Source: Sinohyriopsis cumingii | Taxonomy: Eukaryota > Mollusca > Bivalvia > Unionida > Unionidae | DNA: 64,000 nt | Direction: 5' to 3' | Assembly: GCA_028554795.2 (NCBI GenBank) | Contig: CM068832.1 | Location: 87,123,011-87,187,010, forward strand | In this document: piece by piece, positions 1-64,000 of the stretch | Position numbering within the stretch: the stretch's first letter is position 1 | Layout: every line of letters begins with the position of its first letter | The notes under the pieces: generated by a model | The model's database searches: none | What the model saw: the letters and a program-made list of their open reading frames with translations, nothing else | What the model was told of the DNA's origin: nothing | Translations under genes and position numbers: made by a program

Positions 1-19
1 CTACTTATATATATATATT

Positions 20-55
<36 letters not shown>

Positions 56-80
56 GAGAGAGAGAGAGAGAGAGAGAAGA
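1..80. repeat. (TG)n/(GA)n microsatellite
   Basis: A run of TG dinucleotides (about 23-52) is followed by a GA run (about 55-78). Confidence 0.95.
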
Positions 81-1115
81 AAGTGGGGCAGAGCCACATA
101 CAATGATAGATAATGTCTATTTCAACAGGTACATTTTCAAAATTGTGAAACGTTCGCTATCGACAGGAAATCTTGACAAGTTAATATTCGATTAAACTAA
201 ATTATCTTCCGACGAGTTAAATTTAACAATAGTAATACATATTTTACGTGCACCAAATTAAAACAAAAATCGCAGAACTTTTCTGAATCTCTAAGCTCTG
301 TTGCAAAACATATTTGTCGCACCACGGAAATACTCAATATATATAAACATAACATAAATATCTTATCGTTTATTCAATTTACTCTTCTGACGTAACTTTA
401 TACATCATCTGAAATATTGAAACAAATAAAACTTGAGTGCTCCAGTTGAATTGTATCTGACAATGTTAATGAAATAGTGATACAGTCATATGAACGTGAC
501 TTTGATTGCTAGATTGGCAAATATATCTTAAATCAGAGTGACTTTTGATCGGCTCTAATTGCTGACTGTACTGATAAATGGGATCAGTCGAGTTAGGAGG
601 CAGGTAGATGTGTAAATATAATGTGCGATACGTACCTGGTGAAGATATATTAACTACGCTCTTCAAAATGAATTTGCTTGATTATAAAAGATTACCGGTC
701 GCATAGGTCAAATCGATTTATTTTTGGGTTGGGTGAATCATATAAAATTTGAATGGTTATTAGATTGCAAATATGAGCTATTAAAAATTGACTTAATATG
801 CATGAATCTGTTTAACAGAGGTAGAGACCTAATATATGCATATTGGAGTTGCGTCGACACCTCTTTAAATAAGTATTCTTGAAATATGGATAAAGCGATA
901 TGCATTTTTCAGAACTTACAAAAAGTGGATATTGAAGTTATCCACAATAATATATCATATATTTTATAATGATGCAAACTTTTTTAAACAGTGAAACCAA
1001 ACAATTTATAAAAACCTACTCAGATTCATTTCAATTACATTGTTATGAATCCGCTATATTTTATTTTCATAGTCCTGCAGTCTTTTATATAAATTATTCA
1101 TCAATAATCAACTAT
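81..1115. other. No gene recognised
   Basis: AT-rich sequence with stops in all frames. No exon, repeat family or RNA gene could be supported. Confidence 0.5.
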
Positions 1116-1125
1116 CTCTCTCTCT

Positions 1126-1196
<71 letters not shown>
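1116..1196. repeat. (CT)n(TA)n microsatellite
   Basis: A short CT run is followed by about 35 TA units. A Tyr-Ile-rich open frame across it is an artefact of the repeat. Confidence 0.95.
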
Positions 1197-1198
<2 letters not shown>

Positions 1199-1265
1199 TA
1201 TGTACGCTATATATATGATATGCTACTTGATGTATACATTATTCATTAGAAGGATAGATGCTTGC

Positions 1266-1471
1266 ATTTGCAATATCTCTCCCTCTCTCGTGATCTCATG
1301 CCGATATTTATTTGTTTGACAACCTGAACAATACGTGGTTTGATAATCTTTTGCCTCTTCAATGTAACCTTTAGTCGGGTGATCTATTATTTATCAGTTA
1401 CTATCTACAGGGATCAACAAGATCCGAAGACAGACGGACGTGAGTAAACCGACCTGACCGATATATATCTG
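1266..1471 (+). repeat. Direct repeat A, copy 1
   Basis: About 205 bp that recur in the same orientation at 1,797-2,013. Shared landmarks are a CT-rich start, GAACAATACGTGG, GATCAACAAGATCCGAAGAC and the end CCGATATATATCTG. Many scattered substitutions indicate an old duplication. Confidence 0.85.
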
Positions 1472-1796
1472 AAGAAAACACAGTTACTGGAATCATTTTC
1501 TAAATTTTGTTGAACAATGGTCAAATATATGATATCGTTTATGTAAGTCAAACTTTAACACTTGATTCGCTATTGAATGCTTAAATTTAATCAAGACACC
1601 AGAGCACGATTTTTATGTTCTTAATGAGTGAAAACTGACATTCAGAGGAGATGAAAATAACTTATACCTAGATTATATTACTCAACTTCATTTAAGTTGG
1701 AGGATAGCGTGCTTGTAGTTTTGGTATTTGATATTGTTACGGAATTATATAATGAGACAACGTACATAAAATAGTGTCGTTCCTTTATTGTATTCA

Positions 1797-1799
1797 TGT

Positions 1800-1835
<36 letters not shown>

Positions 1836-2013
1836 GGTCTCATGCAGACGTTTATTTTTTTGACAAACTGAACAATACGTGGATCGATAATAGTGTGCCT
1901 CTTCAATGTGACCTTTAGTCCGGTGATATATTTATCACGTACTATCTACTGGGATCAACAAGATCCGAAGACAGACGGACGTGAGTAAAACCGACCTGAC
2001 CGATATATATCTG
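1797..2013 (+). repeat. Direct repeat A, copy 2
   Basis: Second copy of the 1,266-1,471 segment. It carries a longer (CT)n run at its start (about 1,804-1,834). It could be an unclassified dispersed element or a local tandem duplication. Confidence 0.85.
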
Positions 2014-3904
2014 GGCAACAGAGATTAAGTGAACAGTACGAAGTCCTTTATTGAGTCATTTAAGGTTATTGATAATCTAGGTTGCAGTGAATTACAGTGT
2101 CGATAAACAGGGTCAGAATGATCTAGATTTGTTGGGTTGGGTGGCTGATATGTTTATATGTATATGTACTGACTTTGATATTATAACCTTGAACGTTATG
2201 TGTTAGCTCAATGTTGACTATAGCTTCGGTTCGTATATGCATTTTCAGTTTAATGTTCAGTTTAATTAATCATATAAAGAACTTACACAAGTACTGCAAT
2301 CAGAAAATACTTAGCCTTTTATAATTTACAAACTTGGATAATAAACGTATTAAAACATAATATGTAATAAATGTTCGGGTAGATAGCTTGTGTGCACAGT
2401 GAAGATATGTAATGTATGATGTTTATTTTAATACAGAATATAACTGCGAACATAAGAGGTTATACATCGCTACTTTGAAATACGGTATGTCAGTACATGT
2501 AAGCAATTCTAGGCTGACACATTACCGCAGTGTTGTCTCTTGGTGGCGCTCGAAAGTTTGTATACTTCGCATAGGGTTGACATATAAAGAGAAATAGATT
2601 CCCATTTTGTACTCACCGTTTATGCTGGGTTTTTGTATTTTAGATATAATCAAATTACCTTTAATGCATACATTATAATGGATAAGAATATAGAGTATCG
2701 GGCCTTGCTTTATTTCATATGTACATCTATAATATAACTGCTAGCTTCGCTTGGTGACTTTATCATCCTGTACTTCAATGTCACGTTGTCAATTAATTCA
2801 CTTCACTGTCGAAAGCGCATATATTCAAGTCAGCGAAAGTGTTCTTTCCTTATTTTAATGACTGATGGATATAGTTCATTTTATATTATTTCATGCAGTT
2901 TTAGTGTGCACATGGGAACAATCTGGTTAGCTTTGTGCGTAGATAAGGTACAACTTTTACAAGTAAAATATTCACGGACATTCCACCCACCGTGTATGAA
3001 ACTGACATAGAGGTATGGTGACATTCTCTCCATTGTGCAGCTAGACGTGCGTTGTAAAGGGAAGTAACTTCACTTTAATCCCTTTACTCTCTCAAAGGTT
3101 AATACTATATGTAGAGCCACCTTGATTATCTATGAGTGTAAATGTTTATATTAAGGAAATTTTCAGATGATGTTAACTAATCACCAGACCTGATGTCAAA
3201 ATGATCACCAGCTTCGACCGAAATGTATGAATACAGGTGGGAATGATACGTTTTATTCAGTTATTGCATAATACAGATTATGTCAATGATAACGTTATAC
3301 TGCATAAGCCTAAAAATGATACACCATCACAATTTCAGTGAGCATTTCCCGAACAATATGAATATCTCTTGATCAAACATATTATAACTGTTCACATTAA
3401 CCTAATCTTAGAATTACTTCATTATTCAATATAGCCTATCAGTTGAACCTAATTCCTTCAGTTCATTGAGAAACACGGATCTTCTGATAGCTTCAAAAGA
3501 ACGTCATTGGTTTTCATCCATGTTATTGATATTGATGAGACTACATGGTTTGGATGGGGGTGATGATAGCGATCGATACTAATGCCATATGTATACATTT
3601 AAATTTTTCTCTCTCTCTTTTTCTCTTTCTCTCCTTCTCTGTAGGTTTCTCTCTTTTGAATGATCGATCGAATATCATATACGACATCTATGTGAACATT
3701 TTGTCGAGTGTATCTATATATAATGCAATAGTTAATAGGATCAACACGTTCAGAAGAGATACAACCTTGGGTAAATAAACTTGTTTGATATTTACTTGGT
3801 AAACAGGGCTGAATTTAGAAATCTTAAATGTACTTCTCTCGGTCAATTGCAGTTATCGTTAATCACGTTCAGGATGAACTACATTCGTAATGTTGGCCGT
3901 GGTG
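2014..3904. other. No gene recognised
   Basis: Small open frames of at most 77 codons, with no recognisable domain, no convincing splice signals and no repeat that I can name. Confidence 0.5.
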
Positions 3905-4113
3905 GGTGGACGGATGGTTAAAATTCAATATAGATATCTACTTTTAAATTAAAAATAGTGGACATATTGGTCACTGCAACATAACACTATTACCTAATGT
4001 ATTTGAATGACAAAAACATTTATTGTTTACCTTTATTTAATATGTATTCATGAGGGACTTGTTTCAATTACTGTTACATATAATTAGGAATAAGGCTTGT
4101 ACTTTAGAATATC
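3905..4113 (+). repeat. Direct repeat B, copy 1
   Basis: About 205 bp that recur at 6,083-6,288 in the same orientation. Shared blocks include AGATATCTACTTTTAAATT, ATTTATTGTTTACC and GGAATAAGG. Confidence 0.85.
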
Positions 4114-5987
4114 ATGACGCACAACGAATATAGCCAATACAAGTGCAGTTGGACTTAAATTCGTATTAAGACATATTATAATAGTGCACTTTTATAACTG
4201 CACCGTTATTTAGCTATGTATACATAGTATTTCTCGTGTAATTTGTTTTGTGAAGTCATGCTTTGAAGCAGGAAAGGCTTCAACAGGTTAAACTCTATGG
4301 AGCAAATGTCGTTAAGTTGTGCATGAAATTAAGGACATCCACATTTTTCACTTGTATTTCCAGTTCAGTTAAAACAAACTTGCTCCGTACTCTGAAAACA
4401 AATAATTACTCATCTATTGAGATCTCGCTGGTCGATATTTTCTGTCTAATGTATAGTTAATTCGCATTATCATCAGCTTTTGTAATGATGAATGAATATT
4501 TTTAGTTTTGACTTCATCTTGTACAACATAAAATTAATTGTATAACTTACCGCCAACTTTTAATTTTGTAAACAAATAACATATACCTAATATATTATTT
4601 GTCAGTGTGGCTTAAATATTAGAACCATTATCAATATAAGCAAATATATTTATGTTTGGTCTGAGTCAATGACATTGGTATTCTCCCTGGAATAACCCGT
4701 TGCGCCTGATTATCACATTATGTTGCATAATTTTCTTAGCAGATTTTATCTGTTTGCAATATTAAGTTTTATAGAAATCAAATTTGGAACTACTTCATGG
4801 CACTTCTTTGTGTCTTATTTTTTATACAATCTTGTTTACTTGAAAATATATTATTTCCGCCTTCAACAATTTATCATAATCATAGATTTGGTTGTGTCAG
4901 TATTTTAATTCAGGTTATTTATCTATTCAGATCAAAATTCACCGGAAGTTCAACGTTACTTCAATTATAGTTTTGGACAGAAATATTTATTTGTAATAAT
5001 AGAGATTTACGACAAGGACATGTTGGATTAGTTTATTGAGATTACTTATAATAATATTAGTACAGCATCACACCTCAAGCCAATGGTATATTAGTATTAT
5101 CAAGACTACAGGTACATCAATCCCTTCAGCTCTGTGTCACATTACGAGATTAAAATAAAATTAAAAGAGCTTCAGGACACACGGTACTAATTATACGGAA
5201 GAACTGTGAACCAGTCAAGAAATGGGTGAAGAAATAATAGAGTATTTACGGGTTTGGTGGTCCATAATTGGTTAATAATGAAAATTAAAATTTTAGTAAA
5301 AATATCTTTTGAGAGCTTATCCTATATGTAATTTTAAAAAAAATATAGACAAATTTCTACTGATGCAATTTTAGCATTCTTACAGGCTTGACTCAGGAGT
5401 ACTCAGTAATGAAAGTAGCACCTGATTCATTTGGTGCAGAATCAATAACATGTGTTTCATGCACATGTATGTAAACGAAATGCCGCGAGTCATATGGTGT
5501 TCTCGACACATAAGCTTGCACCAAGGTTAGATGTGCATGGAAGAGTATAGGTCTCATCATCAGCACCCATAAATTTTAAGTTATTGAATTTTGAATATGA
5601 TGGTGTTTCCATGTGTTTACTATTGGAGTTGAATTATTACCGCGTGTCCTTCAGCACATGAGAGTGAAAATAGAAATACAGATGAATAGATAAAGAGAAG
5701 ATACTGAAAGAGAAATATGAATGCAAAAATGAACACAAAGCGAATACAGTTCATATTGATAGAAAAGATCAACCATTGCATCATTAGTGAGGTCAATTTC
5801 TTTTCGTACAAGTACATAGCACAATCATTAGTATTAGTTGCATTTGTGTTAACAGCAATGCTAGCAGAGGTGGCATTGTCACTCCTGGTTTCGCAATTGA
5901 TTCATTTTCAATTGCTTAAGTACTATCTTATAATTTTAAATGATATATATCAATTTTCGTTTCCGATTCGTTGAGATGAGATACTAG

Positions 5988-5988
<1 letters not shown>
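4114..5988. other. No gene recognised
   Basis: AT-rich, with short open frames on both strands but no family resemblance. Nothing in it could be supported as a gene or named repeat. Confidence 0.5.

Positions 5989-6050
<62 letters not shown>
5989..6050. repeat. (AT)n microsatellite
   Basis: About 30 uninterrupted AT units. They lie directly upstream of direct repeat B copy 2. Confidence 0.95.
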
Positions 6051-6052
<2 letters not shown>

Positions 6053-6082
6053 ATATATAGATAGATATATAGAGAGATAGAT

Positions 6083-6288
6083 AGGGTGATGGTGAAAATT
6101 CAATACAGATATCTACTTTTAAATTCAAAATAGTGGGCATATTAGCCAGTGCAACAATACACTCTTACCTAATTTATCTAAATGAGAAAAATATTTATTG
6201 TTTACCCTTATTTAATAGGTATTCATAAGGGACCTGTTTCAATAACTGTTATATATAATGAGGAATAAGGATTGCACTTTAGAATTTC
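6083..6288 (+). repeat. Direct repeat B, copy 2
   Basis: Second copy of the 3,905-4,113 segment, about 85% similar by eye. It abuts an (AT)n run, so a repeat with a microsatellite at one end is possible. Confidence 0.85.
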
Positions 6289-6550
6289 AAACTTTTTGAT
6301 GATATACTTCTTACCACAAGAAAATGTAATACGTGATCTGGTGGATATAACGTGATCAACACGTGTTATGTATTTAAGATTTACGTGTATCTCGTTCTGT
6401 CTATCTCTCTCTCTCACGCTTTGCATATTTTTTTATACCTCATTGTAACAAACATTATTTGTTTCTTAACAAGTATCTTGCTAAAATTTATGTAGTCCTC
6501 CCTTTTTTTGACAGTAGAAGAACATAATCTTTCTTCATGGCTCGATGAAG

Positions 6551-6666
6551 AGTTAGTTATCATGTTGTTACTTTATTGTATCGTTGTGTTTGGTTTTTTA
6601 TCTTCTAAATTCGTATGTAGTGTTGTTTACATACATTACACTTTAGTGAGGTCGCACCTCCTCTGC
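6551..6666 (+). repeat. Polinton left terminal inverted repeat
   Basis: It matches the reverse complement of 16,514-16,620 over about 110 bp. The best block is CTAAATTCGTATGTAGTG, and the inner edge is CACCTCCTCTGC. Identity is roughly 80% by eye. Confidence 0.85.
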
Positions 6667-6671
6667 TGTTA

Positions 6672-7347
6672 TTAACCAAATCTTTTATCAAGACCCACAC
6701 GATATCTCAACATTGGGTCATGTAAGTTTATTTCTATAAATCCGTGCGGGGTTGACTGTGCCCGCGAAAAGAAATTATTAAATTTAATTATATCCTTATC
6801 TCCGCTACACCAAGTCTGATGAATATTTCGGAACGCATGCGTATCATCTCCATTAAACACAACTCAAATATTACAATTAGCTCCGAATATTTTTGGTATT
6901 TGTTTATATCCCTGAGTAACATAAATCACATCATTGTTTTTATATCTACTTCGAGAAAATGTTCTAACTGGATTTGATTTCTTGTCCAGCATCACATCTT
7001 CGTATGCAACTAAATAATGAATGAATCCGTTTAAATCATCAATACTCGGCGCTTCATCAATATCAGTTATAAAATTAAAGATATCATCGCCATCTTTGTC
7101 CAACAATTTTGCATTTTCATTAAAATCTTTAAGTACCTCATATTATCGCTGGTCATCGACTGATGGAGCTAGTGCTATTAAATACAACTTATCACACTAG
7201 AGCCATCTCATTATCTAATTAAGTAATAATTTGTGCCATACCACTCCCAGATGGACCTATTATTATCATTCTGATAGAATTTGGTAGCGCTTGATGATGT
7301 TTAACTGGCTCTTGCTTTCGTGTTGCTGAGAAATTAATGCTATCCAT
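6672..7347 (-). pseudogene. Polinton packaging ATPase (FtsK/HerA type), broken
   Basis: In Polintons and adintoviruses this ATPase is thought to pump the genome into the capsid. The reading path starts with an ATG at 7,347, runs through a P-loop region (GPSGSGM, about 7,229-7,260 on the plus strand) and continues in a frame holding VIYVTQGYKQIPKI near 6,890. It ends at 6,672 just inside the left TIR. The Walker A lysine is replaced by methionine. There are in-frame stops after the P-loop and at 6,861-6,863, and at least one frameshift. The total of about 220 residues fits the family. The call rests on the P-loop, the VTQGYKQIP motif and the Polinton context. Confidence 0.75.
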
Positions 7348-7539
7348 ATTATATAAACGATATGCATTTATATGGAGTTATATTGTTTGCGTTGTAAAGT
7401 TAAAGCCCCAACCAATAATGTATCTACTGTTATAACAAAACATACTAGAATAGGATACGATGGAAGATGTTCAGTATGTAACAGCAATAAATTTCGTTTT
7501 TACGTAGAATTCAACGTAAAGACGGTGGTGATATTGTTA

Positions 7540-7735
7540 CATTAATTTCATAATTTCCAGGAATCCCATGGGCTAAATACTCATGAGATAAACAGCTCCC
7601 AGGATATAATTAATGTGGTCCTGCTATTCGACATGATATCAGGCTTGATAATAAAGATCAACCAAAACCAGGTGAGTATCCAGTAAATGATATTGAGCGA
7701 GCTTTTCACGTTCATGATGTGGCTTATAAAAAATA
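7540..7735 (+). pseudogene. Phospholipase A2-like fragment of a Polinton
   Basis: A plus-strand frame reads LPGYN, a stop, CGPAI, then after about 20 residues VNDIERAFHVHDVAYK. This is the arrangement of the calcium loop (GYxxCGP) and catalytic His-Asp (HD.AY) in the phospholipase A2 domain of parvovirus VP1 and some adintoviruses, where it helps particles leave the endosome. The fragment has an internal TAA and no clear ends. It lies just upstream of the integrase on the same strand. The domain identity is a motif-level inference. Confidence 0.55.
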
Positions 7736-7889
7736 AAGATCTTCAACAACGACATATTGCAAATGTGAAATTGATTCATTCGTTAAATTCCATTAAAAAA
7801 CCACATCTGGGAATCATTAGCTAATTGGTTGGTAAGATCTGCGATGAAAGGTAACTAGCATTAGGGCCTGGTAATTAATTGAACAATTA

Positions 7890-8847
7890 TTATCATGGAG
7901 TCGATTTATTATAGCCCAAGAGGATACTGGAAAGGTAGAGCAGCATGAAGCAGCAAATGTTACACGATCTGCCGCCGCAGCGTGGTTATCACTACAGGCA
8001 ATATGGCAAATTGTACCTACCACCGCCTAAACCAATTCAGCATGTACATGTCGATGTCAGCACTCCTAATGAAGTTCATCAGGCTGATATTTTATTTTTA
8101 CCACATGATACGATACAAATTGGTAGACGTCAAATAACATACAAATGCGGGTTAACTGTCATTGATGTTGCAAGTAGGTATAAAGAAGCAGAGCCACTAT
8201 CAGCTAAAACAGATGTTGAAGTTGTATCTGTTTTTGAACGACTTTATCAGCAAAGACAATTACGATATCTTCAACTTTTACAGATTAATCCTGAAAAGGA
8301 ATTTATTGGTGCAATACCATCGCTGATGAAGCGACATAATGTCAAAATACGACGAGGACACATTGCACTTCACCGCGATCAGCCAGTTGTTGAACGATTT
8401 AATTGAACACTTGATGAGCGATTATTTGGATATCAATACGAGAAGGACATAATTCAGGATACGAGATCTCGCGAGTGGGCTGCAAGATTACCAAGTGTGA
8501 TAGCTGCATTAAAAAATGAAATTACTCGAACGCTGCCATGAAACCTATTAATGCAATTACACCAATAATATACCAATACAACGACGTGATTTTTCAGCGC
8601 AGCCAGTATTATGAATGCTACTATGATGTATTTTTATGAACCCGGTGAACTTGAAGGTGGTAAAAAAAATAGAGCAACTGATCCTATTTGGAGTATTGCG
8701 GCACATCAAATTTCTAACGTAGTAAGATCCACGGGTAGACCTGCAATATACAGATTAGATTCAACCACTCCTCAACCCAGATTCACACTTGAACAATTAC
8801 AAGTAATTCCCGAGGATACACACTTAAAGCCGCGATCACTTAACTAG
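7890..8847 (+). pseudogene. Polinton retroviral-type integrase (rve), broken
   Basis: This is a DDE integrase, which joins Polinton ends to the host and leaves 6-bp duplications. Decayed N-terminal sequence (YYSPRGYWKGRAA near 7,907) precedes a frame at 7,945-8,406. That frame has VHQADILFLPHD (first Asp), a long core with TVIDVASRYKEAEPL, and INPEKEF where the second catalytic Asp is expected but Asn is found. It ends at VVERFN, with the catalytic Glu. The next codon is TGA where Arg is usual. Coding sequence continues past it to 8,541, and the C-terminal domain lies at 8,611-8,847 (EPGELEGGKKNRATDPIW). The product cannot be active: the second Asp is lost and the frame is broken at least three times. 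Confidence 0.88.
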
Positions 8848-8849
8848 CA

Positions 8850-9000
8850 CATCGACGTCGATTACATTCAAGACAAGTCAACATCGTATTTTCGAGTGCA
8901 TGACCAAAACTATTATCTTTTCTATCCACAGAAATTTTTCTTGGATTATTACTCGAGTACTGCGACAACATTATACAATTACAGCTCGCACAATGATTAT
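8850..9000 (-). pseudogene. HNH endonuclease domain fragment
   Basis: The minus strand reads a CASC pair, then VDRKDNSFGH, then CLECNRRR. This is the zinc-ribbon HNH pattern CxxC, DRxDNxxGH, CxxCNxxR. It lies downstream of the helicase on the same strand and may have been its C-terminal domain or the next gene. The spacing fits a small nuclease domain of about 50 residues. Frame breaks separate it from the helicase. Confidence 0.65.
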
Positions 9001-9069
9001 TCTGCTATTAGTTTCAGCGCTGTGATAAATTCAAAATCAAGTTCAAAGTCGAGTTAACTTTTTTGGTCA

Positions 9070-10120
9070 CTTTCTTTATAAAGTTGTTGTCGGCGTTAGT
9101 TATTTCTTCTGTAGGAATAATTCTTCGCAACCAAGATATTCTTCTGACTCGAGCCACTGCGGGGTAAACTAAATTTGACTATTCAACACGAACGTCGACG
9201 ATCCAAACTCGAGTATCAGAAATAGTTAACCACTAAGATGAATAAATTGTCATCTCGTATCCCAGTGTCCTAGGGGATTTGTTCGTTTTTAGCTCATCTT
9301 CAAAAATACTGACATCAACTAAAACAAAGTCATTTTACACGCGCTTTTCTTTTCTCCTTGACTCTGTCAAGGGTCCTGGTGTATTAACGTTGATATACTA
9401 TGGTCGCGTATTTGCTGGTCGATAACACAACGACACTGGTAATTCTGGAAACTTTTCTTTATGTAACATAAATAATTGTTGTTGAAGTGTATCACGAACT
9501 ATCTTTCCACTTGCAACTATCAAATCATTTGGTCTCCACATTTGCATAAAATTGTTAACAGGGGTTTCTAAAATTACTTCACGCATTACTTCACATTGAA
9601 TTTTATTCGGTTGTAGACTGATTAATTGTTTTAAATTCTCTTAATTCTGCATCAAGAGAGCTATGATCGTCGGTTATTTTTACGTAATATTCTGCAAAAT
9701 TCCTCAGCCAATCAGGTGGAGATGGCCCAACAAAAGGTCGTGGTTGACCATGATCGCCACACAATATGACAGCTGTACTTTTTGTTGATAACCAATCAAG
9801 AAATATTGGTAATGTTTCTAACAACACTGTACATATTTCGTCCCAAACGATAATCTTCGGAATATATTTCTCTTCCATTCGATCAGGAGTCCGTGCGTCA
9901 CCCTGGTATCGATAAAAATCCATGATAAATATATGATTTCATATTCCTTTCTCCCATTTCTCTTGCATGTCTGTGTGTAGGAGTTAAAACGATCATATCA
10001 ACACAATACGAAGTACTGCGCTAAAATAGTCCAATCACGCGAGTTGTTTTACCAGACCCCAATAAAAACTATTGTATATGAGGTCCATATACTGATGGTG
10101 CAGATGGTAACTTAATGTTT
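9070..10120 (-). pseudogene. SF1 (Pif1/RecD-like) DNA helicase remnant of the Polinton
   Basis: SF1 helicase motifs occur in order on the minus strand. Walker A (GSGKTTRVI) is near 10,032-10,057. A PTH motif Ia-like segment follows near 9,970. Walker B with motif III (VWDE, then CGDHGQ) lies in the 9,603-9,923 frame. A motif V-like segment (LGYEMTIYSS) is near 9,270, and a motif VI-like segment (AVARVRR) is near 9,150. Several stops and frameshifts separate them. It lies between a PolB-like region upstream and an HNH fragment downstream, so a polymerase-helicase replication cassette, perhaps one polyprotein, is likely. A unit that unwinds DNA for the element's own replication is inferred. Confidence 0.7.
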
Positions 10121-10302
10121 GATATATTTTGCAATACATATCTTTGAGTTCAACATCAGTGGATTCAGAATGATCGAGTGTATTTTCTTGTTTTATGCTC
10201 CATTCGCCCCATGATGATGAATAATTACCGATATTTTTTTTTTTTTTAACAATCCTAACTATTCTTTATTGTTATGAAACGAATCCGTAGCGACTCTGAC
10301 AG

Positions 10303-10464
10303 TTGTTGTTGTTGTTGTGGGGTTTAACGCCATTTTTCAGCACGATAGGCTATACATGGCGGCCAGTATTAATGGTGGAGGAAGAACCCGGAAAACCCCG
10401 GAAAGAACCACCGACCCACGAGAAGCTACTGGCAGGCTTTCTCACATGCCCACATTGGCTGAAT
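10303..10464 (-). mobile_element. 5'-truncated tRNA-derived SINE (family 1, copy 1)
   Basis: On the minus strand this ends in TGGCGTTAAACCCC followed by repeated ACA/CAA units, the usual tail. A perfect 12-bp target duplication, CGACTCTGACAG, flanks it (10,291-10,302 and 10,465-10,476). It matches the 3' part of the fuller copy at 15,937-16,185. It landed inside the Polinton replication gene. Confidence 0.85.
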
Positions 10465-10504
10465 CGACTCTGACAGCAAACTTAGAAACTCTATTTATCA
10501 TAGA

Positions 10505-11389
10505 TAATATTTTTTATCGAAACGTATGCGAGCATCGACGATCTTAAATGAGTAAACTGCGGTGACTCACAGTCCACGTAGTTGATAATTGTACCTAAGT
10601 TGGTTCCATTTAGCAAGAAAGCTATTTCTCTACTTATAAACGTATTTTTCTTCGTCGTATCATGGTATCAGAGATTATAAAATCTAACTCAGCATCGTCT
10701 AAAATCAGTCGTGTACAATGTCGTTTATGATCTTATGATCCTCCTTGGGTGAATTTGCCGATTATATTACTGCCGAGATATCTTGTTTTCATAATCGGTT
10801 TTACCAGGATTTTCATCATCATACTACTTTGTTTTGTTGTGGTAACCGATCTTCGGTTTGCTTTTGATATGATATAATTGCTTCACGTATCGTCAGAATT
10901 ATCAATATATTTACATCCAGCATATATCTCAATGATACTGTTGGTGCCCACTTTGTTCTGAAAAGTGCTTACCAAGCCAAATATAACAAATTGGATGAAG
11001 ATCTTCAGCAAACTCGAATGAATCAATACAAGCAAATCCAGTTAGGTCAAAATCCGGTAATGGTCCATTTATAGATACTCGCGTCATTTCGTGTGTCGGA
11101 TGACCGAATATTTTAAAATATACAGAGCATTCTCCCATGCCAAGAAAACTTCTGGGGCAATACACGACCATATCAACTGAAATACAATCTTTATAATCGT
11201 ATTAGTATTCCACAATCCTCCGTGTCCGTATTCGACACAACTCCACATTATAACATTAATAAGATCAAACCGAGTTGGTTTCCAAGAATTTTTCTCTCTG
11301 GCAAAATGAGCTGCAACTGACGAAACATTAAAACAGTTGCTCAGCGACTCGTCAGTATCAACATTATATTTTAATGCCATATTTTTCAT
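10505..11389 (-). pseudogene. DNA polymerase B-like region of the Polinton, broken
   Basis: From the 5' side the minus strand holds an N-terminal fragment (11,084-11,389). A frame at 10,929-11,171 follows, with DMVVYCPRSFLGMGE, which resembles PolB motif A (D-x4-YP-x-S), then GHPTHEMTRVSINGPLPDF. Downstream come fragments IIGKFTQGG (about 10,760) and SPQFTHLRSSMLAY (about 10,510-10,560). This order matches my recollection of a divergent PolB-like family found in mobile elements. It differs clearly from the Polinton PolB at 55-58 kb. Motif C (YxDTD) is not visible and may be lost around the SINE insertion. The identification is tentative. Confidence 0.5.
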
Positions 11390-12110
11390 TTTGTGTGAAG
11401 ATTATCTGTTCGATAAATATCAACGTTAAGTCGTACAAACTGATCAAACTTACTTCCATCTGATATAATCAATTCATCGTCGTTTTCAGAATTCTGAAAC
11501 AGCCATGCCGATTCAGGATCGTTTTTAAATTATTTGGTTAATACAATCGAACATGTCTCCGCGGTAAAATTTAACAGTTCGATGTTGTATAAGCAGTGTT
11601 ACTGCATTAGTCCATGCATGCGCATTGTGATAAATGATTTCAATCGAAGCTCCTTTTGATGCATAGTTTGATTCGTACAAAATCTCTCCGGTTATCGTTG
11701 CTAACTTCATTGAGAATTTTAGTTTTCTTCTAGCTCAGCGATATCTTTGATAGACGCCCCGGTGTCTTTAACTATTTCTCCCCATTCGTTTATTATTTTT
11801 CTTCTTTTATCCATTAGACCGTCTTCACGAGTCGAAACTGTGAAATGTTATGTTACTCGTTTGGCTACACAATTCAGTTTTGAAATTTTCATTTGCTTCA
11901 GATTAACAACACTGGGTTTTTCATTCATCGGATAAATTCCATTAATAACTGTTGTCACAGGATTCGGTCACTCATAATACGTTCTGTCGATACCAGTTAA
12001 CTTTCCTGGTTTGTAAAATTTACTAAGTATGGCAGTTTTTTTCATTATGAAGGACTGGATCGTATTGGTCACGTTTAATCCAATTATCGGTTTCGGCTAG
12101 TACAACAAAT
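11390..12110 (-). pseudogene. Upstream coding remnants of the same replication gene, unrecognised
   Basis: Minus-strand pieces include 11,525-11,710 (with EIIYHNAHAW and VKFYRGDMFD) and a stretch near 12,060-12,110 (VVLAETDNWIKRDQYDP). They are collinear with the PolB-like region and could be its N-terminal part. Stops and shifts break them. I cannot name a domain. Confidence 0.4.
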
Positions 12111-14060
12111 TTTACTCTGAAAAAATATTTACGATTGTCGAGATAATTAATGACAGTTGCCACTTGTTTGTCTATATATGAAGCACAATATTACTAACCT
12201 CCAAGCCAAAAATTTGTAAGGCATCCAATCATAACGAATTATGAAGCATCTTGTGATGGTCAAATAAGAACTTGTCGACTAAAAAAATATCGGTCATATT
12301 AATAATCATGGTTATCTAGTATTTGGTGTTGATGGAAAGAAAACATATCTTTGTCATAAATTTAATTTCAAATATTTCAACGTATTAATCCAAAAGGTCA
12401 TGTGATCGATCACATTAACATTATAAGTACAGATAATAATTTTTTAAAATTTTTGAGCTATCACATAAAGTCAGAATTGTAGATTTGGAAAATCTGGCTG
12501 TAATGATAAGAGCGCCATAGCAGTTGTATCCACATATTTAGAGACTGGCGAAGAAAAAAATAGTTCGATGGACATCTGGCAAATATTTTGTCAAGCCAGT
12601 CTATATCCGGTAGGTATTAAGTTGTTATTAACTATGTTATTGAATTTCGTTTTGTTTTGTTTTTGTTCAGTAATTATACAATTGTCAGTTATTTCCCTTT
12701 TACTCTAAAGACAAAACTCCATTCTCCTTTACACAGTAATTCAATGGCTATCTCCATTTCTTAAATCAATGACAGTTGTGATGTAATTCTGCGTAGCGCT
12801 ATTAATGTTGTCCTGGTAAATAATTTATCTAACTTTGTCAAGGCAGACATACACACAAAACAGAAATACATTGTATCATAAGTAACCATATAATAACTTC
12901 TGAGACGTGTATCTGTCAGATGCTTCCGTAGCTCATTGCTAGCGCGTATATTTCTGATGCTCGAGGTATGGCGATGGAGTCCAATGATCAGCATACTGTC
13001 GATGGTTGCGCATATTTCGCGATTTTATGTATATAATCCGGGGGCAAGCCCAGCGTTGAACCTAAAGAGAAAAAAGTACCTCCTCACCACGTCATGCAGC
13101 GTGGTGGGTGATCATTTTGCACTCTCCCTGGGGTTTGATATGGAGATGGGATGTGTGCAGAAATATTTTGAGTGTAGAGAACGGCTCCTGCATATGTTGT
13201 GATGTCCTTAATTTAAATACTGTAAATGCTATATGTAGTGTGCCGTCCTTATAATTAACGTTTAATGTAAATATATCTTTTTGAGCCCTCTAGACTGTTA
13301 TTTGACAATCAAGGGGTTTCTTGGGAGATTATGCCGTTCTTGTATATACTATATGTACTGTACCTTCCTTATCGTATCCTTTTCGACTTGCTAGGATGTC
13401 ATATCGCACCCTAGAAGTTCACATAATGTGATTGGGCCGTCCTTGTATATATTTCGTGCCCTTTGAACTTTCTAGAATGCGGTGGCAACCTAGGTGTTCA
13501 CATGGGTTGTTTTGTTGTCCTCTGTGTACAATATTTGTTTATTTTAAATATATAATTAGTATATAATAAACGATGAAAATATGGATGATCTTATTCCTGC
13601 TATTAAAAATTGGAAAAAGACGGCATAAATACTTCTGCTGAACTAAATCCTGAAAAATATATTTCTGATTTTGAAACATTACAAGAACGCAAGGAGGAGG
13701 GAAGATCACATAAACTTCAGAATACAAGTTCGTAAAACTAATTCAGGCGGCGATGTTTCAGTCTCTAGATGCAGTAAAAGAAAACGAGGTAAGGGAATTC
13801 GTCCCTCTCTCTCGTAAAATGAAAACAAAATAGATCAGAATGATCTCGCGAGAGCAAGGCAAAGAAAACAATTAATACTCGTATAAGACAGTTAAGAAAA
13901 AATATGTCAGATCATGAAATGATCCAAAGTAACTTTGTTACTGGTGAAGCGATACAAAGTAATTCTTAGTGAAAGAGAAACATTGACAATGAAAGTTATG
14001 TTTGTCGCTGAGCAACCTAAACAGATCTTATCGATGATTGATAAATATCAACGGCATAAT
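12111..14060. other. Polinton interior without recognisable genes
   Basis: Major capsid and protease genes would be expected here. Only short suggestive stretches remain (for example VDGKKTYLCHKFNFKYFN near 12,335 on the plus strand). Near 13,240-13,530 a phrase like GCCGTCCTTGTATAT recurs about every 100 bp, a very decayed tandem repeat. Nothing can be assigned. Confidence 0.4.
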
Positions 14061-14069
14061 CTTGCAAAT

Positions 14070-14481
14070 ACATCTCGATCGCGGATGATAAAGTTGGTTC
14101 ATGAACCGGAATAACGATTTTCGCATCTCTTCCGGTTATTGTTTTTATTCTGCGCAGGAATTCATAATTGATATATCCGATCTGATAACTGCCAGTGGGA
14201 ACATAAACAACTTGCCACTCGGGAGTTCCATAGTCTTTTTTTTAATTTGCAAACACAAGCGAATTATTTACTTGTAATCCACCGAATGATTTTGATATGA
14301 TGTTTGGCCAAATGTAATATACTCGTAATTGTGCTAATGCGAATTCTTTTGCTGGAATCTCAGTTGGAAAATTGACGTTAAATTCAGGATCTGTCGAACT
14401 TGCTGATATCATCGTTGTTTTATTTAAATTGGACACATTTGTACCTTCAATGCCAGCGCCATCATGGTAAGTTTTTATCAT
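14070..14481 (-). pseudogene. Polinton virion-type protein, fragment
   Basis: The frame at 14,242-14,481 reads DPEFNVNFPTEIPAKEFALAQ and continues after a break with PEWQVVYVPTGSYQIGYIN (about 14,160-14,220). The pattern of a strand-rich start (F-V-F-P-ALA-L), a central NNSL, then PxGSYQIxxIN recurs in Polinton and adintovirus structural genes of the penton or minor-capsid kind, as I recall it. There is no catalytic motif. It follows the transmembrane gene on the same strand. The structural role is inferred from position and style. Confidence 0.4.
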
Positions 14482-14912
14482 TTCTGAAAACTCAAAATCA
14501 GAAATAATTCCATCATTAAGGCTCTCTGATAATAATGATCATAATTTGGAGTATGATGTTGTCACTCTGTGTAACTTTATCATAAAATCATGCAATTTTT
14601 CCTTTGTGCAAGTACATATTTTTGTTTTTGCAACGATATTGTGAACACCGGCAATTGTTGATGTAGCTGAAATACAAATTGTTACAGCTACTGGCACCGT
14701 CATTGTTATCGTTGATAATAACACGCCGGTTCCAGCAATAACAGCAAACACTGAATAAACAATTTTACAATTACATCAACAATAACCAAACGTCTGCGAT
14801 TATTCTTTATTTTTATTGTGTATTGTTCGATGGTATCTTTTAAATTTCCTTGCCATTCACGTACTTGATTGTACCAATAATGTTTCTCTGAAACGTCGAT
14901 TGAGGTAATCAT
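14482..14912 (-). pseudogene. Polinton small membrane protein, frameshifted
   Basis: The first frame (14,706-14,912) starts MITSIDVSEKHYWYNQV and holds a basic, amphipathic segment and the start of a hydrophobic one. The second frame (14,539-14,751) carries two hydrophobic stretches (FAVIAGTGVLL and a Val/Ile/Thr-rich segment) and a charged tail. The frames overlap by 46 bp, as expected for one frameshifted gene. A stop at its end is followed by more coding-like sequence leading into the virion-type gene. Polintons commonly encode one such membrane protein of unknown role. Confidence 0.45.
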
Positions 14913-14918
14913 TGTATT

Positions 14919-15329
14919 TTACTTAGTAACCAATTGAGGTGTTTCAGCTACAAAGTCCAGACACCACCAGTAAGATGTTACGGTTAATTTCTTATCAGCT
15001 GCTTCCAGAATAAATATGTCTTCATCGCTAATAATATGACAGACACAACCCTGGAAAACATATCGGTTGAATGCCGCTAGGGATTCGTTGTAAATAGTAT
15101 TACCAGCTCGTTTTCCTCCTCTGAAGAAGTTTTCTAGTCGTTCTATAGCTAAGAGAATATCGTTAGGACAAGCATCAAGACCACTTACTCCTGCTGCATT
15201 CAGGAAACCACGTCCTATGGCGCCGGGAGGATCATCTGGTGAAACTGGTCTTTCTAATATCCCTCTTTCCTCTCTTCTTGCTGAAATTTGCTTTTTTTCT
15301 TCTCTAATATCATCAATCATACGCTCCAT
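14919..15329 (-). CDS. Polinton hypothetical protein, 136 aa
   Basis: An open frame with a strongly charged N-terminus (MERMIDDIREEKKQISARRE) that is probably helical. A Pro/Gly linker follows, then a mixed region with several Cys (QGCVCHII) and a Trp pair. It lies between the membrane-protein gene and another minus-strand gene with small gaps. I do not recognise the family. It is one of the few uninterrupted frames in this element, which may be chance. Confidence 0.45.
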   Translation of the reverse strand: MERMIDDIREEKKQISARREERGILERPVSPDDPPGAIGRGFLNAAGVSGLDACPNDILLAIERLENFFRGGKRAGNTIYNESLAAFNRYVFQGCVCHIISDEDIFILEAADKKLTVTSYWWCLDFVAETPQLVTK

Positions 15330-15360
15330 TTGTTTTTTAAAAAATCTTCGATTCAGGAGA

Positions 15361-15926
15361 TTAATATAAAGGATCTCGCTGTGGTGGAGGAAGTCTCTGT
15401 TTTTCTCGTTCCATTTCTGCCAGCGTCTCCTCCCTTTCTTTTTCCGTAGTGGTTGATGAAGATGATATGAAGACGCTTGCTGTGGCGATGAAGGTTTTCA
15501 TCGTCTTATTTCGTGCTGCGGCGGAGAAGGTTGTTGGTTTTTTTATTTGTCTCAGTGTCTCTTCATACAGTTTTTGTGCTTCTTGAATAAAAACTCCGTA
15601 TTCTAAATCATAATATATGACTTGTTCTTTGTTTTTATATATTCGGTATATCCATTTCATAAGATTATTATCACTTAGGTTTATATAACCAGGATTTAAA
15701 ATACTGGATTTATTAAACACACCAACTCATGTTTGTTTAGGTAAATCTTTACTGTTAGTATTGCTAATATCTTCGACACAACTTTTCCTAAATTCTTAAA
15801 TTATATAAATATTTCCCTTTTAGGTTTAGGTGCAAGTTCTTATTTCACGTCGGCGATTTCAGCACGAACTTCACCAATACCCTTAAGTATTTCTTCATCG
15901 GCGGGTGAAGGTTGAGCATCAGCCAT
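15361..15926 (-). pseudogene. Polinton hypothetical protein, broken
   Basis: A plausible start at 15,926 (MADAQPSPADEEILK) leads into an acidic helix with a TAA after about 28 codons. A second frame at 15,361-15,720 reads a Tyr-rich region (MKWIYRIYKNKEQVIYYDLE), an Ala-rich linker and a Glu/Arg-rich C-terminus ending PPPQRDPLY. The two probably formed one gene, since broken. The SINE at 15,937 sits just upstream of its start. Function unknown. Confidence 0.4.
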
Positions 15927-15936
15927 CTTTTTTTTT

Positions 15937-16185
15937 TTTGGGGGGGGCAAGTGGTCTAAAGCGCTCTCCATTACGTATTACTGCCATCTTACATATGTCT
16001 GCGTGGGTTCGAGTCTCGGATTCGGCTAATGTGAGTATGTGAGAAAGCTTACCAGTAGCTTCTAGTGGGTCGGTGGTTCTTTCCAGGTTTTTTTTCTGGG
16101 TTCTTCCTCCACCATTGACACTAGCAGCCATGTATAGCCTATCGTGTGCTGAAAATGGCGTTAAATCCTACAACAACAACAACAC
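15937..16185 (+). mobile_element. tRNA-derived SINE (family 1, copy 2, near full length)
   Basis: The head has an A-box-like TGGTCTAAAGCGC (15,950s) and a B-box-like GGTTCGAGTCTC (16,008-16,019), the internal RNA polymerase III promoter of a tRNA-derived SINE. The body ends TGGCGTTAAATCC followed by repeated ACAAC. The 3' half matches the SINE at 10,303-10,464. Such tails are usually shared with a partner LINE. Confidence 0.85.
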
Positions 16186-16199
16186 TTTTAGTTGGAAGA

Positions 16200-16513
16200 T
16201 CTAGCAAAATCTTTTTTGTGTTCTTAGTTCTCGCTGATATTTGTTCAGTTTGTTCAGCGGTCTGGAAGAATATCCTCCTTAACAGCCGTTACGACTTTTT
16301 TCAGTAGCTGTTGTGACGGGTTTAAATAACTGTTATGTGCCTTCTGCGTATTCAACTTGAGCTTCTTGCCGTTTTTTTAGGTTTTTTTTTTCTGAATGAG
16401 TCTCGATCAGGAAGACATTTTTGATTGCTTCTAATCGTTCGTGATTTAGTAGTGCGGGATATGATTCCTTTGAACCGTTTTTTGTTATAGCAAATAATGA
16501 TTTAAGTACATCG
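16200..16513 (-). pseudogene. Coding remnant next to the right Polinton TIR
   Basis: Reading leftward from the TIR, one frame gives LFAITKNGSKESYPALLNHE and then a Lys-rich stretch before stops. It looks like the decayed N-terminus of the gene nearest the right end. The product is not recognised. Confidence 0.3.
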
Positions 16514-16620
16514 GCAGAGGAGGTGCAACCTCAATAAAGGGCAATGTATGTAAACAGCACTACATACGAATTTAGAGGAATAAACACAACATCACAATAA
16601 AGTAGCCAAATGATCTAACT
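16514..16620 (-). repeat. Polinton right terminal inverted repeat
   Basis: Inverted partner of 6,551-6,666. Outer end CTAACT, inner edge GCAGAGGAGGTGCAACCTC. Confidence 0.85.
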
Positions 16621-18683
16621 ACATTGCAAGTTAGAGTCATCGGTTTGGGTTGATTGACCTTATTTTTTTTTAAAATTTTTCTGTATGAAGTTATATTTTA
16701 AGCAAGTTACAATTCTGGGTGAGGCATCATGCTACATGTCTGTGGCATGATGCCCCAGTGATTGACATCGCTATAAGCTGTCGCAATGCAGACATCGCAG
16801 CGATATGACTGAACAATTTTTAAATTAAGCGATGATCATAAATGACGTATGTGTTTGTATAAAGTGGATATGAAGGGGCTTTTATATTATTTAAAATGTA
16901 AGAGATAGCCATGGCAAATTAATGTGGAACACTATTTGTTTAACATGATAGACAATGTTGTAGGTAGCCATGGCAAATTTATATGTAATACATTTTTTTT
17001 GCAATAGAGAATCAATATTTTGAATTTGTTTTTGTTTCTTTTACACTTAAATACATTAGTCATAAACTTGAATGTAGCATGTGAGCTTATTCCCTAGCAC
17101 ATCCACAAGCCACATTCCGCTCCTTGTGATATGTAATGGGAAGGAATAGGCATGTCGACTCCGGTTGACTAAAGGGTTGTACAACCGTCAAGAGTATAGG
17201 AGGTTCCTGGATCAGACCCTGGTATGATCATGCGTGTTTCCTTGGATCATTTGTGGCTCGCTGAAAGGACTCCAAGTTTGCACTCTCCATATTTGCCATA
17301 TTCCCATAAATTGTTGGGGGAGGTGCTATTGAAAAAGGCGGTGTTGTCCAGTTGAGAATAGGCTAAGTGTTGACATAAACCATTAGAAAACGATTGGCAA
17401 TTCAAAGGGAAAAACACGAAATAACTTGTCTATCATCTTAAAAACACTTAATACACTGCTCCTTCCACAAAATAAAAGTAGTTGGTAGACATGGTACCGT
17501 AATATATCATCACTATACATATACACGTGTGCAGACAAATAATCACAACCACGTTGACATTAAATAAAACATAAACAATGTTTTTGTCTTTAAGTCCATT
17601 AGATGGGCAAATTATAATCTTAATTAGATGCAGTCTGTTACATTGTAACAATATAGTAGAGAGTTTGAGGGTGATGGAAGTATAATTAATGTTGATTGTT
17701 GCACTCACTAGAGACTGGATGCTACTGGTGTTCAAACTTTTCACTGAAGACTGGATGGTATTGGGGTTCAAGCTTCGCTGCTGTATTTGCATGGTGAATC
17801 TAGGTCATACTCAAGTTGTTGTTGACTATAACGTTAGCATTGTAAGAACTGTATATGATGCAGTCGGATCATGATATATGCTTGACACATAAGAAACTGA
17901 ATATACAACACATTTTGGTATGTGTGTGTGACATTTGATATATTAGTATGGTTTTTACAGGTAATACATCAGTAATAAACTTCTATGTTCAGTACAGGTG
18001 TAAATGCTTTACTAGCACAAATCGAATGTGCACACACCAGAGTGTTCATGTTATTGTCTTTCAATCTGTTTCATGGCAAAAACTCTCCTCATAAGCATGG
18101 GTCTAAAAATAGTGTAGTTTTAGGAACTACTTCGTAAACAAATCATGTACACAAGTAACAGATGCCTTGTATTTCATTGTATTATATTTGCTTGCGGATA
18201 AACCAAGGATGCAGTTTTGTCGTTTTGAAAGTAGAGATGTTCAAGTGAATGATGCAGACAAGTTCACTTAATCACAAATGACACTTTCCAACAAACAAAC
18301 GAATGAATGTGATAGTCGCATACAGAACGCCTAGATGATACAACTGTATTATTTCGTCTAGCTAAATGGACTGTCGCACAACAGCTGCTTTACAATTTTA
18401 CTGGTTTAACTATTTTGATACAATGCTATGCTAGCTATGGAAGACGTACACTGTATACTATAGATCATAGCAAGAGTCACTCAAACAGCGAACGTGCAAG
18501 TGACATGGCACACACATGTCTTCGTTAGCTGGTAATAAGTATGGTAATGCATAAACTTACTTTTATACAGTTTGAAGTTACTCACAATATACTATCTTAG
18601 TTCGGCAAATCGGACTGACATCACCTATTTCAGGCCAAACTGATTCACATCGAGATTGTAATGTAATGTATACTATATTTCCA
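16621..18683. other. No gene; one dispersed repeat
   Basis: No supported gene. The only repeat seen is 16,722-16,815, listed separately. AGCCATGGCAAATT occurs twice near 16,908 and 16,966. Confidence 0.5.
16722..16815 (+). repeat. Dispersed repeat C, copy 1
   Basis: It contains GTCTGTGGCATGATGCC, then CACAATGCAGACAT-like and AGCGATATGA blocks. The same order recurs at 37,156-37,243, directly after the second satellite module. GGCATGATGCC is a short palindrome within it. Confidence 0.75.
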
Positions 18684-18715
18684 TCTATCTATCTATCTAT
18701 CTATCCATCTATCTA

Positions 18716-18753
<38 letters not shown>

Positions 18754-18765
18754 CCTATATATCTG

Positions 18766-18816
<51 letters not shown>

Positions 18817-18820
18817 CTCT

Positions 18821-18899
<79 letters not shown>
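18684..18899. repeat. (ATCT)n then (AT)n compound microsatellite
   Basis: ATCT/TATC tetranucleotides run from 18,684 to about 18,820, then about 36 AT units to 18,899. The Tyr/Leu/Ser/Ile open frame across it is a repeat artefact. Confidence 0.95.
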
Positions 18900-18900
<1 letters not shown>

Positions 18901-18965
18901 TATTATTTAAGGTGGGTCGTGGGCAGTTTTTGTCGTCCTCGGACTGGTATCGTGGGCAGATGAAA

Positions 18966-18999
18966 GCTTCGTGGGCAGATGGAAATCTGCCCATGAAGC
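18966..18999. repeat. 15-bp-stem hairpin
   Basis: Arms GCTTCGTGGGCAGAT and ATCTGCCCATGAAGC flank the loop GGAA, with one mismatch. GTGGGCAGATG also occurs just upstream at about 18,952. Confidence 0.9.
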
Positions 19000-19249
19000 A
19001 CGTCGTCCTTTTCTGCACTCTTGGCACAAATATAAATAAAATAAATGCATATTTACGCTGCTGAATGTTAAATATTCGATAAATATTCATCTGCAAAATA
19101 AATAATTGCCTTTTTACCTATTTATTTCCATTTTTTCATTAATGAATTGAATTGAATAGCACAACTTGAGTTACCTCCCATTATGTACAAGCATTTCTTA
19201 CATGGTAAAAATAGATTGACCCGGAAGTAGTATGTTTCAAATTTACTGC

Positions 19250-19388
19250 CCATGATGACAGGGGGTCGTTACAAAGAAAATCAAGGGATGGGGTTCTAAC
19301 CTGTAACAATATAATATGTTAATATTGTTACAGGTTAGAACCCACATCTGTTGATTTTCTTTGTAACGAGCCGCTGTGCCCGTGATTA
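19250..19388. repeat. Foldback element with ~60-bp arms
   Basis: The left arm contains GTCGTTACAAAGAAAATCAA and GGTTCTAACCTGTAACAATAT. The right arm is its inverted copy, ATATTGTTACAGGTTAGAACC through GATTTTCTTTGTAACGAGC. Only about 8 bp separate the inner ends (around 19,314-19,321). It resembles a foldback MITE. I could not define a target duplication. Confidence 0.85.
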
Positions 19389-20199
19389 TTATTGTGAGAG
19401 ATCACAACTGCCCGGGAACCAGGATGTGGAGTGAATAATCTGCCAATGTCGCCAAAAAGCACCATACATAATTACATATATACTATTTATTATGATATCT
19501 AAGAAGTTTTCAATAATGCTAATTAGTAATGTACATGTACTGTTTAAGGTACAAAACTGTTTTGCATACTTCATAACTTATTTATCTAATAGTGCAAATA
19601 ATAGGAGACAGAAGACAGTTAGAAAGAATTAATTTGTCAAAATAAGTTAAATATCAAGATTAGTTTAATGGACGTTTGAAAATTTAGTATTAAAGTAAAA
19701 TTGCCTATTTTTGAGAGAAAAATCCTAATAGTAATACATGTACTTTATTTAAATTAACAGTAATGTAGAGGATGCTGATTTATTTATGAAATATACCATA
19801 AACGTGTGTTTCATGTTCATTACTCCAAAGTAAAATATCCAAGAACCACCTCAGAAAATCAGTAATGACATATTCATGTAAAACACAAAACACAATTCTA
19901 AAAAAGTGTTGGAGATGCAGTTATCAGCTGTGGGTCACATAGCTAACACATGTTGAGTAGCAGACTGGATGCTTGGTATGGTAGGAATTGTATTTGCCTT
20001 GTCAGAATAGTTGGTAAAGATTGTAAGAGGACTTCCTGGTTGGAAAAAAGTGAATTTGAGAAATGTATTATTTTTTTCATCGTATGTGTCCTTGTTTCAC
20101 TTCATTAATAATAATGATATGACTTTTGACAAATCTTTTTGTCTGCGTGACTCAATGCTGATATGTGTAAAACAAATGTCGAGGCTGCGACAGATGTGT
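19389..20199. other. No gene recognised
   Basis: AT-rich. Nothing beyond short random open frames. Confidence 0.45.
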
Positions 20200-21880
20200 C
20201 CTCTGTAGAAATGGGTGTTTATTAAACTAGGTCAAAATTAGGTAGTGTAAAAATAGGAAGTGGAACAATACACAATATGGAAAACGCTCGCTTTGGAAGA
20301 CATTGGGCGGACATACAGACACATCAAGATGTACTTAATAAGATTCATACACATATTATATACTGTTGTATAGCTGTCCTTGTATGCTTCAGATTTATAC
20401 TATTAACATTGAAGTTTGTGGTACCGAGGCAAACGGCAAAGGTAGATGCACGTATCAAGGATATAAAGATCGTTAAATTCACAACCGATACAGAGTCAAA
20501 AATACCAAAAATTTCATATTGCATTTTCTTACATTTCTACTATCACAGATCGATTTAGACTGATGCGAAACCTATCAGTTTATATCAAATTTGTCAAAAT
20601 CGGGGTTTATTTACTATTGTTATGAGTTATTCACCTGTATGGAAAACGATCGTATAGGAAGACATTAGGCGAAATGACAGACAAAGGAAGACATACTTAA
20701 TAAGATACATACACATACTATTTACAGTTGTACGGCTTTAATTATATGCTTTAGCTATATAGCAATAGCATCGAAATATGTAGTACGATCGCAAAACGGC
20801 AATGGTAGATTCACGTAGCAAGGATATGAAGATCGGTAAAGTCGCACCCGATATTCAGTAAAAAGAACAAAACCTTCTATTTTGCATTTTCACACATGTC
20901 TATTGGCACCGATCGATTTAGTATGATTAGAAACATATAAATTAAAATCAAATTTTTCATCTGATATCAAATGTGTCAAAACCTTGTTTTTGCGATTGTT
21001 ATGACTTATTCGCCCATATGAAAAACTTTCGTATAGATCGGATCTAGGCGCACGGACAGACAAATAAAGACGTGCTTATTAAAATATATACACACATTTT
21101 ATAATATTGTATAGTTTTAATTCTATACTTCAGATCTCTAATATTAGCATCGAAGTATGTGCTACAATCACAAAACGGGAAGGGTGTATTAAAGTAGCAA
21201 GCATATGAAGATCGGTAAAGTCGCACCCGATATTCCGTAAAAAGTGGAACTTTTTTATTTTGTATTTTCACACACGTCTATTGGCACAAATCGATGTAGG
21301 TAGATGAGAACCTATATATTAATATGAAATTTGTCAAAAGATGTGTTTGTTTACTATTGGTATAAATTATTCACCTATATGGAAACCGTTCGGATAGGAA
21401 GGCATCGGGTGCACAAACAGACATATGAAACCGTACTTAATAATATACATACACATATTATTTAATGTTGTACATCTTTAGTTATATCATTCAAATCTAT
21501 AGTATTAGTATCCAAGTATGTGATACTATGGCTAAACGGGAAGGGTAGATGCACATATCAAGGATATGAAGATCGGTAAAGTCGCAAGCCATAATGAGTC
21601 ATAAATACCAACTTTTTTATTATTAATTTTCTCGACTTTTTTGGGGGACAGATCGATTTAAACTGATGAGAAACCTATACATTGATATTATATATGTCGA
21701 AATATATGGTTGTTTAAGATTGGTACAACTAATTTACCTATATGGAAAATGTTTGTGTTGGAAGGCATTTGGCGCACGGAAAGCCAAATGAAGACGTACT
21801 TAATAATATATGTAAACATGTTATATGCTGTTGTTTAGCTTAAATTTTATGCTTGAAATCAGTAGTATTAGCATCGAAGT
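20200..21880 (+). repeat. Satellite array 1 (~360-bp units, about 5 copies)
   Basis: Units recur at about 360-383 bp, marked by ACTGATG(A/C)GAAACC near 20,561, 20,921, 21,304 and 21,673. Each contains ATTTTCACACAT, TGACTTATTCGCC, ATACACATATTAT and GGATATGAAGATCGG-like blocks. The last unit runs directly into the module at 21,880. Confidence 0.92.
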
Positions 21881-22275
21881 ATGTTGTAACCCCCCTCCCC
21901 TTAGTACGCTACTGCAAGCAGACTTTGTCAAATGCTAAGAGACACTAACTTGCTGGAAAATTATAATTTTAATAATTTTGTGGACTCGTATATTATAACC
22001 TTATAATGCGCCTTCATTTTCCATCAGGTAGGTCTCCAGGTCGAGTTGTCATGAAAAACAGGAACCAGTATCGTACATTCTTTTCTAAGCGACTTCTCCG
22101 ATGGTGCAATGTGTCTATAGAGCGTCCGCCTCGGATGCGAGTGGTCGCGTATTCAAACCCCGGCCGAATCATACTAAAGACATAAAAAATGGTACTAGCA
22201 GCTGCCACTTTTGGTGCCGATCATTAAGAGGTTAGTGTTCGGATTAGCCGGCCTGTTGTCAGGATAGTGTGACTG
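21880..22275 (+). mobile_element. Satellite-associated module with tRNA-like head, copy 1
   Basis: It starts after the last satellite unit (CCCCTCCCCTTAGTACGCTAC) and ends at GACTGGGTGGGACAA. Its copy at 36,745-37,155 also follows a satellite array. The middle part (22,093-22,165) resembles a tRNA gene: a GGTGCAATGTGTC A-box-like segment and a GGTCGCGTATTCAAACCCC B-box-like segment. Confidence 0.85.
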
Positions 22276-25200
22276 GGTGGGACAAGTTTGTCTTGTGTCC
22301 GCTAAAATGCAAAAGCCTACTGAACCAAGTCGAACAGGATACGTATTATACAACTTATTTTCGACGTTTCAGCGCCCCCCCCCCCCCTTAAATGCGTACA
22401 TTTATTATCAGCATACCTCCATACGCAAGCCTATGCATTTGGGTTACCCCCCTCCCCCCTCTATGCGTACATACTAAATGGACGGCCCCTAACCATTCAT
22501 GAGATGGTATTGATTCAAATTTATGAGTGCGATTGTGATGTACGCATTGTCCTACACAAACACGGGATGGTATTATTCAACCGTACATGTCCACAAAACT
22601 ATATATATTTATAGATATATGTATACAACCATGGTACAACAATTAGGTATCTAATTACATAATGACAGTGTAGTGGTTAGCAAATTTGAGAAATATACTT
22701 TTTTATTCAGACACCATGCCAAAAGGAAAGAACTAACTTACAGTTTACTCTAAACTAAATTAAATTTACTATTTTTGTTTCCAGCATGGTCGGAATATGT
22801 TTAAATGTTTCATATTATGAAACAATTTGCATTATGGCTAAGTATATCTTAGAAGGAAATAAGATGTTCTTACGAACTCTTATTTTGTTGGTGTATTGGT
22901 TACCTCTCAACATATGAACCATTCTTTGCCATCTCACGATTATAATCCGTATGTACTTATGTGTTGTCTCATTTGTAGTATTAATTTTTAAATGTATACT
23001 TTGCTTGTAAAATGATCCCACTTTATATAAATGTACAAACACCGCAATCGTGATGTGCTTACAGGAATACATTCTTCTGAGTTCTACTGAAGTCAATTAT
23101 TCAGTATAATTTGTAAAACGATATGGACTGATTGATAAAAGTGACTGTTTTCTTTACTTTGGTTTGTCGCAATATTTTTCTAACACAATACTAATATACA
23201 CTGGTCACACATGACGCCCCAAAGAAGCAGTTGTAGTTAATTCTTTTTTCCCTGTAGTAATGGGATTTTTACAATATATGGCAGTGGCAGATGTACGTCG
23301 ATTATCAGACAATGGTCGGCTTTTGCATTATTCACTTATTTCCCTACTGCGAGTGCGGACTGATTGACCGTTAAGCAAAATCTCAATTAATCTCTGCGAT
23401 TTATGTGTTATCATTTTGATGCAACGTACGATATTGTCCCCAGTGTTTATTTAATTCCATCATCGTTTAACAAGACTTCTTTTCTTATCCACTCTAAGTC
23501 AACTTTTGTTGACCAAAGACAATACATTTTATAAGCAAGGCAGAACGCAAAATCACATTGCCCATTCACGAGTACAATGAAAATATATAAACAAAAATAG
23601 TTAATAAAATTCCAAAGTATGTATAATATTGTAATATATTTTGGAGTATGCGCATTTGTTTACAGCTCTCCATTTTAAGGATTCATTATATACTTGCTTG
23701 AATATGGGAAGTCGGTGCTGGGATTATAGTCTTTAGACCGAAATAATTAGCCAGTTACTAGGGGCAAACGTTACGGAGTGAAGTGTAAGTGAGTTTCAAG
23801 ATGACATGGTTTACTTTTGGTGAATTCAGGTCAGAGCCGCATTAGTGTCCCTGTCACTCAGTAGTCCCTATTCAAATCTAGTTGCGTGAATTGATCGTGT
23901 GACTCCAGGTGCAGTATTTATGACTGGAGATTGGTAAATTATACAATGGAATCAACAGGAAAGGACTGTTCCGCCGTCGGCAGGCGCCATTTATTGTTGC
24001 TATGGTGGTAAATATATTACAAAGTTACAGGCGTAATTAAGCAAAAAAATCATGATTTAAATGGCCTAAGGTGGCGTAGTAAAAACGGTTCCCTGTATTA
24101 GGTTGTTGAGTTGTATAGTTTCACGGCGTGAAATACTGGTGGTAAGTTACGGAAAGTTAACGAAGAGAAGCTTTGCAGTTGTGACCTTGACATTCAATTG
24201 GGAAATTGGGATTTGTGGTCATGTATTAATTAGAGTAACATTATTGATAGAATGGACGCGTTGGACTTTCCAGTTTGCAGAAGTAGTTGTACAGGATTCC
24301 TTTGAATCAGGGGAAACTTATGACTCGTAGCGGGATTCGCGCAAGGGCTTGACATCGCTCGGTCAAGAAACCCCTTTGGTTGATACAATATTTCTTGCGT
24401 GAGCATAATGCAAATATGTATACTGGCTTGCACTGTTTTCAGCTATGATGTACGATGTTGAGATCTCAGTCGGTCAGAATATTCTTTAACAATGGTATCT
24501 TTTATCCTAACACGTCTTTCAATACGGTTCCATTTCAATAGGGTACCATTTACCCCTTGCAATAAAGTATATCAGTTGGAGGTTGAGGATGAACTAATCG
24601 ATATTGAATTTCTCTAAGTACTGTTTGGTCAATGTTCGGATCTCATTATCTTGTTATTGCAAAAAATATATATTGGTTATAATCAATTACACCTTTAGTT
24701 TTATGATTATTTAGACATTCTATTTAAATCCAGCATGGTATTAGTTAATATTTCGACGATATTATTATATGTGACCAGTACATTTGAACAGGTATGATTA
24801 TAAACAGTAAATATAGGCATTTAAACTGTAGGATAAAAAATTCTACTGAAAAATGTTTCATCAGCATAAAAAAATAAGGATTGTCAAATCCGAGACTAGA
24901 CAACATTTTATAGTACCTATATTTGCTCTTTTCAGGCCAAGTTCTCACATAATGGCTTGTTTTAGTAGATGTTTGCATTCACTTGCTTGTTTTTGTGTGG
25001 GGTTTTTTGTGCTCCCACACAAAATGCGCATGCGCGGAATTTAATTTCCGTTGCCATGACGAATAAAAGTTACCGGCCATGCACCAACATTTTTCTTTTT
25101 GCATCAGATTTGCATAACATGATTAAAAGTAGTTATACTTGAACAAAAAGAACCAAAAAAAAAACTATCAAGTGTACAGAAAAAAATAATTTAATTTCTC

Positions 25201-25309
25201 GAAATAAAAGTATACATCACTGTTACTTAGCTACGATTTTCCACCTATAGAGGACGCCAGCAGGAAATGACGTACATTTATCCCCACAAGACGAAGTACT
25301 GGGGTGGGT
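22276..25309. other. No gene; homopolymer C runs and a possible promoter
   Basis: A C14 run lies at about 22,375-22,388, and CTATGCGTACAT-like phrases recur nearby (22,392 and 22,462). No coding exon could be supported. The only candidate regulatory cluster is at 25,022-25,070. Confidence 0.45.
25022..25070. promoter_or_regulatory. Possible NRF1/ETS/CRE-half promoter cluster
   Basis: TGCGCATGCGC, a perfect NRF1-type palindrome, is followed within 30 bp by ATTTCCG (ETS-like) and CCATGACG (CRE half with an RFX-like GTTGCCATG). Such sites cluster in animal housekeeping promoters. No gene start could be tied to it. Confidence 0.3.
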
Positions 25310-27145
25310 GGGGGGTGAGGGGCACCAGACAGATCCCCCCCACTTTTCCAGAAAATTATGGTGTTTTATGTGTATTTATTCCCCCCCCCCATGTGTTGTA
25401 TGTTTTATATTATGCAAAAGAATTTAGGTAAAAAACATTTAATTCTAATTTTTAACGGGGTATTTTTTTTTAAACTTAGTTTTATCTATAGGGTTGTTTT
25501 TCCGAGTAGGTTTCCATCTTTCCATCACCTGACTTGAAATCCCTTCCCTATACTCTTGGTTGACCTTGGCTAGGGGTCGCCTATATCCCGTGTGTGCTAT
25601 ATGTATATATGCTATAGTTTGTGTATGCTATATTTTGCTTCCATGTTGGGATATCCTATATTTTTTTTTCCCCAAATCTCCCCAGTAATCTTAGGACCTT
25701 ATAATCGGATCAAGAAAAGGTTTATTTTTATTTATTTAATATATTTTGGAATTTTGGCGAAGTAACGGTGTATTATAATTTAATTAAGAAAAAAAAACCT
25801 TAATGTGTTCTGTGTACAAATATATTGTGTCATTATTCACATATTGAATTTGTAAATTGAAATCCGCTGTACTCGAGTTGGAGTCCATACACTTTTTTAT
25901 TTGCTTGTATTTCTCCCACCTAGAGTTAGGCCGTCTCAAATTATTCATTGGATTTCTGCCAAAATCTCTAAAAATGGTTGTTCTTCCCCCCCCCCACACA
26001 CACACACACAGTGGGGATTTACCGTGCAGTGCGAGAGTTGCACATTTAGAGCGAATAGAATTAGAAGAGAGACTTATTAGATCCTTTGTTTTCGTGTTTG
26101 TATGTAAAGTTTCCTATATGGGGTGTTTTCCCCGACTCTTTCATAGCCCATGACGTCATTATCTCGTACTTTTCCCATATAGTTTCTCTGTCCCGATAAT
26201 TAAGATTTGTGATAGGTTGCGTAATATAATTAAAGTCTATTTAATTATTTAATTTTAATTTTAATGGATAATAAAAAGAAACTGAAGCTTTTTAGGAAAA
26301 TTTATAAGAAATTAAAAGGGTGGCGGCTACAGCAGATTCCAATCCGGGGTGGGGGTATGGGGGCAAGGGTTCACTTTGTGGTGGTCCCCTTTAAGGGGAG
26401 ACTATCCATTGCCCCATCTCCCTCCCCTTCTTTTCACCCTTTGCAGCCCCGTCCCTCCCATTCACAAATCTTCCTAGAAGGTCTTTTTTCTAATTAATTT
26501 GAAAGGATTACAAAAAAATTGGCCTATTCATTTTTTTATGTTTATGACTTGGTCACATGCCATCATGGTTTTAGTTATGTAATCTGTTATTTTTCCTATT
26601 AAATTTTTGTTAAAGTTGCCGTCTTGATATAAAATTTGGTTTCTTCTGTATTCTTATTTCTTGGATATCTCCATAATAATTGTATCCTGTCTTGTTTCCT
26701 AAACTCGCACTGTGCTATCGCATGATATTTTGTGGAGTTCGCACATTTGCACATGAGATATTTTACATGTATGCGTATCATTCTCCTTCGGAGTGCCACT
26801 TTACCAGTCAGCCATATGTCGTGTAGATATTTGAATATCAAGCTTTGTATTTTTGGAGAGCCGATGTTGGTACAGTACCTCCAAGGTCTGTCCCAATTAA
26901 CCGAGATATTTCCTCCTCTACTTTATTTTTAATTTTAGAGGTTAAGTTTTCCCTTATCCAATTATATGTTTCCTTAGTTTCAATTCCCCAAAGTTCCTCA
27001 TTTTCCCTATATTTACATAAAAGTTCCTTTATACTTCTAAAGGTCCTTGGTTTTTCTAGTCTTTTTACCAGTTTATTATTTTTGTAGATGTCACTTATGT
27101 TTTTCATGCTAAAACCAAACCCGTAAATGTATAAAGCTTCCTAAG
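25310..27145 (-). mobile_element. 5'-truncated LINE (same family as 38-42.8 kb)
   Basis: Minus-strand frames at 26,838-27,107 (IYKNNKLVKRLEKPRTF) and 26,599-26,841 (HDIWLTGKVALRRRM) align in order with the C-terminal part of the LINE ORF2 at 40,860-41,350 (IYKNNKLI and HNTWLTDEEAIKRRM). The 3' untranslated region continues to about 25,310. It shares CATA-rich and C-tract blocks with 42,430-42,780, including CATGTGTTGTATGTTTTA. The coding part is broken, and the catalytic domains are absent through 5' truncation. Confidence 0.85.
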
Positions 27146-27184
27146 GGGTTTTGGGTTGGATATTTACTTCTTTTACATTATAAA

Positions 27185-27825
27185 TGAAATACTAGAGAGG
27201 AGGCCTAACTCGAATTGGGAGAAACACAAATAATTAAAGAAAGTGCAGACCCTGACTCGAATACAACCTGCCTCATTTTGAAAATAGACTTTAATGTGAG
27301 AAACGCCACACCATAGTCACTCACATAAAACAATAGGTTTTATTTTAATTTCAACTGGTAGTATACCGTTCATCTCGCCGGAATTCTAAATTGAAATTAA
27401 TTCAAAAGCAACTAAATTTATACCAGGACAAACAAATAAATTTGAAAAGTCCATAGAAAAATATATATTAAGACAACAGGGACAAATTTGACATAGTATT
27501 GCTGTCCCTATACACAGACTATGTAGCATACACACACCATAGCATTGATACACATAGCATACACGGAACATAGGAAATCCTTGGCAAAGATCACTAAAAA
27601 TCAAGGATATGAAATCTGAAAATGGGAATAAGACCCATGTTTCAGACTACTACCCTTTAGAAAACACTGGGACTAATTATAAACTAAACGTTTGATCAAA
27701 ATTCCTTTTTTAAAACTTTAAACAAGCACACACATCTTGGGGTATACAAGAGTACATGAAAACACTTTATTTTTTGTGGTGGGGGGTGCATCTGTCTGGT
27801 GCGTCCCCCCCAAAAAAAAATAAAT
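27185..27825 (+). mobile_element. LINE 3'-UTR fragment, plus strand
   Basis: It shares GCCTAACTCGA, GGGAGAAACACA, ATAGCATACACACAC and the GGGGGGTGCAT/GGTGCGTCCCCCCC terminal block with the 3' regions at 42,150-42,780 and, inverted, 25,310-25,700. It is a severely 5'-truncated copy. It lies head to head with the minus-strand copy ending at about 27,145. Confidence 0.8.
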
Positions 27826-30334
27826 AAATAAATAATAATACTTTTGTAACCCATACTAGCGAAAGATTATCATTTGCAGTCACATTGTATGTTCTTTAAA
27901 ATAATGATTTTTTTTTTTATTTGCGAGATATCGTCGTATAGTTAACCTGGATACAATATAATCTTGGTCCTTTTGCACCTTGTGACTTATCATGCGTGAA
28001 TGGCAGGCGCCTTCAAGCAATCTGGTGATATTTTCGTTTCTTTTGCGATATTTTTTTTTATTTGACATTAGCGATACACACACAGTAAGGATGCATACGC
28101 ATGCCGGCATCCGCTACATTTACGGAGTTCGTTGATATATTTTGTTCTCTAAATTTCGCATGATGAAAAAAGAAGGAATACATTATAACAATGCAAGGTT
28201 AGTTTCTTTTATTTTATTTTCAATCAAGTGTTTGTTTATTGTACCGTGCCGGGGTGGGGTGGGGGGTGGGGGCACAAATTCAACACAAAATTAGTTCCTT
28301 TCTTATCTGCATGGAATAATGGAGCAAATATGATTGACGATATTGACTAGTAATAACAAGCTTTCAATTTACACACACGAAGACAACTTGAAAAATAGAA
28401 ACAAACAATAAAATTAACTGGTAACTTCGCACTTGTTCAAGGTTTTGTAGTTACAATGGGGGGGATTTTCTTTGCTATTCTTTGGTTAGGCATGACTATT
28501 TCGCAGAAATACAAACAAATCTTTTGAGATGAGCATAAAAGACAATCTCTTTTCCTCCATACATTTACGATGCTCTCAAAGGACCCACATATTTAGGTAA
28601 AATTATGACCGTTACCAGGCGTTACTGAGTTGAAAAGATGCCGAGTAAACTTACGAATTACGCCACGTACAATGTATAAACAACACTTGGCAACTTTTAA
28701 TGATAAAAGTTGGTGTTTTTATTTATTTACTTTTTTATTTAGTTATCAGAACTCTTTCAGAATAACAATGTAATTGCCGATTATACAGCTCGCCTCTAAG
28801 AAGATTTTCGTAGTTTCCAACTGCCATGCATAAAATAAGTTTATGCCAAAGTGATCGTGACCTGCATAATGTTGGCCATTGTCACAGGGCATAACATTCA
28901 TAAAACAATAAAGAGCATTCCTTTTTGTTCTATCAAAGCAGCGGAACCATAATGAGTTGATAAAACACAAGGATATTTGTTGTTGTTTTGCAAACCATTG
29001 CTAATAAAATCAGCTTCAGAAACTATTATTATTGTCCGCCCTAGAGGAAAGATTTTACAAGGTGGAAATCACTGACTGTCAGTATCCCTGGAATGACAAC
29101 CAGTATGACAACTCTAACTAGTTTGTGCATCAGTAAATAATCTTGAGTAGCCACTGCACCTGAAATGCATGCAGTCCATTCATCGAATACCTCCTATTCA
29201 TTTATTGTATAATACACATTTTACTTACTAAGAATACCCTATCACAGTATAAATGTTTAGTCATAAATCGGGAAAGTTTACAACTGGATATGCATATTTA
29301 TTTCTATTTTAACCGTACTGTCATAAAAGTACTTCTGTGGAGGCTAGTGTGTATATGTCATGATGAAAGGTTATGTCATCAATAGTTTTCTTTCTTTGCT
29401 CTTTACAAAAAATCAAAATAATAAGACTTTCGTTCATCTTTTGTTAGATTTCATATTTTCTTGAGAAATTTTTTTAAAATGTATCTGGAAAGTAAACATA
29501 AAAAAATACGATAATTTAAAAAATGAAATTTGGGTCTCCATCTAAAGAATTTATATATTCTTAGTTACTACTCAGTAATTTTTAATTATTCATAAATGAT
29601 TGTAAGAGAAATTAGTTTTACAATGTAAAAGTGCGAGTTTGCTCCGTTTACAGAAGGGTTTACTTGCTTTTCTCTTTGTATAATTCTCCCAGCTTTAAAC
29701 TGCAGAGACAGAATATTACATAAGACAACGAATTTCAGTCTTAACCTAAAGCTCGATGCTGAAGAAGAGGTCACTAAATTACCGTTTCCATAGTTACACA
29801 CTGATCAGATAGAGCAGTCTCCCGCAGGTATCATTCCCTATAGATGAATTAGAGGCCAAGTAAACTGCCTTCATTTCATGAGCTATACTAGTGTAGTATA
29901 GATGAAATAAGTTTTAAATTGCAAAAGTTGTCTCTTTTGTAACAAAGTTGTCTCTTTTGTAACAAAGTTGTCTCTTTTGTATGACCAAAGTGCAAATCAA
30001 TAAAGGAATATGATGACATGTAAAATTACATGAACAACAATGAAGGATCTTTTACGAGAGTCGCAAAAGATTGAAACTATTTAATGAATTTCATAAATTT
30101 CATTTTAAATAATCTTAAATATAAGATTATGTTATGTGTATCACATGACAGAAATGATATTCAATAAAAAGCATAAAAATAGGTTACATAATTGACTTTA
30201 AATTACATTCGTCATTACACCTTCAATTCATATGTCGTCATGCCGGCATTTGCTGAGTTATTGGGTGTTATTAAACGTATCATATAGTTACGTATGATAC
30301 TGGAAAATATCATATGGGTATATTAATCTTAAGA
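27826..30334. other. No gene recognised
   Basis: Small open frames of at most 76 codons without domains. A perfect 8-bp-arm palindrome (CTATACTAGTGTAGTATAG) lies at 29,883-29,901. The tandem repeat at 29,924 is listed separately. Confidence 0.45.
29924..29980 (+). repeat. Three tandem 20-bp repeats
   Basis: The unit AACAAAGTTGTCTCTTTTGT is present as one partial (17 bp) and two full identical copies. Confidence 0.95.
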
Positions 30335-30520
30335 GGAGCCACATTGGCTCAGTGGTTAGCGTCTCAGACCTGCGACCGAAAGGATGCAGGTTCAACCCCT
30401 GCCATCGGATCAAATCCTCGACCTTATTGGAAAATAATGAGATAACAAGTACATTCTACAAAGACATGGAACCTATTACTTCCACTGAAACGTACGAAAT
30501 GATCATCTAAATTTGCAAAA
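30335..30520 (+). mobile_element. tRNA-derived SINE (family 2, copy 1)
   Basis: The A box TGGCTCAGTGGTTAGCG and B box GGTTCAACCCC (about 30,350 and 30,390) give a tRNA-like head of about 80 bp. A short body follows. The head is similar to that at 49,719. It is not a functional tRNA, because the acceptor arms do not pair. Confidence 0.75.
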
Positions 30521-30559
30521 AGTGATCAGGAGAAGTGCGATCTGTTGAACTCGCAAGTT

Positions 30560-31372
30560 TGATATGTTACACGTTTAAAAAATTATGATAAACAGTTGCC
30601 GCATTTTGAAGTTAGAAATCAAACTTTTATTTCTGCGATCATTATATATAAACAAGAAATTATTGATGTAATAACTAGTCTTGACCTAAACAAAACCGCT
30701 GGAACCAATCCAATAAGTAATAAACTTGTACAAGTATAGTTGAAGAAATGTATGTTCCATTGCAAATACTTTTAAATAAATCACTCCCAGCCAGCGTGTT
30801 CCTAACATAGTGCAAGCTAGCGTATGACATACCGATGTATAAGAAAGGAGATAAAACACTACCGTCTAAATACAGACTAATTGTTGACTTCGGCTAAATT
30901 ATATACACTATTCATAAGTCCAACCTTAGAATATACTTCTGGAGTCTGAGATAATTGCTCTATTGAAGATTCGGAAAGATCAGAATAAAGGGGGGAAAAT
31001 CAGATGGAAGATGCACGGATCGTTCCAGATCTATACCCATTAATTCTTCTAGATAGTCTCTTTATGCGGAAACTGTTTGGTTTGCACAACGAAGGAAAAG
31101 GAAGAGATTATGCATTATGTATTCGATTATAAATACTCAAGTACCTAACTATTTAAGCGAACTTCTTCCACAAAGGAGATATGAGGCATCTAATTATCGT
31201 CTACGTTACTCTCAAAGTATCACACCAATCTCTACCAAACTTTATATTTTCACACGACCTTTTACCATATACGATTCGTCTTTAGAACTCTCTCCCTGAT
31301 GCTATCCGAAATCCTCCAAATCTTTCTATTTTTAAGAAACGTTTCTCTAATTTAACTAACGGGTCATCACAC
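30560..31372 (+). pseudogene. Jockey/CR1-type LINE reverse transcriptase remnant
   Basis: A plus-strand frame near 30,660-30,890 reads VITSLDLNKTAGTNPISNKLV and later IPMYKKGDKTLPSKYR. These are the conserved RT N-terminal blocks of APE-type LINEs. A second frame (31,117-31,299) reads NTQVPNYLSELLPQRRYEASNY-type sequence from the C-terminal region, ending in FKKRFSNLTNGSS. Stops and shifts occur throughout, and the FDxxKAFD and YADD motifs are not readable. Confidence 0.75.
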
Positions 31373-31394
31373 AAGCAGAAAGACATCTTATTGT

Positions 31395-31728
31395 AGCTGG
31401 GTAGTCACGTCACTTTTCAATGATAAATCTAGACTTAACCAAGAAGTGTGTTGAAAGGTAGAGCGAAAGAGCTGGGATCTTTGGCATTAGGTAAGGGGCA
31501 ATAGACAAAGTGCTCAACTTCTTCATTATCATAAGCACATGCACACGTGAAAGAGTTAACTAAATTCACCATGTAAAGGTCGGAATTCAGGAGACTACCT
31601 GCTTATCTAAGTTTAGTATGTAGGATATTAAGATGACATTTGTCAGTAGCATAATTTTAGCGTGATGACCCGTTAGTTGAATTAGAAAAACGTTTCTTAA
31701 AAACAGAAAGATTTGGAGGATGAGAAAC
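31395..31728 (-). pseudogene. Inverted C-terminal fragment of the same LINE family
   Basis: The minus strand starts with the same ~60 bp that ends the plus-strand piece (AAGATTTGGAGG.../ACGGGTCATCAC) and continues beyond it. It includes CACAYDNEEVEHFVYCPLPN, a zinc-ribbon-like end typical of LINE ORF2. The two pieces therefore face each other tail to tail. Confidence 0.7.
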
Positions 31729-31734
31729 CTATAA

Positions 31735-34700
31735 ATTGATATCAAATGTGTTAACATCGGTGGTTCTTTACAATTGGCATGACTTATTTGATTATATACA
31801 AACCATCAAAAAACGGCAAGGGTAGAAGCGGGTGGCAAAGATATGAAGATCGGTAAGTCTCAAGCAATACCGAGACAAAAAAGGCAACTTTCAAGGTAGC
31901 ATTTTCACACATTTATATTGACACGGGTCGTTTTAGACTAATGAGAAACCAATAAATGGATATCAAATATGTCCAAATCTTTGGGGTTTTTTTACGATTA
32001 ACATGACATATTTAGCCTTATAGAAAACGATCATGTTGCAAGGATATAGGCGCACGGACAGAGAAATGAAGATGTACTTAAGATACATACACATAACTTT
32101 TACTGTTTTATTGCTTAAGTATATGCTTCATATCATTAGTATCAGCATCGAGATATGTGATACCATCGCAAAACATCAATGGTAGAGGCACGTAACAAGA
32201 ATATAAGATTGGTAATAGTAAAGTCGCAAAGGATAATGGGCAAAATATATTAACTTTTCTAGGTTGCATTTTCACACATTTCTGTAGGCATAGATCAATT
32301 TAGACTGATGAGAAACCTATCAAATAATACCAGATTTGTCAAAATCTTTGTGTGCTTACGATTGGTATGACTTATTCGACTCTAAGATAAACGTTCGTGT
32401 TGTAAAGATCTAGGAGCACTAACATTCAAATGATTATCATCGAACTATATGGTACCATCTCAAAGCGGCAAGGGTAGAGGCACGTAGGTAGAATATGATG
32501 ATCCGTTGATGATCCGTAATATCGCAAGCGACACCGAGTAAAAAATATCAACTTTTTTACTTGCATTTTCACACATTTATATATTTCACAGATCAATTTA
32601 GATTGATGAGAAACTTATCAATTGATATCAAATTCGTCTAAATCGCGTTTTTAAAAAAATTACTAATGTTGTAACTTATTTGCTTATATGGACAACGCAC
32701 ATTGAGAAAGACATTGAGCTGACATACAGACACATAAAGATGTACTTTATAAGATGCATACACATATTATATACTGTTGTATAGCTTTCCCTATATGCTT
32801 CAAATCTATACTATTAACATTGAAGTAGGTGGTACCGTGGCAAACGGCAATGGTTGATGGACGTATCAAGGATATGAAGATGGTTAAGTCGCAACCGATA
32901 CCGAGCCAAGAATATAAACTTTTTTATTTTGCATTTTCGCACATTTATGTTGGCACAAATCGATTTAGACTGATGAGAAAATATCAACTGATATCAGATT
33001 TGTCTAAATCCGGGTTTATTTACTATTGTTATGACTTATTCACCTATATGGAAAACGATCGTATAGGAAGAGAGGGCGAAAGGACAGACAAATGAAGACG
33101 TACTTAATAAGATACATGCACATATTATTTACTGTTGTACAGCTGTAATTACATGCTTCAAATATATAGTATTAGCAACGAAATATGTGGTACGATCGCA
33201 AAACGGCAATGGTAGATTCACGTACCAAGGATATGAAGATCGGTAATGTCGCATCCAATATTCAGTAAAAAGAACAAAACGATTGATTTTGCATTTTCAC
33301 ACATGTCTATTGGCAGATCGACTTAGTCTCATGAGAAACCTATCAATTGATATCAAACTTGTCAACATCGCTGGTTGTTTGCGATTGCTATGACTTATTC
33401 GCCTATATGGAAAACGTTCGGATAGGAAGGCACTGTGCGCACGGAGAGACAAATGAAGACTTACTTAACAAGAAACATACACACATATTATTTACTGTTG
33501 TACAGCTTTCATTATATGCTTCAAATCTATAGTATTATCATCCAAGCATGCGCTATCATCGCAAAACGGGAAGGGTGGAAGCACGTAGCAAGGACACGAA
33601 GACAGGCAAAGTCGAAATCGATATCGAATAAACATATACCAATTTTTTAGTTTGCAATTTTACACATTTCAATTGGCAAATATCGATTTAGACTGATGGA
33701 CAAAATATTAATTGATATTAAATTTTTCACCATCCGTGGTTGTTTATGATCGGCAGGACTTATTCGCCCATATGGACAATGTATCGTTCGGATCTTGGCG
33801 CACGGACAGACACATGAAGACGTACTTAATAAGATACACATAATATTTACTGTTGTATTGCTTTAATTATATGCTTCAAATCATTGGTATAAACATCGAA
33901 GTATGCGATGCCTTCGCAAAAGATCAAGGATAGAGGTACGTATCCAGTTTATGAAGATTGGTAACGTCGCAAAGGATACGGGGTAAAATATACCTACTTT
34001 TCTAGGTTGCATTTTCACACATTTCTATAGGCATAAGATCGATTTAGACTGATGAGAAACCTATCAATTAATATCAAATTTGTCAAAATCTTTGTTTGCT
34101 TACGATTGGTATGACTTATTCGCCTCTAAGGTAAACGTTCGTGTTGTAAAATGCTAGGCGCACAAAACAGACAAATGCTTATCATCGAATTATATGGTAC
34201 CATCGCAATGCGGCAAGGGTAGAGGGCACGTAGGTAGGATATGATGATAGGTAATGTCGCAAGTGACACCGAGTGAAAAATATCAACCTTTTTACTTTGC
34301 ATTTTCACACATTTATATTGGCACAGATCCATTTGGACTAAAGAGAAACCTATCAATTGATATCAAATTTGTCAACATCGGTGTTTGTTTATGATTGGTA
34401 TGACTTTTTTGCCTATATGAAAAATACTCTTTGAGGAAGGCATTGGGCTCACGGACAGACACATGAAGACTTACTTAATAAGATGGATACACGTATTATA
34501 TACTGTTGTATAGCTTTCCTTATATGCTTCAAATTTATAGTATTAGCGTTGAAGTATGTGGTACCGTGGCAAACGGCAATAGTAGAGCAAGTATCAAGGA
34601 TATAGATCGGCAAGGTCTAAATCGAAACAGTAAAAAATACCAACTTTTTTATTTTGCATTTTCACACATTTCTATGGCACAAATCGATTTAGACTGATGC

Positions 34701-36745
34701 GAAACCTATCAATTGATATCAGATTTGTCAACATCGGAGTTTTAAAACTATTATTATGACTTTTTTGCCTGTATGAAAAAGTTCTTTGAGAAAGACATTG
34801 GGCGGACATACAGACACATAAAGATGCACTTTATAAGATGCATACACATATTATATATTGTTGTATAGCTTTCCTTATATGTTTGAGATCTATAATATTA
34901 AAATTGAAATATGTGGTACCGTGGCAAACTGCAATGGCAGAGGCACGTATCAAGGATATGAAGATCGTTAAAGTCGCAACCGATATCGAGTCAAACATAC
35001 AAACTATTTTATTTTACATTTTCACACATTTCTGTTGGCACAGATCGATTTAGACTGATGAGAAACCTATCAATTGATATCAAATTTCTCTAAATCGGGG
35101 TTTATTTACTATTGTAATGACTTATTCACCTGTTTGTTAAACGATCGTATAGAAGACATTAGGAGAAAAGTCAGACAAATGAAGACGTACTTAATAAGAT
35201 TCACGCACATAATATTTACTGATGTACAGCTTTATTTATATTCTTCAAATTTATAGTATTAGCATCGAAATATGTGGTACAATCGCAAAACGGCAATGGT
35301 AGTTTCACGTAGCAAAGGATATGAAGATCGGTAATTTTGCACGCGATATTCAGTAAAAAGAACAGTCTTTTTTATTTTGCTTTTTCACACATGTCTGTTG
35401 GCAGAGATCGACTTAGTCTCATGAGAAACGTATCAATTGATATCAAACTTGTCAACATCGCTGGTTGTTTGCGATTGGTATGACTTATTCACCTATATGG
35501 AAAATATTTGGTTAGGAAGGCACTAAACGCAAGGACGTACAAATCAAGACGTACTTCATAAGATGCATACACACATATTATTTACCGTTGTGCAGCTTTT
35601 ATTATATGTTTCAGATTTATAGAATTAGCATCGTAAAAATGTGATACGATCGCAAAACGGGAATGGCAGATGGACGTAGCAAGGAATCGATGATCGGTAA
35701 CGTTGCAAGCGATACTGAGTGAAAAATATTAACTTTTCTATTTTGCATTTTCACCCATTTATATTGGCACAGATCTATTTAGACTCATGAAAAACTTGTC
35801 AACTGATATCAAACGTATTAAAATCGTTCTTTGTTTGCGATTGGTATGACTTATTCGCCCATATGGAAAACGTTCGTATAGGTCAGATGTAGGCACACGG
35901 AAAGGCAGATAAAGACGTGCTTAATAAAATACATACACATATTTTATAATTATGTACAGCTTTAATTCTATGCTTCAGATCTATAGTATTAGCATGGAAG
36001 TATGTGCGACCATCGCAGAACGGGAACGCTGTATGAACGTAGCAAGGATATGAAGATCAGTAAAGTCGAACCCAATATTCAGTAAAAGTACACTTTTTTG
36101 TATTTTGCATGTTAACACGTGTCTATTGGCACAGATAGAGTTAGACTGATGAGAAACCTATATAATAATATGAAATTTGTCAAAATTGGTGTTTGTTTAC
36201 TATTGGTATAACTTATTCGTTTATATCGAAACCGTTCGTATAGGAAGGCATTGGGCGCACGAACATATATATGAAGACTTACTTAATAAGATACATACAC
36301 ATATTATTTACTGTTATACAGCTTTAATTATATGTTTCAAATCTATAGTATTAGCATCCAATTATGTGCTACCATCCTAAACGGCAAGGATGGAAGCATC
36401 AAGGATACGAAGATCGGTAAAGTCGCAAGCGACAATGAGTCACAAATAGCAACTTTTTATTATTCATTTTCGCCATATTTTTTTATTGTGTGTGTGTGTG
36501 TGTGTGTGTGTGGCATAGATCCATTTAAACTGATGAGAAACCTATAAATTGATATCAAATATGTCGAAATCGGTGGTCGTTTACGATTGGTACAACTTAT
36601 TTACCTATGTGGAACATGTTCGTGTAGGAAGGCATTTGGCGCACGGTAAGACAAATGAAGACGTACTTAATAAAATATATTAACATGTTATGCTGTTGTT
36701 TAGCTTTAATTTTATGCTTGAAATCAGTAGTGTCAGCATCGAAGT
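31735..36745 (+). repeat. Satellite array 2 (~360-bp units, about 14 copies)
   Basis: The GATGAGAAACC marker occurs near 31,720, 31,944, 32,308, 32,606, 32,970, 33,321, 33,690, 34,052, 34,339, 34,698, 35,057, 35,418, 35,787, 36,150 and 36,531. Most units are 351-381 bp. Two (32,308 and 34,052) share the same ~70-bp deletion. The monomer is that of array 1. The last unit carries a (GT)n run at 36,487-36,511. Small open frames in it are chance products of the repeat. Confidence 0.95.
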
Positions 36746-37155
36746 ATGTTGTAAACTCCCCCTCCCCTTAGTACGCTACTGCAAGCACACTTTGTCAAAT
36801 TCTAACAGGCACTAACTTTCTTGAAAATTATAATTATCAAAAAAATTCTGGATTCGTATATTATAACCTTATAATGCGCCTTCATTTTCCCTCAGGTAGG
36901 TCTCCAGGTCGAGTTGTCAAGAACAACAGGAACCAATATCGTACATTCTTTGTTAAGCGATCGCTCCGGTGGTGCAGTGTCTCTACAGAGCGTCCGCCTT
37001 GGATGCGAGAGGTCGCGGATTTAAACCCCGGCCGAATCATACTAAAGACTTGTAAAAATGGCACTAGCAGCTGCCTCTTTTGGCGCCCATCATTAAGAGG
37101 TTAGTGTTCGGATTGGTCGGACAGGTGTCAGGATAATGGGATTGGGTGGGACAAA
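36745..37155 (+). mobile_element. Satellite-associated module with tRNA-like head, copy 2
   Basis: About 90% similar to 21,880-22,275 and in the same position relative to the array. The tRNA-like part is 36,962-37,033 (GGTGGTGCAGTG and a GGTCGCGGATTTAAACCCC B-box-like block). Confidence 0.88.
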
Positions 37156-37243
37156 ATGCTGTATGTTTGTGGCATGATGCCACATTGCTACACATCATTA
37201 TAAACTGTCACAATGCAGACATGGTAGCGATATGATTGCATTT
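37156..37243 (+). repeat. Dispersed repeat C, copy 2
   Basis: It matches 16,722-16,815 (GTTTGTGGCATGATGCCAC, CACAATGCAGACAT, AGCGATATGA). Confidence 0.75.
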
Positions 37244-37616
37244 TTTTAAAGCTAAGTAAAAAATTCCACACACACACACTTTACTAGGGTATTTGCTATT
37301 TAAAGAGATGGAATCTTGTTCATATTTCAACCGCTTTTTATTAATGATCATAGCTGTGACCAACATATACGATAATAATAATCCCGATGATGATGATGAT
37401 GGTTGCTGTTCATGATTTGTTTTATTACTACTGCTCCATGGTTTTATTATATATCGAACTTGAAAACAGAAGCACTACCAGCAATAAAGTAACTTTGAAA
37501 ACAAATCGCACTTAGTCGATATAAATAATATTGACATCAAAATGAACGTCAAATGCTCTTGTGCAAATGTATCGAAATGAACTATCACAAGCCGGGTTTT
37601 TATTTCATTTTTATAA

Positions 37617-37649
<33 letters not shown>

Positions 37650-37991
37650 CTAAACCGAAATAAGTAGTACTTCAAGGCTCTGTCTATGGTATAAATATGT
37701 TCATGTACACTTTTCCATTGTAACTTTAAGTGTATAGACTGCAAATACGATGAAGCACAAATCGAGGACGTCGAGTGGTAACATTGGAACAATATTACTA
37801 CTTCGGTCCAGAAGGATAGCGACCTATATATATATTCCTGCCCACTACCATGTAGGATGTATCAAACTGTATATTACTCAAGCGCTCTTTGTCGAGCGTG
37901 CTGGTGTGTGTGTAAATATAATAACTTTAACTGAAATATATACAATTAAATTATATTTAAAAGTGATGCGGCACCTGGGAGTAAAGCAAAA
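37244..37991. other. No gene; poly-T run and possible LINE 5' UTR
   Basis: A poly-T run of about 21 lies at 37,618-37,638. The segment 37,822-37,905 recurs inverted at 42,990-43,075 and may be LINE 5' UTR sequence. Confidence 0.4.
37822..37905 (+). repeat. Inverted repeat partner D1
   Basis: TATATTCCTGCCCAC, AAACTGTATATTAC and GAGCGCTCT blocks match the reverse complement of 42,990-43,075. The two flank the LINE at 38-42.8 kb. Confidence 0.7.
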
Positions 37992-40900
37992 ATGGAAGAA
38001 ACAAACTTCCGGATCGCTAATATCAACAGCAAGGGGATATACAAAGCGAAAGCAGACAAAATAGCCAAAGAAACAAACTTTGAGATAATAATGATACAAG
38101 AAACACACTATGGAATTAAGCCAGAATTCAAAATTTTAGTAGAAGACAAACTTAACGCAATAAAGATATGCAACAATTTTACAAACAATGATATTAGAGT
38201 GGGTTGCAACAATAATATTTTTTAATAAAACAGGCAGTAAGCTAGTAAAGGTTTGAGGTGGGGGAATTTTTTTAAGGGACGGTTGCTACATGTTAAAATG
38301 TTGAATTGCCATATTATAAATGTGTACATGCCAGCTAATAAAAATAAGAAACTAATTTTAAAGAAAACTTACATACCTACCTACAACAATATTCGATGGA
38401 AAATCTAATCATAGGGGAAGATTTCAACTGGGTAGGGGACGAAATTGACAGAACGGCTGACCTAACAAGTGACAAAATATACCGAACTGAAATGGTAAAT
38501 TTATTAAACAAACACAATTTACATGACATTCATAGTAAACTGAACATTTTAAGAAGAGAATTTACCTTTAACTATAAATAAAACCAGTCTAGCAGGTTTT
38601 ATAAATTTTACGGGAATTTTTATGATCCATTAATATATATTAATGCTGCAATAACCAACCAAAAACTATCAGACCATTTCATGTTCACTATTGACCTAAA
38701 AATGAAAAAAAAAATAATAGAAAAATATGGGCCAAATAATAAAATAAAAAAAGAAATTGAAACCTTCAAAAATGAAGAAAATATTAATATAATAATTGAT
38801 TGGGATGTTTTTGAAAAACATAATGAAAAGAATATATATTCAGTACTCAAATAGAGGGCGGAAAAACAGAAAAAAGACAAACACGAACTCAAATTTGAAC
38901 TAAGCAAAACAACAAACGACGATGGAGAAAAAAAACGATTGACAGACAAAATTATAATCGTTGAAGAAGACGAAAATCAGGGGGGAATAATAAGGGCGGG
39001 AAAATTTATAGAGATCTACAACAAGGCAAAAAACTTATATAAACGAGAAGAATTTAGAAAAGGGGGTGATACAATTTTAAACAAAATCAAAATAAACAAT
39101 GTAACCCATACTGTAAAAGAAGATATCCTAAATAATATTTCCCAATATTATAAAGAACTATACACCACACAGAACATATACTTCAGCACAATCGACAGCT
39201 ACTTAAAAAATGTCGACTGTGAGATGACATCAACAGAACATAGAGACCAATGTGATGACGTCATCTCAGATGAAGAAATCACAAAAAGTATATCTACACT
39301 CACAACAATCGCCAGGGAACGATGGACTCACCGTGGAATTCTATCAAAAGTTCCACGGTGAACTGACCCCGATCTTAAACGCTTTGTATAACAATATATT
39401 TTTAAGTAAAAATAAAATGACTAAATCTATGAGGGAGGGAGTTATCACACTTATATACAAAGGGAAAGGGGATAGAGACGAGATTAAAAACTGGAGGCCC
39501 ATATCACTTTTAAACACGGACTATAAGATTTTAAGTAGTATTTTAACAAATAGAGTAACGGGTAGGATAAACAAAATAATTATTGTAAATCAAACTTGTG
39601 GGGGAGGGATATACAAAACAAAATTTTAAACATTAAAACTATAATTAACTACATAAATGAAACATGTATGATGAGTGTTATGGTACTCTTCGACCAGGAG
39701 AAAGCTTTCGACCGATTTGAACAAAACTATATAAAGAATGTTTTTAAAAAATTTGGTTTCAGACCCAGTTTCTGAAATGGACCAAAATCCTACAAACTGG
39801 GATAATTTCATGTGTACAATTAAACGGGAAATGCACGAAATAATTTGAAATAAAACGATCAGTGAGACAAGGATGTCCACTATCAATGCTACAATACGTA
39901 ATGGCAATAGAAATCCTAAGTCACACGATAAGAAACAACCCAGAAATACAAGCAGGGGCGTATTAACCATTAGGCAGACTAAGCACTTGCTTAGGGCACC
40001 AGGGCCAAAGGAGGCACCACAAAGTTGAGAAAAGGGTGAAAAGAAAAAAAAAAGCGAATGAAGATTTGTAAAAACAAATTGATAAAACTAGTGCCAATTG
40101 ATCATAATGTTCTGTTTCTTGATCATGGTACACCCTAGGGTTATCTTCCCAGGTGTACGTTGAAAGGAGGGGGTCACCAAGATTTGTCAGTGCTTAGGGC
40201 ACCAGTGAGCCTTAATCCGCCCCTGAATGCAAGGCATACAAATACCAAACCTAAAAAAGAATAAAAAATGCTCTAACATGCATATGATTGCACCAACTTT
40301 ATAAGAGAGGGGAAATGCTATATGCATCTAGTAGAAGAATTTGAAAAATTTGGTAAAGCGTCGGGTTCCAAAATAAACCACAACAAGCACGAAATCTTAA
40401 AAATAGTTAACTGGAGGGGCAACCACCCTGGATTGCCCCCCCCCCCCCAACACACACACACACACCTACTGAGAGACACGGTAAAGGCTCTAAGGGTTTA
40501 CTTTGGTAAAAAAGAAAAGAAGCTGTAGAAAACTATGAACATATTATCAACAAAATAAGAGAAAATATGAAAATCTGGCCATGGCGCCATTACGTATCAT
40601 GGAGCGGGCCCAAGTGGCCAAGACTTATTTATACTCAAATATTAACTACATAATTAAATCCATATATACGGATAATACTATTTTAAACAAAACAGACAAG
40701 GAAATAATAGATTATATATGGAATCATAAAATGCATTATGTAAAAAAAGAGACATTATATAGGGCCAAAAGTAAAGGGGGCTTGGGGTTGCCGAGCCCCC
40801 TACTACTATAATTAACTAACATAATCAATAGATTAAAAAATTGCAATCAGACCCGGCTACAGCGTGGGAAGCACTGTACATCTACTGGTTCGGCTTCACC

Positions 40901-41390
40901 TTGAGAAACCGACCAGAGATATACAAAAATAACAAATTAATATAAAAAATTGAAGTGCCACGCAAATTTAAATATATAAGAGAACTAATTTTAAAATATA
41001 GAGACAAAACAGATTTATGGAAAATAGAAATAAGTAAAAGTGACGCTTGGATTAGAGAGGAGGTAACCAAAAATATAAAATGTAGATTAGAGCAGGACAA
41101 CTGGGGGGTAAATTGGACAAACACTTGGAAAAATTGGTGAAAATAAGATCTGTCAAACACAAAGTATAATTTTTTAAATACCTGCACAACACCTGGCTAA
41201 CAGACGAAGAAGCAATCAAACGTCGTATGCTCAGGATAATGCCGAAATGCCCTTTATGTAAAACAGCGAACTTCACCAAACTACATACGATTGCCCAATG
41301 TGAAAAAACTAAACATGATAGGATAAAGTTAATAATGGAAATTTGCAAAAAAAATATAAGTATAACAAAAATAACATTTTATTCATAGAT
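37992..41390 (+). pseudogene. L1/Tx1-like LINE ORF2 (endonuclease-RT), dead
   Basis: The product nicks target DNA and copies its own RNA. Blocks in order are: apurinic-type endonuclease start (IIMIQETHYG near 38,090), endonuclease core (IIGEDFNWVGDE near 38,400), linker (38,939-39,361), RT blocks (GVITLIYKGKGDRDEIKNWR near 39,450 and LFDQEKAFDR near 39,690), and a C-terminal region (40,955-41,350) with a zinc-ribbon-like MPKCPLCKTANF. There are many frameshifts and stops. The catalytic YADD is reduced to YD (about 40,286), and a hAT-like MITE lies at 39,953-40,225. It is clearly inactive. The start at 37,992 is the first Met of the endonuclease frame. Confidence 0.88.
39953..40225. mobile_element. 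hAT-like MITE inside the LINE
   Basis: A 273-bp element with terminal inverted repeats CAGGGGCG(T/G)ATTAA and an 8-bp target duplication, AATACAAG/AATGCAAG (one mismatch). GCTTAGGGCACCAG occurs near both ends. Coding potential is nil, so any transposase was supplied in trans. Confidence 0.85.
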
Positions 41391-42785
41391 GTAGACTACG
41401 AAAACAAAATCGTTCTAAAAATGTATAGACTATATAGTAACTACGATGATATCCTGTGAACAGGTGATACAGATTTTTAAATAGGATACGCCGTAAAAAT
41501 AAGAATATTAACCACAATACGAACTCAGTACGTCTTACGACGAACAGATACTTACCGTCAGGCTGATATAACGCAATTTATGTTGGAATTGGGGGAGAGA
41601 GGAATAGGTATGACAGACCGAAGGGTCGCGTAGCGCAATTGCGAGCTGATGCCATACCCATACCCCCTCCTCGCACCCCACAACAGCCATATTTTAAAGA
41701 AAATTTCAAATTATATTTCAAATATTTCAAAGAAACCCATATAACTTTTTTTTTAAAAGAGAAAAGGGAAGAAAGGAAGAAAGAAAACAATAAAAGAATT
41801 TTGTAATTTATTTTTTTTTTCTTTCTATAAAAAATTTTTTTAAAGACATATATAGTAAGGGATACAGGGAAAATATAAGGGGGAAGTAAATAGCGATGAC
41901 ATCATGGGGCTAAGTCACATGGCGCTAAGCGAAGTGGACAGGCCCATCAAAAGTCTTTGAAAACACGCCATGTAGAACATAAACAGACAAAACAGAGACA
42001 CAAATACATACTGTATAACACTTAGTTTAAAACCCTACTAACTTCTTCTATATCTTAAAATCCATACAGCTCCCGCACTGCATGGTTGACCACTGCACAA
42101 TAATGTGGTCTCATACATACGTTTGGATCTTTCAATAAAGCATAATCAGATAAACTAAATGAAGGAAGCCTAACGCGACCCAGGAGAAACATATAAAGAA
42201 TAAAGAAGCGTGAACCTTGGATCGAGCGTAACCTACCTATCAACATCTTTAAAACCTATTATGAGGAACGATCATATTATCACTCGAATAATAAAATGAG
42301 AAATTATTTTTTTTAAAACAAAATCTAAATAGTACACCATTCCATCGTCAAAATTAGAAAACCATAAAACAAATTAAAAGATACAATATAACATCATAAA
42401 GGAAGAAATACAACTGGGAAAGATAGTTGATCTATACTTGCTGTCTCAAACATAAAGAAAATATAGCATACATACAATATAGCACCATTACATATAGCAA
42501 ACACTGAGACCTAGGCGACATATAGCAAAGGTCACAAAATATTTCAAGGGAAGGAACTTCGAGCAAGGTGAGGGAAACCAGACTCGGACGAACAACCCTT
42601 TAGATAACACTATGGAAACATAAATACCCCATCAAAATATCTACAAACTAAATTTTTTTATATAAAATTTTGTTTTAAATAAAACATACAACACATCTGA
42701 GGGGGAAAGACACAAACATAAAATACTTTTTAATTTTTTGGAAATGGGGGGGGCATATTTCCGGCGCCCCCCCCCCCAAAAAAAG
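41391..42785 (+). mobile_element. LINE 3' UTR
   Basis: Non-coding tail of the LINE above. It shares blocks with 25,310-26,500 (inverted) and 27,185-27,825, including a recurrent ATAGCA(T/A)A phrase. It ends in G and C tracts (42,746-42,776) followed by a (GT)n run. Confidence 0.7.
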
Positions 42786-42989
42786 TGTGTTTGTGTGTGC
42801 GTGTGTGTGTTACTATACCCATTACATTACTTGCAAAATATATATGGTGCTGACATTTTCGGCAAGAGGGAGACATACCGATATTCTGCATATAATTATT
42901 TTAATGTTTGTCAGAGCGAGAGTATTGGGGCCTGATCTGTTCAATATATTTCTCAACTGATATAGCGGGTATAATAGAGCCCCCCCCCC

Positions 42990-43075
42990 CCCCCGCCCGA
43001 GTTCGCCACAGAGCGCTCGTGTAATATACGGTTTAATACAAAATACATGATCGTGGGCAGGAATATACAAATTTT
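42990..43075 (-). repeat. Inverted repeat partner D2
   Basis: Reverse complement of 37,822-37,905. A C16-like run adjoins it at about 42,980-42,995. Confidence 0.7.
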
Positions 43076-44521
43076 GGTCGATATACATGATCGTTGTTAT
43101 CTATTCAAACGAGGGCCATGAAATACATTAGCAAATCCCTACAGTATTTAAGGCAGGCGATTACGAATTATTTAAACCACATTCTTCATCTGTCACAGAT
43201 TTTATAATCATTTTGAAGTGGCTGCTTTATCTCGAGGAAAACGAGCGGTAAGTGTTATATAAAACAAAATCTTAATAGCAATTTGATCACTTTTGCGTCA
43301 TTTTACAGTAAGAATAGTAACAAATAGAGGATAATTTCTTTTCCTACGTTAGGCCTAATACCTGGTATGTTTCTTAGTGTGATACACACACACAAAAACC
43401 AAAACAACACCAACAACATTTTAAAAAACCCACAAAAACGAGTGGCGCGCCGAAGCCACGGGCTAAAATGTTTTTTTAAATATTTATTTATAGTATCAAT
43501 CACAAATTGAAATATATCCAGTATTAGCGTTGGAAAAGAAAGTTTTATTTTTGATATATTTTTTTTAAAATTATCTCATCCTAGCGAAACACTTTCTGCA
43601 AATGACCTTAATAAAGGAAAATAATAAATTAACCTAAACCACTTTGAATGTCGACCGTAACTTGTATTTACACGGCATCATGCGCGGAAGAAAATACCAA
43701 CTGAACCGGGATTTCAGACAGCAGATGAACTTGATTCATTGAACTTCATGAGCACAATCAAACAAATGCAACAGTGAAAAAGTGGAACTATGAAAAATCG
43801 AGAATGTTAGATTTGCGGAGGATTTATTCCAAATTATTGTCTGCTAATAAAGGATTCATGTCAGTTGCTGTGTCAGGGATGCCCACACAGCACGCCGTCC
43901 AAATGTGAAGTTGCGTCGTGCTGAAAGACATAACACTGTGCCATAATTTATCTTATGTCATGTAAAGAAGCTGCTTAAATTATAGTATTTAAAATTTTCT
44001 TCATTATGTAAGAGCTCAAGAAATTAATTCTGGTTTGAAAGACAAGATGACGGTAAAACTCAGAAGACGTAGCTGTACAGTACCGTTGGTGTTTGAGACA
44101 TCATAAAAAAGGTAACTGCGTTAACTTCGCTTTTTGTTTGGTAATATGTTGGAGATCATCTTTTGCAGATCTTCTTTGAGCTTGGAGTAGCTTTTACATT
44201 CTAAACATTTTTATTTGCACTTATCTGCTTAACATGTATTGCTGGGATATCATATAGAATATGAAGTCAGTATAATGGTACTATATTTTAAATATTTGAA
44301 TGATAAATTACTGATAAATGATATAATGATAAACTACAAAATAAATAATTTGCCCATTATCCCAAATATGTTAATTAAAACAAACATTGAATGTAAATTC
44401 AGATATAATGAGCAGTTGTAAGAAGTCAGAAATAACATTTTATCAATTGAACCAGTTATGTGTTATCATCATCAATTGTAAAATAAACACATGGAGACAA
44501 GTATGCTTAAATTCTAAAATG

Positions 44522-44560
<39 letters not shown>

Positions 44561-44989
44561 GGTATTTTAATTTAATACAGAAAAGGTGACATTGATATAT
44601 GCAGACCAATAATTTTTTTCTTTTTCAGATACAAATTAAAAAGCCTAATTCTGTGAGTTTCACCTACAACATTCATGATGGAAAAGGGCCACTAATTAAG
44701 AGCTGACATATGTGGAAGAAAAATACCATCCATGTTGAAAAGGGCTAGAGGTAATGTGAGAAAACATAATTTATCAATCTGAATTAACATTATTGTTGCT
44801 ATTTTATCTCAACTGGTCAAAATTCTAAGTGGGTTTATGTAATGGTCCAGAGTGTGTTATTTATTTCACATCCCTTCTGTCTTTCAACAGTAAGAAATTA
44901 GCTACTTTGGAGTCCATAGTTCTGATCAATTTGTTTATATAAAACTTGGTTTTGGGCTTAAATCAACATCTTGGATAAATCTAACAATG
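43076..44989. other. No gene recognised; (AC)n at 44,523-44,558
   Basis: Splice-like signals occur (GAGCGGTAAGTG near 43,245 and TTTTTCAGATAC near 44,625), but no coding exon joins them. An 18-unit AC microsatellite lies at 44,523-44,558. Confidence 0.4.
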
Positions 44990-44998
44990 AGCAAAATC

Positions 44999-45001
<3 letters not shown>

Positions 45002-45032
<31 letters not shown>

Positions 45033-45968
45033 TAACCCCGTAATAGGTTGACCACTGGGTCGGGGAACCATCCCAGGATCACCTTACAATCAAACATTTC
45101 TGGTTATCAGATAATCTAGGGATAATAAATATAATCTACAGAGAAAGTAAAAAAGAAAAACACACACACACACACACGCATATACACATGCATATGGCCA
45201 AAATCTAGGTGACATGGCTTTTGTGATATTACAGTATTTTGTTCCTGTTTACCCTCAAGTCAGAGACAAGTTAAATGTTCATTGTTGAGGTCCATTTTTG
45301 AAGAAATTGGTCCTCTTTTTTATTTACCTTGGCAGTGTAATTTTCAATGTTCTTATGCATTGCAACTATTTGCTTAAAAGCAAAAATAGAAGGATTTTTC
45401 ATATTGAATCTGCAAGTATAAATATAATATTTTGCCAAAATAAGCAGAAAATTACCCAAACTGTCCAGTTGTTCACTTCCTAAAAATGTTTCTTTTTTGG
45501 ACAGATGTACAATATTTGGGCAAAAAGGTGCAAAAACTTCATTAAAACGGTACCAAAACTGTGAAGTAATACTGCAGTCATAAAAGAGATGCTCAATACT
45601 TTCAGTTTCACTCTTACAGAAAGTACATTTGTTGTCATCAAATATGTTAATTCTTTTAAGAAAATCATTAGTAGCGATTATTCTATGGATTAATTTAAAG
45701 TTAAAAGAGATCAACTTGGTATCCTTGGTACAGCATTTTGCCCGGCTATATATATCAGACCACTCCTCACTACTTATATTTTTATTTAATACTTGCATCC
45801 AAGTTTCTTGCTTCGCAGTGTGTTGCCTTTTAGCTTCCTGTCAAAGATCTTTGTAAATAAACTTGAGTGAATCTTGTTTTCGCAAGTTCGTTATTTTATC
45901 ATCCTGCTTATCAAAATTATTATGTACTAGGTGGTTTTTTATGGCATCTTTCCATGCTTTAGGAATTC
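45002..45968 (-). mobile_element. 5'-truncated LINE with perfect target duplication
   Basis: A 967-bp insertion on the minus strand. It begins at 45,968 in ORF2 and ends in a ~30-nt poly-A (poly-T at 45,002-45,031 on the plus strand). A perfect 12-bp duplication, AGCAAAATCCAA, flanks it (44,990-45,001 and 45,969-45,980). This is classic target-primed reverse transcription. Confidence 0.93.
45271..45925 (-). pseudogene. C-terminal LINE ORF2 fragment (zf-RVT)
   Basis: An intact frame of 175 codons (45,271-45,798), with in-frame coding extending upstream past one stop (QDSLKFIYKDL). It contains the zf-RVT pattern CTFCKSETESIEHLFYDC followed by FW, typical of the end of a LINE reverse transcriptase. 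Endonuclease and RT catalytic parts are missing through 5' truncation. The long open frame and perfect target duplication argue for a recent insertion. Confidence 0.88.
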
Positions 45969-45980
45969 AGCAAAATCCAA

Positions 45981-48900
45981 GTATATACACGAGGTGATCA
46001 TGTATAAGATTAGTTGAGTTCTTTTAACCAACCTAAAAGCCATACTTCCACAATATAGACTAAAATCATTAAGTTGTCCTCGAAGTTTGATGAGTGTTAA
46101 CCATTAATAATAATAAAGTGATCTTTCACCTGACTGAGCATGTTACCACCGCATGCAGTATTTATGCATATAGTGCAGTTTTTACTAAATTTAGAATACA
46201 TGCTTATATAAATGAGATCTAGATTGAAGAAGTGAAGATGCATACAAATACACGAGGTTATAACCACTACTGCTGATTCAAGTTTGATCATACTTGGCCA
46301 TTGGGCTTCTATAGTCAAGCTTCACAATGATGCTTATTATGAGTGTGATAAAGGTATGTTAATGAAGTGACCTTGCATCTGATTGGCAGAGTTTCTTACG
46401 ACTTGCACAACAGTGTTTATGGTCAAATTTAGATCTGACTTGTTTAATTATTTGCTTGTATGTCTGAGGCTGTAAGCAAATTCTATGCAAATAATGTGGT
46501 GGTTCTACATCTCACTCGCCATTCTTGCTACTGCTCTTAAAACTATTTCTCATTAATTTTATCAGACTTGGTAAATAGATTTATCTCATCAAGATATAGC
46601 AAAGGAGCAATTTTGTAAAAAAAATATTCATTCATATTAAACTCAAATTCTGCATCTGATTGGTTGACCTTGCAAATACTATAAGGGCTCTATTTCTGAC
46701 AAAAAGATTATTTTGATCTAATGTAGCAGAAATGCTTATATGATCAAAACATCTAACATATTTGATAACAGATAAGAAATAGTTTTTCATGTAAATTTGA
46801 TAAACATTGATAAATCGGTTCATATCATTAAAAGCTTGGAAGAGTTTGATTACATGCGAGACCTTCACATATTAATCATGCTTTATTTAGAGAATTATTT
46901 TTGTCAGGATTTATTAAAATAGGTAAAATCAATATGGACTGGTTTTGTTATGTACAGCAACACTAGTTGTTTACTGAGTACTAAGGGAATTGGAGTAAGG
47001 CAAGGGTACATTGCAGTAGGTAACCTGGTTGACTTGATAACAGGATTGTAACACAAACATTTTTATCAGGAGTCTATCATACATACCATTGATTCACTGC
47101 AGATCCTGCCCCCATTAGTTACCTTTTAATACATAAAGCATTTGGGTTTTTTATGTCACAAATCCCATAGGGATTAAAATTAACATCATAGGTCTCACTG
47201 GATAATTTTGTATGTTGACATACACCTAATTTTTAAGGTAGAAGGCATGAACCTAATTATCACAAGCCTAGCATTTCTAAATTCACACATAAGCTAAATC
47301 TATAATGTGGTTTAGATTTACTTTGAGTTAGGCATGGAAATAGGTTGGCTTGTTAGTGACTGCCTGTCACAGTTAGATGAGCATTGGAGATCAAATGCTT
47401 GATCTGCAAATGAGCTGCTGACCTTTATGTGTGTCTGCTACAGAGGCAAATATAAAAAAATCTAGATGGTTGAGGGTTGATGAAAAAAGTATGCTAATTT
47501 GTTATAGTACTAGTGAACTTTATTCATGCATAAGCCACATACTGATTCTTTTAGCTGCCTTGTCACAGAAAAATATTGAAAATAGCTATTTCTTGTCAAA
47601 AATGAATGTAAAATTTAGGAGATGGTGGCAGTGATGGTTCAGTATAGAAATCAATAGCTGCATCAGGAATTAACCTGATTACTGCAGTCAAAATCTCACA
47701 TGTATGCTTTCTACAAAAATCATTAGTTTGTTTTTGTTAGTATCTTCAGTGTAAAATTATTCTCATTTTTCTGTAATTGGTCATTGTCGGATGAAAATTC
47801 ACCAGATAAACTGTCCAGTGAGACCATAAAATACACAATTAGAAAATAAAATAAATTTATTCTAGAAAGAAATATTGCATGCAACTCTGTGACACAAATG
47901 AAATTAATGAGAAAACACTTAAACAAATGGCTAACATTACTCATCTGGCTTATATAACTTAACAGTTGGCCATTTCACTGTGGAGTAGTCAGGTATATCT
48001 AGTATTGTAAGAACAGAGCCTAAACAGTAATCTCAAAACTTTTATCAGATCAATTGCATACTTAGGTTTGGAAAGTATTACATGGGAATTATGTTAATTT
48101 TTAAAGATCAAAATGTACCTGCATGTTTTGACCCTACCAGAACCAAACTAAAAGCTCAGATGTGTGCAGTGCTTTTTGCTCGTCACAACATAATTGGGAT
48201 TATAACTGCTAACCCTACCCTCTAGCACACATTTAAGATCTTTAGAGTTTTTAAATACAGCCTTCTAATTATATAAGTTTCATTACATTGGTTAATAATT
48301 AGTCACATGTGATGACACTTGTAACTAATCAAACCACAGCCACTGAGGGCAGACTAAGCACTGATATTTATGTGGTACAGTGGCAATATACAGTCCGTCT
48401 GCTGCACATTTAGTTACCTGCCCATTAAACTGACAACACATGAAACAAACTGGACAATTCTGAAAGCCTTGAATTTGACTTTATTTATCTGTATGGTAGA
48501 ACAGAACATGAGTTGAAAAGCTTTTAATGAAAGACCTTGATATCAAACCTAATAATAACTGCAGGAGTTATATTATGGATAATTAACCATTCTCTCAGTT
48601 TCAAACTGGGCATTCCATCCCATGGGGTTCTAAATGTAAACCAAGTGTAACTGATATCCTAATGAACTGTAAAGACCATAGCAGCACAACAGCAGGGGGC
48701 CAGATATGTCCAGATCCAGGAAATCATAGACCAGTTTCAAACTGATAATGAGCCACATAAAAATGACACATCTGCTAGAACTTATGTGATGAAGATAACT
48801 TAAACTGCATTATTATTAATCCTCCTCCTCCACATCATCATAATTGAGATGCATCATATGTTTTATTGTAAAATAGTTTATGCAACATAATTCAGTGAAG

Positions 48901-49305
48901 ACCTTTACTGCCAATTTACCAGTGAACCATTTGTTTCAATGAACATATTTTATGTTGTAACAAGGAGCATCATTTAAACATTATGATACACTTATCATAC
49001 CTGTATATGAAATCTTAATACTAACACTTATACTTGCAATACTACTACTAATAAAAACACCTGCATTGATAATTTGATTATGTTCAATTGGACTTGTATC
49101 TAAATGATCACCAGCTGTATGAAAAGACATATTTTAATATATAGATATTGGATGGAATACTAGTTACCACAATTGAATAGTCATATGATAAATGATATAT
49201 TATTATTTTAAACAATTTATATTTGCAGTGAAACATACTTTTACATTATCTTCCCATAAATTTCATTTATAGAGCAGTATACTCTGCATTCATTAAATTA
49301 CTGAA
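45981..49305. other. No gene recognised
   Basis: AT-rich, with no repeats I can name and only short open frames. It could be intronic or intergenic. Confidence 0.4.
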
Positions 49306-49512
49306 ATGGTTAATAATACAACAACAAATACTGCAACTTCCAGAACCACAAAAATCAAAAGATATAAACAAAAACTTCCCTACATGTATCAACAGTTGTC
49401 ACTTTATAGACAGAACCATGAAGATTTAGGACAGGATGTTAACAAATTAGGTATTCAAGTTAAAAAGAAAAAAATACCAAGTAAGCTTACTACCAAAAAA
49501 ATCAAACATTAA
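49306..49512 (+). CDS. Short open frame, hypothetical
   Basis: 68 codons, Lys/Gln-rich, with a helical centre (YMYQQLSLYRQNHEDLG) and a basic C-terminus. The composition is more protein-like than most frames here, and it could be part of a host exon. No family is recognised and the splice sites are weak. Confidence 0.2.
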   Translation: MVNNTTTNTATSRTTKIKRYKQKLPYMYQQLSLYRQNHEDLGQDVNKLGIQVKKKKIPSKLTTKKIKH

Positions 49513-49718
49513 CAGTGAATTTTAGTACATTCCCAGGAAACAGAATATATAATTTTTCTTAACTTGATCTGATACATCTTAAATCTATAGAAAATGATTC
49601 ATATTGTATGACTAAAATATTATGTAAACAAAAATTCCATCACTTTTTTCAGATGCAACATGCATACCCCAACCCATCCTTCTTGATCATAAAGTATACC
49701 AGCATTCCACTATAAGAT

Positions 49719-49905
49719 GGGGAGCTGTAGTTGCTCAGTGGTTAGCTTTCTGGACCTGTGAAATAAGGTAGGTTCAAATTCTACCATCGGACCAACCTGG
49801 GTTAGCTACCATGGTGCGTCCTTGGGCAAGGCACTATACTTAAAGTGCCTTGGCACTAAATAACTTACTTGTGTTGCTTTACCATAAAAAGCCAAACCAA
49901 ACACA
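49719..49905 (+). mobile_element. tRNA-derived SINE (family 2, copy 2)
   Basis: The head GCTCAGTGGTTAGC plus GGTTCAAATTCTACC (A and B boxes) is followed by a body with GTGCGTCCTTGGGCAAGGC, a segment shared by many marine SINE/LINE tails. The head resembles that at 30,335. Confidence 0.8.
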
Positions 49906-50715
49906 AAACAACAACTTTAAAATATGAGTTGTGTCACTACTAAGTAAAGGAAAATCATACTGAAGAAATGTTTTTGTTAATACAATTTAATGGATCTAAA
50001 AATCTCTTTCTTCTGCAGGAGTTTAAAATGTTAAATTAAAAAGGTCATGGTACACATTGCTTTGTTCGTACACATCAGGCTCCGTATCCCATATCCAGCT
50101 AAAATTTTCAGTAGAGTCTGAATAAAAAATATTTTAATCTGGATGATAATATTCTTTCTCCATTCATATATTACACCAGCAAGATTGATCCAGATAAGAT
50201 TACATTTTACTATAACACTGATGATGAGTATGCCTCATAACAACTGACAAATGTGGAGAGAATGGAGTTAAAATGAACTCTGATTTCTTTTCAGCCATAA
50301 CACAAGATGATCATTTATTATGAAAAAACCTGAATAAAGTTGGAGTTCATAACCATGACAGTCTTGATATAATATAAATTCAATATATTATTGTTGTCTT
50401 GAGGTATAGTTCTGTATATTACAATCTCACACAAGATCAGGGTATATTTTAGTACCATACAGTTAATTCAGGATTGTATTAATACCTATTCTGGTGAATG
50501 AAAACTGAATAAGTTTTACTATTTTGGAACCAGTTACAATAAGGTTCACTACACAAGAGAAAATATGACTTTACTGTAATATCTAAAATGTAAAATCTGC
50601 AAACAGAATACTCGCTTGACTTTACACTTCAACTATATCATAATATTTATTTGAAATGAATTTATACAAATGGCATTAAATTGGGTTTCAGGCTGGTAAT
50701 GACAATGGTCACACT
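49906..50715. other. No gene recognised
   Basis: AT-rich. No coding or repeat signal could be supported. Confidence 0.4.
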
Positions 50716-50723
50716 GACTTAGA

Positions 50724-50866
50724 CCCAGGGTGGGCAACCTTGTCACCAATTGCCACAAGTGGCAAATTGGCCATGTAAGTTTGGCTCAGTTGTGGCATCG
50801 TATGATGTTTTTCACTTCTCATTCGCCACACCTGTGGCTACATTGAAAAATAGTTTGCCCACCTCA
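50724..50866. mobile_element. 143-bp hAT-like MITE
   Basis: A perfect 8-bp target duplication, GACTTAGA, lies at 50,716-50,723 and 50,867-50,874. The ends are inverted and imperfect: CCCAGGGTGGGCAA on the left and the complement of TGAGGTGGGCAAAC on the right. Length, TSD size and terminal GGGTGGGCAA suit the hAT superfamily. Confidence 0.85.
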
Positions 50867-50874
50867 GACTTAGA

Positions 50875-52626
50875 CAACTAGTAAATTATGAAAGAAAAAT
50901 GTCATTAAATTATGCTTTTCTGGATTGCTAGATTAATAAATTATTGTTGACTTGAAGTTAGAATATTATGTCAGTGAAGATAACACTCACATTGACTTTG
51001 ACATTTTGAGCTTTTTGTGAAGACATTGGAATTATGTGTGTGAAGTGCTAGATTAAGTGTGTGTGTGTGATTTGGATTTGTTACATTACAAAAAAATGTA
51101 ATGTAATTTAAAAAATTATTAGTTTAAAAAAACCTCAATCATATCATGGATTAAGTAATGATTAAATTGTATTGCAAAGATCAAATCAGCAAGGATAACA
51201 CTCACAATGACTTGGGTATTCTATATCCCTAAGAACATTTTTGGACCTATACTGTATAAGAAATTGAATCATGTATTGCAGCATAAGAAAAATTTCTCAG
51301 GCATGGAATTAGAGTCTTAAATACAGAAAATCAGTACATACACGTGTTGGTATGTGAAGATAACACTCACTTGACAATATAGCCAAGTTCTTATAACAAA
51401 TGATATAACTATATGTAGTTTGCTTGTAAAATAAGTTAGGAATGAATATTAATTATATAATTTAGAATAGAGAAAAGCACATTAAATTCCATCAATAAAT
51501 ATTTTGTGCTTAAATAAAATCTTAAACAAAAATGTACAAGTCCAAAATATTTTGTTTTAGTGCTATGTCTTACTACCCAAATAACGGCCATGTATATGTG
51601 TTCCAATGTCAATTGTCATCGGAATGAGTAGTCCAAGTTTCAGGAATAGCTCACACACTTGGCAGCCTATATTGACACTCTTCCACTAATTTATGTGTAA
51701 TTAATATACTTACAGTGCTGTCTTTATCCTGGTGGAGTGAAAATATGACACTAGCAAATGGACACATTTTCATGTTCCATTGACATACATTTGAATTTGT
51801 TGCAATGCAATGGTAGTCGAGGTACGCCAAAGTTTGTTTAAGTAGGTTCATGTGGGGAATATGTTTCTTGAATGAAACAAAACATTGCTTACAGTTCCAA
51901 TAGGCAAAACATATTTTTATTTGTTTCCTTAAAGAATAATGTTTCAGCTTAACCCGATTTTGGCATTCCTGACTTTCATCGCTTTCCAGCCAACTGAAAT
52001 GTGGGCCAACAAAACTTGAAAACAGGTCCGGTTCTTTTGTGAAAATTTGAATTTATTAGAGAAAAGACATCAGGATAAGTGAAGTCTGACAAAAACATTA
52101 TAACTTTACTTTGTAGAAATGCATTGTTATTGGTTACCAGTTGTGTGTGATATTTCAGAAAATTTGACTTTCATTACACTGTTAGTCGACATCAAAACGC
52201 TCCACACAGCACCCTTCGTTAGGCAGTAAGACCCATCAGCCCCCCAACAAATATATTGGGTGATGTGTCTTATGTTATCGGACTAGTCCAAAATATTGCT
52301 TAAAGTTTCTAAACTATATACAGAACAGTAAGAAACAACTTAAAGAAAATAAATAACTTTTAAAAAAGCTCATAGTAATTGCAATATTAGTTAGAAAGCT
52401 GCTGAGCTGTCTTCATACATGCAGCCCACAACACCTTATATACTTATGACATATTGCATAAAAACCCCAGCTTGTTAGAACCTTTAAACAAACATAGGAC
52501 TTAGTATCGCAAAAGTACATTTAGTAAATCTGCACAATAATTATATTTAAAAAATTACCAACTTAATAGTTTACACATTAGTACCTAATGATTTTATAGC
52601 CAAGAAGAAAAAAAGTTGATTTCTAG
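50875..52626. other. No gene recognised
   Basis: The phrase GAAGATAACACTCAC recurs near 50,977 and 51,355, with a variant at 51,196 (AAGGATAACACTCAC). Otherwise nothing. Confidence 0.4.
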
Positions 52627-52828
52627 TGGTACATGCCATGTTTACTGCTGCTGCTCATAGCAAGAGTTCGAAACCTGTGTTAAGCTATGCACTTTTACAG
52701 TATGATCGAGATACACCACATGACAAGATTAGTCAGAATGTGTTTGTATCAAGTGAAATAAAACAGAGAAAATCAAAACTTAAACACAGTGACATACAGA
52801 AACTTAATATTGGTATAAACACATTGAG
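52627..52828 (+). CDS. Possible host terminal exon, cut by the PolB element
   Basis: An open frame follows a TTTCTAG acceptor-like site. It encodes about 67 residues with protein-like composition (VLSYALLQYDRDTP, then a Lys/Ser-rich helix). Without the insertion it would end about four codons past the ATTGAG site. The element replaces those codons with about 20 from its own TIR. I do not recognise the protein, and no upstream exon could be linked. Confidence 0.3.
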
Positions 52829-52837
52829 AGTAGTGAA

Positions 52838-53083
52838 GTGGGACGATATAGCGTCAATGGGACTTACCATTAAAAACCACCCTGGGACGATATAGCGTCA
52901 ATGGGAAATTTAACATTGTGGAAACCCCTGGGATGATATAGCATCAAGGGGAATTTAACATGGGAATATGGGACTGTTTAGCGTCAAGGGGAATTGAACA
53001 GGGTGGGACTGTATAGCGTCAAGGGGAATTTAACATGGGCAAAAAAAAAAAAAAATCTTGGGCCTGTTGAGCATCAAGGGGAA
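52838..53083 (+). repeat. Six iterated GGGACNNTATAGCGTCAAGGGGAA motifs
   Basis: Iterations begin near 52,840, 52,884, 52,930, 52,970, 53,005 and 53,060, spaced 35-55 bp. The core is GGGA(C/T)NNTATAGC(G/A)TCAA(G/T)GGGA. The right TIR carries the same set. This looks like a binding-site array for a replication or transcription factor. Confidence 0.85.
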
Positions 53084-53092
53084 ATGGAGCAG

Positions 53093-53124
53093 GGTCGGGA
53101 CCCTATTTTAATAAGGTCCCGACC
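53093..53124. repeat. 10-bp-arm palindrome in the TIR
   Basis: GGTCGGGACC and its complement GGTCCCGACC are separated by 12 AT-rich bases. The right-TIR copy has one altered arm base. Confidence 0.9.
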
Positions 53125-53261
53125 TGATGGGTCTATGGAAATGGAACAGGCGAAAATTGAAACAGGGAGGGGTCTCTATTTTTTATTTTTTTTAAAACAA
53201 AAAAAAAAAAATAAAAAAAGGGTAGGCAGTGAAAGTCAAGATCTTTTCGAGACCTATGAGT

Positions 53262-53277
53262 GGCCCTGAAAAGGGCC
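53262..53277 (-). terminator. Histone-type 3' stem-loop in the left TIR
   Basis: The minus strand reads GGCCCTTTTCAGGGCC, an exact fit to the metazoan histone mRNA 3' stem-loop (6-bp stem, UUUC loop). It is preceded by CCAAA and followed by ACTCA and a purine-rich GAAAAGATC about 15 nt on. It lies 24 bp past the stop of the minus-strand gene at 53,301. Confidence 0.75.
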
Positions 53278-53300
53278 TTTGGGTTTATGTTAATATGCCC

Positions 53301-53531
53301 TTAACATAAAGGGCATCTGTGACTTCTTCTTGTCCTTAGGCTTCGCCTGACTGCAGGACCATAGACTAAAACTCTTTTGAGACATCCTTGCCTCTCCACA
53401 TAGATCCTACGTATCCATAGGCTGGTATCTGTCCTATGGACAACTGTCCACTTGGATCGGACGTACATCGGTATGTCTGTCCTGAACATCATCGAAGACA
53501 CAAGCGTAGAAGATTGAACGTTGGTCCACAT
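53301..53531 (-). CDS. Small basic protein, 76 aa
   Basis: An open frame starting at the first ATG (53,531) downstream of a minus-strand TATA box (TATAAATAAG, about 53,574-53,584). An upstream in-frame ATG at 53,711 lies before that TATA, so the shorter product is preferred. The protein becomes Arg-rich toward its end (RRSLRTRRSHRCPLC). Small basic proteins of this kind serve as genome-condensing core proteins in adenoviruses and adintoviruses, but the resemblance is only compositional. The transcript would run outward into the TIR and meet the histone-type stem-loop at 53,262-53,277. Function unknown. Confidence 0.5.
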   Translation of the reverse strand: MWTNVQSSTLVSSMMFRTDIPMYVRSKWTVVHRTDTSLWIRRIYVERQGCLKRVLVYGPAVRRSLRTRRSHRCPLC

Positions 53532-53573
53532 GTTGAGGCGCCGAGAACAGGTGAAGGAATGTAGTGAACTACA

Positions 53574-53700
53574 CTTATTTATAGGGAGAGGAAGGATTGA
53601 AACGGAGTTCACTGACCAATCCAAACACGCGTTACAAAATTCAGTCAGCCCACATCCAATCCGAAGAGAGCAGTCTGTGACGTCATGTGGTCTATATAGA
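53574..53700. promoter_or_regulatory. Divergent promoter with TATA boxes, CCAAT boxes and CRE
   Basis: Minus-strand TATA (TATAAATAAG, 53,574-53,584) and plus-strand TATATA (53,693-53,698) face away from each other. Between them are two CCAAT motifs (about 53,616 and 53,656) and a perfect CRE, TGACGTCA (53,678-53,685), 7 bp before the plus TATA. This is a compact RNA polymerase II bidirectional promoter. Confidence 0.7.
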
Positions 53701-53746
53701 TTTGCTAGCACCTGTGTGCAGTCAATTCATGCGACAGTTTTTCAAC

Positions 53747-54321
53747 ATGACGGAAACTCAGAAAACGATAAATTGGGGTGCACCAGCTGTGGAGACTACC
53801 CAAGGGAAACCGGACTTACTTTCAGAAGAGGTGAATTGGGATTTTGTGGATTTTCTTACCTCGCAAGAATTTGTTCCGGAACCTTCGTCACCTTCTCCTT
53901 CATTACCACACGTGGAGAAATTTAGACAGAGACAGAAAGAAGAATTGGAGAAATTTATACAACAGCAAAAGGAAGCGGAACAAGCTTTTCTCCTACAGCA
54001 ACAGCAGCAAAAAGAAGAGGTAAGAAAAAAAACAAGAAGAAGAAGAAGCAGCAGCAAAGAAACAAGGGTGTGAAAATCAAATGGTCACGGTACTGTTAGA
54101 CATTTTAGCGGAGTTAAGAAGTCTGAAACAAATGTTATCAGATTTCTTTATTACGACCAAAGAGAATACGACCTTCCCGAGCTAAACACTCCAACCCTGT
54201 GACTAAGCCTCCCGTGCCACCCTTAGTGATTTCAACCAAATCATCATCATCAACACTACGCAGTCCAGAAGTAGGCCTTGGCCGTGGCAAAGGCTTAAGG
54301 CAGTTAAAGTTGATTGCTTAA
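53747..54321 (+). pseudogene. Glu/Gln-rich coiled-coil protein, frameshifted
   Basis: The start at 53,747 (MTETQKTINWG) lies about 50 bp after a TATA box. The first ~85 residues include a Pro/Ser linker and a Glu/Lys/Gln-rich coiled-coil stretch. The frame breaks at an A8 run (54,024-54,031). Coding sense continues in the next frame (MVTVLLDILAELRSLKQML, helical) to about 54,185. It then continues in a third frame with a Pro/Ser-rich, basic tail ending GLGRGKGLRQLKLIA at 54,321. It is one gene with two frameshifts, or two overlapping genes. The product is not recognised. A histone-type stem-loop follows 21 bp after the last stop. Confidence 0.55.
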
Positions 54322-54335
54322 ACTCACCCCTACAC

Positions 54336-54400
54336 CAAAAAAGGCCCTTTTCAGGGCCACCCACGTCTGTCGAAAAGAGATAGACTTTCAATTGCCAACA
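54336..54400 (+). terminator. Internal histone-type 3' stem-loop with purine-rich element
   Basis: GGCCCTTTTCAGGGCC at 54,343-54,358 is followed at once by ACCCA, the usual histone cleavage-site sequence, and by CGAAAAGAGATAG about 13 nt later, like a U7-binding downstream element. The ~60-bp block resembles the inner end of the TIR (62,172-62,225). Confidence 0.78.
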
Positions 54401-54517
54401 TCCATTCAAGCTATAAAAAAAAAACATTTTACCTCTGTAGTACGTGTGTATGAGTGTGTGAGTGTAGGTTCTTATTTTAAAATCAAAACCCAAAGACACT
54501 TACCTTTTAATACCTAA

Positions 54518-54523
54518 TTTATT
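54518..54523 (-). terminator. Poly(A) signal for the zinc-knuckle gene
   Basis: The minus strand reads AATAAA here, about 130 bp beyond the stop of the gene at 54,653-55,033. No histone-type stem-loop was seen on this side. Confidence 0.4.
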
Positions 54524-54652
54524 CTTTTATAAATATTTACAATCCAATTCACAATTCACAACAGAGCACTTTAAAAAGTTCATAAACTTCTTCTGTCTCA
54601 TTGTTCACTCTCTGAGTTTTTTGAATTTCTTCACCACCACAGTCTTTTCCTC

Positions 54653-55033
54653 CTATTCCTCCTCACTTTCTTCTCTTCTTCTTTTCTTCTCCTGTTTCTT
54701 TTTCTTCACCTGTTTTCTTCCTCTTCTTCCTCTGAAGAATCCCTCTCTTCTTCTGACTCCTTGTTTCTTTTTTGGGCAATCTGGAGACCAGTGTCCTTTT
54801 TCTTGACAATAATAACAGGTATCTTGACTTTTGTCTTTTCTAGCCCCTTTTTTTCTTTTTTGACGGTCTGGACACTCTGAAGACCAATGCCCTTTCTTCT
54901 GACAGATATAGCAAGTATCTTGACTTTTATCTTGAAAGGAAGGAGAGTAGTCCCTCGGCTGGTCTGAAGAGAATTTTTGGATGACCCCTCGCAAAGCTCT
55001 GATGAAACGTTCGATCTGGGTAGTCTCTTCCAT
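54653..55033 (-). CDS. Double CCHC zinc-knuckle protein, 126 aa
   Basis: Two CX2CX4HX4C knuckles are intact: CYICQKKGHWSSEC and CYYCQEKGHWSPDC, about 28 residues apart. The N-terminus is acidic and helical (MEETTQIERFIRAL). The C-terminus is a long Arg/Lys/Glu tail. Such knuckles bind single-stranded nucleic acid, as in retroviral nucleocapsids. The start at 55,033 is chosen because the TATA box (TATATAAAAGG, 55,086-55,096) lies about 55 bp upstream, while the earlier ATG at 55,081 would be too close to it. It is one of the few uninterrupted genes of the element and is divergent from PolB. A role in packaging, replication or host RNA binding is speculation. Confidence 0.8.
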   Translation of the reverse strand: MEETTQIERFIRALRGVIQKFSSDQPRDYSPSFQDKSQDTCYICQKKGHWSSECPDRQKRKKGARKDKSQDTCYYCQEKGHWSPDCPKKKQGVRRREGFFRGRRGRKQVKKKKQEKKRRREESEEE

Positions 55034-55167
55034 CGTTGTGCTCGGTTTGAGAGTGAAATGAATAGTGAAAGGACAAGACACATACCCTTTTATATACGCT
55101 GGTCTGCTATGACCATAAATTAGTCCATGGTGTTTAAACTTTAGTCATTTGACTTTTTGCTATCAAG
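55034..55167. promoter_or_regulatory. Divergent promoter between zinc-knuckle gene and PolB
   Basis: A strong minus-strand TATA (TATATAAAAGG, 55,086-55,096) and a weaker plus-strand CATAAATTAG (about 55,113), 50 bp before the PolB start, share this 134-bp gap. Confidence 0.6.
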
Positions 55168-58100
55168 ATGAAACGATCCAATTCATTTGAGAAGAAGGAA
55201 GAAGAAAGTAAGAGGCAGAAACGTGCTTTATCGCCTCGTACCAGGGCTGAAGTCTTGGCACAAATTCATGCCAGTGATTTTGAAGAGGACATGAGTGAAC
55301 CAGAATCCAAACCCTCTAAACAAAGTTCACCACCCTTAGTCAACCGTGAAAAGTACTATTCCATTCAAGAGACGGAAGAGCATCCCTCTAGAAAATTTAG
55401 AACTACAGCTTACAAATACACGGTGAAGTTTAAAGATTTCAAGTCCGAAGTACTGTTAGAGAAAGCAGAAGGGTTCATCACCGAGATGTGGATTGAAATG
55501 CTCAGCATGTTTGGCCTCTCCACCCTGTCTGAGCGAAGGACAAGAACGAGTGCATTGTTCAACTGGTCTGCGCACGTTTGTCAGCCCTGCCTGTTACCAA
55601 CAACATTTGAAGATGCAAGGTTCACAGAAGAAATGTGCTTGTCAGCTGCTGAGATTGTGTCCTACCTGTGGACAAGGCATACTTACCAATAATGCCAAGG
55701 CACACCTGTGTCGAGGAAAGAAAAAATGTCACATTTGCTGCCACATCGTGGACTTGGAACACGAATGCTATGTGCAAAAATACCAACCCCAACCAGAGAA
55801 AGAGATCGGTCACAAGAAGAAAGGCAATTTCATCTTTTTCGATTTTGAATGCATGCAAGAGAAAGGTATTCACATTCCTAATTTCTGCGTGGCTCATCGA
55901 GCGTGCGAGAAGTGCATTCAAGAACCTATTTTCAGTCATTGCCTTCACTGCAGCAAGATTTCTGGAGGACGTGAAAAAATCTTTCGAGGACCGAACACGC
56001 TAGCTGATTTCGCTCGATGGGTCTTACACCCCATCGACAAGACGTGGATCCAAGAGGACATCGAACGTTACGGAGATTGTCATCGTCATGCCACAGTGAT
56101 GGCTCACAATTTCTCCGGATACGATGGACAGTTTCTTCACAGATACTATACAGAACATGGCACCGAACGTCCTAAAGTCACTTTGAATGGAGCCAAAATC
56201 ATTTTCATGCAAGTGGGACAAGTACAGTTTAAAGATTCGATGAGTTACTTAGCCATGTCTTTGAGTCGAATGCCTAAAACGTTTGGAATGACAGAAATGG
56301 CTAAAGGGTGCTTTCCACACTTTTTCAATACGGAAGCCAATCAACACACCGTTCTACCCCATTTGCCTGAGGCTCACTATTACGACCCTGACAACATGCG
56401 TACCGAACAACGAGAAGCTTTCTACGCTTGGTACCAGGCTCACGCCTCTGACCCTTTCGACTTTCAGGAAGAAATGCTAAAGTATTGTCGTTCCGACGTG
56501 GACATTTTACGGCGTTGCTGTGGAAAATTTCGAGAACTGTTCATGGAACACGGAGGGGTCGATCCTTTCAAAGAAGCTTGCACCATTGCCAAAGCATGTT
56601 CCTTAGTGTACCGGCAATGATTCATGCCTGAAAACACCGTGGCTGTCATCAGTCCTCAAATGACCAACTATGTCAAACGTCAATACTCGGTCAAAGCCCT
56701 ACGCTGGTTACATTACTTGTGCGACAAGGAAGACAAATGGATTCAGCATGCCCGCAACGGAGGGGGTGAAAAGACCATCAGAATGCATTCGGTCGATGGT
56801 TGGGACTTAGAAAACCCCAAGATTGTGTACGACTTTAAAGGTTGCTTATTTCACGGATGCCCCGTCTGTTACCCTGACCGTGGCACTAAAAATCAGTTTT
56901 TACAATGAACCATGGAAGACTTGTACCAGGCCACATGTCAGCAACGCCTAAAGCTAGAACAGGAAGGATACTAAGTGGTGGAAATGTGGGAACACGAGTA
57001 CCATCACCGTTTGAAAACCGATCCCGAGTTTAAACACCTCGTGGAAAGTTACCAGTTCATGGACCCCCTGAACACGAGGGATAGTTTGTACGGAGGAAGG
57101 ACCAATGCCACCAGTTTGCTGTACCAAGCCGACGAAGAGAAAGGAGAAGAAATCAAATACTTGGACGTGTGTTCACTGTATCCCTACGTGTGCAAATATT
57201 GTCGCTTTCCTGCAGGGCACCCACAATTGTTGACGGAACACATCGATTTGAAAAACATTCGACAATATGAAGGCTTGATCAAATGTAAAGTTTTGGCTCC
57301 CACTGACTTGTACCATCCCGTTCTACCTCACCATTGTCAAGACAAACTGATGTTTCCTTTGTGCCGTACTTGTGCTGAAACGTGCAACCAAGACCAGCCT
57401 TGTCAGCACACCCAGGAAGAACGGGCCTTGACGGGGACGTGGGTCAGCGTAGAATTGTTCAAAGCTCTGGACATGGGATACCAACTGTTAGAAGTGTATG
57501 AAATTTGTCACTTTCCCAAGACAGAACAATACAACAAGGGTGACCCCACTCAGAAAGGCATTTTGGCAGACTACGTGGATGCCTTTTTGAAACTAAAGCA
57601 AGAAGCCAGTGGTTATCCGTCCTGGTATCACACTCCCGAAGACCAAAAGACATTCAAAGAGAAATACTGGGCACAAGAAGGCATTACTTTAGATCACATC
57701 GAGAAAAACAAAGGCAGGCGATCGTTTGCCAAAGTGATGTTAAATTGCTTGTGGGGTAAAATGGCACAACGACCGTGTTTACCCAAGACAGAATATTTGA
57801 CAGAACCTTCCTGCTACTTCCAGATGATTCACAACAAAACTAAATTCATCAAACACGTGGACGTCGTTCGCGAAGATTTGATCTTAGTCAATTACGAAGA
57901 AGATCTGGACTTTGTAGAAGCCGATCGTTTTGGAAATGTCATCATTGCAGCTTACGTGACAGCTCATGCTCGCTTAAAACTGTACGAAGCTTTAGAACTG
58001 TTAGGGGAACGCGTCCTGTACTTTGACACGGATAGTTGCATCTACATCGATCACCCGAGTCAACAGCACCTTAACATCGAAGGAGACCGTTTAGGAGCCT

Positions 58101-58468
58101 GGACAGACGAGCATTTTGACGACAAGATTCTAAGTTTCGCCAGTGGCGGTCTTAAAAATTACGGCTACGAATACCGGGACAAACAAGGAGAAGTGCACAC
58201 GAAGTGTAAAGTGAAAGGATTGACTCTGAATTATCGTACCAGTCGAGTGGTGAACTTTGGCGTATTGAAAGAAGCTTTGCAGTCTAGAGAAGATGAACAC
58301 TTTAAAGTGACCACCTATCAACCGAACAAGATTGTACGTTTACCCACTCACCACATCGTCAGTCGACCCTTGGAAAAAGTCTGTCAAATCGTGTATCAGA
58401 AGCGAGTGCGGCTTCCCAATCACTTTATATTGCCATATGGACATGTCGGTATAAAACATTGGTTGTAA
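55168..58468 (+). pseudogene. polB: Protein-primed type B DNA polymerase, 1 frameshift and 3 stops
   Basis: It would replicate the linear element from a terminal protein. Residues 1 to ~110 are a charged N-terminus (55,168-55,500). A frameshift between about 55,490 and 55,690 leads into a Cys/His-rich zinc-binding region. The exonuclease follows: Exo I FFDFECM (55,846), Exo II NFSGYDGQF (56,110), Exo III YCRSDVD (56,482). The polymerase then has YGGRTNA (57,090), motif A DVCSLYP (57,164), motif B KVMLNCLWGK (57,731) and motif C YFDTDS (58,019). All catalytic acids are present. In-frame stops are TGA at 56,618, TGA at 56,906 and TAA near 56,952. The length of about 1,100 codons is normal for Polinton PolB. 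The terminal-protein gene is not identified. Confidence 0.93.
58450..58456 (+). promoter_or_regulatory. TATA box for BIR gene 1
   Basis: TATAAAA lies inside the last codons of PolB, 42 bp before the ATG at 58,492. Confidence 0.6.
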
Positions 58469-58491
58469 GTGGATAGCCACTCACCAGAAGC

Positions 58492-58932
58492 ATGACTACG
58501 CCACAGCAAGAATCAAGTGAGAAACCTGATGAGAACTCCAAGTTCAAACCCTACCATTTTCCAGTCTTCTTACCTGACTATTGTGATTGTGCCCGTCGAT
58601 TGGACACATTTCAGAAATAGTTTACGGATAGGGAAGGATTACCTTCTTCGCATGTTTTAGCTAGAACAGGATTTGTCTACTTGGGACCTGAGTCAGGATT
58701 GGGATACGAAGTACAGTGTTTCGCTTGTGGACTGAAGTTACGAATGGATCTATGTATCTATAAAGGTTCAGCTATTCTGGAACACACTCGATGGTCTTTG
58801 CACTGCCCTTACCTTTCTATGGCCTTTCCACCCATTACACTACGGTACAATTATGACGGTACCTTAGAGACAGTACCTTCAAAAACTAGATATAAAAAAG
58901 GAACGATGTACAAGCTTGAGACTGCATTGTGA
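58492..58932 (+). pseudogene. BIR-domain (IAP-like) protein 1, one stop
   Basis: A 147-codon frame with one internal TAG at 58,618 where a BIR domain normally has Trp (TFQK-stop). The remainder gives a BIR fold: LARTGFVYLGPESG, then the zinc ligands CFAC, His in EHTRW and a final Cys (C-x2-C-x18-H-x6-C, two residues longer than the usual x16). BIR proteins bind caspases or related ligands and can block cell death. No RING domain is present. It overlaps no other gene. Its stop at 58,932 lies 5 bp before the TATA box of BIR gene 2. An anti-apoptotic role for the element is inferred. Confidence 0.85.
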
Positions 58933-58936
58933 CTAG

Positions 58937-58944
58937 TATAAAAA
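58937..58944 (+). promoter_or_regulatory. TATA box for BIR gene 2
   Basis: TATAAAAA followed by GGGG, 63 bp before the ATG at 59,000. Confidence 0.7.
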
Positions 58945-58999
58945 GGGGCTATGGTCAAGATCGATAGTTCATTGTGACTACCAAGACCAAGCGAACAAG

Positions 59000-59635
59000 A
59001 TGAATCCTTTCAGAGAAACACAAAACAAGTTCAGAAAGGCACAATTCAAGTTTGGGGCTTCTGAAGTGGAATGTGATTGTGAGCCTTGCGATGGGAACGA
59101 TGCTGTACGCTGTGACCTTAGCGATGCCGTAAAGCATCATGAGAACTTTGTTCTCACTACCCCTCTCATGGAAAGTGATGCTGTGCGTGTCAAACCTGAG
59201 GGATGTGAAAGCGATGCTGCTCGTCCTCTTGGACACTTTACTGGGTTTCATTTTAAATGTGGATGTTCACCTTCACGTCTACCCCCCTACGGATGTCATC
59301 CAGACTTGAGCAAACTCCTGTCCATGTCACCCAGCCCTCATCGAGACGAACCTGTGAAAGACGAATATTCGTTCCCTGTGTGTTTGTCGGAATACTGCGA
59401 CTTTGAAAATCGTCTTCAATCATTCAAAGGAAAATGGCCTAAGTATCTGGGAGGACCGATCCCCAAAGAATTAGCCAGAGCCAGATTTTTCTACTTGCAC
59501 GAAGGGGATAAAGTCAAGTGCTTCAGTTGCGGTGTGTCACTTCACCACTGGGAACCACAAGATTCGGCCTATCTAGAACATGCTCGTTGGTCACCGAATT
59601 GTCATTACTTACCCTTAGTGGGACCGAGACATTGA
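59000..59635 (+). CDS. BIR-domain (IAP-like) protein 2, 211 aa
   Basis: Intact. Residues 1-110 are acidic and contain loosely repeated phrases (NDAVRCDLSDAV, ESDAVRVKPEG, ESDAARP) and several Cys pairs (CDCEPCDG, CGCSP). Residues ~125-205 are a canonical BIR: YCDFENRLQSFKGKWP, LARARFFYL, then CFSC, HARWSPNC (C-x2-C-x16-H-x6-C). There is no RING, CARD or second BIR. IAP-like BIR proteins are common in large DNA viruses of invertebrates and expanded in molluscs, so capture from a host IAP is plausible. It follows BIR gene 1 in tandem, and the two share the arrangement D-Y/F-C-D before the domain, suggesting duplication. Confidence 0.93.
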   Translation: MNPFRETQNKFRKAQFKFGASEVECDCEPCDGNDAVRCDLSDAVKHHENFVLTTPLMESDAVRVKPEGCESDAARPLGHFTGFHFKCGCSPSRLPPYGCHPDLSKLLSMSPSPHRDEPVKDEYSFPVCLSEYCDFENRLQSFKGKWPKYLGGPIPKELARARFFYLHEGDKVKCFSCGVSLHHWEPQDSAYLEHARWSPNCHYLPLVGPRH

Positions 59636-59646
59636 AGTAACTTACC

Positions 59647-60036
59647 ATGTCGTTAAAGAAGAAACCAGATTGGTTAGGAGTCAAATGTTGGACATCATCG
59701 AGACCAGTATTTAAACTTCATTTCAAAAACGATATTGAATCATTACCTAAAGAACTGCAAGAGAAGATTTACAAGGAAGTTTGGCAGGGGCTTGCCAGAG
59801 TGAAATCTCAATGGATAACTGTAGAACTTTTATTCCGAGAAATTCACAAGAGATAAGTGAAAAAAGTCAACCAGTGTGTTAGATTTCTCTGGGTCAAGGG
59901 TGCATTCATACTATTATATCGCTTTAGACCGTTTACATCAAAAGAGTTCAATGAGATTCTTGAACGTTACCCTGAATGGCAGTGGTCTGAAATTACTCAC
60001 TATGTGGATTACTTTTGCTCTAGGAGAAGATTGTGA
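59647..60036 (+). pseudogene. Hypothetical 129-codon protein, one stop
   Basis: It starts 11 bp after BIR gene 2. The frame reads MSLKKKPDWLGVKCW and an amphipathic Leu/Glu helix to a TAA at 59,854. It continues in the same frame (VKKVNQCVRFLWVKG, then ERYPEWQWSEITHYVDYF) to a TGA at 60,034. Keeping one frame across the stop argues for a single gene. It is small, basic and Trp-rich. No family is recognised. Confidence 0.5.
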
Positions 60037-61562
60037 ATTGTACGTTTTAAGTGATGATCTTGGTAATATAAGATTTTAGTCTTAGGGGGATGTTTTCCTT
60101 CACGTCTGCGCTTTAACTATAAGAACCTACAGTATTCGTCATTCAGACCGTGTGATCGACGAGAGAATCTAATCCGAAACCGGCTAAGCAATGAAATTAT
60201 CTAAATTACACTAATAAATACTTACATAAAATATATATATATCAAATTTGGACCAATGGCGAAGACAAGGATTCGGTCTCCCCGAACTCTCCATTTATGA
60301 GAGGCGAGTGTGATCGACGAGGGAATCTAATCCGAATCTAGCCAAAAGTATTACAAAATAAATACACTCACAAAACAAGTACCAAATTCTGAACAATAGA
60401 AAAACTCATTTTATCAAAACTAGCTCACTGACTGATAAAACTCTACAAACAAATATCATTAAATTAAAAAACACCTAGTTCAAATACCAGGAAGAAATAT
60501 ACAGGGGGTGGGTGGTGTGAAAAACAAAACAAACCTTCTCCACTTCTCCTAACTTAATACTCACCTAACACCCTAACTAACAGCTCCAAAAGTCTATCTT
60601 CTACATAGGTGACAGCTAAGACAAAAACTAGGTATAACCATATAGTCCCAAAATAGAACGTATAAGGTGGTCGCAAGAATAGACCATCAGTGATCCCCCG
60701 TATTAAGACCCAAAACTTACACATATAAGGTAGTCAAAAAAACCCAACGACTATCGGGCCCGGCGGCACAATGCTGCAAATATAACAAATATATAGAATA
60801 CCACCCCAAAAATTACTTGTATAAGGTAGTCAAAAAAAAACAGTGACTATAGGGCCAGCAGCACAAGGCTGCAACCAAAATTTACAACTAGATAATTAGG
60901 ACCCAAAAACAATTACTCAGTAAGATGGAAAAAACACCAACTCCATCCAGGGCCAGCAGCACAAGGCTGCAAAACCAATCGACAAATACTGTCACCTAAA
61001 AGCTGACATCGACCTCAATAGACTCTATCTCTCTTAAAAACAGCACAGAGTTTTTATGATTCAAAATTCCAAAGACGGAAATTTAGAACAAAAATACCCT
61101 GGATCGGAAAAACCCTGCTAACCTGTGGCAAGACAACTCCGCCCGAGCCTGACCACTTTCGCCCTTTGCGACGGACAGACATCAAAACACATACGTGCAG
61201 TGCACGCATCATAAATTAAAAATACGGACTAGATCGGGTCCAATCCCACTAGTCGCTAATCAATGCAAATGAATGACAGAGTGTGTGCTGGGTCCAATCC
61301 CACTCAAACAAAACATAGGCCTTACAATCAGATCGATGTGTACACAAAAGTACCTTGACCTGACGGCCCAATCAATTAGTGTTCTGTGAACACAGATATG
61401 CCTGGAGGAAGTGGCTCCATTCCTTCCTCCAAGGAGTAATCAGTTAGGTGCCTGTGGCATCATAAACCAGTGGTACATGCTCAATGCGAAGCGCACGCCA
61501 CTATAATTCAACTCAACAACAACAACAATCGTTCAGACCATTCCACGGAATAAACAAAGAAG
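60037..61562. other. 1.5-kb ORF-free region with tandem repeats
   Basis: No open frame of note on either strand. It holds a 158-bp direct repeat pair (starting 60,150 and 60,308 at GTGTGATCGACGAG) and about four ~97-bp tandem units (about 60,640-60,990). Three of these end in a hairpin-forming GCAGCACAAGGCTGC-like block. It could be a replication, packaging or non-coding RNA region. Confidence 0.6.
60640..60990 (+). repeat. ~97-bp tandem repeats with hairpins
   Basis: Recurrent ATAAGGTAGTCAAAAAAA and GGGCCAGCAGCACAAGGCTG blocks end near 60,780, 60,874 and 60,973. GCAGC and GCTGC pair across ACAAG. Confidence 0.85.
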
Positions 61563-62159
61563 ATGGAGGTGACAAAATTATTCAATCTATTAAGAGATAT
61601 CTATTTTTGGATAATGGATGTTGAATATGTTGTAGGAAGAATAGAAAAGGAATGGAGTGATGGAAATAGGCAAGACTTGTTAACTATTCAAGTCAAAGGA
61701 CTAAAGGTGGCCGGAGATCTCATCGCAGGGATGATAGAAGAAGAAGTCAACAAGTCAAGCGGATTTACTGACCCAACTTATGTCAGAGTGGGAAGTTTGA
61801 AGGAAGCACTGGACCATGTCATCCAAGTCGGGTGCTTCCTGGAAAAAGTATTGTATTGGATGGAGTGGTGATACGTAAAATGGGGGTTCGACCAGTTGAC
61901 AAAAACGGAAGAAGTAATGAGGAAAGTGCTGACGGAAGAGGTAAAGAACATCAAAGAAAAGTGGTCTAAGTAAAGAAAAGAAGAAGAAAATAGAAAGAGA
62001 AAAAAAAGCTTTGAGAAACTCAACAATAACTGGATAAGAATACAGGAGAAATTCCGAGTGATAGGTCATCCTGACTGGATGCCTGAGTCAGAAATAAAGA
62101 AGAAGATGACAGGAATATTGGTAAAAGTTAGAAGATGGTTGAAGAAGTGGAAGAGTTAG
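61563..62159 (+). pseudogene. Hypothetical 198-codon helical protein, two stops
   Basis: The start MEVTKLFNLLRDIYFW follows GAAG at 61,559. One frame runs to TAG at 62,157 with internal TGA (61,869) and TAA (61,971). The N-terminal half is helical with alternating acidic and hydrophobic residues (VEYVVGRIEKEW). The C-terminal half is very Lys/Arg/Glu-rich with a conserved-looking HPDWMPESEI. No family is recognised. Its place next to the right TIR, on the strand running outward, mirrors the minus-strand gene at the left end. The stop lies 18 bp before the histone-type stem-loop of the right TIR. Confidence 0.55.
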
Positions 62160-62168
62160 AAGAAGAAG

Positions 62169-62630
62169 AAACCCAAAGGCCCTTTTCAGGGCCACTCATA
62201 GGTCTCGAAAAGATCTTGACTTTCATTGCCTACCCTTTTTTTTTTCTTTTTTTTTTTTGTTTTAAAAAAAATAAAAAATAGAGACCCCTCCCTGTTTCAA
62301 TATTCGCCTGTTCCATTTCCATAGACCCATCAGGTCGGGACCTTATTAAAATAGGGTCCTGACCCTGTTCCATTTCCCCTTGATGCTCAACAGGCCCAAG
62401 ATTTTTTTTTTTTTTTTTGCCCATGTTAAATTCCCCTTGACGCTGTACAGTCCCACCCTGTTCAATTCCCCTTGACGCTAAACAGTCCCATATTCCCATG
62501 TTAAATTCCCCTTGACGCTATATCGTCCCAAGGGTTTCCATAATGTTAAATTTCCCATTGACGCTATATCGTCCCAGGGTGGTTTTTAATGGTAAGTCCC
62601 ATTGACGCTATATCATCCCACTTCACTACT
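62169..62630 (-). repeat. Right TIR of the PolB element
   Basis: 462-bp inverted copy of 52,829-53,286. Confidence 0.95.
62178..62193 (+). terminator. Histone-type 3' stem-loop in the right TIR
   Basis: GGCCCTTTTCAGGGCC, preceded by ACCCAAA and followed by ACTCA and, 16 nt on, CGAAAAGATC. It sits 18 bp after the stop of the gene ending at 62,159. Confidence 0.75.
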
Positions 62631-62636
62631 ATTGAG

Positions 62637-63309
62637 TATATATTTATAAATCTGAAATGGTTAATTAAAAATAGTTATTAGTCAAATTAACAAGGATGCC
62701 AGTTACTAGCTTTGATACTCTGTTTTTGTTAACTGAAAACATGTAGACTCAAGCCACATCTATAATGATAATTTCTGGCACTTTCAAGGCTGATATAGCC
62801 CTTTCATTAAAACCTGCAAACATTTTTGACAATTTTATCTGCACACATTGCTGTACATTTTATACACATCTGACTTGCCAGTATTTCTCCCAGCCATTGA
62901 GCTACCATTGGCAGAAGAGATCTTTTTGCGAAAAATATTTCCAAATCAAATCTTGTTTGGTTACTTGTAAATCGACATGGAATAGCACAACCCTAGCACA
63001 AATATTACTATCCCTACTTCGTGGAGACATTGAGGCTATGACATTGTAGCTACTCAACCTTCTGTCCTATGACCATTTTGAATTTTGCGCTAGATATGGC
63101 TGTTACCAAATACCGGTGTCTAAACAGTACATAGGTGCTTTCTGGAAAGATTTGCATGCAGTAAGATTGCACATCGGATCCACAATATTTCCATCAATAT
63201 CAACACAGATTGGAGGGGGGCCTTTGAAATTGTTTCTACATATTTAAACAGGTTTTCAATGAATTGTTGCTTTTTGTTTTTATTAGCAGGTATTTATACA
63301 TTTATAAAA
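62637..63309. other. No gene recognised
   Basis: This is the host DNA continuing the site interrupted by the element. A minus-strand stretch (63,040-63,235) reads protein-like phrases such as GPPPICVDIDGNIVDP, but stops break it. It may be an old coding remnant. Confidence 0.35.
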
Positions 63310-64000
63310 TGAGTGTCCTGTATCACAATATGTATCAATCTTCCTGCAAAAAAGTTTCCCTTGTTGTTTTGCTCCCAAGTTACTCCCATTTTAGTCTTGA
63401 TAAAAGTAGCTACCCCTCCCCTTACATCTCCTTATAATCATTCACAATTATAACCCCATTTAATTTTTCCTCATATGAAGTTATTAGTTCTTTAGTCAAC
63501 TTATTATGTGTTTCTTGTATGAAAATCATATCATAATTTGTCTTGTTGTTTAGTTTAATTATTTTTTCCCTATTTATTCAGTTTAAATTTGCTGAGGCTA
63601 TATGGAAGTTTTTTATATCCATTTTCGCCTCTCCACCAGGTTGTCGCATTTTTGGTTATACATTAAGTATTATTAGTTTTAATTTAGAATTGAAATATCA
63701 CCTAGGGGATCAAATAGTAATTTATTAGTCAACATGTAGACCCACTCCATGACCTTCTTGAATCTGTAACCCAGAAATTCCGATTAACTATGCATCTTTT
63801 AGAATCATACAATACATTATATAAAATATGGTAATGTATACCTTAAAACAATACTGCATTTTAATCCAAGTTTCCAATTTTGCAAGAAGTTGTCCCGCAC
63901 ATGCAAAATCATCTGCTACCCAATATGTAAACTTGTCGCCAGAACATAAATTCTCAAAAAATTCCCCAGCGTATAGTCTGTTTCTAAATTCTTTAGTAAT
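63310..64000 (-). pseudogene. LINE endonuclease fragment and upstream region
   Basis: The minus strand starts near 63,640 with MDIKNFHIASANLN and reads MIFIQETHNKLTKELI near 63,520. This is the same N-terminal endonuclease block as MIQETHYG in the LINE at 38 kb. Stops follow, and the copy is lost by about 63,310. Upstream (63,850-64,000) another frame reads RNRLYAGEFFENL and FTYWVADDFACAGQLL, which may be the end of the LINE ORF1. The window edge cuts it. Confidence 0.65.

Follow-up and report, generated by a model that had tools for sequence, protein, structure and literature searches.

Only replication-dependent histone genes are held to have histone-type 3′ ends (PMC6303110). For Polinton-like elements, a 2025 survey of 8,300 PLV genomes counted six matches to the Rfam histone 3′ UTR stem-loop at the gathering cut-off, none of them in cryptophyte PLVs, and its main text gives the six as a bare count with no position, gene or function (PMC12220804). 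The original prediction, that such ends had not been described in Polinton-like elements, therefore needs narrowing: the survey's main text does not discuss them, but the matches had been counted (PMC12220804). Here we describe a virus-like PolB element of a shellfish-type genome that carries three such stem-loops. We propose that some animal PolB elements rely on the host's histone pre-mRNA 3′ processing for the transcripts of their end genes, a reading to which we give a probability of about 0.78 from the sequences compared below.

A PolB element and its genes

In the window (the whole 64-kb stretch of DNA that was analysed), inverted repeats of 458 and 462 bp and a 6-bp target duplication, ATTGAG, delimit a PolB element of 9.8 kb at 52829-62630. 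It extends beyond the coordinates first given, 53262..62193. Target duplications of 6 bp are typical of rve integrases (PMC12220804). A tblastn search with the integrases of the contigs L001 and L002 (see below) at E 0.01 found no rve integrase inside the element. The L002 integrase matched the window ~45 kb away from it, at 8050-8535. The proteins of the same two contigs gave no tblastn match to a protease, packaging ATPase or capsid in the 9.8-kb copy at E 0.01, a weak test since the capsid genes of L001 and L002 are themselves unrecognised by Pfam. The element's DNA matched nothing in the rest of the window at E 1e-3. Its features are as follows.

52823..52828, no strand: target site duplication ATTGAG, left
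52829..53286, plus strand: left TIR, with a GGGACGATATAGCGTCAA-type repeat array in its outer part and the histone-type module at its inner edge
53242..53247, minus strand: purine block AAAAGA (HDE-like), 14 nt past the left-TIR stem-loop
53262..53277, minus strand: stem-loop of the left TIR (RF00032 match 53237-53282, 37.1 bits)
53301..53726, minus strand: possible left-end ORF, stop 23 nt before the stem-loop, weak coding signal, no Pfam match
53747..54321, plus strand: internal gene, frame interrupted, ending before the internal stem-loop
54343..54358, plus strand: internal stem-loop (RF00032 match 54338-54383, 36.0 bits)
54373..54380, plus strand: purine block AAAAGAGA (HDE-like), past the internal stem-loop
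54653..55144, minus strand: zf-CCHC (zinc-knuckle) ORF, no stem-loop, AATAAA 130 nt past the stop
55460..58468, plus strand: PolB in one frame, PF03175 in its first and third pieces, no stem-loop after it
58621..58932, plus strand: BIR-domain ORF
58937..59635, plus strand: BIR-domain ORF
61554..62159, plus strand: right-end gene frame, in-frame stops at 61869 and 61971, last stop TAG at 62157-62159
62169..62630, minus strand: right TIR
62178..62193, plus strand: stem-loop of the right TIR (RF00032 match 62173-62218, 37.1 bits)
62208..62213, plus strand: purine block AAAAGA (HDE-like), past the right-TIR stem-loop
62631..62636, no strand: target site duplication ATTGAG, right

The window copy is a broken relic. 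Stops at 56618, 56906 and 56972 divide the PolB frame into open pieces at 55460-56620, 56621-56908 and 56975-58468, two of which match PF03175 (protein-primed-type PolB) with E 8e-16 and 1.3e-24. Bivalve proteins and the PolB of a coral adintovirus are among the homologues listed for it.

We compared codon usage in the terminal frames with a null distribution whose 95% and 99% points were 0.3 and 4.1. The internal frame, which ends at a TAA, scored 4, and the N-terminal piece of this gene had one homologue, P0222, 63% identical over 78%. The right frame, ending at the TAG, reached up to 6 and was zero or negative from 61932 on. On the left, the frame ending at 53301 ranged from -5 to 2 once its first window is set aside, which scored -8 but begins ahead of the ORF. 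A different left-end frame reached 5; the left-end gene is doubtful.

Histone-type stem-loops and the downstream purine block

The sequence GGCCCTTTTCAGGGCC occurred exactly three times in the window, at 53262-53277 (minus), 54343-54358 (plus) and 62178-62193 (plus), just where it had been predicted, and was absent from 100 dinucleotide shuffles of the window with up to two mismatches allowed (mean and largest count 0). The repeats end a few bases interior to the stem-loop, so both TIRs carry it. When the 64 kb were scanned on both strands with the Rfam covariance models of 4,227 families, RF00032 (Histone3) scored 37.1, 36.0 and 37.1 bits at the left, internal and right sites (E 3.2e-7 to 8.4e-7), membership being taken as a score at or above the gathering score of 34; besides these three sites, no family's cut-off was reached. 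The alignments span the full model, 1-46, at all three sites and take in the flanks as well, A-rich on the 5′ side and AC(C/T)CA on the 3′ side. The three histone-type stem-loops are thus confirmed at the sequence level, in agreement with the predicted fit.

The gap from stop codon to stem-loop is 23 nt on the left (minus strand), 21 nt at the internal site and 18 nt on the right. These values lie within the 18-24 bp originally given, each in the sense of its gene, but the gene is doubtful on the left, where the coding signal is weak. A stop codon stands within 30 nt upstream of 74% of the element's positions, so stop distance alone proves little; the argument that it proves gene ends was dropped as weak, and codon usage, homology and domains were used instead.

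Between the internal and the TIR copy, the stem-loop with its flank is identical at 21/21 positions and the purine block at 8/8, against 4/10 in the spacer, with 9/12 after the block (Fisher p 1.6e-4, the block limits having been drawn after the alignment was seen). Hairpin and purine block are thus selectively conserved between two diverged copies. Identity falls to 30% in the 60 nt upstream of the hairpin, which places the start of the shared module at the hairpin's flank. Past the purine block, GACTTTCA is also conserved at 8/8, and the U7/SLBP model predicts no such thing. With the copy of L001 (see below) there are four copies, of which three are distinct in sequence. Their 46-nt alignment needs no gap, and neither the stem nor AC nor AAAAGA varies in it; the stems are identical in 4/4 copies and hence show no compensatory change and no covariation.

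The position of the purine block was judged by the distance expected between a stem-loop and a U7 site. In the window copies the block begins 14 nt downstream of the stem-loop, and the claim that the internal copy's block lies at this distance stood. In each of the four copies, L001 included, AAAAGA or a longer form begins 12-14 nt downstream of the hairpin. As a background over the two elements, 0.07% of positions have AAAAGAGA beginning 8-20 nt after them; for AAAAGA, the shorter form that the TIR copies carry, the share is 1.0%. Pairing with human, urchin and fly U7, which may differ from the host's, did not surpass that of shuffles in eight of nine tests (p 0.076-0.44) and gave p 0.02 in one. 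In the predicted folds of the window copies part of the purine region is base-paired, and this pairing could hide the purine block. The folds also contained a second hairpin around the block, whose register differed by eye between the two window copies and which was not built on.

Recurrence in an independent element

L001 is a stray Maverick/adintovirus-like contig within a bacterial MAG, and its PolB is 39% identical to that of the window over a 457-column alignment. It carries an RF00032 match (35.8 bits, E 3.3e-7) 28 nt past the stop of a C2H2 zinc-finger ORF (zf-C2H2, E 5e-11), and the hairpin is followed by AAAAAAGAGA. The contig also encodes an rve integrase, TBP and a protease-like protein that matches cysteine protease S273R (E 5e-4); its PolB is broken too: the reading frame shifts near 900 and is interrupted by a stop at 1990. 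Being independent of the window element, L001 provides the strongest support for the signal. The central claim, histone-type 3′ ends on the genes of a PolB element, is partly supported, by RF00032 at three sites and by its recurrence past a domain-bearing gene, but is weakened for the left TIR, where the gene is doubtful.

The PolB search of genome contigs returned three relatives among 70 pattern matches. L002 and L003 had no RF00032 match, and neither contig shows an element end. Downstream of the PolB genes of L001, L002 and the window there was no RF00032 match, so the signal is not general; it is known here from two element lineages only. Viral contigs yielded three PolBs, all distant (L004-L006), for which no RNA family scored E 1 or lower, and the phage and plasmid collections gave distant PolBs only, in 1 and 3 records. 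As a decoy control, the stem-loop pattern was found at 10 loci in IMG/VR (4 distinct sequences), and RF00032 matched 0/10.

Proposed 3′-end processing and relation to known systems

We propose that the element carries a portable 3′-end module of the host type, made of the stem-loop, its flanks and a purine block 12-14 nt past the hairpin, placed after the outward-facing end genes and one internal gene. In Pol II transcripts of these genes the hairpin would be bound by the host SLBP, and the U7 snRNP machinery, acting through the purine block, would direct a cut just past the hairpin. We infer that the resulting mRNAs would lack poly(A) and peak during host DNA replication, a time at which an element replicating by PolB may have most need of its accessory proteins. 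With the module at the inner edge of each TIR, the two end genes would share one kind of 3′ end, and transcripts might also be kept from running out of the element.

Other readings of the hairpins were weighed against this one. The mRNAs might end mainly at an AATAAA: both TIRs and L001 have one 111-115 nt beyond the stop codon, so ordinary polyadenylation is possible there. The hairpin would then serve only S phase or translation. C. elegans histone genes likewise conserve the hairpin and, mostly, a polyadenylation signal (PMC1924863). We consider such a dual or fallback use rather unlikely, as the internal gene has neither AATAAA nor ATTAAA within 400 nt of its stop. Alternatively, the module could be a now inert fragment that the element captured from the 3′ UTR of a host histone gene and that conversion then spread among the TIRs. 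The identical stems of all copies would agree with this, and the survey authors took PLV rRNA genes as host captures (PMC12220804). Such an inert capture seems improbable, however, because the ORF pieces before all four hairpins have no histone domain in Pfam and no coding remnant was found, two distantly related elements carry the hairpin at the same kind of place, and the spacer has decayed while the hairpin and purine block beside it stayed intact, which speaks for a module in use.

Two of the three window copies lie inside a TIR, next to a T-rich tract, as might be expected of a replication, protein-binding or transcription-stop site acting in the DNA and not as an RNA signal. We hold this to be highly improbable, since one window copy lies outside the TIRs, the asymmetric conservation (flanks, loop, downstream purines) fits an RNA signal, and the internal, right and L001 hairpins each lie in the strand sense of their gene. 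The relic is AT-rich and repeat-rich, yet the chance that it produced the palindromes by accident is negligible: a chance palindrome was rejected on the shuffles (0 in 100), the RF00032 scores (E <1e-6 per site) and the independent recurrence in L001.

The preferred reading, histone-type processing of the end-gene mRNAs, suggests that the element borrows the host's cell-cycle-timed histone machinery. If true, a self-replicating parasite would be tying its gene expression to the host S phase, the module would offer an outside test of SLBP and U7 requirements, and part of the transcripts of such an element would be missed by poly(A)-selected RNA data. We lean slightly towards a wider proposal, namely that a class of animal Polinton-like elements adopted the histone mRNA 3′-end system and built it into the inner edge of the TIR; the mRNAs of the end genes would then be non-polyadenylated and replication-timed, and these would be the first non-histone animal protein-coding genes with that normal 3′ end.

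SLBP needs U at loop positions 1 and 3. The element's hairpins have U at both positions and, in their 6-bp stem, 4-nt loop and flanks, resemble replication-dependent histone 3′ ends (RF00032; SLBP, U7 snRNP). They are also like histone 3′ ends with an HDE in having a purine block 12-14 nt downstream and in lying 18-28 nt past a stop codon, but, unlike histone 3′ ends, they follow non-histone genes of a mobile element. That element is of the Polinton/Maverick and adintovirus type in its PF03175 PolB, long TIRs and 6-bp target duplication, and differs from Polinton/Maverick in that its 9.8-kb copy is without a detected integrase, protease, ATPase or capsid and has BIR and zinc-knuckle ORFs.

Stem-loops and architecture of the PolB element

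The PolB element holds a real and conserved histone-type 3'-end module. The 16-mer of the original prediction was recovered exactly, three times, at the predicted coordinates and strands, while none appeared in 100 shuffles. When we scanned the window with Rfam, all three sites matched the histone 3' UTR stem-loop (RF00032), each across the full 46-position model, and these were the only Rfam matches above the curated cut-off. A permissive Rfam scan of 52700-62750 gave no further histone-type match, so the PolB and BIR genes have no stem-loop of their own. The features are:

52829-53286 and 62169-62630: nearly identical inverted arms (TIRs), with ATTGAG flanking the element on either side
52839-53094 and 62371-62638: outer TIR parts, arrays of six diverged TGGGACGATATAGCGTCAA-type units at 35-57 bp spacing
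53262-53277 (-): left stem-loop, 23 nt past the frame ending at 53301
54343-54358 (+): internal stem-loop, 21 nt past the gene ending at 54321
58621-59635: two BIR (inhibitor-of-apoptosis) ORFs
62178-62193 (+): right stem-loop, 18 nt past the gene ending at 62159

The element also encodes a zinc-knuckle ORF (opposite strand) and a PolB (PF03175) in a single frame interrupted by three stops. Searches with the proteins of two related contigs (L001 and L002, E 0.01) found no integrase, protease, ATPase or capsid in it; we therefore do not class it as a full Polinton but as a PolB element whose ends are of Polinton type. Among the best 120 of 872 PolB homologues, the top one was a JGI protein (88% identical) and the named top ones were mostly from bivalves (Saccostrea, Ostrea, Mercenaria, Crassostrea, Mya); others came from a MAG of Candidatus Thiodiazotropha, a symbiont of lucinid clams, then from echinoderms, corals and others. 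The host is probably a bivalve.

Elsewhere in the window we observed a Polinton-type integrase relic ~45 kb away (8050-8535, ORF 7939-8406 +; 30% identity to the L002 integrase, E 8e-11) and pieces of reverse-transcriptase elements (39228-39629 and 45271-45840; RVT_1 below cut-off, zf-RVT E 9e-11). The Saccostrea protein P0031 combines PolB, BIR and RING domains, and a hard clam study reports an enrichment of DNA transposons in the surroundings of IAP genes (PMC7831173); PolB elements carrying BIR ORFs may feed the bivalve IAP expansion.

Upstream genes and conservation of the module

Some stop codon lies no more than 30 nt upstream of 74% of positions in the element, so that a short gap between stop and hairpin is not enough and the genes require evidence of their own. 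An N-terminal piece of the internal gene had one homologue among 31 candidates (63% identity across 78%), and codon usage scored 4 in the frame ending at 54321, in windows starting at 54148-54220 (null 99%, 4.1), with mixed frames farther upstream. The end genes are badly preserved: on the right, codon usage was up to 6 in windows starting at 61644-61896 (one was -1) and zero or negative from 61932 onward, in a frame with two in-frame stops; on the left, it ranged from -5 to 2 inside the ORF, and another frame reached 5.

The inner TIR edge sits a few bases ahead of the stem-loop, which gives the two end genes a common 3' module. The right-TIR and internal copies were identical at 42 of 51 bases, compared with 30% in the 60 nt upstream. 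By blocks, drawn post hoc on the inspected alignment, identity was 21/21 in hairpin and flank, 4/10 in the spacer, 8/8 in the purine block and 9/12 beyond it. Because the stems are invariant, covariation gives no signal. The GACTTTCA 3' of the purine block (54383-54390, 62218-62225) is also identical between both copies, and is unexplained by a simple stem-loop/U7 model. In predicted RNA folds (54338-54383, 62173-62218) the purine region forms part of, or adjoins, another small hairpin, whose register differs between copies.

Recurrence in other PolB contigs

One PolB-alignment scan of GTDB genome contigs yielded three contigs (L001-L003), which we take as contamination of bacterial MAGs. The module recurred independently once, in L001, with an RF00032 match at 8335-8380 (E 3.3e-7), 28 nt past the stop of a clear C2H2 protein. 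This 8,883-bp contig also encodes an rve integrase whose chromodomain match falls under the Pfam cut-off, a protein related in sequence to the cysteine protease S273R, and a PolB that is likewise broken (in-frame stop, frame change), with homologues that include those of Gigantopelta, Mactra, Mercenaria and Mytilus. A TATA-binding-protein gene (TBP, E 2e-27) occupies 7189-7755 (-) of this Maverick/adintovirus-like contig. Its last ~220 bp contain short tandem repeats of a 16-17-bp CCCATTGTCC type, somewhat resembling the window TIR, so the C2H2 gene probably adjoins an element end; a second TIR arm was not found on the contig.

RF00032 was absent from L002, cut off within genes at both ends, and from L003, almost entirely PolB. 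The signal is present in two of the four PolB elements examined in this group, in none of three distant PolBs from viral contigs, and in none of ten IMG/VR decoys chosen by a degenerate stem-loop pattern (four near-identical groups, effectively four sequences).

Relation to known histone ends

No PMC paper pairs 'histone stem-loop' with 'Polinton' or 'transposable element', supplements, subscription papers and most preprints lying outside that scope. Among the wider matches listed (titles, abstract starts) none claims histone-type ends in Polinton-like elements, but PMC12220804 counts six histone stem-loop matches across 8,300 PLV genomes without comment.

We infer that the module functions as a histone-type end. 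Pairing with human, urchin and fly U7 ends was no better than in shuffles in eight of nine tests. AATAAA lies 111-115 nt beyond the stop in both TIRs and L001, and was not found within 400 nt past the internal stop; in C. elegans, genuine histone genes can carry a polyadenylation signal alongside the hairpin (PMC1924863). Lucina pectinata histone mRNAs have the stem-loop close to the stop, and only some of them are reported with purine-rich elements (PMC6210712), indicating that the hairpin is present in the host group.
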